From Sulfobacillus benefaciens (GTDB taxonomy: Bacteria > Bacillota > Sulfobacillia > Sulfobacillales > Sulfobacillaceae), in the NCBI GenBank assembly GCA_003023725.1, contig PXYT01000036.1, forward strand, positions 1-39,143: 39,143 nucleotides of DNA, read 5' to 3'. Under the pieces are notes generated by a model. It ran no database searches. It worked only from the letters and a program-made list of their open reading frames with translations, and was not told the origin of the DNA. The position numbers were made by a program, and so were the translations under genes. Shown here in pieces: positions 1 through 39,143 of the stretch; within the stretch, counting starts at the first letter, position 1, and the number at the start of each line of letters is the position of its first letter.

Positions 1-95
1 TGGCTAGAGGGCTTTTGGCGAACCCTTTGCGAGTAAAGCTCACGTGAGTGGGTTCCTCGTAAGAATCCCCCGCCTTTAGGCGTGGGGAGTGTCAA
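1..95 (+). mobile_element. Right end of an IS200/IS605-family (TnpB-type) element
   Basis: A short GC-rich hairpin at 67-87 (CCCC-CGCC, loop TTTA, GGCG-TGGGG) is followed by GGGGAGTGTCAA ending at 95. A subterminal imperfect hairpin with a TTTA loop followed by a GTGTCAA-type end is typical of the right end of IS605/IS1341-like elements. In those elements it also forms the 3' scaffold of the reRNA/omegaRNA used by TnpB. The transposase or tnpB body would lie to the left, outside the window. In such elements the guide segment is the flanking DNA just after the end, here from position 96. The assignment rests on pattern recognition of the end; the rest of the element cannot be seen. Confidence 0.65.
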
Positions 96-680
96 CCGTG
101 TCTGTGAATGTCGGGTATCCGGATCTCGGGTTTCAGATGGGATAGCATCCGATGCACTGAGTCGTCCAGTACCGTCTTCATGAAATGGAATTCGGCGGGT
201 TTGTATGACGTGAATGGGTAAAACACGCATCTTAAAAGCTCGTTCCAAGTACGTGCGTAAGAGACCATTACCCAACTGGTCGGCCACAAAGTCGGCCATC
301 CAGGCGCCGAGTCTGAACGATCTGGTTGATTCCTTTGTTTCCCGGATACAGAGGCGATTCTCGGGAAACAAGGGTTTCTCGCCAGGGGACATGCGAATCT
401 AAATAGATGGGCAGATCGACAACCAGTACGGCCCATTACTGCCACGTCGTAAACCACTGTAGCTATATTCCCTTCCCGGGAGTTAAAATTGAAGTGTCAA
501 AGGGCTGCACGTACCTTGATTCGTGACGAAGTTTACACTACCGAATGTCCTAAAATTCAGGAAGCCTGGTCAATGGTTGACTGCTTGTTTCCCGTGGTGC
601 GGGTCGCGTTATGCGAATGATGTGTGGGATAATTGCTAAAATAGCCGAGATTTCATGGACAGGGAGGAGAGAAAGGAACC
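96..680. other. Gene-poor stretch downstream of the IS end
   Basis: I see no supportable gene in these 585 bases. Short open frames on both strands lack ribosome-binding sites and recognisable composition. On the minus strand around 120-330, adjacent frames give short protein-like segments that could be traces of a decayed gene, but I cannot name one. The last 50 bases hold AT-rich -10-like hexamers (GATAAT 628-633, TAAAAT 637-642) without a clear -35, probably the promoter area of the lipoprotein gene. Confidence 0.4.
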
Positions 681-1055
681 ATGAACAGGGTTGCCTCTTT
701 CGCCATGGCTTTGACTGTGTTGTTGTTTGTCACCGGGTGCGGAGCCGTGCTGGCGCCCCGCATAGGTTCTGGCGGGTATCCCGCAGCCGTGGCTTGGGTC
801 GACCACCGGCTCTCACCCAAAGATTATATCTTGCTTATCGGGTTAAGCCGATCACCCCGGCACCATCCTCTGACGGTCTACATCATGCGCCGACAGGTGA
901 AACTGGTGGGACGAGCCCTGCCAAGGAATACTCTGGTGGGAATTGCGGTCAATCCCAAACGTCCCAAATGGATGGGGCGCATTTATTACCAACTCCCTAA
1001 CCAGAAACACTGGAGGGTGTTGGTGAATCATAGCGGCCCATCTCCTTCTCCATGA
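681..1055 (+). CDS. Small predicted lipoprotein, unknown function
   Basis: The product is 124 residues. The N-terminus is a lipoprotein signal peptide: a short basic start (MNR), a hydrophobic stretch at about residues 5-17, and a lipobox-like V-T-G-C with the acylated Cys near residue 20. The mature part is about 105 residues, rich in Arg, Pro and His, with no domain I recognise. It should be anchored on the outer face of the cytoplasmic membrane. The ATG at 681 follows an AAAGGAACC ribosome-binding site. The TPR gene starts 30 bases downstream and the esterase overlaps that gene, so the three are probably one transcript. The lipoprotein call is firm; the role is unknown. Confidence 0.7.
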   Translation: MNRVASFAMALTVLLFVTGCGAVLAPRIGSGGYPAAVAWVDHRLSPKDYILLIGLSRSPRHHPLTVYIMRRQVKLVGRALPRNTLVGIAVNPKRPKWMGRIYYQLPNQKHWRVLVNHSGPSPSP

Positions 1056-1085
1056 TGATCGCATAGTCAAAAGGAGGGCAGGGTT

Positions 1086-1550
1086 GTGGCAACAAAATTT
1101 TCTGACAAGGCAGAACCTCATTATCTCCGAGCCGTTCACTACGAAGAACAGGGGCGGATCGAGGATGCCATTCGCGAATACCGTATGGCAAATCGTATAA
1201 AAAAAGATTTAATCCCCGCACGCAAGCGCCTGGGCGACTTGTTTATCCGCATAGGACGAACGGAAGAGGCGATTCAGCAGTACGAGAAAGCCGTTGAGAC
1301 GACATCTCAGAAAAGGAAATGGAAACGGATTCTTGTGCCGGAAGAAGATAAATATTCCTTGCCACAGGTGTTGCAATCTCTGGCCAGGGCTTACGAGACA
1401 CTAGGCTATCATGACCGGCTAGTGGAAACATGGACAAAAATTGCCCACTCGTCACCTCTTCAACCCGGCGACGAGCGTATCATCGTGTGGGCTCAGAGTA
1501 AATTGAAGGATGCCAGAAACGATGAGGGGAACGATGTTGATGGGAAGTGA
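1086..1550 (+). CDS. Tetratricopeptide-repeat protein
   Basis: The product is 154 residues starting at a GTG preceded by AAAAGGAGGG. Two clear TPR units span about residues 10-43 (pattern A-x3-E-x2-G-x2-E-x-A) and 44-77 (LGDLF...G...EEAIQQYEKA), with a weaker third near 95-125 (SLARAYETLGYHDRLVETW). There is no signal peptide or membrane segment, so it should be cytoplasmic and act as a protein-protein scaffold. Its 3' end overlaps the start of the esterase gene by 17 bases, which suggests translational coupling. The fold is clear; the partner is not visible. Confidence 0.75.
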   Translation: MATKFSDKAEPHYLRAVHYEEQGRIEDAIREYRMANRIKKDLIPARKRLGDLFIRIGRTEEAIQQYEKAVETTSQKRKWKRILVPEEDKYSLPQVLQSLARAYETLGYHDRLVETWTKIAHSSPLQPGDERIIVWAQSKLKDARNDEGNDVDGK

Positions 1551-2529
1551 CACATATTCGGCGCATTTCATTACCGAAGAGAGCCAGTGTTTGAAAGACA
1601 ATTTTTTGGGGGATCCTGCGGTAAGAACTACGGTCGTGATATCGCCCAACGAGATCCCTCAAGATCATCCTTTGCCGACTATCTGGGTCTTGTCGGGTTA
1701 TACCGGACGCGGTCTCTCTTATTTAAACCAAAGTCCGTGGCAAGAAAATTTTCTGGACCGCCTAAACCGATTGCGAAGAAGCGGTATGCCTCCCGTGCGG
1801 GCGGTTCTTCCTGACTGTTTTACGAAACTGGGAGGCAGCCAATACCTGGATTCGCCGGTAACCGGACTGTATGCAACTTATGTGTTTGATGAATTACGTT
1901 CCCGTATTGAGTCGCGTTTCATCCCGTCGTCCCGCGCTGTGATGGGAAAATCGTCGGGGGGATTTGGCGCTTTTGCGGCGCTGATCACGCGTCCCGGTTT
2001 GTTTCAGGGTGTGGCCTCGCATTCGGGGGATATGCTGTTTGAATGGTCCTATCTTCCTGATTTTCCTAAGGCCTATCAACTTATTCAAAGCCAAGGAGGT
2101 GTGATCCCGTTTATTCGGGCTTTTGATGAGCGCCAAAACAAGCCAGGAAGCTGGATTAGCGCTATGAACGTCATTTGCATGTCCGCTGTCTATAGTCCCA
2201 ATTTAGCCGAAGAGGGGTTCCCTGCGGATTTTCCTTTGAATTTCGACACGTTGGAATTGAATTCGCGCGTATGGGAAAAGTGGTTGGACTGGGATCCGGT
2301 TCGGTTGGTTGAACGAAATGCCGTCCAGGAAAGTTTGCGCTCGCTCAAGATTCTGTACTTTGACGCGGGTCGTGAAGATGAGTTTCAATTACAGTATGGT
2401 GCCGCGAGGTTGCATAAAAAACTGGACGAGTATCAAATTTCCCATGTGTTTGAACTGTTTGACGGCGGCCATTTCCACACGAATCATCGTTTAGATAAGT
2501 CTTTGCGGCTTTTGGCGGAGGTTTTGTGA
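1534..2529 (+). CDS. Putative esterase (alpha/beta hydrolase, esterase D-like)
   Basis: The product is 331 residues from the ATG at 1534, chosen because GAGGGGAA lies just upstream; the frame is open a further 24 bases but without a better site. The nucleophile elbow is G-K-S-S-G-G with Ser at about residue 140. A Phe-Asp-Ala-Gly-Arg-Glu-Asp segment near 280 and a GGHF segment near 310 supply a plausible acidic residue and His of the triad. The layout and the SHSGD motif after the elbow match the PF00756 putative-esterase family (esterase D, antigen 85 and enterochelin esterase relatives). No signal peptide is seen, so a cytosolic ester hydrolase is likely. The substrate cannot be told. Confidence 0.75.
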   Translation: MLMGSDTYSAHFITEESQCLKDNFLGDPAVRTTVVISPNEIPQDHPLPTIWVLSGYTGRGLSYLNQSPWQENFLDRLNRLRRSGMPPVRAVLPDCFTKLGGSQYLDSPVTGLYATYVFDELRSRIESRFIPSSRAVMGKSSGGFGAFAALITRPGLFQGVASHSGDMLFEWSYLPDFPKAYQLIQSQGGVIPFIRAFDERQNKPGSWISAMNVICMSAVYSPNLAEEGFPADFPLNFDTLELNSRVWEKWLDWDPVRLVERNAVQESLRSLKILYFDAGREDEFQLQYGAARLHKKLDEYQISHVFELFDGGHFHTNHRLDKSLRLLAEVL

Positions 2530-2650
2530 CATAAGGAAGATTCAGCCAAACCTCAGGTAAATGGGTCGGTTGTTAACAGTTTTGCAACGATTTGGCGTTT
2601 ATTATAGAGTTAACGCGATCGATTGCAATCCGGACGAGGAGGTTGGTACG

Positions 2651-3652
2651 ATGAATACACGACTAGTGAAAGAAGTCATCGCCGGTGGTGTCTTAGTCGG
2701 TCTTGAAGCCTTGCTGTTATACGGACATGGCGGTTTATTCAATCGCTACCCCATTACCACGGCCTCACCCAAGCAAGCCAATAATGTCCGGTATGTGCCC
2801 GTTACGAAGCTGGCATCAGTGCAGAATTCTCAGAACTGGGCCGGATATGAAGTCACTTCCGGCACCTATACCAGCGTTTCAGCGTCATGGCGGGTTCCCC
2901 AGGTGACGAGCCCTCGGGGTGTCGCAGCTCAGTGGATTGGTCTGGGTGGGGTAAACAGCCATGAACTGGTGCAGACCGGTACGATTGAACAGCAAAGCGG
3001 GAATGGTCCGACTGCAGATGTCTTTGTTGAAAAACTGCCGAATCATGCGCAAAACATTATGTCAGTCCCTTTAGGAGCACAGATATCGGCCTCGATCACA
3101 CCGGCTGGCAATAATCAATGGACATTGAGCATTAGTGCGAATTATAATGGACAGACCCGAACCAAGAGTGTCACCATGAATGTGTCGCCTAACTATGCCC
3201 TAGGCATGGGAACGTCGGCGGAATGGATTTTTGAGGACCCCGCCAACACTCAAGGGTCGTTATACCATTTAGCCAAGACTCAACCGGTCACCTTTAGCCA
3301 TGTCGAAGCCAATGGGCAGGCCGTCGGCACCGCCAGTGCCTTGATCATGACCGGCGGTGTTGGACGGCCGAGGGTTGAACCGACCATGATGAAAAAGGGG
3401 GCTTTTACTGTCCAGGATGTTCGGGGATCGTTCCGTCGGCCTTTTCCGGTTAGCAATTGGGGACCGGGAAGCGGGGTAATTCGAGAACAGCAGGGCGGCG
3501 GGTTTAGTATCAGCGGTCCCGGTTTCTCCATTACAACTCCCGGTTATGGCGATGGCGCAGGAACTTTGGGCGGGTGGGGAGGCTGGACGTCATTCGTTCA
3601 CTCCGTGGTCATCCGGATTCCCCGAGGACCTTGGACTGGCGTGAGTCTTTGA
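2651..3652 (+). CDS. Secreted G1-family (eqolisin) glutamic peptidase
   Basis: The product is 333 residues from the ATG at 2651, preceded by GAGGAGGTTGG; the frame is open 90 bases further upstream without a ribosome site. An N-terminal hydrophobic segment (about residues 9-25) serves as signal peptide or anchor. The eqolisin core follows from about residue 60: NWAGY, SASWRVP, then QWIGLGG and LVQTGT with the presumed catalytic Gln108, and SAEWIFEDP with the presumed catalytic Glu191. This Gln/Glu dyad defines MEROPS family G1, acid-active endopeptidases best known from fungi and found in some acidophilic bacteria. After the core comes an unusual Gly/Pro-rich tail of about 110 residues. It probably degrades protein outside the cell at low pH. 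Confidence 0.85.
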   Translation: MNTRLVKEVIAGGVLVGLEALLLYGHGGLFNRYPITTASPKQANNVRYVPVTKLASVQNSQNWAGYEVTSGTYTSVSASWRVPQVTSPRGVAAQWIGLGGVNSHELVQTGTIEQQSGNGPTADVFVEKLPNHAQNIMSVPLGAQISASITPAGNNQWTLSISANYNGQTRTKSVTMNVSPNYALGMGTSAEWIFEDPANTQGSLYHLAKTQPVTFSHVEANGQAVGTASALIMTGGVGRPRVEPTMMKKGAFTVQDVRGSFRRPFPVSNWGPGSGVIREQQGGGFSISGPGFSITTPGYGDGAGTLGGWGGWTSFVHSVVIRIPRGPWTGVSL

Positions 3653-3759
3653 TCCGAGGTTGATCCCTGCCTTGGGGCGGTACTAAGGCGCTGGCTAAAA
3701 TGTCTGAACTCCTCAGCGTTCGGTGGTTACGTCGTGTTAATGGCATTCCTTCCCTGGGC

Positions 3760-4400
3760 GGCGGTCTCAAAAGATGCGTTCAATCGCTACGGTGTATTCG
3801 TCCCTGTTGAAGAAGAACCGGAACCAAAAGAACCCGTAAAGACGCAAGTGGGGATTGACCGGGGACTGGGGGAGCCCGTCAGTCTTTCGACAGGAAAAAT
3901 GTGTCGCAATCCCCTTTTTCCTTCGCAAGGATGACAACCGTCGGGAAAGGGCCCGGCGAAAACCTGCAATGAAACAGAAAGGTTCTATCAATAGAGCCAA
4001 AGCATGTTGTGACGGTTGCACATATTCACGCCAGGACGGCAGATCGTCGTGTAAACTTCCTGCAACAAGTCGGCACACGGTTGATTAACGCCAACCAAGT
4101 GGTGGCTGTTGAGAGTTGGCAGGTACAGAATATGATGGTCTAATCACCCTCTTGTACAATCCGTCGCAGATGTCGGATGGGACGAATAGATACGCCAACT
4201 CGAATATCAAGCTCCGTGGTATGGGAGAAGGGTAGTCACGATGAACAAGTTCACCTCGTCCAGTACACGGTGTTTTGACTGTGGTCATGTCACTCCGAAG
4301 AGGCCTCTCCATTCGCAATTGGATGTGTCCAGAAAGCGGAGAATATCTCGACCGAGATATCAATGCCATACAACATCTTATCCGCAGGGCTTGCGCTGTT
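3760..4400 (+). pseudogene. tnpB: Decayed tnpB (IS605/IS1341-type RNA-guided nuclease)
   Basis: Translation in several shifted plus-strand frames gives a nearly continuous TnpB C-terminal two-thirds. Frame one (3760-3925) carries SKDAFNRYGVF, EPKEPV and VGIDRGL (RuvC-I Asp). A second frame carries FLRKDDNRRERARRK and KQKGSINRAKA. A third (about 4000-4143) carries HARTADRR, TRLINANQVVAVES (RuvC-II Glu) and a TAA stop. Then come LVQSVADVGWDE, IRQLEYQAPWYGRRVV, TRCFDCGHV, and finally RNWMCPESGEYLDRDINA (RuvC-III Asp). At least four frameshifts and internal stops make it non-functional as read, and one zinc-ribbon Cys is changed to Ser. No element ends are visible nearby. The N-terminal part is either lost or too decayed to read in 3653-3760. 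Confidence 0.85.
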
Positions 4401-4445
4401 AATCCGTCAAGAGGTCGTAAGGTCTGCCCCTAAATTCAAGATGCG

Positions 4446-4976
4446 ATCAATTGCAGACGGACCCGACAAAATCTCGAATGTCGAGATCCGGCAGTGATTT
4501 CAGATAGGATCCGTGGAACTTCTTATGTTGCTCGCGATTCATGAGTCTGATCTCCAAACCGCGGTCATACACTGGCGTAAAAGGCACACAAAATCCTGTG
4601 TCGAATCCGGCGATTAATAGGAGATTATGGACCGTTAGGTAGAATATCCGCGGGATGGGTGCTCACGAACAAATCAGGACAACGGTTTACCATAAGCTGG
4701 GTCGCGTAATCGGCTATCCCAGGCACCAGTGACGTCGCGGGCCTGCGTCACAAGCAATGAAACACGGCAATTATTTGAAATAGTACGGTTTAGCGTGTTG
4801 TAAACGCTCCGTTGGCTTCCAAGATCTCCCAGTGTGTCAAGACCAAGCACACAATCCGGAGGTCTCGAGTTGTCCACCCACTGCTCACAGGCCATTTTAT
4901 GTCTCCGCGCTATGGGGAAACCATAGAACTGACCACCGACCGCCTCCCTTCTCGAAAAGGGGAGGCGGCATGGCAT
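4446..4976 (-). pseudogene. Decayed gene of unknown family, minus strand
   Basis: On the minus strand three successive frames give protein-like sequence in register. From 4976 leftwards one frame reads LGLDTLGDLGSQRSVYNTL and RVSLLVTQA. From about 4742 another reads PGIADYATQLMVNR and PDLFVSTHPADILPNGP. From about 4640 a third reads LLLIAGFDTGFCVPF and YDRGLEIRLMNREQHKKF, ending SLPDLDIRDFVGSVCN and a stop at 4446-4448. The change of frame without loss of protein-like character points to one gene broken by two frameshifts. I do not recognise the family; the GFDT segment recalls nucleotidyltransferase-type folds only faintly. It abuts the dead tnpB and could have been its cargo or neighbour. 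Confidence 0.4.
4940..4968 (-). terminator. Hairpin 3' of the oxygenase gene, possible terminator
   Basis: A 9-bp perfect stem, CCGCCTCCC (4940-4948) with GGGAGGCGG (4960-4968), encloses an 11-base loop. It lies about 90 bases beyond the stop of the minus-strand oxygenase gene. No T-run follows on the minus strand, so it is at best a weak intrinsic terminator or a transcript-stabilising hairpin. On the plus strand it is followed by a pyrimidine-rich TTCTTTTCTTC some 7 bases later. Confidence 0.35.
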
Positions 4977-5057
4977 TCTTTTCTTCTATGTCTTGCACGG
5001 GTTTACCGTTTTGTTTTCCCAAGTCTTATTCGACAACAACCCGTATAACTTTTGCTG

Positions 5058-5759
5058 TTATTCGTCGTGAAAAAGGCAGCTTAATGAATATCGTTCACCC
5101 GCGGTAACTTTGGATACTCCATGATAAAATTCCGATTTTTTGGGGCCGTGACCGTGTTTGGGACGCGTTGTCGTGCATAGCACCACAACATCCCCGATGT
5201 TTCCTCCAATAATGTGACGCTCCGGAGGCTTGTGGGAGTATTCTTCCTGGACCAATAACTTTCCGCCTTCGAAGTCATGGCCGGATTCACTCAGGACAAT
5301 GATAAGTTGTAAAGGAAAAAGGACCGATCCATGACGGTCCTGATGCCATAAATTAAATCCGCCCGTGGGATAATGGAGCATCATAACGCCGGTTTGTTTT
5401 TGTCCCGCGTCGTGACAGAGAGTTAAAAACTCATCGAGAGAGGGGGGGAATTGGTGGCTCATCGGGGTGTCCCAGAGATGATGGGCGATGTCGCGCAGAT
5501 AAGGGTACATTTTCTTGCGCAACTGCGTCAGAAATTCCGGGGACGGGTCTCGAAAATAACGGTACTCTCCGTGACCGAAATTATGGTGTTCCATATCCAC
5601 CGTCGGGCCAAAATTATCCGGATTGTGCCAGAAATCTCTTATCGTTACGCATTCTGCCTTCGTCAACCATCTGGGAATAATCGAGTATCCCTTTTGTCGG
5701 ATATCCCATTCGACGCTTGACCAGTTAACGTATTCAAATCGCTGAGAGGCCAGTAACAT
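5058..5759 (-). CDS. 2-oxoglutarate/Fe(II)-dependent oxygenase
   Basis: The product is 233 residues from the ATG at 5759, chosen for the AGGTGA just upstream; the frame extends 30 bases to a GTG at 5789 that lacks a ribosome site. The iron triad is visible: WHQDRHG supplies His and Asp (residues 139 and 141 from this start), and the distal His is in FYHGVS (about 213). An Arg ten residues later (GERYSL) is the expected 2-oxoglutarate ligand. The double-stranded beta-helix layout resembles the COG3826 group of 2OG oxygenases. It would be a cytosolic hydroxylase; the substrate is unknown. It is a single gene next to a minus-strand winged-helix gene, with the decayed tnpB region downstream. Confidence 0.8.
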   Translation of the reverse strand: MLLASQRFEYVNWSSVEWDIRQKGYSIIPRWLTKAECVTIRDFWHNPDNFGPTVDMEHHNFGHGEYRYFRDPSPEFLTQLRKKMYPYLRDIAHHLWDTPMSHQFPPSLDEFLTLCHDAGQKQTGVMMLHYPTGGFNLWHQDRHGSVLFPLQLIIVLSESGHDFEGGKLLVQEEYSHKPPERHIIGGNIGDVVVLCTTTRPKHGHGPKKSEFYHGVSKVTAGERYSLSCLFHDE

Positions 5760-5907
5760 TGTTTCACCTACTACCATATCATTTGACACTTAGTATTACA
5801 CGGCACCAGAGATGGCACAAGACTATGATAGGATGTCAGATCTTCTCTGGACACTAAATGGATAGAAGCGTAATCACTGTGTGAATAGCGATCCTCGTGG
5901 CAACGGG

Positions 5908-6297
5908 TCATGAGTCGTCCCTCAAAATCTCGATTTGATCGAGAAAGCGGGTCAAAAGCTCACCTTTTCGCGACAACTGGTAATAGGTGTGAGTTTTGCG
6001 CGGCGTATGGTATTTTTGCCGGCGCTTCAGCGTTTTCTTAATTGATGATGTCAAGTCATGGCGATTCAGTTCTTTGCCCGGAGTTTTTTCCATTAATCCA
6101 AAGTCCAGTAGAAGTTGATAATTAGCCCGGATTTCTTCTATACTTAATCCGCTTCGCCGTCCCAAGAGTCTCTTGTGTACAATCACCGGCGTATCAGGAC
6201 CATATCGTTTGGTATGGACCATTAACCGGTAAGCCACCGGATTCTTGACAAAAAAATCCCGCCAGAGGTTAATTTCCTTTTGGTCAAATTCCGTCAT
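5908..6297 (-). CDS. Winged-helix DNA-binding protein, DUF2250-like
   Basis: The product is 129 residues with a good GGTGAGGAGATGA ribosome site before the ATG at 6297. The predicted order is an N-terminal helix, a helix-turn-helix at about 45-75 (SGLSIEEIRANYQLLLDFGL), a Lys/Arg-rich linker (about 84-102), and a wing-like strand pair (YYQLSRKGELLTRFL). The layout resembles DUF2250 (PF10007)-type winged-helix proteins found in archaea and some acidophiles, but this family call is tentative. It is transcribed away from the fetAB-like pair across a 161-base intergenic region, so it could regulate that pair; the sequence does not prove this. Confidence 0.6.
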   Translation of the reverse strand: MTEFDQKEINLWRDFFVKNPVAYRLMVHTKRYGPDTPVIVHKRLLGRRSGLSIEEIRANYQLLLDFGLMEKTPGKELNRHDLTSSIKKTLKRRQKYHTPRKTHTYYQLSRKGELLTRFLDQIEILRDDS

Positions 6298-6422
6298 CGA
6301 CAGTCATCTCCTCACCTTGATGTTAACCCATCCCGCTCATTATGGGCGGACGAAATGAAAGGTCTACAGGAGACAGAACTCCTGAAAAACCAAAGTATGA
6401 GAGCGTAAGAGTTTAAGAGAAA

Positions 6423-6461
6423 GAGGAGGGAATGGGAACCTAGGCGGTTCCCGAATTTATG
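6423..6461 (+). promoter_or_regulatory. Ribosome site separated from the start codon by a hairpin
   Basis: A strong Shine-Dalgarno sequence GAGGAGGG (6423-6430) lies 28 bases before the fetA-like ATG (6459), too far for normal initiation. Between them sits a perfect inverted repeat, GGGAACC (6434-6440), loop TAGGC, GGTTCCC (6446-6452). If folded, the 19-base hairpin is removed and the effective spacing becomes about 9 bases. An ATG at 6432 in between opens only a three-codon frame ending in TAG. The hairpin could switch translation, or the repeat could be an operator. Confidence 0.55.
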
Positions 6462-7187
6462 AGTATCATTCGTTGCGAAAATCTTGGATTTCGTCACGAC
6501 AGAGCGCCGGGAGATATCCTCGGTGACATCTCATTTGAGGTGTGCCCTTCTGAATTGGTGATGATTGTCGGAGCATCGGGGACCGGGAAAAGCACACTGT
6601 TAAGGCTGTTAAACCGTCTGCAAGATCCAGACAGGGGACAGCGCTGGTTTCAGAACAAACGCTATGAAGAATGGCCGATCCCTCAGTTGCGCAAGCGTAT
6701 CGGGCTAGCCTTGCAGGGAGCGGTAATGTTGGAGGGAACGGTCCTGGACAACATCCTCGCTGGTCCCAGAATTTGGCATGAAATGATTGACCCCGCGGAA
6801 TATCTGGGACTGGTCCATTTGCCGACTGATTACTTAATGCGCCCGGCTCGGGATTTGAGCGGGGGGGAACGACACCGCGTGGCTCTCGCTCGGCTTTTGG
6901 CCAATCATCCGGATGTGCTCTTGCTCGATGAGCCCACCGCAGCCCTTGATCCAGGTAGCCGCATGGAGATTGGTGACTTGATTCGGGATTTGTTTCAGAA
7001 GTGGCAGGATCGTTTGACGGTGGTGTGGGTGAGTCACTTTCTGGACGAAGTGGAAAGATATGCCGACCGGGTGTTATATCTGGAAGGCGGGTCCATGGTT
7101 TTGGACGGACCGTGGAGTGAAATAGGCAAAGAAATTACCCGCCGTTTGTTTGATAAAGGATACATTGAGGGGGGAGTTCTGTCGTAG
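6459..7187 (+). CDS. fetA: ABC transporter ATP-binding protein, FetA/YbbL-like
   Basis: The product is 242 residues with every ABC ATPase motif: Walker A GASGTGKST (about 38-46), Q-loop Gln86, signature LSGGE (133-137), Walker B LLLDEP (154-159), D-loop and switch His193. It begins directly with the domain and lacks extra regulatory domains. The next gene begins immediately after its stop and encodes a UPF0014 permease, so the pair corresponds to E. coli FetAB (YbbL-YbbM), described as an iron exporter that lowers oxidative stress. Metal export suits an organism living with high dissolved iron, but the substrate is inferred from the family. The start lies behind an unusual hairpin (see 6423-6461). 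Confidence 0.85.
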   Translation: MSIIRCENLGFRHDRAPGDILGDISFEVCPSELVMIVGASGTGKSTLLRLLNRLQDPDRGQRWFQNKRYEEWPIPQLRKRIGLALQGAVMLEGTVLDNILAGPRIWHEMIDPAEYLGLVHLPTDYLMRPARDLSGGERHRVALARLLANHPDVLLLDEPTAALDPGSRMEIGDLIRDLFQKWQDRLTVVWVSHFLDEVERYADRVLYLEGGSMVLDGPWSEIGKEITRRLFDKGYIEGGVLS

Positions 7188-7964
7188 ATGCATGCGGACT
7201 TAGCACCAGGCAAACTGGTTTTGTTACTGGTATTGATTGGGATCAGTTTGATTATTTCCCGCATCCGCCGTTATGGACTTGAGCGTGACTTGTTGGAAGG
7301 GACTGTTCGTACTTTTGTTCAGCTATTTGCTGTGGGTTTTGTGCTGGATGCCATATTCCGTGCGAATCATTGGTATTGGACGGTTCTCATGCTGCTGGTC
7401 ATGGTCGTAGTCGCAACGCAAAACGCCAGCCGGCGAGGCCGGGGCATTCCGGGAATCTTTTGGTGGGCCGGGGTTTCCATCGCTTGCGGAACTTTGTTGA
7501 CCATGATGCTGCTTTTGGGCTTGCAAATTATTCAGTTTTCGCCGCGCTATGTCATACCTGTGGGCGGGATGATTATCGGCAATTCTATGATTGCTTCGGG
7601 GTTGGTACTAAACCGATTTCTCGAAGATCTGGCTCTCAAACGGGAACGGGTTGAAACCTACCTGAGTTTAGGGGCCTCTCCCGAATTTGCCATTAAAAAT
7701 GTTTTGTCTCCCTCGGTTAGAGGAGGTATGATCCCTACGGTGGACTCTATGAAAACCGTAGGGCTGGTGTCCCTTCCCGGAATGATGACCGGAGCGATTC
7801 TGGCCGGAGATAATCCCCTCGGCGCTGTGGAATTGCAAATTATGGTCATGCTGGTGTTGGCCACGGCTGTGATGATTACCAGTACCGTCCTGGGATACAT
7901 TCTATCCCGCGTGGCATTTACGCCTTCTCAACAACTGATTACTCTTCAACAACCCACAAGGTAG
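7188..7964 (+). CDS. fetB: UPF0014 membrane permease, FetB/YbbM-like
   Basis: The product is 258 residues with about seven hydrophobic segments (roughly 8-24, 38-56, 63-82, 93-115, 120-142, 192-212, 215-240). A conserved cytoplasmic loop, FLEDLALKRERVETYLSLGAS, is typical of the YbbM/FetB (TIGR00245) family and contacts the ATPase. A second family stretch reads PTVDSMKTVGLVSLPGMMTG. The ATG directly follows the fetA-like TAG, and a GAGGGGGGAG ribosome site lies within the upstream gene. It forms the membrane channel of the FetAB-like transporter. Length matches the family. The family call is firm and metal export is inferred. Confidence 0.88.
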   Translation: MHADLAPGKLVLLLVLIGISLIISRIRRYGLERDLLEGTVRTFVQLFAVGFVLDAIFRANHWYWTVLMLLVMVVVATQNASRRGRGIPGIFWWAGVSIACGTLLTMMLLLGLQIIQFSPRYVIPVGGMIIGNSMIASGLVLNRFLEDLALKRERVETYLSLGASPEFAIKNVLSPSVRGGMIPTVDSMKTVGLVSLPGMMTGAILAGDNPLGAVELQIMVMLVLATAVMITSTVLGYILSRVAFTPSQQLITLQQPTR

Positions 7965-8446
7965 GTGTTGACGGTGTTTGATGGGGCGCTTGCAAAAACC
8001 TTTGTTGTTACGTCCACGGATACCCCGTGAAGATCGTCAAGGCCGTGTCATGTGAGGTCCTAGCATTTGTTCGTCCAGGCTCTGTAAAAATTATGAGGGG
8101 GGCGGAATGGTTAATGTTAACCTGGTGTGTTAAGCGATCTTGGCAGAGACGAAGGGAACCCGCTTGACAAGAAGAAACGCTCGATTACGGTGTCGGTGAT
8201 CCGTCGATACAGAGAACCGCTCGTACCCTCTCTCCGTAAAGACCCCACATTACCACCAATCAAAAGTCCTCAATTTTTGTTCCGAGGAAGCTGTTTTAGG
8301 TCTAGTGGCATGAATCGGGAAATTCTGGAAGGGAAGACAAAAAAGTGTGAACTCGGCAAACAGAAAATGGTGAATCCGTGCGATCCGGGACACAGCTAGT
8401 CGTTACTCCCGGTTCGCTCTATCTGGCGGGCCGCAGAGTTTTCTCC
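7965..8446. other. Intergenic stretch without a supportable gene
   Basis: This 480-base gap separates the fetB-like gene from the next gene. A 90-codon plus-strand frame (8127-8399) opens inside it, but it has no convincing ribosome-binding site and no recognisable motif. A GGGGGGCGGAATGG purine block near 8098 has no usable frame behind it. I see no hairpin with a T-run and no tRNA-like fold. It may contain decayed gene remains. Confidence 0.4.
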
Positions 8447-8502
8447 GTGACTTCCATGGGATTTTGGTATACTGGTCATAACGTCACGTCATAACGGTCA
8501 TA
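8447..8502 (+). promoter_or_regulatory. Extended -10 promoter followed by three GTCATA repeats
   Basis: TGG-TATACT (8465-8473) is a good extended -10, and GTGACT (8447-8452) is a poor -35 at 15 bases. Straight after it, across the expected transcription start, GTCATA occurs three times in the same orientation: 8475-8480, 8488-8493 and 8497-8502. The first two are within GTCATAAC. Direct repeats at +1 to +30 are well placed for a repressor. They would control the Trp-rich gene starting at 8516. Confidence 0.5.
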
Positions 8503-8515
8503 GGTGGGGGATTCC

Positions 8516-9880
8516 TTGCAATTACTCGCACAATTTTCGCCAAACATGCCGACTATCCAACGGAGATTTTGGGCAGATCTGGAACAAACCGAAGAATGGT
8601 TACAGAACCTGAATAAAGATGTCACGGAGCGAACACTATTTCTCAGAGGCAAAACATTGGCACAGCTCGAGCCGTGGTTGCCGTGGTTACGGTCACCGGT
8701 AGAAATGGAAGGCTGGCTGGATCCGATGGAAGTGCAGTTAACGTGGCGCTATCTTCTCGAATTCTTGGTCGATTCGGGACCCGATAGTATCATGATCCCA
8801 TGTGGGGGGGAAGCCGCTGTACAGTGGAGTTCTGACAAAATTACCGTTCGGGCTCCTCATCATTCTTGGCTGTGGTCCCATGTTATTGACAGTTGGGATC
8901 CGGCTGCCTGGCCTGTAGAGGAACGGGTCGAGTGGTGGGAACATGGGCGTCTTCAACAAGCGGCCCGTACCCACTGGGGATTGTTTGAACAATGGCAGTA
9001 TCCGTACGGGATGGAAGAATGGCGTATTCATGTCAACCGCAACTTTCGTGCGGCTCTCCGGGTATGGTGGCAGCAACTGGCAAAACGCCTTGGCAGCCGC
9101 ACCTTAAAAGTCAGCTGGCGGAAAGAAAGTCCGGATAATCCGGATAGGTTGTTAGGCCTCCCAGTGCGCACGGCATTCGTCGGGATTCAGATTTCCGGCA
9201 ATGAGCCGGAGTTTTGGCCAGCGGTCCTCCGTTGGCCTGAGCCGCGGCACTTGCGGGCGGTAATGCATTGGTTCAGTCCTGCGTGGAATGCCTGGTGGGC
9301 AACGCGCGTTTCTTTAAAACGCTGGAAACAAGGAACACGATTGGAAGCCCAGTATACGCTGAGCAAGAGACCGTTAACGAAGAATGCCGTAAGAATCATC
9401 CGCCAGGAGATGCATCATTTTCCCATCTTCCATCTTCAGCCAGTTATGATGGCCGATACGGTCCACATTCATCATGGGTGGAGCGCACTAGTGGAAAGGG
9501 CCGAGGCCAGCCAATGGAAGGAACAGGTTACCAACCACCTGAACACCTATTCGTGGCCCCGGCCGCAGTCCATGCGCATTCCGAGGCGTATACGCCTGAG
9601 TTCTTCATGGACGGTGGACCGCCTGAGTTCGCATCGGGGAATGTGGACTATTAAACACCAGACCCTTCCCTTGACACTCCAGATCTACTGGCCGCGAAGA
9701 AACCATGCGGGCAATCTCACCGTGACATTTCAAAATCAAGTTACAGCCAGTTTGTACGACCTGGATCCCCGGTCGGAAATCGACCGTTTTTCGCTTAACC
9801 GGCGTTATTGGGCTGCAATCGTTGTTTATCGCATCTTGCCAATGCTCGAACAATTGGTCCTGAATCCTGAACGATCCTAA
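8516..9880 (+). CDS. Unknown Trp-rich cytoplasmic protein
   Basis: The product is 454 residues from a TTG at 8516, chosen because AGGTGGGGG ends about five bases upstream; a GTG at 8504 in the same frame lacks a site. I recognise no domain. It is strikingly rich in Trp and Arg (for example WWEHGR, WSPAWNAWWATR, WWQQLAKR), has no signal peptide or membrane segment, and looks like a soluble alpha/beta protein. Repeated elements of the form strand-x-W suggest a repeat fold, but I cannot align them confidently. It has its own promoter with a possible operator. It is followed tail-to-tail by the Lon-domain gene, 13 bases away. Confidence 0.7.
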   Translation: MQLLAQFSPNMPTIQRRFWADLEQTEEWLQNLNKDVTERTLFLRGKTLAQLEPWLPWLRSPVEMEGWLDPMEVQLTWRYLLEFLVDSGPDSIMIPCGGEAAVQWSSDKITVRAPHHSWLWSHVIDSWDPAAWPVEERVEWWEHGRLQQAARTHWGLFEQWQYPYGMEEWRIHVNRNFRAALRVWWQQLAKRLGSRTLKVSWRKESPDNPDRLLGLPVRTAFVGIQISGNEPEFWPAVLRWPEPRHLRAVMHWFSPAWNAWWATRVSLKRWKQGTRLEAQYTLSKRPLTKNAVRIIRQEMHHFPIFHLQPVMMADTVHIHHGWSALVERAEASQWKEQVTNHLNTYSWPRPQSMRIPRRIRLSSSWTVDRLSSHRGMWTIKHQTLPLTLQIYWPRRNHAGNLTVTFQNQVTASLYDLDPRSEIDRFSLNRRYWAAIVVYRILPMLEQLVLNPERS

Positions 9881-9893
9881 CCGACAGGTGGAC

Positions 9894-10517
9894 TCAACTG
9901 GTTTGTTCCGTTCTCATACGGTCCATCATCATTCTAAGAATTGAGACTTCTTTAGCCAGGCGTGTACGTGTTGTCCGTAATTCCAGAAGTTCTTGTTGAG
10001 ATTCAACGGGCAATGGTACATGCGCAGCAATCCAATAAGACAGGGCCTCGGGCTCTGTGGGAAGTTGGAGACGGGTTCGTTCGGTCCGAACAAAACTCCA
10101 GATTTCGGAACTTAAGGCGGTAGCTTCATCGATAAGCAACGTCGGGACGGAATCGTCAAGGTCGGGCAGATATTTAAACTGGCCGACCATGTATTTGTTG
10201 CCATGCCGATACGACAGGAGGCTAATGCGGCTAATACCTGTTAACTCCAGGTCCATGGCACCATCTTCGGTTTCTTGCACCTGCAATACACGTGCCGACG
10301 TGCCGATGTTGGATGGCTCGATGTCATGGTCAGTTGAGCCCAAGTCGTCGCCGATACGTTCTTTGCAAACGCACAGCGCCGTGTCTTGCTGAATGCAATA
10401 AGTTATCATCAGCTTGTGGGCGGGATCCTCAATTCGCAAGCGGGTTTTAGCGCCCGGGAAAAGAATCCCTTTTATCGGAAGAATTGGCATACTGATCGTT
10501 TCTCGGCTTGCAGGCAT
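9894..10517 (-). CDS. Stand-alone Lon N-terminal (substrate-recognition) domain protein
   Basis: The product is 207 residues from the ATG at 10517, preceded by AGGGGGTGGCGCA; the frame runs on to 10622 without a site. The start MPILPIKGILFPGAKTRLRI is the first strand and P-loop-like turn of the Lon N-domain (LON, PF02190/COG2802). Later strands include a segment ending ELTGISRISLL, and a C-terminal helical bundle follows (about 130-205). There is no AAA+ or Ser-Lys protease domain. In the family such proteins are thought to bind unfolded protein or act as adaptors; the role here is unknown. It is transcribed alone on the minus strand. Confidence 0.8.
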   Translation of the reverse strand: MPASRETISMPILPIKGILFPGAKTRLRIEDPAHKLMITYCIQQDTALCVCKERIGDDLGSTDHDIEPSNIGTSARVLQVQETEDGAMDLELTGISRISLLSYRHGNKYMVGQFKYLPDLDDSVPTLLIDEATALSSEIWSFVRTERTRLQLPTEPEALSYWIAAHVPLPVESQQELLELRTTRTRLAKEVSILRMMMDRMRTEQTS

Positions 10518-10943
10518 TGCGCCACCCCCTATAAACCTTCCTGTAAATGGACTGGCTACCATATTTCTCGTCCCAGATATGGGATTAAGACTTATTTTAC
10601 CGAATTCCGCGAACTCGCACAAAGAAAATTATGGGGGCACGGGAAATTATCTTGACATTTTTTTGTCATCCGTACTTCGGCATAGATTAAGATGCTACGG
10701 ACCCGCCCCTTATTTCTATGGGCTGATGGCCTTTGGAAATGACGTGAGGGGATAAAGGGAAGGACCTTGAGGGGCCTTGTTGCAAGCCACGATGACGTTC
10801 ACTGTGCTGACGGGTTTGTTGGGGCGACGAGGTTTTGCTGTGAACGGGGGTTCGTGTCCTAGAGAATCCATGAGGGAAGCCGTGAAGCATAGCAAAAAAT
10901 GCTACAATAAACACGAATATTGGGTGGACAGGGGGAAGTACCC
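10518..10943. other. Intergenic region between divergent Lon-domain and acyl-CoA dehydrogenase genes
   Basis: No gene is supportable in these 426 bases. TTGACA (10652-10657) is a perfect -35-like hexamer, but no good -10 lies 16-18 bases after it in the plus direction. TACAAT (10903-10908) is a plausible -10 for the dehydrogenase gene, about 35 bases before its start. I see no terminator or structured RNA. Confidence 0.4.
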
Positions 10944-12122
10944 ATGACAAATTTAACGGCTTTTGGCCTGAGTGATGAACAGCAAATGTTTCGCGAAACC
11001 ATCAGGCGGATGGCGGAAGAGAAGATTAAGCCGCGTGCCGCGGAAATTGATGAAAGCGGCGAATTTCCTTGGGACATTGTGGAACTTTTCCGAGAGTACG
11101 GATTGATGGGTGTGGCCATGCCTGAAGCGTACGGAGGCACAGGGGCCGATCTGTTGACGTTCTGCATTGCTGTAGAGGAGGTGGCGCGGGCGTGCGCCAC
11201 GTCAGCACTTATTATCGCTGCCCAGCATTTGGGGGCGATGCCCATTCTTATTGCCGGCAATGAAGAACAAAAACGACGATATCTACCGGCTATTGCTCAG
11301 GGTGAGAGACTGAGTGCATTTGGTTTAACGGAATCTGAGGCCGGTTCGGATGCAGGAGGCACCAAGACAAGGGCCGTGCGGAACGGCGACGATTACCTGT
11401 TGACAGGAAGCAAGGTATTCATTACCAATGGTGGTTTGGCCAAGACTATGGTGGTGTTTGCATCCACGGACCCGTCTAAAGGAACACGAGGTATTTCAGC
11501 TTTTATTGTAGAGTTGGACCAGCATGGAGTATCGGTGGGCCGGATTGAGAAGAAGATGGGAATTCGCGGTTCCCAAACCGCGCAGTTGCTTTTCGATAAC
11601 GTACGCGTCAGCGCGTCAAACCGGCTGGGGCAAGAAGGGGAAGGTTTCAAAATTGCCATGCGCACTCTAGACCGAACGCGTCCGGGAATTGCCGCGCAGG
11701 CTCTGGGTATTGCACAAGGGGCTTTGGATGTCGCTGTGGATTATTTGTATCAAAGACAGCAATTTGGCCAGGCTTTGAGTCAATTTGAGGGATTGCAGTT
11801 TATGATCGCCGACATGCAAACGCAGGTTGAAGCTAGTCGCCAATTATTGTACCGCGCCGCCGGCATCATTGAATCGGCAGGGTTTGAGAGTCATGCCAGT
11901 GAAGAAGTCACTCGTTATTCGGCAATGGCCAAACTCATGTGTTCTGATACGGCTATGCGGGTTACGACAGACGCAGTGCAGTTATTGGGAGGTTACGGGT
12001 ATATTAGCGACTACCCCGTCGAGCGCATGATGAGGGATGCAAAAATTACGCAAATTTATGAGGGAACGAATCAAATTCAAAGGCTGGTCATTTTTCGCAA
12101 CATGAGTCATGGGAGTGTATGA
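10944..12122 (+). CDS. Acyl-CoA dehydrogenase
   Basis: The product is 392 residues from the ATG at 10944 with GGGGGAAG upstream. The acyl-CoA dehydrogenase order is complete: N-terminal helical domain (about 8-120), beta-barrel with the FAD-binding AFGLTESEAGSDAG (about 128-141) and FITNG, and the C-terminal helical domain with GYGYISDYPVERMMRDAK. The IYEGTNQIQR segment near 375 carries the Glu that acts as catalytic base in short- and medium-chain enzymes. It oxidises an acyl-CoA to the enoyl-CoA using FAD and passes electrons to ETF. Chain length cannot be read. It overlaps asnS by four bases, an odd operon partner. Confidence 0.93.
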   Translation: MTNLTAFGLSDEQQMFRETIRRMAEEKIKPRAAEIDESGEFPWDIVELFREYGLMGVAMPEAYGGTGADLLTFCIAVEEVARACATSALIIAAQHLGAMPILIAGNEEQKRRYLPAIAQGERLSAFGLTESEAGSDAGGTKTRAVRNGDDYLLTGSKVFITNGGLAKTMVVFASTDPSKGTRGISAFIVELDQHGVSVGRIEKKMGIRGSQTAQLLFDNVRVSASNRLGQEGEGFKIAMRTLDRTRPGIAAQALGIAQGALDVAVDYLYQRQQFGQALSQFEGLQFMIADMQTQVEASRQLLYRAAGIIESAGFESHASEEVTRYSAMAKLMCSDTAMRVTTDAVQLLGGYGYISDYPVERMMRDAKITQIYEGTNQIQRLVIFRNMSHGSV

Positions 12123-13420
12123 CGCAAATGAGAAAAGTGTCCATTAACGATAGTGCTGCCTATGTCGGACAGCAGGTTATCATTGAAGGGTGGGTGACCC
12201 ATCATCGGTCCTCCGGTAAAATTCACTTTATCGTGGTTCGGGACGGAACCGGAGTACTGCAGTGCGTCGTTAAAAATCCGGATGCCATCCTCGAGGGCGT
12301 TGAGCAGTGGTCGGAACTGAACCAGGAGACCGCGGTCGAAGTCATGGGAGTTCTCCACGCCGATAACAGAGCTCCCATAGGTGTGGAATTGGAAGTGGAG
12401 TCTGTCCGGGTGATAGGATTGAGTGAAAACTATCCTATTGCACCCAAAGAGCACGGGGTGGACTTTTTGCTCGACCATCGTCATTTGTGGATTCGAAGTC
12501 CGAGGCAGACCGCCATATTGCGTATACGCGCAGCAATTGTCCATGCCATTCGCGAATTTTTGGACGATCACGGATTCATTGCGGCTGATCCTCCCGTTAT
12601 TACCCCGGCGGCAGCCGAAGGAAGCACCACCTTATTTTCCATCGACTATTTTGATGAGCATGCCTATCTGTCGCAATCTGGGCAACTGTATTTGGAAGCT
12701 CTGGCCATGGCCTTGGGCCGGGTCTATTCATTCGGACCCACATTTCGCGCTGAAAAATCCAAGACGCGCCGTCATCTTATGGAGTTTTGGATGGTGGAAC
12801 CCGAAATGGCGTTTTGTGATTTTGAGGAGAATTTAGCATGGCAGGAACAACTGGTTGGCTATGTGGTTCAATACGTTTTGGAAACACGAAAACAGGAACT
12901 GAGAACCATTGAAAGAGATACGGCGCGTTTAGAGCCCGTAAAACCTCCATTTCCGCGCATTACCTATGACCAAGCTTTGGAGAGATTGCGTGGAGCGGGG
13001 TTTGATCTGGAGTGGGGTGAGGATTTGGGAGCCCCCCACGAAACGGCTTTGGCGGAAATGTTTGATCGTCCGGTTTTTGTGACGCATTATCCTACGGCTT
13101 TAAAGGCCTTTTACATGCAACCCGATTCCAACAACCCGCTGGTGGCGCTTGCTGCCGACTTGTTGGCGCCTGAGGGTTATGGAGAAATCATTGGAGGAAG
13201 TCAGCGGATTCATGATCCGGATCTTCTCCAGGAACGAATGCGCCGAAACCATCTCGATTCTGATGTTTATGGCTGGTACATTGATCTCAGGCGATATGGT
13301 TCCGTCCCTCACAGCGGTTTTGGCATGGGACTGGAACGTGTTGTGGCGTGGATTTGCGGACTGGACCATGTGCGGGAAACCATTCCGTTTCCGAGGACTT
13401 TGAATCGCGTATGGCCCTGA
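12119..13420 (+). CDS. asnS: Asparaginyl-tRNA synthetase
   Basis: The product is 433 residues, the usual AsnRS length. An OB-fold anticodon domain (about 18-100) is followed by a class II catalytic core. Motif 2 spans about 207-229 (FRAEKSKTRRHLMEFW), preceded by AAAEGSTTLF near 165-173, which is characteristic of AsnRS rather than AspRS. Motif 3, GFGMGLERVV, lies near 408. The short core, lacking the large bacterial AspRS insertion, supports asparagine specificity. It charges tRNA-Asn in the cytosol. The ATG overlaps the TGA of the dehydrogenase gene (ATGA), which indicates translational coupling. Confidence 0.93.
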   Translation: MTQMRKVSINDSAAYVGQQVIIEGWVTHHRSSGKIHFIVVRDGTGVLQCVVKNPDAILEGVEQWSELNQETAVEVMGVLHADNRAPIGVELEVESVRVIGLSENYPIAPKEHGVDFLLDHRHLWIRSPRQTAILRIRAAIVHAIREFLDDHGFIAADPPVITPAAAEGSTTLFSIDYFDEHAYLSQSGQLYLEALAMALGRVYSFGPTFRAEKSKTRRHLMEFWMVEPEMAFCDFEENLAWQEQLVGYVVQYVLETRKQELRTIERDTARLEPVKPPFPRITYDQALERLRGAGFDLEWGEDLGAPHETALAEMFDRPVFVTHYPTALKAFYMQPDSNNPLVALAADLLAPEGYGEIIGGSQRIHDPDLLQERMRRNHLDSDVYGWYIDLRRYGSVPHSGFGMGLERVVAWICGLDHVRETIPFPRTLNRVWP

Positions 13421-13477
13421 TCCCCTGGACTGCCTGCCCATGTCCGGGCGAGGATTATTGAAGGAGGAGAGAGTCAA

Positions 13478-14410
13478 TTGGACACGTCAGCCAATAACGG
13501 ACCGGTCAATATTGGCCAAGTTCTGAATCAGGCCCGCATCCGGCGGCGTCTATCGGTTGATCAAGTCAGCGACGCTCTGCACATTCGGCGAGAGTATCTT
13601 CTGGCTTTAGAGCAAAACCGATGGGATGATTTACCGGGGGAGGTTTATGCCCAGGGATTCTTGAAAAACTATGCGCGGTACGTTGACCTTAACCCAGAGG
13701 CTATGGTCGAGGAACGTCGGCGGCAAATCGGACAGCCGGTGGATCGACCGCCGGTTCCTCCCTTGGAACCCTTGAGCAGGACAGGTTTATATACTCAAAC
13801 GGTAGATAGATCCTCTGGTTCGTCGCAGCCACCGCACAAACGCGCAGCCCGGCGTGAGAAAGCGGAAGCTCCCGACTATTCGAGCCCGTCCAGTCTGATT
13901 TGGCTTCTGGGGGCTTTGTTGGTACTGTTTGTCGGCGGGTTGTTTCTTTTAGCGCATTCTTCCCATCCTTCTTCGGCTCCCCGGCATCCGTTGGCGGCAG
14001 GTCAGGCCAAAAAGGCACCATCCAAGAATGTTGGGTCAGACGGATCGCGGGCGACGAAGACCAAAACACGATCGCACGTGCCTTCGACGAGCACCGTTGC
14101 CACGAATCCCGTGAACGTGCAATTGCAAACAACGTCTCAAAGCGGAAAACTTTTTTACGCTAATTATCTTGTCAATAGAACTCCTGTGAAAGTCACTCTG
14201 AATTTCAGCGCTGCATGTTGGGTAGACACTGTCATCAATGGCGTGACACAACCCGGAAAGATGTATTATGGAGGCCAAAAGGTTTCATTTACCGGCTCCA
14301 AGTCCGTTGACGTGATTCTCGGCTCACATGCTGTCGCTGTCCATGTCGACGGACGACAGGTCTCTCTTCCCAGTCCCAGCTATGTGCTTGATATGACATT
14401 TCAAGGATAA
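13478..14410 (+). CDS. RodZ-like helix-turn-helix membrane protein
   Basis: The product is 310 residues from a TTG at 13478 behind GGAGGAGAG. An HTH_25 domain (about 12-75; LNQARIRRRLSVDQVSDALHI) is followed by YAQGFLKNYARYVDLN, the typical RodZ/YmfM continuation. A basic linker, one transmembrane segment (about 137-157, LIWLLGALLVLFVGGLF) and a Ser/Thr-rich spacer follow. The C-terminal DUF4115-like beta domain is extracytoplasmic (about 225-305). RodZ proteins link MreB to cell-wall synthesis; YmfM is the Firmicute relative. The next gene encodes a D,D-carboxypeptidase, which fits a wall-growth role. Confidence 0.82.
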   Translation: MDTSANNGPVNIGQVLNQARIRRRLSVDQVSDALHIRREYLLALEQNRWDDLPGEVYAQGFLKNYARYVDLNPEAMVEERRRQIGQPVDRPPVPPLEPLSRTGLYTQTVDRSSGSSQPPHKRAARREKAEAPDYSSPSSLIWLLGALLVLFVGGLFLLAHSSHPSSAPRHPLAAGQAKKAPSKNVGSDGSRATKTKTRSHVPSTSTVATNPVNVQLQTTSQSGKLFYANYLVNRTPVKVTLNFSAACWVDTVINGVTQPGKMYYGGQKVSFTGSKSVDVILGSHAVAVHVDGRQVSLPSPSYVLDMTFQG

Positions 14411-14429
14411 TCAAAGAATGCTTTTTCTT

Positions 14430-14459
14430 CTGTCGGTCACAATAAGCAAAAACCGACAG
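14430..14459 (+). promoter_or_regulatory. Inverted repeat in the leader of the carboxypeptidase gene
   Basis: CTGTCGGT (14430-14437) and ACCGACAG (14452-14459) form a perfect 8-bp stem around a 14-base A-rich loop, ending five bases before the GAGGAAAG ribosome site of the gene at 14473. There is no T-run, so it is unlikely to be a terminator. It could be an operator or an mRNA hairpin affecting initiation. Confidence 0.4.
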
Positions 14460-14472
14460 CGAGGAAAGAAAC

Positions 14473-15621
14473 ATGTGGAAACTGGCATTGACACTCTTGG
14501 CGGTTGGTATGGGGTCATCAACCGCCGTTCAGCATTCCGGCGCACGTCACACGCACCATGTCGTGTCACCGCAAGGGCCTCATATTACGGCCCGGGCTGC
14601 CGTTCTTGTGGATGAGCGGACAGGAGCCATCTTGTACGAGAAAGACGCGTTCCGCCAATTAGATCCGGCCAGTGTCACAAAAATGATGACGGCTCTGTTG
14701 GTGATTGAACATGGCCATTTGTCCCAGATGGTAACAATCTCCAGTAAGGCGGCGCATGTCCCCGGTTCGGCGCTGCATATTGCTCGGGGACAAAAATATA
14801 CGGTGCGTGAGCTGTTGTATGGTCTCTTAATGCGGTCGGGAAACGATGCTTCTGTGGCCTTAGCGGAAGCCGAAGCCGGATCCGTACCGAAATTTGTGGC
14901 CCAGATGAATATGAAGGCACAGGAACTAGGCGCTTTTAATACCCAGTTCGAAAATCCCAACGGATTAACGAAACCCGGGCACTTTTCGACGGCTTACGAT
15001 TTGGCTTTGATTGCTCGAAAAGCCATGTCCCTTCGTTTATTCCGGCAAATCGTGAGCACACGGCAACATGACATTGTGGAACATCGTCTCGGGTATCACC
15101 GGAATCTTCATAATACCAACCAACTGCTTTACGCCTTTCCTGATGCCACAGGAATTAAAACCGGAACCACCGACGCGGCCGGAAAATGTCTGGCGGCCTC
15201 TGCGAGTCGCAATGGGCAGGATCTGATTACAGTAGTATTACACAGCCAGGACCGGTATGGTGATGCCAAAAAGCTGCTGACGTGGGGATTCGAGCACTGG
15301 TCGACGGTGGAGGTGTTGCAGCCAGGACAAATAGCGGCCCGGGTTCCCGTCGTTCACGGTGAAGAACCCATGGTGCCGGTTACTGTGACGGAACCCGTGT
15401 GGTTGTCGTTGCCTAATCAGGAGACGTATGATCTTTCAATAAGACCTTTTCGCCTTACCGCTCCAATCCGCCGCCGGCAGCCCGCGGGACTTGTTTCGGT
15501 TGTCGCGGCGGGGCAGCCGCCGCAGGTCGCACCATTAAGAACCACACGGCCCGACGCTCTAAGGACGAGCCGCATGTCTTTTTGGCAGTGGCTGAAATTG
15601 CAATTTATCCGCGGTAAATAG
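14473..15621 (+). CDS. D-alanyl-D-alanine carboxypeptidase (S11, DacF/PBP5-like)
   Basis: The product is 382 residues with an N-terminal signal peptide (MWKLALTLLAVGMGSSTA). All three penicillin-binding motifs are present: S67-V-T-K70 (nucleophile Ser67), S122-G-N, and K229-T-G231. The C-terminal part (about 265-345) fits the PBP5 C-terminal beta domain, ending in a short basic-hydrophobic tail (MSFWQWLKLQFIRGK) that may sit on the membrane. The enzyme removes the terminal D-Ala of peptidoglycan stem peptides outside the membrane. In Firmicutes this family includes DacA, DacB and the sporulation enzyme DacF; I cannot say which. The 3' end overlaps the convergent deacetylase gene by 17 bases. 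Confidence 0.9.
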   Translation: MWKLALTLLAVGMGSSTAVQHSGARHTHHVVSPQGPHITARAAVLVDERTGAILYEKDAFRQLDPASVTKMMTALLVIEHGHLSQMVTISSKAAHVPGSALHIARGQKYTVRELLYGLLMRSGNDASVALAEAEAGSVPKFVAQMNMKAQELGAFNTQFENPNGLTKPGHFSTAYDLALIARKAMSLRLFRQIVSTRQHDIVEHRLGYHRNLHNTNQLLYAFPDATGIKTGTTDAAGKCLAASASRNGQDLITVVLHSQDRYGDAKKLLTWGFEHWSTVEVLQPGQIAARVPVVHGEEPMVPVTVTEPVWLSLPNQETYDLSIRPFRLTAPIRRRQPAGLVSVVAAGQPPQVAPLRTTRPDALRTSRMSFWQWLKLQFIRGK

Positions 15622-16378
15622 GTTTGCCATATGTTAACAGCTGTTTGAGGGTTACAAGGTGGTAGCCTTGTTTCCGCAATGTCAGCAGGATGGCGGGCAG
15701 AGCGATATCGGTTTGTTTGCACGTGTCCGATGCATGCATTAAAACGATGTCGCCGGGATGAATTCGGCCGGTAACACGGTTGATGATGGTGGAGACTCCG
15801 GGATTCATCCAATCAAGCGAATCGGTGCCCCACGTGACCGTGACGTACCCAACCGATCGGGCGGCTAAAATAGATCGACTGTTGAAATCGCCATTGGGTG
15901 GCCGAACAAAAGTGGGTCGCTGGCCGGTAATGTCTCGCAAGACTTTGTCGGTTTTCAAGAGATTCTCGACAATACCGCGGTTTGATAATCCAGAATAGTT
16001 GACATGGGACCATCCATGTGACTCTACTTCGGCGCCCGCCTGAGCATAATCTCTAACGATTTGCGGGTGCTGTTGGGCCCACGGACCCGAAACAAAAATC
16101 GTAGAGGGAACATGGTCGCGCTTGAGTATGGCCAAAACTTTTGGTGGCATAACGGTTCCCCATGAAATATCGAATGTCAGCGCAGCTACTTTCTTTGTCG
16201 TGGCGACGTCTCGCAAGGAATATCGGTCCTCCACGGGCCGACTTGCTGTCGCCATTGTTAACTCCTGATACGATTGACGAACGGTCGCCCGGGCACCCCC
16301 TGGGACGGCGGTAGGGATAATCAAACTGAGGATGACCGGCCAAATGCGCTTGTGGCGAATTCCAAAAATACGCAACAT
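15605..16378 (-). CDS. Polysaccharide deacetylase, PdaB-like (sporulation type)
   Basis: The product is 257 residues with an excellent GAGGAGGATAAG site before the ATG at 16378. A signal or anchor segment spans about 11-30. The NodB domain shows TFDISWG (Asp70), the metal site SHGWSHVNYS (His121, His125), RPPNGDFN (about 159-166), DSLDW and LMHAS. The change of the usual TFDDG to TFDISWG is characteristic of the PdaB/YlxY branch, whose B. subtilis members act in spore formation and cortex maintenance. It should deacetylate N-acetylated peptidoglycan sugars outside the membrane. It converges on, and slightly overlaps, the carboxypeptidase gene. Confidence 0.85.
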   Translation of the reverse strand: MLRIFGIRHKRIWPVILSLIIPTAVPGGARATVRQSYQELTMATASRPVEDRYSLRDVATTKKVAALTFDISWGTVMPPKVLAILKRDHVPSTIFVSGPWAQQHPQIVRDYAQAGAEVESHGWSHVNYSGLSNRGIVENLLKTDKVLRDITGQRPTFVRPPNGDFNSRSILAARSVGYVTVTWGTDSLDWMNPGVSTIINRVTGRIHPGDIVLMHASDTCKQTDIALPAILLTLRKQGYHLVTLKQLLTYGKPIYRG

Positions 16379-16534
16379 CTTATCCTCCTCGTGCTTGCCG
16401 CTGCCGGGAAAGTGGGTTCAGACCCGGGGCAGAAGCCATGAAATCAGTAAACACATTACGGTTGGAACATCGGAAAAACTTTGCCTCTTTATTTTCCCGC
16501 GTCGCTACGCTATGATACGTGCGAGGTGATTGAG

Positions 16535-17851
16535 TTGACGACCAAAGTAGGGATGGTCTCTTTGGGCTGTCCCAAAAACCGCGTGGATTCTGAAGTCATG
16601 CTCGGAATCTTGCAGGAAGCGGGATATCAATTGACACCGGAGGCCACTGAGGCCGATGTGTTAATTGTCAATACATGCGGTTTTATTAATTCTGCGAAGC
16701 AAGAATCCATCGATACCGTGTTGGAGATGAACCAGTATCGTGAAAAGGGGCAGCTTCGAGCTCTGGTCATGGCAGGATGCCTTTCCCAGCGATACCAACA
16801 AACCCTGTGGAATGACTTGCCGGAAGTGGACGCCATGGTGGGCACCGGAGAGTTCCACCGGATTGTGGAAGCGGTGGAAGGGGCATTGCAGGGAACAAGA
16901 CCGCATTTTTGGGGAGAAATGCCTGTGTCCGGTGTTAAGAGCACCCGGAAGCTGACCACTCCCGACTACACCGCCTATTTGAAAATCGCTGAAGGCTGCG
17001 ACCACAGTTGTAGTTTTTGTGCTATTCCGCAAATGCGGGGAGGATATCGCAGCCGTCCATTGCAGGACATCGTGGTGGAAGCGCGGCAACTGGTGGCAAG
17101 TGGTGTCCGCGAGCTCATTCTTATCGCTCAGGATTCGACCTTATGGGGTCATGATTTATACGGAAAGCCGAGTCTGCCGCGATTGCTGTATGCCTTGCAG
17201 GAAATCCCGGAGCTGGTTATGGTTCGTATTATGTACAGTTACCCAACCCAGATTACACCGAATTTGGTTCAAGCCATGCGTGATTTGCCGGTCGTGGCAA
17301 AGTATCTCGACATGCCGCTGCAACACGCCCATCCCGATTTACTCCAGAAGATGGGGCGACCCTTTCGTCGCGAAAAGACCGAAAGGGTGTTAAATATGAT
17401 CCGCGATGCTATACCGGATGTGACGCTTAGAACGACCTTCATTGTCGGATTTCCCGGTGAGACGGACGAGCATTTTAACACGCTTGTCGAGTTTATTAAC
17501 AATATGAAATTTGACCATGTTGGTGTATTTACCTATTCGCATGAAGAGGGGACACGGGCAGAGAATCTTGGAGATTCTGTGCCTGAGGCGGTTAAGTTGC
17601 ATCGGCGTCGCGAGGCCATGCTCTCTCAGCGGCGTGTGGTGGGATCGGTACGGGGACGGCATGTTGGCCGGGTTGTACCCGTTTTAATCGAAGAAGCCGG
17701 GGATACGGTGAGTACGGGGCGCAGTTGGATGGACGCTCCCGGAATCGATGGCGTGGTGTATGTGAAGGGACGGTACACTCCCGGCGAAGTGATTTCAGCC
17801 AGGATTACGGGCACGCGCGAATATGACCTGATAGCGGAGGATTCAGTGTGA
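16535..17851 (+). CDS. rimO: Ribosomal protein S12 methylthiotransferase
   Basis: The product is 438 residues from the TTG at 16535, chosen because GAGGTG lies six bases upstream and this matches the usual RimO length; the frame opens 54 bases earlier without a site. The UPF0004 domain carries Cys12, Cys48 and Cys82 for the auxiliary cluster. The radical SAM motif is C155-x3-C159-x2-C162 (CDHSCSFCAIP). A TRAM domain lies at about 375-436. The motif SLGCPKNRVDSE near the N-terminus is RimO-type rather than MiaB. It adds a methylthio group to an Asp of ribosomal protein S12. It overlaps pgsA by four bases. Confidence 0.93.
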   Translation: MTTKVGMVSLGCPKNRVDSEVMLGILQEAGYQLTPEATEADVLIVNTCGFINSAKQESIDTVLEMNQYREKGQLRALVMAGCLSQRYQQTLWNDLPEVDAMVGTGEFHRIVEAVEGALQGTRPHFWGEMPVSGVKSTRKLTTPDYTAYLKIAEGCDHSCSFCAIPQMRGGYRSRPLQDIVVEARQLVASGVRELILIAQDSTLWGHDLYGKPSLPRLLYALQEIPELVMVRIMYSYPTQITPNLVQAMRDLPVVAKYLDMPLQHAHPDLLQKMGRPFRREKTERVLNMIRDAIPDVTLRTTFIVGFPGETDEHFNTLVEFINNMKFDHVGVFTYSHEEGTRAENLGDSVPEAVKLHRRREAMLSQRRVVGSVRGRHVGRVVPVLIEEAGDTVSTGRSWMDAPGIDGVVYVKGRYTPGEVISARITGTREYDLIAEDSV

Positions 17852-18354
17852 AGGCCGCCGACTATGTGACGTTATCGCGGGTTGTTTTGACTCCGATAGT
17901 GATGATGTGTTGGCTGGCCCCATCGGGTCAGTGGCGTTGGATTGGGCTAATCCTCTTCATCGTCGCCGGGCTCACTGATTTTGCGGATGGGAGGCTGGCA
18001 CGGCACTCCGCTCACACCACCCGTATCGGCTCCTATCTCGATCCTCTCGCAGACAAAATCCTGGTCTTGGGAGCTGGCCTGGCGTTAATTGCCGGAGGTC
18101 GCCTTTCCGTATGGATTGTTTTCGTCATCTTGTTGCGTGAGCTGGCAATCACTGGGTTACGCTCGGTGTTACCTTCTGGAACCACAATGGCTGCCAGTTA
18201 TCCCGCGAAATGGAAAACCACGGCCCAATTGTTTGCGTTGGGCGCCTCCGCAGTATTGACAGGTTGGATTCCCGATGCCCTGTGGGTTGTGGCGATTGTT
18301 CTGACAATTTGGACAGGGGGAGAATATTTTTATCATTATTGGCCTAAAAATTGA
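17848..18354 (+). CDS. pgsA: CDP-diacylglycerol-glycerol-3-phosphate 3-phosphatidyltransferase
   Basis: The product is 168 residues, starting at a GTG that overlaps the rimO stop (GTGA). The CDP-alcohol phosphatidyltransferase signature is complete: D44-x2-D47-G-x2-A-R-x8-G61-x3-D65-x3-D69. About five hydrophobic segments place it in the membrane. It makes phosphatidylglycerolphosphate, the first step to phosphatidylglycerol and cardiolipin. The rimO-pgsA-cinA-recA neighbourhood is common in Firmicutes and supports the PgsA call over other members of the superfamily. Confidence 0.92.
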   Translation: MKAADYVTLSRVVLTPIVMMCWLAPSGQWRWIGLILFIVAGLTDFADGRLARHSAHTTRIGSYLDPLADKILVLGAGLALIAGGRLSVWIVFVILLRELAITGLRSVLPSGTTMAASYPAKWKTTAQLFALGASAVLTGWIPDALWVVAIVLTIWTGGEYFYHYWPKN

Positions 18355-18500
18355 AATAAATCCCTTATATTGTCGATTTCTTCCTTAATAGACAACCTTT
18401 AACGCGATCAGGGAGACTACTCCTATGATATACTGCCCTGTGTTTGGGCGGTGTTATTCCCTTATGCGGTGACAAAACCGAATAAAGGAGGCGAGTCGGA

Positions 18501-19022
18501 ATGATGAAATTTTCTGTGAGAAAAATTTTCATAGTTTTTGGGGTATTTGTTGTCGTGTTGGGAATATTGCGCGGCGCTCAGTGGGTTTACTTGCACTCCG
18601 TAGTGCGCTCGCCTCTGAGGCAATCCATCAGCCGCATCCATGGAGTCAGTCGCGTCAGCATCAACCCTCAGGGAGAAATTTCGGTTATCTTAACGAAAGA
18701 TGCTAATCTCATGGGAACCTATGAAGCTATAGAGACTGCCACTAAAAGTGTCATGGGGCATGCTCCGGCAAATTTGGCTATTCATAACCATCCAAATGCC
18801 AGCATGAATAGTATGGTGAATGCACTACGTTTGATCGTCGCGCAAGGGGAGGCTACAGGGCAATATGTAGCGATGAATAAAGCAATTCAACACTTGGCTG
18901 GGGATCACCATATGACGGCCACGGTGCAGCTGAGCAATCATCATATTTTCGTGTCATTACAATCAAAGAGTCATTGGCTTGATGAAGTCATGCCCTTGAA
19001 ATTAGGGGGTGCAGGATCTTGA
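18501..19022 (+). CDS. Single-pass membrane protein of unknown function, partner of FtsH-like protease
   Basis: The product is 173 residues with an AAAGGAGGCG site before the ATG. A basic start (MMKFSVRK) and one hydrophobic segment (about 9-25) predict an N-in, C-out protein with about 145 residues outside the membrane. The outer part looks alpha/beta: a strand-rich section (RVSINPQGEISVILT), a helical section with several Met and His residues, and a strand pair near the end. I recognise no family. It overlaps the FtsH-like gene by four bases, so the two are probably made together. That protease lacks its own periplasmic domain, so this protein may supply one; this is inference. Confidence 0.7.
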   Translation: MMKFSVRKIFIVFGVFVVVLGILRGAQWVYLHSVVRSPLRQSISRIHGVSRVSINPQGEISVILTKDANLMGTYEAIETATKSVMGHAPANLAIHNHPNASMNSMVNALRLIVAQGEATGQYVAMNKAIQHLAGDHHMTATVQLSNHHIFVSLQSKSHWLDEVMPLKLGGAGS

Positions 19023-20488
19023 TTCGGGAAGTAGTTATCGGAGCGGTTTTGGCGCTGTTAGTGTTTTTGGGGCTCAATGGGGTGGACATCTGGCCCATTA
19101 TTCTGTTATTAGGCTTAGGTGTAGCGGTTTACGCCTCCGGAATTTTAAACCGTTTAGGCACGCGAGCTGTACGCAAGGTGCAAGTCAGTCAGGTGACAAC
19201 TTCCTTCCAGGACATCGGCGGTCAGCATATGGCCAAGAACGAGTTGAAAGAGGCTCTCGAATTTATTTTAAAACCGGAAGTGATCAGCCGTCTTGGCATT
19301 AGGCCCTTAAAGGGCATATTACTGACCGGACCTCCCGGTACGGGCAAGACCTTATTGGCGAAGGCTGCGGCGCACTATACCGAATCGGTATTTTTGTCGG
19401 CATCGGGGTCTGAATTTGTGGAAATGTATGCAGGAGTGGGGGCCCAGAGGGTGCGGCAACTGTTTCAAGATGCCAGGACCATGGCCCGCAAGGAATCGAA
19501 GTCGAGCGCCATTATCTTTATTGACGAAATCGAGGTCATGGCCGGGAAACGGGGCAGTAATCAGTCGCACTTGGAATACGACCAGACTTTAAATCAGTTG
19601 CTGGTCGAAATGGACGGAATGCCAGTGCACGACGACGATGTCCGGATTCTTGTGATGGCAGCGACTAATCGGGTGGACTTGCTGGACCAGGCTTTGATGC
19701 GTCCTGGACGGTTTGACCGTCTCGTTCGGGTGGATTTGCCCGACCGAGAAGGGCGTCTCAGCATTTTGAAACTGCATACCCGTAATAAGCCGCTGGACGT
19801 TGACGCCGATCTGGACGTGATCGCCCGCGAAACCTTCGGATTTTCGGGGGCTCATCTGGAGAGTGTCTGTAATGAAGCTGCGATTCTGGCCATGCGCGAG
19901 GGTGCCGAATCGCTTACAACACGGCATTTGAGACAGGCTGTTGACAAGGTGATGCTGGGCGAGCGGATGGATAGAACATTACGTCGGGATGACATGAAGC
20001 GCGTCGCTATTCACGAGAGCGGGCATGCCATTATTGGAGAACTGGTTTCGCCGGGATCGGTATCTTCGGTGACTATTGCGCCCCGCGGGATGGCCTTGGG
20101 CTTTGTGCGTCATGCTCCGGATGACGACCGTCTGCTTCAGACGGTGTCGGAATTAAAGGCGGACATTCAGGTTCTTTTGGGAGGTTCTGCCGCTGAACGG
20201 ACCATTTTGGGCGAACAAAGCACCGGCGCAGCCAACGACTTTGAAAAGGCTTGGGAAGTGGCCCGTCAAATGGTTCTTTCAGGAATTTCAACCCTCGGGG
20301 TGATCCACGAGGAGGCTTTGTCGCAGGATCTCCTCTACCAGACGATTCGGGACATTATTACGGAACAGCAAGAGATTGTGGATGATTTAATTGCGGAAAA
20401 CCGGAAAAAACTGTTAAGCCTGGCGGATACGTTATTGGAGCATGAGACCTTATCGGGAGATCAAGTGCGCTCATTCGTCATATCTTAG
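19019..20488 (+). CDS. Short FtsH-like AAA+ zinc metalloprotease
   Basis: The product is 489 residues from a TTG overlapping the previous stop. Two hydrophobic segments (about 4-19 and 25-41) are joined by only a few residues, so the usual FtsH outer domain is missing. The AAA+ module has FQDIGG (63-68), Walker A GPPGTGKT (104-111), pore loop MYAGVGA (136-142), Walker B IIFIDEIE (165-172) and a second region of homology NRVDLLDQALMRPGRFDR (217-234). The M41 protease domain keeps HESGH (332-336) and the third zinc ligand in GAANDFEK (Asp407). It should be an active membrane ATP-dependent protease. FtsH is usually over 600 residues with a long C-terminus; this one is compact. Confidence 0.85.
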   Translation: MIREVVIGAVLALLVFLGLNGVDIWPIILLLGLGVAVYASGILNRLGTRAVRKVQVSQVTTSFQDIGGQHMAKNELKEALEFILKPEVISRLGIRPLKGILLTGPPGTGKTLLAKAAAHYTESVFLSASGSEFVEMYAGVGAQRVRQLFQDARTMARKESKSSAIIFIDEIEVMAGKRGSNQSHLEYDQTLNQLLVEMDGMPVHDDDVRILVMAATNRVDLLDQALMRPGRFDRLVRVDLPDREGRLSILKLHTRNKPLDVDADLDVIARETFGFSGAHLESVCNEAAILAMREGAESLTTRHLRQAVDKVMLGERMDRTLRRDDMKRVAIHESGHAIIGELVSPGSVSSVTIAPRGMALGFVRHAPDDDRLLQTVSELKADIQVLLGGSAAERTILGEQSTGAANDFEKAWEVARQMVLSGISTLGVIHEEALSQDLLYQTIRDIITEQQEIVDDLIAENRKKLLSLADTLLEHETLSGDQVRSFVIS

Positions 20489-20537
20489 CTTTACCTCACC
20501 ATCGGGTACTGCCAGCGGCTTCAACGTGTCCGGGACC

Positions 20538-20572
20538 ACAATTGCCCATGGGTTGCCGGGCAGTTGTATTTC
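20538..20572 (+). terminator. Probable terminator hairpin after the FtsH-like gene
   Basis: ACAATTGCCC (20538-20547) pairs with GGGCAGTTGT (20558-20567) over 10 bp with one G-U, enclosing a 10-base loop, and ATTTCT follows. The T-run is short, so termination may be partial. It lies 50 bases after the protease stop and 55 bases before the cinA start. Confidence 0.45.
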
Positions 20573-20622
20573 TATCCTAAATATGGCATGATCATAACAC
20601 CTGATAGTACGGAGGGACAGGC

Positions 20623-21870
20623 GTGTTTAATGTTGCCGGCCTCGTGGCGGTAGGCGATGAAGTATTAAGCGGGGAAGTCATCAATTCCAATGCCGCGTGG
20701 TTGGCACAACAACTGTTATCGGTCGGGATTCACACCAAATGGCACATGGTTGTTGGGGACGATGTGACGGCCATATCGCAAGCATTGGAATGGATACATT
20801 CACGGGTCGATCTAGCGATTGTGATAGGAGGTTTGGGTCCGACCGCCGATGACCTGACCAAAGATGCGGTAGCCGACCACTTTCACTGGGATTTGGTTGT
20901 GGATGCGGCGACGGCAGATTACATTGCTGCTCATCACGGGCGAAGCCCCGGATGGCAGGAATCGGTCTCACGACAGGCTCAAATTATCACGGGAGCAACA
21001 GTCTGGCAAAATCCCAACGGACAGGCGCCGGGGCAACTTATTGAGACTTCTCGAGGTGTGATTGTTCTCTTGCCGGGACCTCCTCGGGAACTTGAAGGGT
21101 TGGTCCGCGGTTTCTTGTTGCCGTGGCTTAAACAAGGACGTGCTCATAGCCAAGTGATTCGCAGAACACTGACGTCTTTTGAGGCCGGTGAGTCGGCACT
21201 CGCGCACCAATTGCTCCCACTGCTTTCAGGACAACATCCAAAAATGGGTATTTACGCTAATCCGGGAAACGTTGAAGTACGATTAGAGACTTCAACATCC
21301 GACAAACAACGGGTATTAAGCGAAAGGGCTGTGGCCTGGATCCGGGGCAGGATCTCTGGGCGGCTTTATGAATTGAACCAGGTCAATCGCGCTCACGTAT
21401 TATTGGAGACTTTGATCGGGCGGAGGGAAACTTTAAGTGCCATGGAATCCCTGACCGGAGGGCTCGTCTTGGCGAGGCTGATAAATGTTCCCGGGGCCTC
21501 GCTTTGTGTGGCTGGCGGAGCCATTGCGTATACTGATCGGGTTAAGATGCTGCTGGGGGTGCCCTTGGAAATTCTCGAGCAACATGGGGCCGTCAGCGCA
21601 GAGTGTGCGGAGTCCATGGCCCGCAGCATACGACAAGAGTACGGAACTGATTGGGGCATAGGTACCACGGGTTACGCAGGTCCGAGCGGGGGCGATGAGG
21701 AAAATCCGGTGGGAACCTTCTATGCAGCTGTCGTGGGGCCCGAGGGAAGCCGGGTGAAACGACGCATGGTGGCTTTGGATCGGCAAGGTGTCCGCGAAGC
21801 CGCTGTCGAACTGGCATTAACTATCCTTTGGGAAATGCTTGACCTTTCCGAGACCTATGGCAGCCCTTGA
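20623..21870 (+). CDS. cinA: CinA: competence/damage-inducible protein with NMN amidohydrolase domain
   Basis: The product is 415 residues from a GTG with GGAGGG upstream. The N-terminal half is the MoaB/Mog-like domain (about 3-170) with GDEVLSGEVINSN, GGLGPTADDLTKDAVA and LLPGPPRE. The C-terminal half (about 255-410) is the PncC-type nicotinamide-nucleotide amidohydrolase domain, with a TGG-like ESLTGGLVLARL start and TGYAGPSGGDEENPVGTFY. In bacteria this two-domain form handles pyridine-nucleotide repair (ADP-ribose pyrophosphatase and NMN deamidase activities). It lies upstream of recA, as in B. subtilis and streptococci, here with a helicase gene between them. Confidence 0.93.
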   Translation: MFNVAGLVAVGDEVLSGEVINSNAAWLAQQLLSVGIHTKWHMVVGDDVTAISQALEWIHSRVDLAIVIGGLGPTADDLTKDAVADHFHWDLVVDAATADYIAAHHGRSPGWQESVSRQAQIITGATVWQNPNGQAPGQLIETSRGVIVLLPGPPRELEGLVRGFLLPWLKQGRAHSQVIRRTLTSFEAGESALAHQLLPLLSGQHPKMGIYANPGNVEVRLETSTSDKQRVLSERAVAWIRGRISGRLYELNQVNRAHVLLETLIGRRETLSAMESLTGGLVLARLINVPGASLCVAGGAIAYTDRVKMLLGVPLEILEQHGAVSAECAESMARSIRQEYGTDWGIGTTGYAGPSGGDEENPVGTFYAAVVGPEGSRVKRRMVALDRQGVREAAVELALTILWEMLDLSETYGSP

Positions 21871-21913
21871 GGATAGGATTTAACCAACAAAATCAACTAC
21901 GAAGGAGTTATCA

Positions 21914-23500
21914 ATGGAACAAGAATCTTTGAAACTGGAAACATTTAAGAGCATGGGGTTATCCATTCCCGTATTGAAGGCCCTGGAAGAAATGGGATTC
22001 GAGGAACCGTCGCCTATTCAAGTTCGGACCATTCCCTTAATCTTGGAAGGACATGATTTGATTGGTCAGGCTCAAACCGGAACCGGGAAAACGGCCGCAT
22101 TTGGCGTTCCCATTGTGGAACGGTTGGACCACCGCAGTAAAAAGGTGCAGGCGTTGGTCATGGCTCCAACCAGGGAGTTGGCCATTCAGGTGTCTGAAGA
22201 AATCACCAAGATTGGGCGTCATGCCGGGGTAAAAGTGGTGCCGATATATGGTGGGCAGTCCTATGACCGGCAATTGAAAGCCCTGGAGCACGGAGCTCAA
22301 GTTGTTATCGGCACACCGGGGCGGGTGATGGATCACATTCGGCGGGGGACACTGAAATTGGAATCTGTTCGCATGGTGGTTCTGGATGAGGCAGACGAAA
22401 TGCTCGATATGGGATTCATCGAAGACGTGGAATTCATTTTGCAGAACATTCCCAGTGAGCGGCAAACCATGTTGTTTTCCGCGACCGTTCCGGAAGCCAT
22501 TGCCCGGTTGGCACGGAAGTATCTAAAAAATCCGGAGCACATCTCAATCAGTCCGGAAAGGCTGACGGTTCCGAAAACCGAACAGGTTTACTACGAGGTG
22601 CGGGAACATGAAAAATTGGACGGCTTGTCGCGGATACTGGACATGGAGAGTGCCGAGAGGACTATCATTTTCTGCCGTACCAAAAAACGAGTTGATGAGC
22701 TGGCGGAAGGGTTGCAGGCGCGGGGCTACTCGGCGGAAGCTATACACGGCGATTTAAACCAAGTTCAACGTAACCGCGTGCTGAAGCGTTTCAAGGATGG
22801 CGTCAGTGAGATTTTGGTCGCGACGGATGTAGCTGCGCGAGGTCTGGATATTGAAAATGTCACCCACGTGATCAATTACGACTTGCCCCAAGACACGGAA
22901 TCCTATGTGCACCGTATTGGACGAACAGGGCGGGCCGGTCGTAGCGGCACGGCTGTCACGCTGGTGCTGCCAAAAGAATTCCGGCAGTTCCGCCAAATGG
23001 AGAGAATTTTGCGTGTTCGCGTACAAAGGCGGCCCCTGCCGACTCAGGAAGACGTGGCCGAGAAGCAGCGTGAGGCCTTGAAAAACCGCTTGGCAGATGA
23101 AATTGAACGCGGCGTGTTACCGGCATACCAAGATATTGTCATGGAATTGGCCGAGTCTTATGATAGCGTAGATATTGCTGCAGCGGCGTTGCGTCTTATG
23201 CTAGACAAAGGACGCGACCAGAGCGCGGAAGGAGAGTTTGGCGAAACTGGCGCCGAACCGGGCATGGTCAGGCTGTTCCTGAACTTGGGACGCATGGACC
23301 GCGTGTCTCCGGCGGATATCGTCAGGGGTCTGGCGGAAGGTGCGCACATTTCCGGAAGCGTGATCGGATTGATAGACATTTACGATCGGTTTACGTTTGT
23401 GGAAGTGCCACAGGACGCAGCGGCGAAAGTGCTTCAAAACCTTGGCTCTATCGTCATTCGTGGAAAGTCGGTCAACATGGAACCGGCTCGGCCGAGGTAA
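21914..23500 (+). CDS. DEAD-box RNA helicase with DbpA-type RNA-binding C-terminus
   Basis: The product is 528 residues with an AAGGAG site before the ATG. Motifs in order: Q motif SPIQVRTIP (about 35), I AQTGTGKT, Ia PTRELA, Ib TPGR, II DEAD, III SAT, V ARGLD, VI HRIGRTGRAG (about 338). After the helicase core comes a helical segment (about 375-435). The C-terminal 75 residues (MVRLFLNLGRMDRVSPADI through VEVPQDAA) match the DbpA RNA-binding RRM (PF03880). That domain targets 23S rRNA hairpin 92 in DbpA and YxiN, so a ribosome-assembly role is likely. CshA/DeaD-type proteins are the other possibility. Confidence 0.92.
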   Translation: MEQESLKLETFKSMGLSIPVLKALEEMGFEEPSPIQVRTIPLILEGHDLIGQAQTGTGKTAAFGVPIVERLDHRSKKVQALVMAPTRELAIQVSEEITKIGRHAGVKVVPIYGGQSYDRQLKALEHGAQVVIGTPGRVMDHIRRGTLKLESVRMVVLDEADEMLDMGFIEDVEFILQNIPSERQTMLFSATVPEAIARLARKYLKNPEHISISPERLTVPKTEQVYYEVREHEKLDGLSRILDMESAERTIIFCRTKKRVDELAEGLQARGYSAEAIHGDLNQVQRNRVLKRFKDGVSEILVATDVAARGLDIENVTHVINYDLPQDTESYVHRIGRTGRAGRSGTAVTLVLPKEFRQFRQMERILRVRVQRRPLPTQEDVAEKQREALKNRLADEIERGVLPAYQDIVMELAESYDSVDIAAAALRLMLDKGRDQSAEGEFGETGAEPGMVRLFLNLGRMDRVSPADIVRGLAEGAHISGSVIGLIDIYDRFTFVEVPQDAAAKVLQNLGSIVIRGKSVNMEPARPR

Positions 23501-23566
23501 CCCGGCGATTTTTGAAGGGTTAAGGCGATAGTTTCACAGGTAGGCCAGCAGGGGGAGGAAGAAACT

Positions 23567-24604
23567 ATGGCGATGGACCGGAATAAGGCATTGGATCTGG
23601 CCCTGGCGCAAATTGAAAAACAATTTGGCAAAGGCTCGATCATGCGGTTGGGTGAAGCGTCATCGCAAACGGCCATCGATGTCATTTCTACGGGGTGTCT
23701 CCCACTCGATATTGCTATGGGGGTCGGCGGATTGCCCCGTGGACGAGTGGTGGAAATTTACGGACAGGAGTCCTCTGGGAAGACGACAATAGCTCTGCAC
23801 GCTATTGCGGAGGCTCAAAAAGCGGGGGGCGTGGCGGCATTCATCGACGTCGAGCACGCCTTAGACCCTTTGTACACCAGCAAATTGGGTGTAAACCTTA
23901 ATGATTTGTTGATTTCCCAGCCGGACACAGGGGAACAGGCGCTGGAAATCGCAGAGGCCCTTGTCCGTTCCGGAGCTGTGGACATAGTTGTCGTGGATTC
24001 GGTGGCGGCGTTGGTTCCTCGGGCAGAGATTGAGGGAGAAATGGGCGATGCCCATGTCGGATTACAGGCTCGTCTGATGTCTCAGGCCCTTCGCAAGCTA
24101 ACCGGGGCAATTTCCAAGTCAAACACGGTAACGGTCTTTATTAACCAACTTCGCGAAAAAGTTGGGGTGATGTTTGGTAATCCCGAAACTACGCCGGGGG
24201 GCAGGGCCCTCAAGTTTTACTCGTCTATCCGCTTGGAAGTGCGCCGCATTGACAGTTTGAAGCAGGGTACGGACGTGGTGGGAAACCGAACTCGGGTCAA
24301 AGTGGTGAAAAATAAGGTAGCTCCACCGTTTAAACAAGCCGAATTTGATATTTTGTATGGTGAAGGTGTGTCGCGGGAAGGAAGCATTCTCGACTTAGCT
24401 GTGGAAATTGGTTTGGTGCAAAAAAGTGGTGCGTGGTATGCCTACGGTGATTTGAGACTGGGCCAGGGTCGCGAAAACACCCGGGAATTCCTAAAGAACA
24501 ATCCGGAGCTGGCTCGCGAACTGGAGGCAAAGATTCGTCAGCACTTTCAGACGGATCCGCCGGCCGTGGCATTAGTCGATTCGGATGACAAGGGTGCGGA
24601 ATAA
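23567..24604 (+). CDS. recA: Recombinase RecA
   Basis: The product is 345 residues, normal for RecA, with GGGGGAGGAAG before the ATG. It shows [20 protein letters not shown], Walker A GQESSGKT (about 69-76), Walker [13 protein letters not shown] and the L2-region segment [22 protein letters not shown]. It forms the filament that pairs DNA strands in recombination and promotes LexA cleavage. I see no GAACNNNNGTTC-type LexA box in the 66 bases upstream, so SOS control, if any, would act further up. The recX start lies inside its last 20 bases. Confidence 0.98.
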
Positions 24605-25061
24605 GAATCCCTATACCCTTGCTCTCCACTGGCTGGGATACCGCGACTACAGCAAAGCTCAAATGGTGGACCGCTTGCAAAGATCCGGGTATGAGGCAGA
24701 AAGCGCCCGGAACACCGTAGAGCGGCTGGCCCGGGAAGGTTGGATCGATGATACCAGATTGGCTTACCACGTTGTGGAGCACTGTTTGGAGTCTAAAAAT
24801 ATGGGTCCGGCTCTAATTCGTCATCAATTGGTCTCAAAGGGCTTGGCGCCAGAGATTTACGAACCGGTTCTCCAGGAACGTGTTTCGGGTATAGATTGGC
24901 TCAAGATTGCCGAAGCTCTCCGGGAGCGTTACGATATGAACGAACCGCGGGAACGGAGACGCTTTGGCCGCTATTTGATTCGCCGAGGCTTTCCGGTTTC
25001 TCTGGCGTGGCAATTGGCGGGTTGGGAGGAAAACGGGGCGGATCCGGAAGGGGACTACTGA
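24585..25061 (+). CDS. recX: Regulatory protein RecX
   Basis: The product is 158 residues from the ATG at 24585, inside the recA 3' end; a GTG at 24594 is an alternative. RecX three-helix repeats are visible: [20 protein letters not shown] with [16 protein letters not shown] (about 10-55), then [15 protein letters not shown] (about 75-90) and a third repeat with [13 protein letters not shown] near 125-140. RecX binds the RecA filament and limits its activity. The overlap with recA is the common bacterial arrangement and suggests translational coupling. Confidence 0.9.
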
Positions 25062-25066
25062 AAGCT

Positions 25067-25357
25067 GTGGCACTGAAGATTATTGAAGAATGTATTTCCT
25101 GCGGAGCGTGTGAACCGGAATGTCCTAACGGAGCCATAAGCGAAGCCGAAGACGTCTATGTTATCGATCCCGGCTCGTGCACCGAGTGCTATGGCTTTCA
25201 CGCTACCCAGCAGTGTGCTGATGTGTGTCCCGTGGAGGCGTGTGTGCAAGACGAGCAACATCCCGAAACACCGGCGCAATTGAAAGACAAATTTTTATCA
25301 CTTCATCCTCTGAGCATGTTGGAAAACACCGGGAAATGGAAGTCTCCTGTATTATGA
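25067..25357 (+). CDS. 2[4Fe-4S] ferredoxin, Alvin type
   Basis: The product is 96 residues from a GTG at 25067; the ribosome site (GGAAGGGG, about 12 bases up) is weak and the gene starts five bases after recX. Cluster I ligands are CISCGACEPECP (C-x2-C-x2-C-x3-CP). Cluster II is C-x2-C-x8-C-x3-CP (CTECYGFHATQQCADVCP). The eight-residue insertion in the second motif marks the Alvin/YfhL-type ferredoxins of low redox potential. The last 35 residues form a C-terminal helix and tail. It would carry electrons in the cytosol; the partner is not shown. Placement just after recX is unusual and may be only operon sharing. Confidence 0.88.
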   Translation: MALKIIEECISCGACEPECPNGAISEAEDVYVIDPGSCTECYGFHATQQCADVCPVEACVQDEQHPETPAQLKDKFLSLHPLSMLENTGKWKSPVL

Positions 25358-25387
25358 AGGTGTGAAGCCAACCGCGGAGGCCGTTCA

Positions 25388-25447
25388 ATGCAGGAAAGGC
25401 TGACTGATTCGGTGAATGATACGTATGATAACCTCAAGAACCATTAA
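25388..25447 (+). CDS. Possible 19-residue small protein
   Basis: An ATG at 25388 follows GCGGAGG with six bases spacing and opens a 19-codon frame (MQERLTDSVNDTYDNLKNH) ending in TAA. The peptide is hydrophilic and helix-prone. It sits in the 113-base gap between the ferredoxin gene and the next gene. The ribosome site is the only support, so it may be chance. Confidence 0.2.
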   Translation: MQERLTDSVNDTYDNLKNH

Positions 25448-25470
25448 CCACCGGAAAGGGAGGGTGCCAA

Positions 25471-25983
25471 ATGAACCTATCATCGTCAGGTTGGGGAAGC
25501 AGCACACGAGGGCTCGGAGCACTGATTACGGTTATGATGCGCTATCCGGAAATTAACAGCGTTCAGTTTAATCCGGATGACCGAACATTGAATATGACAT
25601 TTATTGTTCGCAAGACACTGTCTGACGAGACATGGGCTGAATTAACTGATCAACTCGTTGATGTGTTGCAAACCTACCGATGGGTCACGAGTCGTCCTCT
25701 ATCGGTGATTGAATTGGATCGCCTGGACTGGGATACGGCAACCATTGTGGAACTGCGCCGCGATATCGATACGGTGTCAGTTGAGGAAGTGGGCATGATG
25801 ATTGAAATCCTCCATGACTGGTTTGAGCAGGATGTGGTAACGGATAGCCATGATTTGTTGGAGGAAGAACTTATGCTTCAGGAGGAAACCATCCAGGCGA
25901 ATCTGGAAGCGCTCAGCCAAGATGCGCACGGTCATCTGGTGGCACTGCGGGATGAAGGGCGCGTAGTCGTGTTTAACACGTAA
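25471..25983 (+). CDS. Uncharacterised protein between recX-ferredoxin and ymdB-like genes
   Basis: The product is 170 residues with AAAGGGAGGG before the ATG. The first part (about 15-105) has alternating strands and helices (SVQFNPDDRTLNMTFIVRK, then an amphipathic helix). The second part (about 105-150) is strongly acidic and helical (DLLEEELMLQEETIQANLEAL), probably a coiled coil, and the last 20 residues form a strand pair (GHLVALRDEGRVVVFN). There is no signal peptide. I do not recognise the family. Its place, where rny usually stands between recA and the ymdB-type gene, is noteworthy. Confidence 0.7.
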   Translation: MNLSSSGWGSSTRGLGALITVMMRYPEINSVQFNPDDRTLNMTFIVRKTLSDETWAELTDQLVDVLQTYRWVTSRPLSVIELDRLDWDTATIVELRRDIDTVSVEEVGMMIEILHDWFEQDVVTDSHDLLEEELMLQEETIQANLEALSQDAHGHLVALRDEGRVVVFNT

Positions 25984-26031
25984 GACGCAACACGGCTGGC
26001 ATAATTTCCGAATAGGGAAAGGCAGGACGGG

Positions 26032-26811
26032 ATGAAGGTTCTTTTGGTGGGAGACGTTGTAGGGAAGGTCGGCCGGCGAATGCTAAAGTCGGCTATTCCC
26101 ATTATTAGGGCAGATAACGACGTCAGCCTAGTTGTGGCCAATGGCGAAAATGCAGCTGGGGGGAACGGACTGACACATGAAGTCATGGATGATTTGTTAT
26201 CGTCAGGCGTGGATGTATTAACTTCTGGCAATCACATTTTTGACAAAAAGGAAGTATTCGAATTTTTGGATGATGTTCCCTCGTTACTGCGTCCCGTAAA
26301 TTTACCCAGCGGGACTCCGGGCCACGGCTATGTCGTGACTGGACGTTCTGGAGTGGCGGTGGCGGTGATTAACGTCGCGGGACGTGCATTTATGCCGTTC
26401 AGTTATGACGATCCTTTTGTGGCGGTTGAGCGGGTGCTGAGCAGTTTGGACCCGGAAGTTCATATCATTTTGGTGGACTTTCACGCGGAGACGACATCGG
26501 AGAAATCAGCTCTGGGCTGGTATTTGGACGGAAGGGTTTCGGCAGTGGTCGGAACCCATACTCATGTGCAGACGGCGGACGAACGTGTTTTGCCGGGCGG
26601 TACGGGTTTTATTACCGACTTGGGCATGACCGGGCCAAGAGATTCAGTTATTGGCGTAAAGACAGAGCTGGTAATCCAAAAACTGCGCACGCAGATGCCG
26701 GTTCGATTTGAAACCGCCGGTGGTCCCGGGCAATTTGGCGGTCTCATCGTGGATATTGACGAGGCAACGGGCCGCTGCCGGGAGCTTAAGAGAGTTTTCT
26801 ACACGGAATAA
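26032..26811 (+). CDS. ymdB: YmdB/TIGR00282-family metallophosphoesterase
   Basis: The product is 259 residues starting at the ATG behind GGGAAAGGCAGGACGGG. Motifs of the family are complete: GDVVGKVGRR (first metal Asp near residue 8), VVANGENAAGGNG (about 37-49), SGNHIFDKKEV (about 65-75), VDFHAETTSEK, and GTHTHVQTADER. YmdB of B. subtilis is a cyclic-nucleotide phosphodiesterase influencing motility and biofilm choice, and usually lies just after rny. Here rny is not next to it. The call is firm at family level. Confidence 0.9.
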   Translation: MKVLLVGDVVGKVGRRMLKSAIPIIRADNDVSLVVANGENAAGGNGLTHEVMDDLLSSGVDVLTSGNHIFDKKEVFEFLDDVPSLLRPVNLPSGTPGHGYVVTGRSGVAVAVINVAGRAFMPFSYDDPFVAVERVLSSLDPEVHIILVDFHAETTSEKSALGWYLDGRVSAVVGTHTHVQTADERVLPGGTGFITDLGMTGPRDSVIGVKTELVIQKLRTQMPVRFETAGGPGQFGGLIVDIDEATGRCRELKRVFYTE

Positions 26812-26833
26812 CGGAATAAGGGAGGGGTGTGAC

Positions 26834-27796
26834 GTGTGGTGGCACGGTCACGAATTTCCCATTGTCGATACCCACGCAGACAGTTTGCTAGCGTCTTTAA
26901 AGGGGCAGCGTCATTTGCATGAACAAACCGCGGAAGGGCAACTCGATTTTCCGCGAATGAGGCAGGTCGGCCATAAATTGCAATTTTTATCATGTTGGGT
27001 AGAGCCTCAGTATAAACCTGAGAGGGCCCTGGCACGGCAGTTGGCGTTTGTGGATCAATTTTATCAAGAAATGGAGGCGGCCTCCTCAGATGTGGTTCAG
27101 GTTCTTGATCGCTCGTCCCTCAACCGGGTGCTATCTTCTGATAAGATGGGGGTGGTAATGTCTATCGAAGGTGCCGAAGCGGTGGGAACGGACCCTGCCC
27201 TGGTCCGCGTCTTGTACCGTTTGGGATTCCGTCTGATGAGTTTGACCTGGAATGAACGCAATGCCCTCGCCGACGGCGCAGGCGAGGATCCCGGGGGCGG
27301 CGGGGTTAGCCGCGCCGGTCGGACGATAATCCAAGAAATGAATCGGACGGGAATTATCGTGGACGTGTCACACCTGAGTCATGCGGCTTTCTGGGACGTC
27401 ATGGAGATTTCGGGAAAACCGGTCATCGCCTCGCATTCCAATTGCCGAGAACTGGCCCATCACCGAAGAAATCTGACTGATGCGCAGATCTTGGCACTAG
27501 CCCGCCAAGGAGGCGTTCAGGGCATCACTTTTGTGCGAGAATTTTTAGGGGCGGATCAAGATGTGGAACGTGTTGTGGACCACATGCAATACCACCTCGA
27601 TTTAGTCGGAGATGACCGGCATCTCGGGCTGGGTTCGGACTTTGACGGGATTGAAATTCCAGTTGCCGGATTAGAGGATGTTACTGCCTTAAGTAAGTTA
27701 GCGGACCGGATGAGCGGACGAGGAATTCCCGATGAGACGATTCACCGGGTTTTTGGGAAAAATTATTTGGAGTTTCTCTTCCAAGTTTGGCCCTGA
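26834..27796 (+). CDS. Membrane (renal) dipeptidase, peptidase M19
   Basis: The product is 320 residues from the GTG at 26834, placed behind GGGAGGGGTGTGAC; the frame runs 126 bases upstream into the previous gene but that part is not M19-like. Zinc-site motifs are present: VDTHAD (about residues 11-16), a Glu in VMSIEGAEAV, DVSHLSHAAFWDV, ASHSNCR (about 198-204) and GLGSDFDGI. The family hydrolyses dipeptides, including those with D-residues. There is no signal peptide, so it is probably cytosolic. It is followed 37 bases later by pepA, which suggests a peptide-recycling pair. Confidence 0.92.
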   Translation: MWWHGHEFPIVDTHADSLLASLKGQRHLHEQTAEGQLDFPRMRQVGHKLQFLSCWVEPQYKPERALARQLAFVDQFYQEMEAASSDVVQVLDRSSLNRVLSSDKMGVVMSIEGAEAVGTDPALVRVLYRLGFRLMSLTWNERNALADGAGEDPGGGGVSRAGRTIIQEMNRTGIIVDVSHLSHAAFWDVMEISGKPVIASHSNCRELAHHRRNLTDAQILALARQGGVQGITFVREFLGADQDVERVVDHMQYHLDLVGDDRHLGLGSDFDGIEIPVAGLEDVTALSKLADRMSGRGIPDETIHRVFGKNYLEFLFQVWP

Positions 27797-27833
27797 GTAA
27801 ATCACGAACTATCATCATGTAGGAGGAAACCCT

Positions 27834-29300
27834 GTGAAAGTAGAGATCAAGACTGCGGATGCATTTTCCGTTCCGGCCGAGTTAGTTGCTGTCGGAGTCT
27901 ATCAGAATGATAACGGAAACCGTCCGGAACATATTCCCCAAGACTACCAAGGATTGTTGAACGACGCAGTGGCCCGAGGAGAGTTTGAGGGAAAGCTGAT
28001 GCAAACGCTGAACGTGCTGCCCGCTCCGGCGTCGCCAAGCCGCCGAGTGCTATTTATTGGTTTAGGACGTGAAGCTGAGGTGACGGCTCAGACCATCCGG
28101 AAAATTTTCGGGCATCTGGCTCAGATTACAGAAAAGACGAAGATCCGGTCGGTGGCCATGAGCATACCGGTAGGGCAGTTTAGCGAAGAGGATGCGGTTA
28201 CGTCAGCGGCAGAAGGCTGGCTTTTGGGAGCATGGCAATTTGAAGGCTATCACCAAGACTCGAAAGAGCGGAACTTGCCGGATTTATATTTAAGCGGGAT
28301 AACCCAACTGGAGTTGGCTCAAAAAGCTTTGGATTTTGGGTTGATGGTGGCGACGCAGCAAAATCTTACGCGGGACTTGGGATACCGGCCGTCGAATCTG
28401 TTATATCCGGAGCTGTTGGCGGAAGAGGCCGTTCGTGCTGGAACGCGCCACGGATTTAGTGTCGAAGTGTTTGATGAAAACAAACTGCGTGAATTAGGCA
28501 TGGGAGCTCTTTTGGGAGTGGGACAAGGCAGCGTCCATCCGCCGAGGCTGGTCGTGATGCGTTATGATGCCCATGCGGACAAGACTCTGGCCTTGGTTGG
28601 CAAAGGGATCACCTTTGATTCTGGCGGCATTAGTCTCAAACCTCCTACGGCAATGGAAGAGATGAAATATGACATGCTGGGTGCCGGAGCTGTTCTGGGG
28701 GCAATGTGTGCTATTGCCGAAACGAAACCTCGGGTTAATGTGATAGGTTTGATGGCGATTGCGCAAAACATGCCTTCGGGCTCGGCTTATAAGCCGGGAG
28801 ACGTGGTCAGAGCCTTTAACGGCAAGACCATCGAGATTACCAACACAGATGCCGAGGGACGGGTGGCCTTGGCCGATGCCGTGAGTTATGCGGCTCACCT
28901 GCATGCCGACTGGATTGTCGAAACATCAACTTTGACCGGGGCTGTACTCGTTGTCCTTGGACACGAAGCGACAGGTATGGTAGCCGATGATGATAAGCTG
29001 GCGGAACAGGTAATTCGAGCCGGGGAGGCTGTGGGGGAGCGTATTTGGCGATTGCCGATATACCCCGAATACAAGGATTTGTATAAGTCGAAGGTAGCGG
29101 ACATCAAGAATTCTCCAGGACGGGACGCCGGGACCATTACCGGAGGGATGATTATTCGTGAGTTCGCGGGGGGTATCCCATTTGTTCATCTCGATATAGC
29201 CGGTAGTGCCTGGACCAAAACAGGCCCACTAAACGCGGTGGATGGTGCCACAGGGGTCATGGTGCGAACTTTTGTTGAGTTGGCTCACAAGATTTCCTAA
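27834..29300 (+). CDS. pepA: Leucyl aminopeptidase (M17)
   Basis: The product is 488 residues from a GTG behind AGGAGGAAACC. The N-terminal macro-like domain (about 1-160) is followed by the M17 catalytic domain. Metal and active-site motifs: GKGITFDSGGISLKP (about 259-273, metal Lys and Asp), a central MKYDMLGAGAVLG, and NTDAEGR (about 337-343). The enzyme removes N-terminal residues from peptides as a hexamer with two metal ions. The transcription unit ends at the strong hairpin at 29380. Confidence 0.94.
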   Translation: MKVEIKTADAFSVPAELVAVGVYQNDNGNRPEHIPQDYQGLLNDAVARGEFEGKLMQTLNVLPAPASPSRRVLFIGLGREAEVTAQTIRKIFGHLAQITEKTKIRSVAMSIPVGQFSEEDAVTSAAEGWLLGAWQFEGYHQDSKERNLPDLYLSGITQLELAQKALDFGLMVATQQNLTRDLGYRPSNLLYPELLAEEAVRAGTRHGFSVEVFDENKLRELGMGALLGVGQGSVHPPRLVVMRYDAHADKTLALVGKGITFDSGGISLKPPTAMEEMKYDMLGAGAVLGAMCAIAETKPRVNVIGLMAIAQNMPSGSAYKPGDVVRAFNGKTIEITNTDAEGRVALADAVSYAAHLHADWIVETSTLTGAVLVVLGHEATGMVADDDKLAEQVIRAGEAVGERIWRLPIYPEYKDLYKSKVADIKNSPGRDAGTITGGMIIREFAGGIPFVHLDIAGSAWTKTGPLNAVDGATGVMVRTFVELAHKIS

Positions 29301-29379
29301 GGCAGAGAAAATGACAGCCATTTACAGGGTGACGGTTATAAGTTTTTAGAATCGCCCGGATTTAGGGGGAGTGGTTCAG

Positions 29380-29413
29380 GACCCACGTGTTTGCCACGAA
29401 CACGTGGGTCTTT
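29380..29413 (+). terminator. Strong hairpin terminator after pepA
   Basis: GACCCACGTGTT (29380-29391) and AACACGTGGGTC (29399-29410) form a perfect 12-bp stem around a 7-base loop, followed by TTT. The T-run is short but the stem is very stable. It lies 80 bases after the pepA stop and separates that block from the next genes. Confidence 0.75.
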
Positions 29414-29473
29414 GGCATCGGAACCTCTAGAAGAGTGTGGTTCACGCCAGGAATATTTTCCCATTGCCGGCGG

Positions 29474-29479
29474 TATACT
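29474..29479 (+). promoter_or_regulatory. Candidate -10 (TATACT) for the coiled-coil/GH18 genes
   Basis: TATACT sits 53 bases before the ATG at 29532 and just after the terminator hairpin, the expected place for a new promoter. No matching -35 is seen 16-18 bases upstream, so an alternative sigma factor or a weak promoter is possible. Confidence 0.35.
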
Positions 29480-29531
29480 AAGGTCAAAACGGAAATGGCG
29501 GTAGGCCAGCAAAAAAAGGGGGACGCGCGAC

Positions 29532-29753
29532 ATGATGTACGCCGACAAAGATGATGAGATAGCTCGTTTGATCCAGGAAATTACTCGGCTCCACGAGAAA
29601 CTCCTCCGTCTAAGGTCAAGTCGGCGAGTCTTATTGCACCTACTAAGTACTGAGGAACAGAACAAACAGCAATATATAAGACAACTCGAGCAGGAAAATC
29701 GCATCCTGCGCATGAGGCTGCGCCACAGCCGCCAGAATACCGGCGATTGCTGA
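29532..29753 (+). CDS. Small coiled-coil protein
   Basis: The product is 73 residues with two possible ATGs (29532, 29535) behind AAAAAAAGGGGGA. Nearly the whole length is helical with heptad-like Leu/Ile spacing (IARLIQEITRLHEKLLRL, then EEQNKQQYIRQLEQENRILRMRL), so it should form a dimeric coiled coil. It is highly charged and has no membrane segment. The GH18 gene follows 70 bases later. The family is unknown. A longer minus-strand frame crosses the same DNA but lacks a ribosome site and looks like its mirror. Confidence 0.55.
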   Translation: MMYADKDDEIARLIQEITRLHEKLLRLRSSRRVLLHLLSTEEQNKQQYIRQLEQENRILRMRLRHSRQNTGDC

Positions 29754-29823
29754 ATGAAGTTAAGTCCTCCGCTCATACTATTCCCATTAAGGAAAACACA
29801 CCGGTACCAGAACGGGGGCATTC

Positions 29824-30891
29824 ATGGTTGACAATGTATGGGAAGTGTGGTGGGCTCGGCACAAACACTTCGTCGCTTGGGTTCTTGGGGCTACTCTGAT
29901 AGTCTTGATGGGCATCGCTTATGCCCGCCATCCAGTGAAACCCAGAGCATCTCGGCCTTTTGGAATAATTGGGTTTTACGAGAATTATTCATCGGGAAAG
30001 GGCTCTCCCAGCTCCCTTTCCGTATTGACTGGTCATGTTCAGCAACTGACTATGGTGAGTCCCCAGTGGTTTCGCGTGAACATGGACGGTTCGGTCACCG
30101 ACACGGGGTACGATCCCGCCGTAGCGAATATGGCCCGCGCCCATCACGTGGCTCTTGCGCCCCTATTTATTAATGCGAGTGGACGCTCTCAGGTTTTGTT
30201 AAACGCGGCAGCTAGGATGCACGCGGTCCAAACAATTGTCCAGATTGTGAACAGATATCATCTGGATGGGGTGGATATTGATTTCGAGTTGCTGAGGCCT
30301 GGTGCTCGCACCGGGTTATCCCTCTTCATCCAGGAACTAGCCGCGAAATTGAGGCCGTTACACAAGACGACAGGCGTATGTGTCTTTCCGCTGGTGGGTC
30401 TGGCCCATTCGGTCAATGCAGCGGACGACTACCGAGCACTCGCTCATGGTGCCGATTATCTGGTTATGATGACTTATGATCATCACTATAGCGGAGGGGT
30501 TCCCGGCCCGGTGGCACCGTTTGACTGGGTTAAAGCCAATGTCAAGGCGGCTTTGAGACAAGTGCCGGCCAGCCGTATCGTTCTAGGCATCGGGATGTAC
30601 GGATACGACTGGATCGACAACGGGAAGCCCGGATCGGCCACAACGGTACCGGATGAGGCGGTGCCTGCTTTGCTCATCCGGTACGGCGTGCAAGCGCACT
30701 ACGATCCCGTCAATTCCCAAAACTGGTTTACTTATTTTCAAGGCGGGGTCAAACATATTGTGTATTACATGGGCACACGATCGGCCCAGGCTCGGGTAGA
30801 AATGGCCAGGCGGTATCATCTGGGTGGGGTCTCTTTGTGGCGCCTCGGGTTCGAAGACCCTGGGTTTTGGTCTGTACTTCCGGGAAAGTAG
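29824..30891 (+). CDS. Membrane-anchored GH18 glycoside hydrolase (SleL/YaaH-like, no LysM)
   Basis: The product is 355 residues with ACGGGGGC before the ATG. An N-terminal anchor spans about 17-33, after a Trp-rich cytoplasmic start. The GH18 barrel shows FGIIGFYEN (about 46-54) and the catalytic motif D148-G-V-D-I-D-F-E155 with Glu155 as acid. Further barrel strands are DYLVMMTYDHHYSGG (about 211-225) and GIGMYGYDW, and GGVSLWRLGFEDP closes the barrel. SleL/YaaH-type enzymes cleave cortex peptidoglycan in spore germination but usually carry LysM repeats, which are absent here. It probably acts on peptidoglycan at the outer membrane face. Confidence 0.85.
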   Translation: MVDNVWEVWWARHKHFVAWVLGATLIVLMGIAYARHPVKPRASRPFGIIGFYENYSSGKGSPSSLSVLTGHVQQLTMVSPQWFRVNMDGSVTDTGYDPAVANMARAHHVALAPLFINASGRSQVLLNAAARMHAVQTIVQIVNRYHLDGVDIDFELLRPGARTGLSLFIQELAAKLRPLHKTTGVCVFPLVGLAHSVNAADDYRALAHGADYLVMMTYDHHYSGGVPGPVAPFDWVKANVKAALRQVPASRIVLGIGMYGYDWIDNGKPGSATTVPDEAVPALLIRYGVQAHYDPVNSQNWFTYFQGGVKHIVYYMGTRSAQARVEMARRYHLGGVSLWRLGFEDPGFWSVLPGK

Positions 30892-30900
30892 GCGAGGCGC

Positions 30901-31491
30901 ATGAGTGAGCTCTGGATTTTGGGATCCGCACTACTTGTCGGATTTGAAGCCGGTTCCGCGCTTTACCAGCAAAGATGCATTGCCCGCAGCCGCGCTGCCA
31001 TCTTGGCTTGGACAGTGGGTTTCGGCACGTTGTTGGTGTTGTGGCATACAACCCGCCGTATTTCTCTGCAGGGATGGTGGATTGGGGCTGGCATGGTTTT
31101 GGTTATGAAGGCTTTTTACGAACTTCACCATTATCAGTCCTCCCGCATGGTTCTGCAGTCGGCATGGATTGAACCTTTGGAGGCAATCGGCACATTATTT
31201 GTGCTCATAGTCGGCACAGGGAACATAGCTGCCGTGATCGCTGGCTTTATTGCAGGTTTCGTTCTCCCTTTCGGCTTTCAGGATTGGATGCAGGTGTTGC
31301 GAGGCTGGGGTGATATCATGCGAACAGTCAGTCTGGGTGGGGTCGGACTGGAGGACCTGGCTCACGGTCTGTGGCCGGCATCATGGGTTCCCTGGCCTTA
31401 TGTGTGGTGGATGGTCCCCTGGCTTCTATGGTGGGAAGTTAGTGACCGGTTTTGGCGCGATTACGCCACAGCATGGCCGCCCAAGCAATGA
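30901..31491 (+). CDS. Integral membrane protein, unknown
   Basis: The product is 196 residues starting nine bases after the GH18 stop with a poor ribosome site (GGCGAGGCG). Hydrophobic segments at about 4-21, 33-49, 58-74, 91-121 (possibly two) and 167-184 predict five or six membrane spans. The C-terminal third is very Trp-rich (WPYVWWMVPWLLWWEV). I recognise no family. Close spacing suggests co-transcription with the GH18 gene. Its last 53 bases overlap the convergent dedA-like gene. Confidence 0.65.
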   Translation: MSELWILGSALLVGFEAGSALYQQRCIARSRAAILAWTVGFGTLLVLWHTTRRISLQGWWIGAGMVLVMKAFYELHHYQSSRMVLQSAWIEPLEAIGTLFVLIVGTGNIAAVIAGFIAGFVLPFGFQDWMQVLRGWGDIMRTVSLGGVGLEDLAHGLWPASWVPWPYVWWMVPWLLWWEVSDRFWRDYATAWPPKQ

Positions 31492-32035
31492 GCAGAATGA
31501 TTACAGCCCCGGCGAAATAGATCCCCAGTCGGCCGAGATGCTGCCAGTTCTGTCCTAGCACAAACCCCATGTAAGTAAACAGCAGAGTCCATGGCAAGGC
31601 TCCTAATAGTGAGAAGAGAAAAAAACGGCCGAACGACATTTCCGCCACACCGGCGGGCAAGGAAATATAGGTACGAATTCCCGGCAACAGCCGACCAAAG
31701 AAAACGGCACCGTCCCCGTGCCGCTGAAACCATCGTTCGGCACGGTCGATTTGACGCTGATGGATAAACACGTACTTACCGTAGCGTTCTACTAAGGGGC
31801 GACCGCCGTAACGCGCAATCCAGTAACCAAAAACGGCTCCGAAAAGACCGCCTAATAATCCCGCCAGCATAGCTTCCAATAATGTTGCGCGATGCAAAAA
31901 CACGAGATAGCCCGCATAGGGCAAAATGATTTCCGAAGGTACGGGAATATAGGCGCTTTCGAGAAACATTCCAATGAAAACACCTATGACCCCCAGGCCC
32001 AACAGGCCGCTTGTGATGCCGTGCAAAATCGCCAC
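31439..32035 (-). CDS. DedA-family membrane protein
   Basis: The product is 198 residues from a GTG with AAAGGAG eight bases upstream. The DedA/VTT (SNARE-associated) pattern is clear: an N-terminal hydrophobic stretch with FLESAYIPVPSEIILPYAG (about 25-42), GAVFGYWIARYGGR (about 66-79), FFGRLLPGIRTYISLPAG (about 112-129), and a C-terminal membrane helix. The Glu in the first motif and the Arg residues of the GR-x-LPG-x-R motif are those needed in E. coli DedA proteins. The family includes undecaprenyl-phosphate and phospholipid flippases. The gene overlaps the opposite membrane-protein gene by 53 bases. Confidence 0.88.
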   Translation of the reverse strand: MAILHGITSGLLGLGVIGVFIGMFLESAYIPVPSEIILPYAGYLVFLHRATLLEAMLAGLLGGLFGAVFGYWIARYGGRPLVERYGKYVFIHQRQIDRAERWFQRHGDGAVFFGRLLPGIRTYISLPAGVAEMSFGRFFLFSLLGALPWTLLFTYMGFVLGQNWQHLGRLGIYFAGAVIILLIAWAAMLWRNRAKTGH

Positions 32036-32286
32036 CAGTTTATCTCCTTTATTTTTCGAGTGTTGGCTTTGTTATCGTAGCCATTAACGAGGCTTAGGAT
32101 AAACGAACTTTAAGACACTTGCATGAGAAAATGCTGAAGTGGTTCACACAAACTTTGAGCGGGGGAAAGGAACCCCTGTGCATGATCCTCATCCGATCAA
32201 GGGCCGACGAAAAGCCCCGAGGTTGGAACACGAAACCATCCGCGCCGACCCGAACAGGGGCCGGGCAGCGACGATGTTCTATGTTC
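32036..32286. other. Intergenic stretch between dedA-like and niaR genes
   Basis: These 251 bases hold no supportable gene. The AAAGGAG of the dedA-like gene is at the left. Short frames in the rest have no ribosome site. No terminator for niaR with a T-run is apparent. Confidence 0.35.
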
Positions 32287-32805
32287 TTAGTTTGGCTGCA
32301 ATAAGAAGCCTTTTTGGGCCAGTGCCATTTTTGCCCGTTCAATCGTCTCCGGTACGCCTTCTAAGGTATGAAGGTGAACTCCCTCGGTCAGTTCCGACAG
32401 CAAGGCGGCTCCCATCTTCTGCACGTTTTGCAAAAAACGATCGACATCATCGGGTGTATTGAGGTTCAAATTCCCCACGAGTTCCCCGTATAATGGATGC
32501 GCTACAATAACATTAACCACGCCGACCCCGTTCGTGACCATTGTTGTCAGTTCGTCGCGGACAACATCGGGGTCGTGGGAGTGTTTCACGGCGACAACGC
32601 TGCGGATGCTGCCTGTCGGTTTTTCCCAGAATATATAGCCGCGAGGTGTCGCAATGATAGGATAGCCCTCCGCACGCAGTAAAGCGATGTCTTGTACGAT
32701 AACCTGGCGGCTCACCTTCAACAGAACGGACAACTCATGTCCGGCAATGGGTGTGGTGCCTTTGAGATGGTCTTTGAGCCACGACCGCCGTTCGTCTCCT
32801 GTCAT
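32287..32805 (-). CDS. niaR: NiaR-like NAD biosynthesis repressor (HTH + 3H domain)
   Basis: The product is 172 residues. An N-terminal helix-turn-helix (about 8-55, GHELSVLLKVSRQVIVQDIALLRAEGYPI) is followed by a 3H domain with the conserved His residues in VAVKHSHD (about 72-79), VAHPLYGELVG (about 100-110) and GVHLHTLEG (about 141-149). This is the architecture of NiaR (YrxA), the nicotinate-responsive repressor of NAD synthesis in Firmicutes and Thermotoga. No nad or niacin transport genes are in the window, so its targets lie elsewhere. It is divergent from the ppx-mutSL operon. Confidence 0.88.
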   Translation of the reverse strand: MTGDERRSWLKDHLKGTTPIAGHELSVLLKVSRQVIVQDIALLRAEGYPIIATPRGYIFWEKPTGSIRSVVAVKHSHDPDVVRDELTTMVTNGVGVVNVIVAHPLYGELVGNLNLNTPDDVDRFLQNVQKMGAALLSELTEGVHLHTLEGVPETIERAKMALAQKGFLLQPN

Positions 32806-32832
32806 GCAGATACCTGCCTCTAATCAAGAATT

Positions 32833-32841
32833 TGCTATAAT
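32833..32841 (+). promoter_or_regulatory. Perfect extended -10 of the ppx-like-mutS-mutL-miaA operon
   Basis: TGCTATAAT matches the extended -10 consensus TGnTATAAT exactly and lies 54 bases before the ATG at 32895. There is no good -35, as is usual for extended -10 promoters. Its position 30 bases from the niaR start makes it possible that NiaR affects it. Confidence 0.6.
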
Positions 32842-32894
32842 ACTGACACACTGAGAGAACCAGAGCAATCTATATATACAGGTGAGGAGATGCC

Positions 32895-33653
32895 ATGAGC
32901 GCGGTTGCGGTGTTAAAAATCGGATCAACGACGTCGTCGTTATTAGTGGCTAAGAATTTGTCGGCTCCGTTGGCCTTCGAACAACAGGTGGTGAACCTCT
33001 TTGAACCGGATGCCGGAACCCTGCTGGACAAAACCATCGCCCACTTTACCGAAATAGTTGACCATCTGCACTGTCCAAGGCGGCTCGCCGCAGGCGGGCA
33101 GGCCTTGCGTGAATTTCCGGATTTGCGAAAACCTCTCGATCAAAGACATTGGCCTGTGTGGATTCCGGACGGGCAAATGGAAGGGCGTTTGTCGTGGTTC
33201 GCAGTGAAGGCTCATGAACCGGAAATGGACTGGCTTCTTGATGTTGGGGGAGGAAGTACGGAACTGGCTTCAGCCACCGAGACAATCAGTCTTCCCATCG
33301 GGGCGGCCACCAAGAATATGATTACCCAGTGGCCTGACAATATTCATGCGGAAGCGCCCTATGCAATTGGGGGCACGGCTCATGCCCTGAGTATTCTGGC
33401 GGGACAGTCTGTTATTTCGCAAGTGGATGTGGAGCGAGTCCATCGTGAAATCACGGCACATCCCGATTTGCTCGATTTCATGGACAGTGTGAGGCGCATG
33501 ATCTTTCCTCAAGGTCTTGCGGTGATTCGAGCCGTTATGGAACATTACCGGTGGACGGAAATCCGATATAGCCCTTATGGCTTTCTCCATGGCATTTGGC
33601 TGGCGGCGGCGTTAGGCAGGAGTGGTTCTGACGGAGGAGGCGCAAGGACATGA
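32895..33653 (+). CDS. Ppx/GppA-like phosphatase, short form
   Basis: The product is 252 residues with GGTGAGGAGATG before the ATG. The ASKHA fold of Ppx/GppA is recognisable: phosphate-1 loop LKIGSTTSSLLV (about 7-18), LLDVGGGSTELA (about 114-125) as phosphate-2 loop, and an adenosine-like IGGTAHALS (about 156-164). It lacks the usual longer C-terminal part (Ppx/GppA catalytic domains are about 300 residues). The usual DIGSNS start is changed to KIGSTT. It may hydrolyse polyphosphate or pppGpp, or be a divergent relative. It overlaps mutS by four bases. Confidence 0.75.
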   Translation: MSAVAVLKIGSTTSSLLVAKNLSAPLAFEQQVVNLFEPDAGTLLDKTIAHFTEIVDHLHCPRRLAAGGQALREFPDLRKPLDQRHWPVWIPDGQMEGRLSWFAVKAHEPEMDWLLDVGGGSTELASATETISLPIGAATKNMITQWPDNIHAEAPYAIGGTAHALSILAGQSVISQVDVERVHREITAHPDLLDFMDSVRRMIFPQGLAVIRAVMEHYRWTEIRYSPYGFLHGIWLAAALGRSGSDGGGART

Positions 33654-36211
33654 GAACCAAATCCACGCCTATGCAAGAACAGTACCAGCGTTTGAAAGAC
33701 GAGCACCCCGAGGCGTTATTGTTTTTTCGCCTGGGTGATTTTTACGAATTGTTTGGTGAGGATGCGGAAGTGGCTGCCCCAATCTTGGATGTCCAGTTGA
33801 CGACCCGCGACAAAATCACGCCGATGTGCGGCATCCCGTATCATGCCGTTGACCAGTATTTACGCAAGCTGGTGGAGAAGGGGTTGACCGTTGCCATCGC
33901 GGAGCAAATGGAAGACCCCCGTCTGACCAAAGGGTTAGTGGAACGGCAGATCATTCGTATCGTGTCGCCGGGAACTTTTGTCGACGAAACGGATAATCAG
34001 GCGACCAGACTGGCAGTCTTGTATGCGGTCAAAAGAGAATGGGCGTTAGCTGTGGCGGAATTAGCCACCGGATCGGTCTACCTGATGGAACAGCCCCTAA
34101 ATACCCGGTCCCCTTACCGGATACAGGAAGAATGGGAGCGCTGGCATCCCCAGGAATATTTGAGCAACTGGGATCCCGTTGCCTCGTTGTCGGGACGGGA
34201 GATAAGCCCTGGCGGTTGGTTTGATCACATCCCCAGCCCGCGCGATCTCGAACCGTATTTAGCCCAAAAGTTTGGCACCTCGGGACTGCGAACGTTTGGC
34301 TTGGTGGCACACCCCACGGCACAGGCGGCGGTTTTTGTCCTGTGGCGCTACTTAACGTCTCTGGAACGTCGGGAACCCGTTAACCTAACGAATATTTTGT
34401 GGTACCACCCTAGTGGGCATATGACGGTCAGCGCCCGAACCATGAGGCAGTTGAATGTTGTGCCGCCGTCGAACCCGAGTTTATTTTCGGTTTTGAATGA
34501 AACCGGCACACCGATGGGGGAAAGGCTTCTAATTTCATGGCTCGAGCGGCCTTTAAGGGTGCCCGAGGAGATTCACAAGCGGCAGCGGGCAATAAAGCTG
34601 TTTATGGATGACCTTAAGATCCGCAGAGAAATTCGCCGACTGCTTAAAAGAATTGGGGATGTTCCCAAAAAAGTGTCGCGAGTGGCTCTTGGCATGGCGA
34701 CCCCTAAAGATTTGGTGGCGATCGCCAAAGCTGCGGCAGTGTCGAGCAATATCGTACGCCTGGTCGAGGAAATGGCAGACGGCGCCGTTTCCGAGGCACC
34801 GCCACAACAAATACTGCAGGAGATTTTCGTCCACTTGGACGAAATAGCCGATGACGCACCCGCCAAATGGGATGAGGGCGGTATTATGAAAGACGGTGTC
34901 GACTCCGAGATTGACCGTCTCAGGTCGTTGGTCAACAACCAGCGTGAGGCTCTGGCAAAACTCGAACAGCAGGAGAAGGACCGGTCCGGAATCAAAACTT
35001 TGAAAGTGGGGTATCACCGTACTTTCGGTTACTACTTGGAAGTGAGTCGAGGACAGGACCATAAAGTGCCCGCCGATTGGCGAAGAAGGCAGACCATGGC
35101 CAATGCCGAGAGGTATACCAGTGATGCTTTGCTGGACTTGGAAAGGGACATTTTGGAAGCACTGGACAAATTAAAAGCTCGGGAACGGGACAAGGCTATG
35201 ACCTTGGTCACATTGGTTCAAAAGCATAGCGAAATTTTGAATCAGGTCTCCTCGTGGTTAGCCGAACTGGACGTCTTTACGGCCTTGGCCGAGGTTTCCG
35301 TCCGGCGTTCTTACCACTTCCCTCATTGGTGCCAGGATGGCGCATGCCGGAATATTGAGGCCAACGGGCTGCGTCATCCTATCCTCGAGACAATGACCAC
35401 TCAGTTTGTGCCCTCTTCTGTGTCGCTCCCCGAAGACTTGCGGGTTATGTTGATAACCGGGCCGAACATGGGCGGGAAATCGACGTTTATGCGTGCTTTG
35501 GCACTGAATGTGATTTTGGCGCATATAGGGGCGCCGGTGGCGTGCGAAGAACTCACTCTTCCCATATTTTCCGGCATCTACGCGCGCATTGGGGCCGACG
35601 ACGATATTTACCGGGGGCAGAGCACTTTTATGGTGGAGATGGAGGAAATGGCGTGGATTCTGCGGCAAAGCGATCGCGAGAGCTTCGTGATTCTGGATGA
35701 ACTGGGCAGGGGAACATCCACTTTTGATGGCATGGCTATCGCGCAGGCAGTGATGGAGCGACTGGGATCGGAATCGTCCCCCCTAACATTGTTTGCTACC
35801 CATTATCATGAATTGACGCAACTGGCCGATACCCATCCTCGGATGCGAAATTTCAGCGTGGAGGTCATTCATGACCCCAAAACCGGACATCTGGTCTTTA
35901 CACACCGGATAGTCTCCGGCGCGTCCTCCCGGTCTTATGGCGTGGAGGTCGCAGAGCTGGCTGGCTTTCCCAAAACTCTCTTGACCCGAGCCCGGCATTT
36001 GTTGCGGATGTGGGAGGAACAGACTAAGGAATTGACGGAACCTGTACAGCAGGTGACGTGGTTTAGACCAGACCCCTTGGGTCAGGAACTGCTCGAGGCG
36101 CTAAAACAGGTCGATTTGGACGAACTGGCTCCTCGCGAGGCTTGGGATTGGCTTAGAGACTGGCGGGAGAGACTTGAACGGTCTACGGCACAGGAAAGGA
36201 GCCGTGGATGA
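33650..36211 (+). CDS. mutS: DNA mismatch repair protein MutS
   Basis: The product is 853 residues, typical for MutS. The mismatch-binding Phe-x-Glu is at 31-33 (GDFYELFGED). Connector, lever and clamp domains follow, and the ATPase has Walker A GPNMGGKST (about 604-612), Walker B FVILDELGRGTSTFDG and ATHYHEL. The C-terminal 50 residues form the helical tail. It recognises mispaired bases and recruits MutL. The ATG overlaps the TGA of the ppx-like gene and its own stop overlaps the mutL start, so the operon is tightly coupled. Confidence 0.98.
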   Translation: MRTKSTPMQEQYQRLKDEHPEALLFFRLGDFYELFGEDAEVAAPILDVQLTTRDKITPMCGIPYHAVDQYLRKLVEKGLTVAIAEQMEDPRLTKGLVERQIIRIVSPGTFVDETDNQATRLAVLYAVKREWALAVAELATGSVYLMEQPLNTRSPYRIQEEWERWHPQEYLSNWDPVASLSGREISPGGWFDHIPSPRDLEPYLAQKFGTSGLRTFGLVAHPTAQAAVFVLWRYLTSLERREPVNLTNILWYHPSGHMTVSARTMRQLNVVPPSNPSLFSVLNETGTPMGERLLISWLERPLRVPEEIHKRQRAIKLFMDDLKIRREIRRLLKRIGDVPKKVSRVALGMATPKDLVAIAKAAAVSSNIVRLVEEMADGAVSEAPPQQILQEIFVHLDEIADDAPAKWDEGGIMKDGVDSEIDRLRSLVNNQREALAKLEQQEKDRSGIKTLKVGYHRTFGYYLEVSRGQDHKVPADWRRRQTMANAERYTSDALLDLERDILEALDKLKARERDKAMTLVTLVQKHSEILNQVSSWLAELDVFTALAEVSVRRSYHFPHWCQDGACRNIEANGLRHPILETMTTQFVPSSVSLPEDLRVMLITGPNMGGKSTFMRALALNVILAHIGAPVACEELTLPIFSGIYARIGADDDIYRGQSTFMVEMEEMAWILRQSDRESFVILDELGRGTSTFDGMAIAQAVMERLGSESSPLTLFATHYHELTQLADTHPRMRNFSVEVIHDPKTGHLVFTHRIVSGASSRSYGVEVAELAGFPKTLLTRARHLLRMWEEQTKELTEPVQQVTWFRPDPLGQELLEALKQVDLDELAPREAWDWLRDWRERLERSTAQERSRG

Positions 36212-37932
36212 GCCGTATACATATTCTCGACCCCTTGGTGGCCGATCAAATAGCAGCCGGAGAGGTCGTTGAACGACCGGCATCGGTCGTAAAGGAATTG
36301 GTGGAAAACAGTCTAGACGCCGGAGCCGGGCACATTGAAGTACAAATTGACGACGGAGGCAGACGGCTTATAGCCGTTCAGGACGATGGTCAGGGAATGG
36401 ATGGGGATGACTTGTTATTGTCGGTACGCCGGCATGCCACATCCAAAATTACGGTGTTGGACGATCTTGCTCACACACTGACGTTGGGGTTTCGGGGGGA
36501 GGCTTTGGCCGCTATATCGGCTGTGAGTCGCACGTCCTTGCGATCTAGACCCCACGGTGAACCCTATGGATTTCAACTGGTGGTGGAGGGAGGGCAAGCT
36601 GGCCAGCTCAGCCCGGTGCCAATGGCAGAGGGAACAGTGATTCGGGTAGAGGATTTGTTCTTCAATGTGCCGGCCCGGCTTAAGGCCGTGAAGTCGATTC
36701 ATGCGGAACTAGGAGCGGTTCAGCAATTATTGCACCACTATGCGGTAGGGTATGCCCAGGTGATGCTGACATTAAAGGCTGAGGATAAAGTCCTGTGGAA
36801 CACATTAGGAAACGGCAAGGCCGACGACGTGATTTTGCTGCTTTATGGCTCCGAAGTGAGAGACAGCCTCCTACCCGTCCATGACGAATTTGAAGATTTA
36901 ACGATTACAGGCTACATTTGCCCGCCGGTAAAAAACCGCGGCACAAGGCAGGCTCAAAGCCTCTTTATCAACCAACGCTGGGTGGCTAACTGGGTCTTGC
37001 GCAATGCTGTGGAGGAGGCCTTTAAACCAATTCTTCCTGAGCGCCGGTATCCTTATTTCTGGCTGTTCGTGACGCTCAGACCCTTTGAAGTCGACCCCAA
37101 CGCACATCCCACCAAACAGGAAGTCCGGCTTGATCGCGAGCGGTATATTGCTGGTAAACTCTATCGCGCCGTGCAAAAAGTTTTGGCTCGGCAGTCGTCA
37201 TCAGAACCTCTAACTGTCTCGACGAATTCGGATCAGATCGGATTTCACGCGCGAGAATCCGAAGGGACGGTGGCACCGGCACAAATTACCTGGTCTGCCG
37301 ATAATATGACAACAGATGGGCCCGTGGTTTTGCATGACGAGTATCAATCGCTCATCCCCCTAGCCCAGTGGCAAGCCAAGTATATTATTGCCCAGGGCCC
37401 CTTGGGCCTGTATTTAATCGACCAGCACGCGGCCCACGAGCGGGTATACTATGAGCAGTTCCGGCGCATGGGCCAGGATATTCTTGCGGCTCAACCGCTT
37501 TTGATTCCCTATAGTTATACATGCTTGCCAGGGGAATGGGGAAAATGGCTGGAGTACCGCGAGATGTTTGCAGAAATGGGGTTCGACATCACTGAAGTCG
37601 GCGGCACAACCCTAATGATCCGCGCAGTGCCCCAGGGCATCTCGAGTTCACCCCATGAAGCCGGCGGGATCGTCCGAACTGTTTTAGAATCCCTTACGGA
37701 TGACGAGCACCATCACGGTCATCCGATATTTTGGACACAGGAAGCGAAATATGCCCTGGCTGCGTGCAAGGCGGCGGTTAAGGCATACCGGGTTATGACC
37801 ATGGCGGAAATGCGAGCACTAGTGGATATGATGTCTACTGTCGAAGACCCTAGAGGATGTCCTCACGGCCGTCCCACGATGTTGCACATGACGTTGGAGG
37901 AGGTGGACCGCCGCTTTGGACGAAAGGGGTAA
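36208..37932 (+). CDS. mutL: DNA mismatch repair endonuclease MutL
   Basis: The product is 574 residues. The GHKL ATPase motifs are ELVENSLDAGA (about residues 30-40), DDGQGM and GFRGEAL. The C-terminal domain has DQHAAHERVYYE (about 405-416), which fits the DQHA-x2-E-x4-E endonuclease motif, and C551-P-H-G-R-P, the second metal-site motif. This is the nicking type found in bacteria that lack MutH. It joins MutS and nicks the strand to be repaired. The 3' end overlaps miaA by 17 bases. Confidence 0.96.
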   Translation: MSRIHILDPLVADQIAAGEVVERPASVVKELVENSLDAGAGHIEVQIDDGGRRLIAVQDDGQGMDGDDLLLSVRRHATSKITVLDDLAHTLTLGFRGEALAAISAVSRTSLRSRPHGEPYGFQLVVEGGQAGQLSPVPMAEGTVIRVEDLFFNVPARLKAVKSIHAELGAVQQLLHHYAVGYAQVMLTLKAEDKVLWNTLGNGKADDVILLLYGSEVRDSLLPVHDEFEDLTITGYICPPVKNRGTRQAQSLFINQRWVANWVLRNAVEEAFKPILPERRYPYFWLFVTLRPFEVDPNAHPTKQEVRLDRERYIAGKLYRAVQKVLARQSSSEPLTVSTNSDQIGFHARESEGTVAPAQITWSADNMTTDGPVVLHDEYQSLIPLAQWQAKYIIAQGPLGLYLIDQHAAHERVYYEQFRRMGQDILAAQPLLIPYSYTCLPGEWGKWLEYREMFAEMGFDITEVGGTTLMIRAVPQGISSSPHEAGGIVRTVLESLTDDEHHHGHPIFWTQEAKYALAACKAAVKAYRVMTMAEMRALVDMMSTVEDPRGCPHGRPTMLHMTLEEVDRRFGRKG

Positions 37933-38863
37933 ACAGCCTTTATTAATTTTGGCCGGTGCCACTGCGGTGGGTAAGACCGAAATCAGTTTGGCGATTGCGC
38001 GCGAACTGAATGGGGAGGTGATTTCTTGTGACTCGGGGCAGGTATTTCGGGGGCTTGATATCGGCACCGCGAAAATTTCTATGAAAGACCGAGGAGAAAT
38101 TCCACACTATGGCATAGATATTGCGGATCCCCGCCAGACTTTCTCGGTGGCCGACTACCAACGTTACGCCCGGGAAGCGATATCCCAAATTGCCGGGCAC
38201 GGAAGACTGCCTATAGTGGTGGGCGGAACCGGTCTCTGGATTCGGGCTCTCATTCAAAACTATGTGTTTTCGCCCCAAGATCCCCAAATTTCCCGGATTC
38301 TTCGGCAGCACATCCGTATGATTGGGGACGAACACGGATGGGACATTGTCCGGCAGATCTTGAGCACAGTGGACCCGGCCAGTTATGCGCGGATTGCTCC
38401 GCGGGACTACAACCGTTTGACGCGTGCCCTGGAAGTGTTTTGGAGCACCGGCAAACCCTTGCCCCGAAATGGTCAGGATAGTCCGTACCGTGTGTCATAC
38501 TGGGTCTTGACCCGGCCTATGGCGGAACTCCGCGAGCGAATCCGCGTTCGAGTACAGGAAATGATGTTTCGGGGACTGCCGAAGGAGGTACTGGGATTGT
38601 TGCAACAGGGCATCGACCGCTATTCCCAGGCTTTGTCGGCTATTGGTTACAAAGAAACCGCAGACTGGGCCTACGGATTAGCAACCGCAGAGGAACGCGA
38701 CAGCTTGATCATACGGCATACCAGGCAATATGCCAAACGCCAATTGACGTGGTTTCGCTCGGAAAAGGCGGCTCGATGGCTCGATTTGTCGCTTGTCGAC
38801 CCCCAACGGGTGATACGGCTGATAGTGCAGGATGTCCACGAACATTTGCTGATGCCAAGTTAG
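37916..38863 (+). CDS. miaA: tRNA dimethylallyltransferase
   Basis: The product is 315 residues, starting with a TTG inside mutL; GGAGGAGGTGG lies about nine bases upstream and decides this start. The P-loop GATAVGKTEIS (about 13-23) and SCDSGQVFRGLDIGTAK (about 38-54) are MiaA motifs, and GGTGLWIRAL and a later QYAKRQLTWFR complete the pattern. It transfers a dimethylallyl group to A37 of tRNAs reading UNN codons. The gene often followed by hfq in Firmicutes is here followed by a convergent sleB-like fragment overlapping by four bases. Confidence 0.95.
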   Translation: MDERGKQPLLILAGATAVGKTEISLAIARELNGEVISCDSGQVFRGLDIGTAKISMKDRGEIPHYGIDIADPRQTFSVADYQRYAREAISQIAGHGRLPIVVGGTGLWIRALIQNYVFSPQDPQISRILRQHIRMIGDEHGWDIVRQILSTVDPASYARIAPRDYNRLTRALEVFWSTGKPLPRNGQDSPYRVSYWVLTRPMAELRERIRVRVQEMMFRGLPKEVLGLLQQGIDRYSQALSAIGYKETADWAYGLATAEERDSLIIRHTRQYAKRQLTWFRSEKAARWLDLSLVDPQRVIRLIVQDVHEHLLMPS

Positions 38864-39052
38864 CGGCAGAAGACCTGAGAGGCAATGGCAGCAGTTATCG
38901 GTAAAGTGGTCATCCAGCGGTTAAACGGCAGAGATGGGTTGTAAAAAAAGAGAGCGTCATGAGTCGGATCCCATCCTCTCAAGGCGGCGGCTGCGGCCAG
39001 GTAGGCGGTGGAGTTGACTGGGCTCCAGATGGATCCGTTGGTTACGGAATGA
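38860..39052 (-). pseudogene. sleB: 3' part of a SleB-like spore cortex hydrolase, apparently interrupted
   Basis: Reading leftwards from about 39052, the minus strand encodes HSVTNGSIWSPVNSTAY, AALRGWDPTHDALFFYNPS, NRWMTTLPITAAI and a final SQVFCR followed by TAA. This is the C-terminal end of the SleB/CwlJ hydrolase domain (Hydrolase_2), where GWDP...AL-Y/F-Y-NP...W and a final I-G/A-x-H/Q-x-F are diagnostic. Upstream of HSV the expected VI-EP-x-x-F segment is missing, and the DNA turns into an IS-like right end in another frame. So the gene seems cut by a mobile element. SleB degrades cortex peptidoglycan at germination. The rest lies outside the window. Confidence 0.75.
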
Positions 39053-39143
39053 ACTCTCCCGCCACCTAACCCCGATGGGGTTGAGGTGGGGGTTTCGGGG
39101 TCGCCCCCACAGCTTCCTGGCTCCTTGATCGCTGCGCCGAGAC
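39049..39143 (-). mobile_element. Right end of a TnpB-type (IS605-family) element with tnpB 3' end
   Basis: On the minus strand from 39143, one frame reads VSAQRSRSQEAVGATPKP and stops at TAG (39066-39068); an R-S-x-x-QE-x-x-G tail is common in IS605-type TnpB. Its end overlaps a stem, CCACCTCAACCCC with GGGGTTAGGTGG (39062-39088), followed by CGGGAGAGTTCA. This resembles the hairpin plus GGGGAGTGTCAA end at the left of the window. In such elements the region is also the 3' scaffold of the guide RNA. The element continues beyond the window, so the full tnpB and left end are unseen. Confidence 0.55.

Follow-up and report, generated by a model that had tools for sequence, protein, structure and literature searches.

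The transposon end and the sleB remnant in the window

The window analyzed here (39,143 nucleotides, contig C86) belongs to a Sulfobacillus benefaciens genome, G000, of 4.56 Mb in 155 contigs. At its right edge, the minus strand passes from a mobile element directly into a gene. Positions 39049 to 39143 (minus) hold the right end of a multicopy IS200/IS605-type element that extends past the window edge, and positions 38860 to 39048 (minus) hold the last 62 codons and the stop of a sleB-like gene. The convergent neighbor of sleB, miaA (37916 to 38863, plus), lies outside the element and was used as a flank for the synteny test. We rejected the 93-aa open frame at 38860 to 39141 as a gene, since it is a fusion of the element end and sleB. 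The sequence-only reading of this DNA had described a TnpB tail and right-end hairpin running into the last sleB codons, and this anatomy was confirmed. An intact sleB frame continuing through the region, which would have spoken against that description, was not found; the frame there is the fusion.

The tnpB portion (39066 to 39143, minus) comprises the last 25 codons and a TAG stop. It encodes VSAQRSRSQEAVGATPKPPPQPHRG*, which by eye is colinear with the TnpB C termini of relatives' elements. This tail overlaps a right-end hairpin, CCCCCACCTCAACCC-CATC-GGGGTTAGGTGGCGGG (39058 to 39092, minus), identified by single-sequence prediction and from eight aligned right ends. The hairpin ends with GAGAGTTCAT and covaries: 6 of 25 consensus pairs carry changes on both sides among the eight copies, and 3 of those 6 lie within it. 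In the same alignment GGGAGAGTTCAT is invariant, and the single-sequence fold of the whole right end is only modestly better than its shuffles (z of −1.66). The element terminates ...GGGAGAGTTCA(T) at 39049. We infer that the right end (39049 to 39143, minus) serves as the omegaRNA/reRNA scaffold, with which the 3′ end of tnpB would overlap.

Twelve further copies of the right end are present in G000 with 77 to 100% identity: seven exact matches of 88 to 96 bp at contig ends, one exact 45-bp match, and four diverged copies. The left end was found at 13 places reading TTGAA CATAATGCCC, with TTGAA preceding all 13. Because right-end copies sit at many contig ends and matching left ends occur at 13 places, we conclude that the assembly is interrupted at copies of this element, and the edge of C86 falls inside that repeat. 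G000 may be a metagenome assembly with varying alleles. Elsewhere in the window (4178 to 4369, plus), there is a degenerate TnpB fragment with an in-frame TAG (PF07282, 38 bits).

The gene remnant encodes SVTNGSIW...QVFCR at 39048 to 38863 (minus), with its stop at 38860 to 38862. It matches Pfam PF07486 (Hydrolase_2) at profile positions 40 to 100 (E value of 2.6e-9; 39 to 100 in the genome-wide profile search), the C-terminal part of the SleB catalytic domain, and in 19 of 20 relatives its single best match is 46 to 82% identical.

The second half of sleB and the insertion site

The missing 5′ half of sleB lies at C113:90-834 (minus), adjoining the left end of the element at the contig edge. 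A second PF07486 match at C113:90-203 (minus) covers profile positions 2 to 39 and complements the half in the window, and the two together supply the Hydrolase_2 domain of a SleB cortex-lytic enzyme. These halves were the only two PF07486 matches in a profile search of the genome, and G000 has no other recognizable SleB/CwlJ-family (Hydrolase_2) gene. An uninterrupted PF07486 gene is present in 19 of the 20 relatives searched, and none was detected in the remaining one, G015. The 5′ half starts with ATG at C113:834, contains a LysM domain by profile match, and loses frame at or near a run of seven C residues (C113:261-267) between the LysM and hydrolase domains. This frameshift could be a real lesion or a sequencing error; if real, sleB would be broken twice. 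In the dN/dS comparison, dS was mostly saturated.

We call this gene SleB-like on the grounds of domain and synteny only. It has the Hydrolase_2 catalytic domain in common with Bacillus SleB but differs in its LysM N terminus, in being broken, and in belonging to a genus with no recognizable YpeB. YpeB (PF14620) was absent from the eight genomes of the genus that were searched, with a positive B. subtilis control.

The sleB flank on C113 runs ...CCCGGACAGTTTGAA, terminates in TTTGAA, and is followed by the left end of the element. Joining the two flanks gives ...GQF-E-SVTNGS..., which is the sequence in intact relatives and leaves the hydrolase domain uninterrupted. Among relatives whose site is intact, the closest have TTTGAATC at the junction (TTTGAA|TC), and the empty sites carry no target duplication. 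Four relatives (G002, G003, G004, and G006) carry mutL-miaA, an uninterrupted sleB, an MFS transporter gene, and a peptidase gene in this order, which bridges C86 and C113. Synteny and the reading frame agree with the unbroken sleB of relatives, and the joining of the two contigs at the insertion is therefore well supported, though no read spans the junction. A chance joining of the right end to sleB by misassembly is highly improbable. The contig does terminate within a repeat, but the reciprocal half of sleB stops at the left end of the same element, the motif and frame are as expected from one insertion, and synteny is concordant. Taken together, the left end and sleB 5′ half on C113, the empty sites of relatives, and synteny support the insertion of a TnpB element in sleB as originally proposed. 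Of the pieces then expected beyond the window edge, the left end and the 5′ part of sleB are on C113, but the assembly lacks the interior of tnpB.

From the empty sites of relatives and from the frame of sleB, we place the right boundary of the element after GTTCAT, so that the target motif is TTGAA and the element inserted 3′ of it inside the sleB catalytic domain. The alternative motif TTGAAC was rejected since it would put sleB out of frame. A TTGAT motif, with the element running ACATAATG...GTTCA, is compatible with the frame but less likely, as GAATC is the reading in the closest relatives that retain an intact site. An empty-site search for two insertions in G004 returned one diverged site in G003 (68% identity), by which the boundary was not fixed. 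By sequence, the insertion cuts the C-terminal part of the hydrolase domain off the SleB protein, and enzyme activity has probably been lost.

The element family and its predicted guide

Full copies of the element, about 2 kb in length, are present in G002, G003, and G004; both reading frames are open in the G002 and G004 copies, with tnpA divergent from tnpB. Family scans of one G004 copy assigned tnpA to Y1_Tnp (E value of 1.5e-40) and to NF033573 above its cut-off, and TnpB to the guided_TnpB family NF040570 (187 bits against a cut-off of 100), with a Cas12f1-like TNB match. The catalytic-motif residues of the relatives' TnpB look intact by eye. All 2404 plasmid records matching TnpB were below 60% identity, and none was close. 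Within G000, three left-end copies, on C121, C1, and C146, extend inward into sequence that matches the 3′ end of tnpA in relatives' elements; these continuations are 98 to 100% alike mutually and 83 to 91% alike to full-length matches in other genus members, several of which run on into tnpA. At C24:106363-106547, the same left end is followed by an interior of unrelated sequence; this copy may have undergone an internal deletion or be a shortened form of the element.

The family thus shows a Y1 HUH TnpA (in relatives' full elements and at three G000 left ends), subterminal hairpins (judged on the right-end hairpin in eight copies), and insertion 3′ of a fixed motif with no target duplication, as IS200/IS605 elements do. 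A RuvC-type TnpB nuclease is present in relatives' elements. For the copy in sleB, the assembly contains the final 25 tnpB codons but no element interior, and we assume an intact tnpA or tnpB there.

The closest described system is ISDra2 of Deinococcus radiodurans (Karvelis 2021, PMC8612924). Like the sleB element, it pairs a Y1 tnpA with a tnpB, has hairpins at its ends, and inserts 3′ of a TTGA-type pentamer with no duplication of the target. In both, the RNA scaffold overlaps the 3′ end of tnpB; the guide comes from the flank in ISDra2 and is predicted to do so in the sleB element. They differ in the motif (TTGAT in ISDra2, TTGAA here) and in gene arrangement, with tnpA and tnpB partly overlapping in ISDra2 and divergent in the sleB-type element. 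In ISDra2, the guide is a stretch of about 16 nt of flank borne by an RNA from the tnpB 3′ end and the right end, and we adopted this length (PMC8612924). The authors of that work propose that TnpB cuts the donor joint beside the motif, after which repair brings the element back; members of the IS200/IS605 family are known to excise and insert without duplicating the target (PMC8612924).

On the best account, a complete IS200/IS605-type transposon with divergent tnpA (Y1) and tnpB inserted 3′ of TTGAA, splitting sleB into the 5′ half on C113 and the last 62 codons, which lie in the window. By analogy with the family, the right end would yield an RNA whose last 16 to 20 nt, TCCGTAACCAACGGAT..., match sleB beside TTGAA. 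TnpB would then cut the empty sleB allele left by excision, and repair from a sister copy would put the insertion back. The predicted guide of 16 to 20 nt, TCCGTAACCAACGGATCCAT (39029 to 39048, minus), consists of the first sleB bases past the right end. By the revised boundary it is TCCGTAACCAACGGAT(CCAT), starting TCCGTAACC. The sequence-only reading was correct in that the flank is sleB but began one base too early; its guide, TTCCGTAACC, was rejected because relatives' empty sites and the sleB frame put the start one base later. Guide production, cutting, and retention at sleB may be expected from this comparison. However, a flank-reading guide is standard for every copy of such an element and nothing special to sleB, and the mechanism is the one already known for the family; it is the anatomy only that is demonstrated at this locus. 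We found no literature on TnpB together with Sulfobacillus.

A second split germination gene and the persistence of the insertions

On C1, a GerA-family gene is split at profile position 174. It sits behind spoVAD, spoVAE, and spoVAEA-type genes and is 78 to 85% identical to uninterrupted genes in G001, G002, G004, and G005. Because of these spoVA neighbors and this identity, we take it as the spoVAF of G000, a name given by synteny and family. The insert (L144:3036-4889, equal to G000 C1:151035-152888, minus) is fully assembled, with 1,854 bp comprising a divergent tnpA (Y1_Tnp, E value of 9.4e-43) and a 448-aa TnpB (NF040570, 165 bits). Its removal gives GCCTTAATTTAT|ATTAAGGAC, which matches G004 at ATTTATATTAAGGA and restores the frame. 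With its motif TTTAT and its end TTCAA, this is a different element from the one in sleB, and its putative guide, ATTAAGGACATTGCC, would read spoVAF. In G006, one GerA-family gene was found, compared with two to five in other genus members; it is not a spoVAF orthologue (about 25% identical), and the single gene may reflect genome incompleteness. The probability of two hits in germination genes by chance was 0.0005 to 0.044, a rough post hoc estimate with assumed target sizes and copy numbers that is only suggestive.

B. subtilis spores without both SleB and CwlJ show an approximately 10^4-fold drop in colony formation (PMC13393411), and SpoVAF/FigP amplifies germinant-receptor signals in that species (PMC11837508). 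With sleB as its sole recognizable gene of this type, G000 is predicted to have a germination defect, and the two insertions together suggest spores whose germination is poor, altered, or absent. Since Spo0A and two other GerA-family genes are uninterrupted, the cells may still sporulate.

We consider it probable that a complete tnpA/tnpB element split the sole recognizable SleB/CwlJ-type gene and that this was tolerated through lost or changed SleB/SpoVAF-dependent germination, not through TnpB holding a needed gene. Relaxed selection on germination is a better and simpler account than an element "holding" a working gene, because sleB carries a frameshift and a second, distinct element belonging to that superfamily interrupts spoVAF. 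These two observations weaken the earlier view of an element holding a germination gene, although its premise of an interrupted sleB stands. That TnpB targeting of the empty sleB allele actively keeps a costly insertion seems rather unlikely to us. The TTGAA motif and guide layout fit the donor-joint model, and the catalytic residues of relatives' TnpB look intact, but with the frameshift even an excised sleB would remain nonfunctional, and the tnpB of this copy lies in the unassembled interior.

Adaptive or neutral gene loss in a lineage that has ceased to rely on SleB, with TnpB serving ordinary element maintenance only, has about an even chance of being correct; the spores would then not be made, or another lytic enzyme would serve germination, which we hold with the same balance. 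The broken spoVAF and the independent sleB frameshift favor it, as do the other flanks of the element, most of which look intergenic or unclear, clear-gene insertion not being the rule. On the other hand, with Spo0A and the two GerA-family genes uninterrupted and the spoVAD/AE genes beside spoVAF in frame, the sporulation machinery is not generally decayed. Gene loss overlaps with relaxed selection, and the sole difference is whether TnpB targeting matters.

A reversible switch is very unlikely; in it, TnpA would excise the elements seamlessly in some cells, thereby repairing sleB and spoVAF, and TnpB would reinstate the insertion. The frame is exactly restored at both junctions, and the family excises and inserts without target duplication (PMC8612924), but every IS605 insertion would look alike in this respect, sleB carries the frameshift, and the empty sleB allele is absent from the G000 assembly. 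For two RNA-guided transposons to hedge germination capacity across the population, with excision restoring spoVAF (and sleB, but for the frameshift), is just as improbable.

What is new here is that the sole Hydrolase_2 gene was hit, that its 5′ half carries a frameshift, and that spoVAF was split by a second element; the mechanism was already known. This is a natural case of RNA-guided transposons striking two genes of one pathway, and it raises the question of whether costly insertions become fixed through TnpB targeting or whether such targeting merely accompanies gene decay. Mobile DNA also splits a spore gene in the case of skin in sigK, which is excised by recombinases during development; the sleB element shows no sign of such excision. 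In G004, a related element (L098) lies inside a gene whose halves resemble, by eye, a metallo-beta-lactamase-fold hydrolase.
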